Origin: an uncultured Colwellia sp.
GTDB taxonomy: Bacteria; Pseudomonadota; Gammaproteobacteria; Enterobacterales; Alteromonadaceae
NCBI GenBank assembly: GCA_913020705.1
Contig: CAJWBY010000209.1
Span: 1 to 6,505, forward strand
Length of the DNA: 6,505 nt
Direction of reading: 5' to 3'
Shown: piece by piece, positions 1 to 6,505 of the stretch
Layout: the number at the start of each line of letters is the position of its first letter
How positions within the stretch are numbered: position 1 is the stretch's first letter
Made by a program: the position numbers and the translations under genes
Notes under the pieces: generated by a model
Seen by the model: only the letters and a program-made list of their open reading frames with translations
What the model was told of the DNA's origin: nothing
Database searches by the model: none

Positions 1-8
1 TGAAACAA

Positions 9-33
9 AAAATCCGCTAAGTTAGCGGATTTT
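9..33. terminator. Bidirectional rho-independent terminator
   Basis: A near-perfect palindrome has the core CCGCTAAGTTAGCGG, flanked by A-rich sequence on the left and T-rich sequence on the right. It folds into a GC-rich stem followed by a T tract on either strand (TTTTAAGTGTTTTT on plus, ATTTTTTGTTTCA on minus). It could end transcription arriving from the leftward higBA unit or from a gene to the left of the window. Confidence 0.8.
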
Positions 34-79
34 AAGTGTTTTTAACATTCTGAAACATCATTCAATATTTTGAATTTAC

Positions 80-99
80 TTATTGATTACAATCAATAA
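80..99. repeat. 9-bp inverted repeat in left intergenic region
   Basis: TTATTGATT and AATCAATAA are perfect inverted arms separated by two bases. Such tight AT-rich dyads are typical of regulator binding sites, but no gene start lies next to it. No function is assigned. Confidence 0.4.
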
Positions 100-150
100 A
101 ATCATGTTTATCATGGACTTGAAGAGCGCCGTAACTGAAAAAGACAATCT

Positions 151-174
151 ATGTCACCAATCATGTCACCACTC
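151..174. repeat. Tandem 12-bp direct repeat
   Basis: ATGTCACCA occurs twice, beginning at 151 and 163, giving two 12-base units that are nearly identical (ATGTCACCAATC, ATGTCACCACTC). The period is close to one helical turn, so a protein could bind both on one face. The unit is unrelated to the 21-bp iterons before rep. No function is assigned. Confidence 0.4.
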
Positions 175-186
175 TACTTTTATGTC

Positions 187-223
187 TTATGCTAAGAGCT
201 AAATACATGGGGTTTTAGCATAA
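187..223. repeat. 9-bp inverted repeat downstream of the antitoxin gene
   Basis: TTATGCTAA (187-195) and TTAGCATAA (215-223) are perfect inverted arms around a 19-base spacer. A second, weaker dyad, ATAGAC (229-234) with GTCTAT (258-263), lies between it and the end of the antitoxin gene. Together they could form transcript-end hairpins for the leftward toxin-antitoxin mRNA, but there is no strong T tract. A Xer/dif reading was considered and not supported. Confidence 0.4.
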
Positions 224-273
224 TTTAGATAGACGCTTCCGGTAGATGCGCACTTCAGTCTATAGGGTTTATC

Positions 274-591
274 TTATCTGATACCTACTTCCATTTCGTG
301 GATAACATCAGGGTGGTTTTTAATTACATTCATTAATGTTGAAACAACACCTGGAGGCTCATGGCGACCTTGCTCCCAATCACGTAAAGATGTAACTGAA
401 GCATTAATTGCTTTAGCAAATTTAGGCTGCGTATAACCAACTACCGATCTTGCTTCCCTTACAAGAAGCTGACTAGGTGTATAGACTCGCCCCTGCTCAC
501 CCGCATTCATTTCAGCAAGGCTTTGTTTTATGTCAGGGATGTCAAACCCTGCATCAGCATTTATAGCGGCTGCTACTTTATTTATATCCAT
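274..591 (-). CDS. higA: HigA-like antitoxin, XRE-family HTH
   Basis: This 105-residue protein is the likely antitoxin of a HigBA-type module, expected to neutralise the neighbouring toxin and repress the shared promoter. Residues 1-36 form a short N-terminal extension. A helix-turn-helix of the XRE/HigA2/NadS type spans about 39-95, with T-P-S-Q-L at 38-42, the recognition region around 53-72 and the diagnostic DWEQGRHEPP at 71-80. The length fits HigA2-like antitoxins of about 100 residues. The start is supported by an AAAAAGG Shine-Dalgarno-like stretch about 10 bases upstream. The gene lies 25 bases downstream of the toxin gene, the toxin-first order typical of hig loci. It ends in TAA and all seven glycines are GGN, so it is equally readable under the standard code and table 25. 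The family call is confident; activity is inferred. Confidence 0.88.
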   Translation of the reverse strand: MDINKVAAAINADAGFDIPDIKQSLAEMNAGEQGRVYTPSQLLVREARSVVGYTQPKFAKAINASVTSLRDWEQGRHEPPGVVSTLMNVIKNHPDVIHEMEVGIR

Positions 592-616
592 CTGTCAGTT
601 ACCTTTTTCTTTTGGC

Positions 617-913
617 TTATATCGCTTGTTTAATTTCTTTACCTGTTATATTCGCTTTATCAGATTTCTGGTAGATTGAAATTAGGTGAATACTTCCTTC
701 AGCATCTTGATTGAAATAAACAACTCGAACACCTCCACGCTTACCAGAACCTTTTACAGTCCAACGTACTTTTCTTGCACCATCAGTATTAGGAATGACA
801 TCTCCTGCCGTTGGGTTCTGAACAATATAGTCAATGAAAGATAACCTCTCATCTTCAGACCATATTTTGTCTACCTGTTTAGTAAATGTCGGCGTTTCAA
901 TTACTGTTTGCAT
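617..913 (-). CDS. higB: HigB/RelE-like mRNA interferase toxin
   Basis: This 98-residue protein matches the RelE/ParE superfamily, HigB2-like branch, whose members cut mRNA on the ribosome. The recognisable core is the family's G-x-RK-x-R segment (G45, R47, K48, R50), then GKRGGVRVVYF at 57-67 and the strand LISIYQKSDKANI at 77-89. The basic residues K58, R59 and R63 and tyrosines Y66 and Y81 lie where family members carry substrate-binding or catalytic side chains. The length is normal and the gene looks intact. It is the first gene of the two-gene unit, and the antitoxin gene follows after 25 bases. The start codon is only five bases from a TATAAT box, so the transcript is probably leaderless or nearly so. 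The stop is TAA and all eight glycines are GGN. Such modules commonly stabilise plasmids; that role is inferred here. Confidence 0.87.
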   Translation of the reverse strand: MQTVIETPTFTKQVDKIWSEDERLSFIDYIVQNPTAGDVIPNTDGARKVRWTVKGSGKRGGVRVVYFNQDAEGSIHLISIYQKSDKANITGKEIKQAI

Positions 914-946
914 AATTGATTATACCGAATCTCGGTACTTTAGCAA
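914..946 (-). promoter_or_regulatory. higBA promoter with embedded palindromic operator
   Basis: Read on the minus strand, TTGCTA (941-946) and TATAAT (919-924) form a sigma-70-like -35/-10 pair 16 bases apart. Between and overlapping them is TACCGA-GAT-TCGGTA (923-937), a perfect 6-bp dyad. That is the expected position for the operator by which the antitoxin, alone or with the toxin, represses its own transcription. The -10 box lies five bases before the toxin ATG, which places the transcription start at or very near that codon. Binding by the antitoxin is inferred from position. Confidence 0.75.
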
Positions 947-947
947 C

Positions 948-1877
948 TTATTCAACATGACTCTTCCTTTGTGATGAAACAGACAATTTATATTCTGCAT
1001 CCTTCACTACTTTTCTCATAGCTCCGCCAGGCATCTTTGATTTACACTCGACACGGAAAAAATATTTCCCTTGGGCTAAATCAATATCAAACTTAAGCTC
1101 TTTACTATTCTTGGCATTGAAACCTGGAAAGAAGACAATTTGGTGTTGGCCCTCATCATAAACAGTCACCTTAAACGTTACAGGGCTAATTTTATCTCCA
1201 CCAGTATTTCTTCGATACGTTTCAGCGAAATTAGGCTGTTCAAGTAATACAGTTACAGCTTGAGGACTATCAACGTCTAGTACATAGTAATCTCCCGGAG
1301 TACCAAATCGTAGCCCTCTCCGAGCTTCAATTATCGAATTCATCTTTATTGTATTGGCTGTTTTAAATCCATCATTGGGTTCAAGCTCAGTGAGTTCTGA
1401 GGGAGAGAAGTTAAATGAAAGTTGATATTGTAGCTTCCATACATCCCTATTATTTGATCGTAGTTTTATAAAATACTCACCTTTTGGAAGGCCAATCTTG
1501 AATTCATGATCCTTGAATATATAAACATCTCGATAAAGAGCGTCATTGGACCTTTTAATAAGATTATCAATTGTCCCACTATGTATTGATAGTTCGTAGC
1601 CCGTCGCATAAGGTTTAACTATTTCATCTAAAGAGCTATCAACGCCGAGATTGACAGTTAAAATACCATTTTCTTCGATAACTACTTTGTAATAATCAAG
1701 ATCATAACCGCTAGAAGTCTCTAGTGTTCCGGCATAAACAGACTGTCCATTAATTCCTAGTGCTTGGCCAAACTTATCATTTGGTTCATGTTCTTGTTCA
1801 GTTGCCATGACTGAGATGCTGGCCACTAGGTGTCCCAATACAACAAGCCCCGTTAATATTTTCTGAAACTTAAACAT
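948..1877 (-). CDS. Secreted protein with two PPC-like domains
   Basis: This 309-residue protein is probably exported. Residues 1-25 form a signal peptide: basic start (K3, K6), hydrophobic core at 7-23 and a likely cleavage site after VMA at 23-25. The mature protein has two repeats resembling bacterial pre-peptidase C-terminal (PPC) domains. The first starts with EPND at 31-34 and has YDLDYYKV at 58-65; the second has EPND at 166-169 and GDYYVLDV at 195-202. These beta-sandwich modules usually accompany secreted proteases, but no peptidase domain is present, so a binding or stabilising role is more likely. The start is supported by AGGAAAAGAAG directly upstream. It lies 18 bases downstream of the AlpA-like gene and is probably cotranscribed with it. 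All 24 glycines are GGN and the stop is TAA. The specific function is unknown. Confidence 0.8.
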   Translation of the reverse strand: MFKFQKILTGLVVLGHLVASISVMATEQEHEPNDKFGQALGINGQSVYAGTLETSSGYDLDYYKVVIEENGILTVNLGVDSSLDEIVKPYATGYELSIHSGTIDNLIKRSNDALYRDVYIFKDHEFKIGLPKGEYFIKLRSNNRDVWKLQYQLSFNFSPSELTELEPNDGFKTANTIKMNSIIEARRGLRFGTPGDYYVLDVDSPQAVTVLLEQPNFAETYRRNTGGDKISPVTFKVTVYDEGQHQIVFFPGFNAKNSKELKFDIDLAQGKYFFRVECKSKMPGGAMRKVVKDAEYKLSVSSQRKSHVE

Positions 1878-1895
1878 TACTTCTTTTCCTAATAA

Positions 1896-2321
1896 TTAGC
1901 ATGATTTAATCCATTGCTGCACTTCACTTAAACGCCAGCCGATGCTTCCCGATGTTAAAGGCACCCTAGCAGGAAATTCACCCTTTCGCTCCAAGCGCCA
2001 TAAAGTAGTACGTGACAAACTTGTTAATTCTTGAACTTCTTTTGATCGAATGATCTTATCAACAGTATTAACATCTTGGGTCTGAATAGTTTCACCCTTA
2101 ATGCTATTTAAAAGGTGATTTAACAACTGAAAACCAAAAAACTCTACTTGGGTGCCTGTTACTTGAATAAACTCAATTTCATGGCGCTTAATCATCTTCT
2201 CAACATCAGAATTCGTACACCTCAAAAATAGTGAAGCCTCGGCAGGAGTAAACCGCTGATACAGTGCGATCCCCATGCTATCCGCTAGCTCACATAAAGT
2301 AGGTGTAAAAGGCTGGGCCAT
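1896..2321 (-). CDS. AlpA-like regulator with extra N-terminal HTH-like region
   Basis: This 141-residue protein has two apparent DNA-binding regions. Residues 24-73, beginning FTPAEASLFLRC, resemble an excisionase-type (MerR-like, HTH_17) winged helix. Residues 88-141 match the AlpA family: an R-S-K-E-V-x-E-L-T start at 92-100, LSRTTLWRLERKGEFP at 102-117, and the IGWRLSEVQQWIKS ending at 127-140. AlpA-type proteins are small regulators of excision or accessory genes in prophages, plasmids and integrative elements. The gene precedes the secreted PPC-protein gene on the same strand, 18 bases away, so it may control that gene or the divergent promoter region at 2322-2420. An AGGA about 17 bases before the ATG is too distant to be a good ribosome site. 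The stop is TAA and all seven glycines are GGN. The AlpA call is confident; the target is inferred. Confidence 0.82.
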   Translation of the reverse strand: MAQPFTPTLCELADSMGIALYQRFTPAEASLFLRCTNSDVEKMIKRHEIEFIQVTGTQVEFFGFQLLNHLLNSIKGETIQTQDVNTVDKIIRSKEVQELTSLSRTTLWRLERKGEFPARVPLTSGSIGWRLSEVQQWIKSC

Positions 2322-2420
2322 TATTTTATAAATTGTCCTATAATGCTATAAACTATACATTGATTTTATCTGAGTTAGCATACAGAATAAACCTATTGAT
2401 AACTAGAGAATAGCTAGTCT
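2322..2420. promoter_or_regulatory. Divergent intergenic promoter region
   Basis: This 99-base AT-rich gap separates the leftward AlpA-like gene from the rightward gene at 2421. On plus, TTGATT followed 17 bases later by CAGAAT is a weak -35/-10 candidate for the rightward gene. On minus, the repeated TATAG motifs near 2340-2360 could hold a -10 for the AlpA-like gene. ACTAG (2402-2406) and CTAGT (2414-2418) form a small dyad immediately before the rightward ATG and may be an operator. All of these are weak by eye. Confidence 0.4.
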
Positions 2421-2828
2421 ATGTCACAAGCAGCCCATACATCTACAGCCCAAGGTAATACGCTAGAAGAGCGTATTCAAAACTATAGAACTGCTCAGCA
2501 GAATTACGACAATATTAAAACAAGTGAACAACTTAAAAATAATAATGAATGGCAAAATAGACTAGGTACCGATGAAGAACTTCAGTTTGCCAATCAAGTA
2601 GCTGAAAACTCATTGCAAATCTCGGCCAAAGCATTAAGCCAAAAAGATATTAATCAAGCTAAAAATTTAAACCTGTTATCAGAGCAAGAACAAAAACAAA
2701 TTCAAGAATTGAACTCCCCTTCATCATCTGAAAAAGATAAACAAATTTCAGAAAATAAAAATCGTATTGCTGCTGCACGAGATCAATCAAAATCACTTGA
2801 TAAAGATCATGATAAATCTAAAGGTTAA
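2421..2828 (+). CDS. Hydrophilic Q/N/K-rich protein of unknown function
   Basis: I do not recognise a family for this 135-residue protein. It has no signal peptide, no membrane segment and no cysteine. It is rich in Q, N, K, E and S. Residues 15-100 look largely alpha-helical with coiled-coil character (EERIQNYRTAQQNYDNIK at 16-33, LSEQEQKQIQEL at 87-98). The tail is charged and probably disordered (SLDKDHDKSKG at 125-135). An in-frame TAG at 2415-2417 fixes the start at or after 2421. It is the first plus-strand gene and lies directly before the iterons, a place often used by small plasmid accessory genes. It has no TGA codon, its only three glycines are GGT, and it ends in TAA, so its code membership cannot be decided. 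Gene reality is likely from length and composition; function is open. Confidence 0.65.
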   Translation: MSQAAHTSTAQGNTLEERIQNYRTAQQNYDNIKTSEQLKNNNEWQNRLGTDEELQFANQVAENSLQISAKALSQKDINQAKNLNLLSEQEQKQIQELNSPSSSEKDKQISENKNRIAAARDQSKSLDKDHDKSKG

Positions 2829-2846
2829 AAACTAATTCCCAAAATA

Positions 2847-2899
2847 AACAACAGTCGTTTATTTCTTTTAACTCTTTAATACGTTTAAAGACTGCTGTT
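2847..2899. repeat. Imperfect inverted repeat after the 2421 gene
   Basis: AACAACAGTCGTTTA (2847-2861) pairs imperfectly with TAAAGACTGCTGTT (2886-2899), with one mismatch and one bulge around a 24-base loop. It begins 19 bases after the upstream stop codon. It may be a weak terminator insulating the iteron region, or part of the origin. No T tract follows, so termination is uncertain. Confidence 0.4.
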
Positions 2900-2931
2900 A
2901 AGCTGTTCGTAATCCCACCTAAGATCATTAA

Positions 2932-3015
2932 ATATCACACTTTTCAGGTTTAATATCACCATTATCAGGAGTGATATCACAATTTTCAGGCGAAATATCT
3001 CACTTATCAGGGAGG
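2932..3015 (+). repeat. Iteron array of four 21-bp direct repeats (candidate origin)
   Basis: Four units start at 2932, 2953, 2974 and 2995, exactly 21 bases apart. They follow the pattern ATATCACNNTTNTCAGG plus four variable bases; the fourth has ATATCTC. Helically phased direct repeats of this size, just upstream of a Rep_3-type initiator gene, are the hallmark of iteron plasmids: Rep monomers bind them to open the origin and to control copy number. No convincing DnaA box was found beside them, and the surrounding sequence is AT-rich. The repeat is directly visible; origin function is inferred from the array and the adjacent rep gene. Confidence 0.88.
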
Positions 3016-3025
3016 AATGATTAAC

Positions 3026-3052
3026 TATCACTAAATTTGCTTTTTTGTGATA
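3026..3052. promoter_or_regulatory. Inverted iteron half-sites, probable Rep operator
   Basis: TATCAC (3026-3031) and GTGATA (3047-3052) are inverted copies of the conserved iteron core. Iteron initiators typically bind direct repeats as monomers to start replication, and bind an inverted pair as dimers to repress their own promoter. The position, between the array and the rep promoter, fits that scheme. The autoregulatory role is inferred. Confidence 0.6.
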
Positions 3053-3053
3053 T

Positions 3054-3089
3054 TTGAATAAAGTAATGTCATTACTTTAATAACATTAC
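3054..3089 (+). promoter_or_regulatory. rep promoter with overlapping dyad
   Basis: TTGAAT (3054-3059) and TTTAAT (3076-3081), 16 bases apart, make a plausible -35/-10 pair. The expected start is near 3088, only a few bases before the ATG at 3095. GTAATGT (3063-3069) and ACATTAC (3083-3089) are perfect inverted arms spanning the -10, with an extra ATTAC at 3071-3075, so a repressor could bind here. No Shine-Dalgarno motif precedes the ATG, so the leader would be very short. Confidence 0.5.
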
Positions 3090-3094
3090 ACATT

Positions 3095-4363
3095 ATGGAC
3101 CTATTAGAAATAACAAAAATTGACTGAAAAAAGTCAATTGTCAGATCCAACGATTACACCGCTGCCACTTACTCCCTATCACCCGATGCCCATAGAATTA
3201 TCTCTGTAGCAATTTCAGCAATTGCTCAAAATGATCTGAAGTTCACAGCTTATAGAATTTACGTTCAAGAGCTAATAACCTTTTTCCCGGCACTTCATTC
3301 GGATAAAAATGCCATTGCTAGAATTGATAAAGCAACGGATTCATTAATGTGATCTTATATCAAGATAAAACAAAAAAATGGCTGGCTGAAAAGGAACCTA
3401 GTTCATTCATGCCTGTTTAATAAAAACTCAGGCCATCCATATGTTGATATTAAACTTGATGATGACATGCTTCCTCACTTAATTAGTGTTAACAGTTATT
3501 TCTCATCACCAAAACTGGAAAATATTAGATTATTTAAGAAGGACCAACACTTCAAACTACATGCCTATTTTTACTCATTTCTATATCGCCATACTACGGG
3601 TATTGTGAGCATCGACGATTTAAGGAAAATTCTTGATGTTGATAAAAAACAGTACAAATTAGTCGGACATTTGAAAAGTCGCTTACTCCTACCATCAATC
3701 GATCTTATCAATAATGTAACTGACATCCATATATCGATTAAAGACGTTAAACACTGAAGAAAAATTGCTGGATTTATTTTCAACATTGCTAAAAGGCCGC
3801 CATTACCTATCATTAGCGACACTCCCGATGCATCCTGTAATATCGAACAATCTATAGACCTTCAAAAAGAATACTTGGCTCTTTGAATATCAAGACCTGA
3901 TTTTACGATATTACTTAAAAAACATAGTCAGGCATATCTTGAGCAACTACTCATCTATGTGAATCATAAGAAATCACAGATTAAAATCGATTCCGTTAAA
4001 AATTATATTTTTGGGATTCTGAACAAGAAACCAACATTAGATGAACTGCTAACTCCCAGCTGTCTGATTAAAGCCCAAAATAGTAAACGCATTATTCAGG
4101 AATCACACAACAGACAGATCATCAATGAGAAACAAAACGATAAAGACAAACAAGCCAACAAAGTAACACTAGAAATCAAAAATTATTTGGCCAAGAAAAG
4201 TAAAGATCAGCTATGTGAAATAAGAGCAGTCTTTAATAACTCCCTTTTTGCTAGCGGGTTAAAATTTGGCCAAGAAAGTGTTGATTTTGACAAGCCAATT
4301 GTTGAGGCAACTTTTTATAATTTTGTTCACATCAAATATATCGGTTCCATTTCTAAAGAATAG
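3095..4363 (+). CDS. Iteron replication initiator (Rep_3 family), UGA read as glycine
   Basis: With TGA read as glycine this is one uninterrupted 422-residue frame ending in TAG. Under the standard code it breaks at four TGAs, codons 11, 86, 221 and 264, with no TAA or TAG. It matches RepB/RepE-type initiators built of two winged helices. VRSNDYTAATYSLSPDAHR (16-34) corresponds to the family's N-terminal pattern, and the stretch ending in KDVKH[G]RKIAGFIF is the conserved end of the second winged helix, where family members have G-R-K. LAL[G]ISRPDF (codons 261-270) fits the usual G-I-S turn of the C-terminal region. These two TGAs therefore fall on expected glycines; codons 11 and 86 are less diagnostic. 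Nine further glycines are GGN. ATG 3095 is chosen because TAA at 3059 blocks extension and no ATG occurs downstream before codon 85. It should bind the iterons just upstream. Confidence 0.88.
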
Positions 4364-4554
4364 TTGTTCACATAAGTTATACAACAATCCATAAAAGGGA
4401 TAATTACGATAGTAAATTAGGACCGTTCCCAAAAACTACAACCCTTTACAATTAGCCAAAATATGGCATAAATAATTTTCTTTTGGAATATTTCGCTTTC
4501 TGAATATAATTAAGTTGTTCGATCTAGACAATTTATATCGTAACTATTAAAACA
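4364..4554. other. AT-rich intergenic spacer after rep
   Basis: No gene is visible in either code. The only structures seen are a short dyad right after the rep stop (TTGTT then AACAA about 14 bases later) and CCAAAA (4456-4461) with TTTTGG (4481-4486) enclosing an AT-rich loop. Neither makes a convincing terminator. The spacer could hold promoter elements for the genes to the right or a transfer origin, but no nick-site motif was recognised. Confidence 0.5.
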
Positions 4555-4761
4555 ATGCCAAAGCAAGAAAAGCATATCACTTCAATTCATATCGATGTTT
4601 TTGATAGCTGAAAATATGATCTTAAAAACGGACAATATCCTAGGGCCAATAAGGTTAAGGTTTATTATGATTTGTTTGAGATATCGCGTTCTGAGTTGAG
4701 TGAGTTGGTGACGTTGATTAGGATGAAGACTAGGTGAAGTTGTGGCCGCAGGACTAAGTAG
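4555..4761 (+). CDS. Possible small recoded ORF, unknown function
   Basis: Reading TGA as glycine gives a 68-residue frame from ATG 4555 to TAG 4759-4761, with TGA at codons 19 and 61. The protein is charged (IDVFDS[G]KYDLKNGQYPR, then YYDLFEISRSELSELVTLIR), with a helical-looking middle and a basic end (GSCGRRTK). I recognise no family. It sits between rep and the ATPase gene on the same strand, where a small DNA-binding or relaxosome accessory protein would not be surprising, but nothing in the sequence proves that. An in-frame TAG at 4525-4527 limits upstream extension and there is no ribosome-binding motif. The opposite strand also carries a 79-codon frame here, so coding is uncertain. 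Confidence 0.35.
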
Positions 4762-4895
4762 TGCTTTTTGAGTAGATGTAGATAAAAGTTGAATACATCT
4801 TCCCTCACTTCCCCGCTTCATGCTGCCAAGATATTCAAACGTTAAAGACCTGATAAAAAGGTAGCCATAAATTTAAATTCTAATCACTAAAAAAC
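4762..4895. other. Intergenic spacer before the ATPase gene
   Basis: No gene, repeat or convincing promoter is seen in these 134 bases. In-frame TAA at 4881-4883 precedes the ATPase ATG. No Shine-Dalgarno sequence occurs before that ATG; the upstream bases are CACTAAAAAAC. Confidence 0.4.
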
Positions 4896-6275
4896 ATGAC
4901 ATCCAGCAAAATAAGGCCGATGCCTCAAACTGCATATTTAGCCATCAAAAAGTTCTTTCAGAAATGGCAGTTCTTTATATTTCTATCTCGACTAAATAAA
5001 ATATTGCCACTGTCTGCATTCAAAAAACATGGTTATATTGTGGCATCATCATGATGTGGTAAAAGTGAGTTTATTAAGACTCTCATTTATCGTGAGATCT
5101 TAGAAAAACATCCATCCTCAGCTATCATCGTTATTGACCCTCATGGTGATATGGTTGAAGAAATTGCAAAGCTCTCTGAATTTTCTAATCCTAAAAAAGC
5201 CAAAAGACTTGTTTATATTGATCCAACTTTAAAATCTGGTTATTCACCAAGTATTAACCCCTTTGAGCTGGATGATCATAGTGACGAAAATATCGCCCTG
5301 ATGACTCAGGAGCTAAAAAGCATCATTACTGTGTTATTGCAGTGAAGTAGCACCACAAATCAAATGGATGCCATATTAAGCCCATGCATTGCAACACTGC
5401 TTAGAAAGAAAAATAGTTCCTTTGCAGAGCTTCAACGTTTTATGGATGACAGCAATAATAGTGATCTGATTGAACTAGGTAAAAACTCGCCCAACCCACA
5501 GCACCAATTACTTTTTAAGAATAAATTTAACAGCTCATTATTTAATGTAACCAAGCACTGAATTTATACCAGAATGCAGGTTTTATTAAATGATCCAACA
5601 TTTCAGAATCTAGTCTCAAATAAAACATCACTTTCATTAAAGAGATTGATTGATGAAAAAAAGATTATTTTATTTAAACTCTCACTGGGTAACTCATGAA
5701 GCGAGAGCATTCAATCATACTGACGTTTTATTGTTGGCCTGCTGAGAATAATCGCATTTCAAAGAAGTTCGCTTCCTCACCGGATAAGAATGCCAACATA
5801 CTTGTTTATTGATGAATTCCAAAACTTTATTTCTGATGATATTGAAAAGGCACTGACACAGCTTAGAAAATATGGCCTACACATGATTTTATCTAACCAA
5901 TATGTGGGCCAAGAAGTATCGACATCACTGCAAAAAGCACTCTTCTCATCATGAGTAAAGATTGCCGGTAGAAATGATAAAAAAAGCTTATCAGCAATCT
6001 GAAACGAAATGAACATATCTGTTGATGACTTGAAAAAAGTTCGTGTTGGTGAATTTTATATCCAATCATCAAATCAAGTGGCTAAGAAAATACGAGCCCC
6101 AAAGATGCTGCTCGGTAATAATCATGCAATGACAAACCAAAGCTGGGCCATTCTTAAAGATGAGAACTTAAAGAAATACTATTCGAAGATATCTCAGCCA
6201 GATGAGGAGATAAAATATACCGCATCTTACTCAGCTAAAAGCATTGAAGATTTAACCGCTAAATATTGAGCCTAA
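4896..6275 (+). CDS. TraD/HerA-like DNA-transfer ATPase, UGA read as glycine
   Basis: With TGA as glycine this is one 459-residue frame ending in TAA. The standard code breaks it at eight TGAs (codons 53, 150, 222, 268, 276, 353, 369, 458). It is a P-loop motor of the type IV coupling-protein/HerA group that moves DNA in conjugation. Walker A is ASS[G]CGKSE at 50-58, whose TGA is the glycine of T-G-S-G-K. VIDPHGDM at 79-86 is a recognised segment of the group. LFIDEFQNF at 303-311 is Walker B with D306 and E307. SNQ at 333-335 fits the following sensor strand. GNS[G]SESIQSY[G]RF (266-278) matches a G-x-x-G...G-R pattern with TGA at both glycines. Twelve other glycines are GGT or GGC, none GGA. 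There is no N-terminal membrane anchor, unlike many TraD/VirD4 proteins. The TAA overlaps the next ATG by one base. Confidence 0.87.
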
Positions 6276-6505
6276 TGATCACTTTCGAAAAACAAATTGT
6301 TCTTTTAGAAGCATTGGCCCGCTTCAAATACCTAACCACTAAGCAGCTACAACTTATTTTTGGCTTAAAAAGTAACAGCTACACCAATACAATTATTAGA
6401 AACCTTAAATCAAGAAAGTGAATTATAGTTCCTTTTAATACAATATCGATTATTGTATCGAAAGCATTTGCAGAAAGTCTTTCCGTTGGAGAGATAAAGT
6501 TACCT
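6275..6505 (+). CDS. Replication-relaxation-like winged-helix protein, N-terminal part, UGA read as glycine
   Basis: Only the first 77 codons lie in the window; the gene continues past the right edge. The start is fixed by ATG 6275, which overlaps the ATPase stop codon (TAATG), so the two are probably translationally coupled. LLEALARFKYLTTKQLQLIF (10-29) and IIRNLKSRK[G]IIVPF (40-54) look like the winged helix that opens Replic_Relax (PF13814)-type proteins, which accompany plasmid and conjugative mobilisation genes. TGA at codon 49 (6419-6421) falls on the small residue, normally glycine, of the wing turn before a hydrophobic strand. Another winged-helix regulator is possible because the rest is missing. 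The downstream gene may be a relaxase; that is a guess from similar loci. Confidence 0.6.

Follow-up and report, generated by a model that had tools for sequence, protein, structure and literature searches.

Does the window, the whole stretch of 6,505 nucleotides that was analysed, come from an organism that reads UGA as glycine throughout, or does it belong to a mobile element in which only some genes are written in this way? The initial annotation took the first view, assigning the stretch to translation table 25 as known from Absconditabacteria/SR1 and Gracilibacteria; the contig itself comes from an assembly of an uncultured Colwellia sp. The features of the window, with in-frame UGA given under the glycine reading, are as follows.

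274..591, minus strand: antitoxin-like HTH protein (MqsA/HigA type); PF15731/PF13560 and TIGR03830, all below cut-off; TGA-free, stop TAA
617..913, minus strand: RelE/HigB-type toxin-like protein; PF06296 at 25.3 bits (cut-off 27); TGA-free, stop TAA
948..1877, minus strand: secreted-looking cargo protein, function not assigned; TGA-free, stop TAA
1896..2321, minus strand: AlpA-type excisionase/regulator; PF05930, 3.3e-16; TGA-free, stop TAA
2421..2828, plus strand: o135, small backbone protein; TGA-free, stop TAA
2932..3011, plus strand: iterons with 21-bp spacing, candidate replication origin, from motif and spacing
3095..4363, plus strand: Rep_3 replication initiator (rep); UGA as Gly at codons 11, 86, 221 and 264
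4483..4510, plus strand: sigma-70-like promoter TTGGAA-16-TATAAT ahead of the traD operon, from its conserved position
4555..4761, plus strand: small conserved protein; UGA as Gly at codons 19 and 61
4896..6275, plus strand: TraD/VirD4/HerA-type ATPase (traD); eight UGA as Gly, at codons 53, 150, 222, 268, 276, 353, 369 and 458
6275..6505, plus strand: start of a Replic_Relax-like protein (winged-helix plus nuclease fold), cut by the window end; UGA as Gly at codon 49

In-frame TGA codons are confined to one part of the window

The three frames on which the initial annotation rested (422, 459, and 77 codons, 958 in all) do contain 13 in-frame TGA codons and no TAA or TAG before their end stops; rep ends in TAG, traD ends in TAA, and the third frame is open. 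TGA accounts for 55 of the 162 stops in the other two plus-strand frames of 3095-6505, so that 13 TGA codons out of 13 would be expected by chance with p ~8e-7. TGG is present in the recoded genes as well (once in rep, twice in traD), and the motif positions given for the TGA codons were correct, namely, Walker A at traD codon 53, traD codons 268 and 276, and rep codons 221 and 264. The left 2.8 kb is free of recoding: its five genes (274-2828) have no in-frame TGA and all stop at TAA. Within the window, there are thus 12 TGA codons per 883 codons of rep and traD versus 0 per 793 codons of AlpA, o135, and the cargo gene.

Pfam recognized Rep3_N/Rep3_C in the first protein and DUF87/TrwB in the second, and found nothing in the 77-residue third piece. 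Rep carries the WH1 and WH2 domains (PF01051, 3.3e-17; PF21205, 9.5e-15) and matches solved replication initiation proteins (e.g., 1rep, 5.9e-11), while the NCBIfam RepM and RepE models matched it below cut-off. The toxin-like protein has top plasmid matches of 47 to 50% identity (tblastn), some annotated as RelE/ParE; plasmid searches with the cargo protein and with AlpA gave no match.

Relatives of the operon lie on chromosome contigs of standard-code bacteria

The TGA-written operon is also present in integrated elements on contigs of four standard-code bacteria (loci L002 to L005), the carriers being a Colwellia, Motiliproteus sp. MSK22-1, a gammaproteobacterium, and a MAG titled 'Proteobacteria.' On the 395,681-bp Colwellia contig (L005), groES/groEL (names read off the sequence), a tyrosine integrase, AlpA, o135, rep, the small protein, traD, and the nuclease gene stand in one row. 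On the 192-kb contig of a named strain (L004), a gene that we take to be yicC-like is found with an integrase, RadC, traD, and the nuclease gene. The window AlpA and o135 are 60% and 38 to 41% identical, respectively, to their counterparts in the Colwellia chromosomal element, and o135 homologues adjoin AlpA on the Colwellia, Motiliproteus, and L002 contigs. Table 25 had led to the expectation that release factor 2 (RF2) would be absent, but RF2 scored above cut-off in all four relative-carrying genomes; the relatives lie on chromosome contigs of RF2-bearing hosts.

The composition of the operon matches its surroundings in each host: GC3 values for operon, backbone, and host are 0.336/0.303/0.280, 0.452/0.438/0.460, 0.295/0.304/0.291, and 0.530/0.524/0.462. 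In a tree built without P0039 and P0046 (fewer than 330 residues each), the TGA-written TraD proteins form one clade, which, together with GC3 values that track the surroundings, argues against decay or contamination. Full-length TGA-written TraD proteins have some 440 to 490 residues, and the standard-code TraD/HerA relatives (P0012-P0045; Vibrio vulnificus, Pseudoalteromonas) have 600 to 700.

Several other features are shared among the loci. Iterons with 21-bp spacing and a motif similar to that of the window lie upstream of rep in L005 (7947-8024), and a search upstream of rep in L003 found none. The frame at 4555-4761, between rep and traD, is conserved in the four relatives; one UGA of the small protein has a shared position in four of the five loci and is another codon in L004. 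TTGACA/TATAAT stands in L002 and L003 at the site corresponding to the window promoter, and because promoter-like sites in this region number 5 versus 9.6 expected in shuffles, it is the conserved position that counts as evidence. tblastn did not find rep in L004 or L002, and the rep of L003 is interrupted by a single TAA/TAG. Relatives of the third protein at full length matched Replic_Relax at 25.3 bits in L003 (cut-off 25.3) and at 18.1 bits, below the cut-off, in L004; the L005 relative had no Replic_Relax match.

A scan of 84,980 genomes yielded, among the 80 loci kept from the matches listed, only the four described as TGA-bearing, and the closest standard-code relatives include Vibrio and Pseudoalteromonas. 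TraD matches were found in 1 of 394 genomes of the order of the Colwellia host and in 1 of 24 of the order of the L003 host, in both cases that host itself; in the order of the L002 host there were matches in 11 of 257 genomes, the only close one being the L002 host. The nuclease matched 2 of 369 Gammaproteobacteria, the Motiliproteus host and one weak match.

UGA specifies glycine in the operon genes

Over all operon genes, 72 TGA codons stand against 1 TAA/TAG in 4,716 codons, and TGA makes up a share of 0.28 to 0.36 of the Gly codons across all five operons. That the operon genes end in TAA or TAG carries no evidential weight, since the ends were found by reading TGA as Gly and TGA ends are missing by construction. 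The alignments bear out the claim of the initial annotation that UGA is glycine, as judged by the columns facing TGA, which are mostly Gly in standard-code relatives, and by swaps between TGA and GGN from locus to locus. Over 31 TraD columns, the log-odds for Gly are +58.7, with Ser next best at -30.5; by the same measure, GGT in the recoded genes gives +52.2 for Gly, similar to TGA. Residues facing TGA in other loci are Gly in 61 of 139 cases, Ala in 10, and Trp in none. Together, these comparisons show that UGA stands for glycine in the operon genes.

A tryptophan reading was considered because database relatives carry W at TGA columns, yet standard-code relatives mostly have Gly there, and for that reason the W residues most likely stem from gene calling with table 4. 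At codon 11 of rep, each of the three loci with DNA has TGA. Of 17 database proteins, 13 extend over this position and 4 do not, and all 13 show W there; at the other rep Gly columns database proteins have W in 33 of 145 cases of W plus G. The W of these 13 Rep proteins, which were read as protein, could be TGG.

The elements mix two codes

Of 29 backbone genes in the elements of the relatives (two o123 rows excluded), 10 stop at TGA when read with table 11, although one or two of these TGA codons could be in-frame, given that two of the TGA-ended genes, o135 and MobA of L002, fall short of their relatives in length. TGA also ends MobC, RexB-like, and other genes of these elements, as well as 16 of 49 flanking host open reading frames (at least 150 amino acids). 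Because element and host genes stop at TGA and the operon reads TGA as Gly, the elements are split between two codes, and this mixture within one element speaks against the assignment to a table-25 organism, as does the RF2 of the hosts. The window alone would not reveal the code of its left-hand genes, since these all end in TAA. Nor is the split simply one of replication versus the rest, because TGA-written genes occur elsewhere in the elements as well: a serine recombinase gene of L004 has 12 TGA codons, and o123 is TGA-written in three elements.

What kind of element is this?

L005 encodes a tyrosine integrase (Pfam) and AlpA; the Motiliproteus integrase, 23% identical to that of L005, and the Motiliproteus AlpA were recognized by similarity, and the window has an AlpA of its own. 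No integrase lies within the window bounds, and none was matched in L002 or L003. A MobA/VirD2-like relaxase (PF03432) was identified in L003 and a type IV coupling protein (T4CP; PF02534) in L005, with homologues of both in the four loci and of neither within the window. A search for att direct repeats of at least 12 bases in the stretches compared gave none that was convincing, and element ends were not found.

PHROGs searches with 10 proteins returned excisionase, HTH, replication, and families without assigned function, and TraD weakly matched a large terminase (E 0.00067) through its ATPase part. In IMG/VR, relatives of rep or the nuclease were not found and TraD matched at 24 to 25% only; one Microcystis phage matched TraD at 34%. 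Against plasmids, the window had no match at the DNA level, the nuclease had no match, and TraD matched at less than 30% identity.

Search for a decoder tRNA

ARAGORN with default settings found no tRNA in the window and L002 to L005 except a tRNA-Asn in L003, and only a tRNA-Met in the extensions L120 to L123. Rfam, at E values up to 1 (L002 to L005, L120, and L121) or 10 (window), gave no UCA tRNA. With lowered thresholds, introns, or mitochondrial mode, the extra ARAGORN matches were noise-like, and at 80% some TCA anticodons appeared among many chance candidates. None of the tRNAs found by ARAGORN in genomes G003 (65; 150 of 293 candidates scored) and G004 (46; 150 of 317) has a UCA anticodon, and all 56 matches (30 plus 26) to a UCA-plus-T-loop pattern in four host genomes proved on checking not to be UCA tRNAs. 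One such match inside the L002 operon, promising at first, is the -10 box of a promoter. These searches covered the L003 and window elements in part, both being cut by contig or window ends. Among the matches listed for Patescibacteria GroEL and EF-Tu, none had TGA.

A private code as a possible lock on replication and transfer

The explanation that we favor on balance, if only by a little, is that the window belongs to an integrative mobilizable element carried by standard-code bacteria, with a replication and transfer operon that has UGA as glycine and acts as a lock. The operon comprises rep, the small protein, the TraD/HerA ATPase, and the Replic_Relax-like nuclease, whereas in such elements much of the cargo, along with AlpA, the integrase, and MobA/T4CP, keeps to the standard code. 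Without a UGA-reading tRNA, translation would halt once 10 residues of Rep or 18 of the small protein had been made, leaving the element integrated and quiet. A tRNA-Gly(UCA) arriving in trans, with another element, a phage, or a new cell, would allow full-length Rep, TraD, and nicking protein to be made, and with these the element could replicate and transfer. We infer a lock and key of this kind; as the decoder was not found, it is a lock without a proven key. The fuller proposal is more tentative and, in our estimate, falls slightly short of an even chance: a nonviral element would use a private code as its lock, the replication initiator having a UGA, apparently invariant, after its first ten codons, and would carry no tRNA-Gly(UCA) itself. 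A helper element, a phage, or a recoded bacterium owning this tRNA would then set when and where the element moves.

It is rather unlikely, but deserves attention, that the operon is meant for UGA-Gly cells, the Absconditabacteria and Gracilibacteria, some of which live on bacteria, being silent in a standard-code chromosome and a plasmid in the episymbiont. The examined carriers show no decoder, and the listings of UGA as Gly elsewhere are confined to those groups and phages of theirs (PMC8629427, PMC13059738); gammaproteobacteria are also named as hosts of an Absconditicoccaceae species (PMC13059738). However, the GC3 of the operon tracks four different surroundings, the same elements have genes with TGA stops, MobC and a RexB-like one among them, and the closest standard-code relatives include Vibrio and Pseudoalteromonas. 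Moreover, none of the 80 loci kept from the matches listed is titled as belonging to those groups, although several are titled only 'bacterium' or 'Patescibacteria group.'

Less probable again is a decoder encoded by element or host as an RNA that ARAGORN and Rfam missed (an allo-tRNA or a split or strongly altered tRNA), with the element expressing the operon itself. This would most easily explain why selection has kept the operon open, namely, through expression in its usual host, and recoded-gene phages often bring their own suppressor tRNA (PMC10746230); against it, default ARAGORN and Rfam gave no decoder in the window, L002 to L005, and the extensions searched, with the L003 and window elements read in part.

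That the window is an SR1/Gracilibacteria genome or plasmid using table 25 throughout, the view of the initial annotation, is now very improbable. It would account for UGA as Gly in rep, traD, and the third frame, and the TAA ends on the left are legal under table 25, but the five left-hand genes lack in-frame TGA, AlpA and o135 resemble those of the Colwellia chromosomal element, and the four TGA-bearing relatives found are all in RF2-bearing genomes. We give hardly more credence, indeed slightly less, to misassembly or contamination joining recoded DNA to ordinary contigs. The authors of Codetta met false recodings from contaminating contigs (PMC8629427), and three of the four hosts have MAG-titled genomes; nevertheless, five separate assemblies place the operon near one kind of backbone genes, and operon composition matches each contig. 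These neighbors are AlpA and o135 for the window, L002, L005, and the Motiliproteus contig, and MobA and T4CP for L002 to L005. Decaying genes gathering stop codons are the least likely reading of all: table 11 makes the genes look broken and the L003 rep has its one TAA/TAG, but TGA vastly outnumbers TAA/TAG and falls mostly on glycines, the iterons are alike in the window and L005, and such genes form a diversified clade.

Significance and comparison with known systems

Listings of UGA as Gly name two groups of episymbionts and the phages of these groups (PMC8629427, PMC13059738); the present cases lie within chromosome contigs of ordinary bacteria, beside genes that stop at UGA. Among the matches listed in a search of open-access literature (titles and abstract starts), no such element was described. 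Such modules stay hidden under standard annotation, which gives fragments or proteins containing false tryptophans, and they raise the possibility that the genetic code serves as a gate on gene transfer. One carrier has a strain name and no MAG title; if it is in culture, code switching could be tested there.

Rep_3 iteron plasmids share with the window the WH1 and WH2 domains and 21-bp-spaced iterons upstream of rep (also in L005), but here rep is written with UGA as Gly, each of the three loci read has an early UGA, and the L005 rep adjoins an integrase/AlpA pair. Standard-code TraD/HerA relatives belong to the same ATPase family and form the sister group in the tree; they use the standard code and have an extra N-terminal part, and the TGA-written TraD proteins are shorter. 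Borges et al. are said to have described, in 2022, phages with recoded late genes in standard-code hosts. Such code 15 and code 4 phages likewise combine ordinary and stop-recoded genes on one mobile genome, and recoding of their late genes is proposed to delay expression (PMC10746230); the element described here differs from them in its integrase/AlpA/MobA/T4CP makeup, in recoding to Gly instead of Gln or Trp, in having the replication initiator and transfer ATPase recoded, and in that no suppressor tRNA was seen. The code-25 bacteria (Absconditabacteria/SR1 and Gracilibacteria) and phages such as RSA-ATP1 (PMC13059738) are alike in having UGA as Gly inside coding genes. In contrast to those bacteria and phages, our element may not be a phage, it yielded no tRNA-Gly(UCA), its relatives lie in RF2-bearing standard-code genomes, and the recoding extends to only some of its genes.

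The left part of the window (274-2828) carries five genes, each free of in-frame TGA and closed by a TAA, followed by iterons and an operon of four frames that are open only if TGA is read.

Features of the window
Within 274-2828, HTH antitoxin-like gene
Within 274-2828, RelE-type toxin-like gene
Within 274-2828, gene for a secreted-looking protein
Within 274-2828, AlpA-type excisionase gene
Within 274-2828, o135, a small protein gene
2932-3011, iterons with 21-bp spacing
Plus strand, rep, 4 TGA
4555-4761, plus strand, small protein, 2 TGA
Plus strand, traD, encoding a TraD/HerA-type ATPase, 8 TGA
Plus strand, Replic_Relax-like protein (the nuclease), start only, 1 TGA

The initial annotation had counted 13 TGA and no TAA or TAG in 958 codons of three recoded frames. 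Our recount gave exactly these figures and bore out the three frames, but the fourth, the small protein, had been overlooked. The chance that 13 of 13 stops would be TGA is p ~8e-7, given that the two remaining plus frames hold 162 stops, of which 55 are TGA.

Genomes carrying TGA-written relatives

A TraD alignment used to scan 84,980 genomes yielded at least 80 loci; among the matches listed (n = 80), 4 have in-frame stops within the TraD match and the other 76 have none.

Loci with in-frame stops in traD
L005, Colwellia sp. MAG-91, 395,681-bp contig
L004, Motiliproteus sp. MSK22-1 (Oceanospirillaceae; not titled as a MAG), 192,116 bp
L003, Gammaproteobacteria nPCRbin5, 38,965 bp
L002, Proteobacteria Modern_marine.mb.199, 44,163 bp

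The L002 genome may not be gammaproteobacterial, since its RF2 shares just 52-54% identity with the Colwellia and Motiliproteus proteins. A literature search on the strain name MSK22-1 returned no paper.

The L005 region runs from groES-groEL (names taken from the sequence itself) through a tyrosine integrase, AlpA, o135, the iterons, rep, the small protein and traD to the nuclease, and farther along lie RexA-like, RhuM-like and WYL genes, MobC, MobA, T4CP and a DnaJ-like gene. AlpA and o135 of the window are 60% and 38-41% identical to their L005 counterparts. In L004, a first gene that we take to be yicC-like is followed by integrase, RadC, small protein, traD, nuclease, a dCMP-deaminase-domain gene that matches PADLOC's dCTPase model, and more TGA-written genes. 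In L002, the small protein, traD, nuclease, MobC, MobA and T4CP all precede the o135/AlpA pair, which elsewhere comes first; the pair is on the far side in Motiliproteus too. Two stretches of defence-like cargo are in standard code, one in L005 (13117-17374; RexA-like gene with a RexB-like neighbour, RhuM-like, WYL) and one in L004 (12729-14273; dCMP-deaminase/dCTPase-type gene).

The position of the operon promoter is conserved (TTGACA/TATAAT in L002 and L003, TTGGAA/TATAAT in the window). Inverted repeats lie between rep and the small protein (window 4364-4554, L005 9370-9580, L003 9414-9640), with 34-nt arms in L005 and the hairpin 3' of the promoter, and are candidates for an oriT, attenuator or terminator. 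The confident structural model of the third protein, the nuclease (pLDDT 90), has a winged helix and a second domain whose best structural matches are nucleases, with poor superposition (FokI, TM 0.29). Its weak matches include Replic_Relax and 'replication initiation by nicking', and a nicking role is putative.

TGA codons face glycine in relatives

TraD and Rep were compared with relatives from a large protein set. Close TraD relatives are of two kinds, one of ~600-700 residues with few tryptophans and many glycines, the other mostly of 440-490 residues with many tryptophans and few glycines. The tryptophans of the shorter kind sit on glycine columns; the simplest explanation for these proteins is that their genes are TGA-written and were called with table 4. 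Some relatives look more strongly recoded (P0043-P0050 and P0159-P0165, up to 19 W/11 G or 18 W/4 G in TraD), on metagenome contigs of up to 33 kb.

The initial proposal that UGA is glycine held when scored column by column: at the 31 columns of TraD where TGA stands in the five loci (window and L002-L005), set against 27 standard-code relatives, log-odds were +58.7 for Gly, -30.5 for Ser, the next best, and -42.4 for Ala. Within these genes, GGT scored Gly at +52.2 and TGG scored Trp at +10.7. A comparison of the five loci at the level of single codons put Gly opposite TGA in 61 of 139 cases, Ala in 10, Ser in 9, Leu in 9 and Trp in 0. The motif glycines named at the outset, TraD 53 (Walker A), 268 and 276, are indeed Gly in 27/27 standard-code relatives, as is position 222, also under TGA; some TGA codons fall at unconserved places (e.g., TraD 458) and are uninformative taken singly.

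Two codes in one element

RF2, which a table-25 organism was expected to lack, scored above the family cut-off in all four carrier genomes. TGA is the stop in 16 of 49 flanking host ORFs (>=150 residues) and in 10 of 29 homology-recognised backbone genes (o123 left out), all four MobC included. The backbone count could be 8, as the L002 copies of o135 and MobA fall short of their relatives in length. In L005, the RexB-like gene beside RexA carries TGA TGA close to its end. In rep, traD and nuclease together, there are 72 in-frame TGA versus one TAA/TAG (in L003 rep) in 4,716 codons.

The split is not perfectly one of transfer against the rest, since o123 and cargo genes of L004 are also TGA-written. 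The small protein o123 adjoins MobC and is TGA-written in three loci (L003 13429-13803, L002 13006-13374, L005 17729-18094), each with TGG-TGA at the corresponding position, where Trp-Gly is expected; it had no Pfam match (L003 and L005 copies) and no PADLOC match (L003 copy). L004 and its extension hold several TGA-written cargo genes, including a large serine recombinase (Pfam Resolvase and Recombinase) with 12 TGA, two of them within the RPGF and APFGY motifs. Four more putative TGA-written genes of the Motiliproteus region (4, 4, 12 and 8 TGA) are recognised by their open frame; they and the recombinase lie at L004 19504-21051 and 15483-17174 and, in the extension L120, at 9412-10341 and 19152-19631.

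GC3 of operon, backbone and host is 0.336/0.303/0.280 in Colwellia, 0.452/0.438/0.460 in Motiliproteus, 0.295/0.304/0.291 in L003 and 0.530/0.524/0.462 in L002, and TGA accounts for 0.28-0.36 of the glycine codons in each of the five operons. The operon is neither decaying nor recently arrived. In a TraD tree built without two short proteins, TGA-written and tryptophan-rich members form one clade (support 0.88) adjoining the standard-code clade of 600-700 residues. This clade, together with identities to the window as low as 43% among its tryptophan-rich members, indicates that the TGA-written state did not arise recently and that selection has kept the frames open.

A possible lock on the operon

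ARAGORN (default) found no UCA tRNA in the window, L002-L005 or the extensions L120-L123, nor did Rfam, run with permissive thresholds, in the window, L002-L005, L120 or L121. None was seen among 65 Motiliproteus and 46 Colwellia tRNAs (from 150/293 and 150/317 first-look candidates scored), or at 56/56 pattern matches in four genomes. An unusually shaped RNA could escape these searches. Among the pattern matches was a tandem 21-base repeat in the L003 host (G002:C226:27012-27082).

In the window, L003 and L005, rep has TGA as its codon 11; this column is W in 13/13 covering database relatives (4 of 17 do not cover it), which were read as protein, so that TGG is possible. At the other Gly columns, W occurs in 33/145; as these sequences are related, a binomial value for the contrast overstates its significance. 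The small protein, which comes first behind the operon promoter, carries TGA as codon 18 or 19 in four of the five loci. These early codons in rep and the small protein suggest a lock: without a UGA-reading tRNA, rep would stop after 10 residues and the small protein after 17-18, and with one, all operon genes would be produced. Alternatively, the early UGA of rep could be a leader stop, with internal initiation at a TTG or ATT a few codons past codon 11 (window 3095-3145), where the database relative P0127 begins.

Reasoning by analogy from phages with recoded late genes (PMC10746230), we infer that tRNA-Gly(UCA) supplied in trans opens the operon. The tRNA might be provided by a helper sharing the cell, or be met when the element enters a UGA = Gly bacterium; the host-like composition of the operon favours the helper.

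Comparison with known systems

The Codetta survey lists UGA = Gly solely for Absconditabacteria and Gracilibacteria and cautions about contamination (PMC8629427). In the literature searched by title and abstract start, we found no standard-code host with a UGA = Gly integrative element, nor the combination of glycine, an apparently non-viral element, a split code and no decoder found. Partial stop recoding in mobile DNA is itself already known. An Absconditicoccaceae epibiont that lives on gammaproteobacteria has yielded a code-25 phage that encodes a tRNA-Gly(TCA) of its own (PMC13059738).
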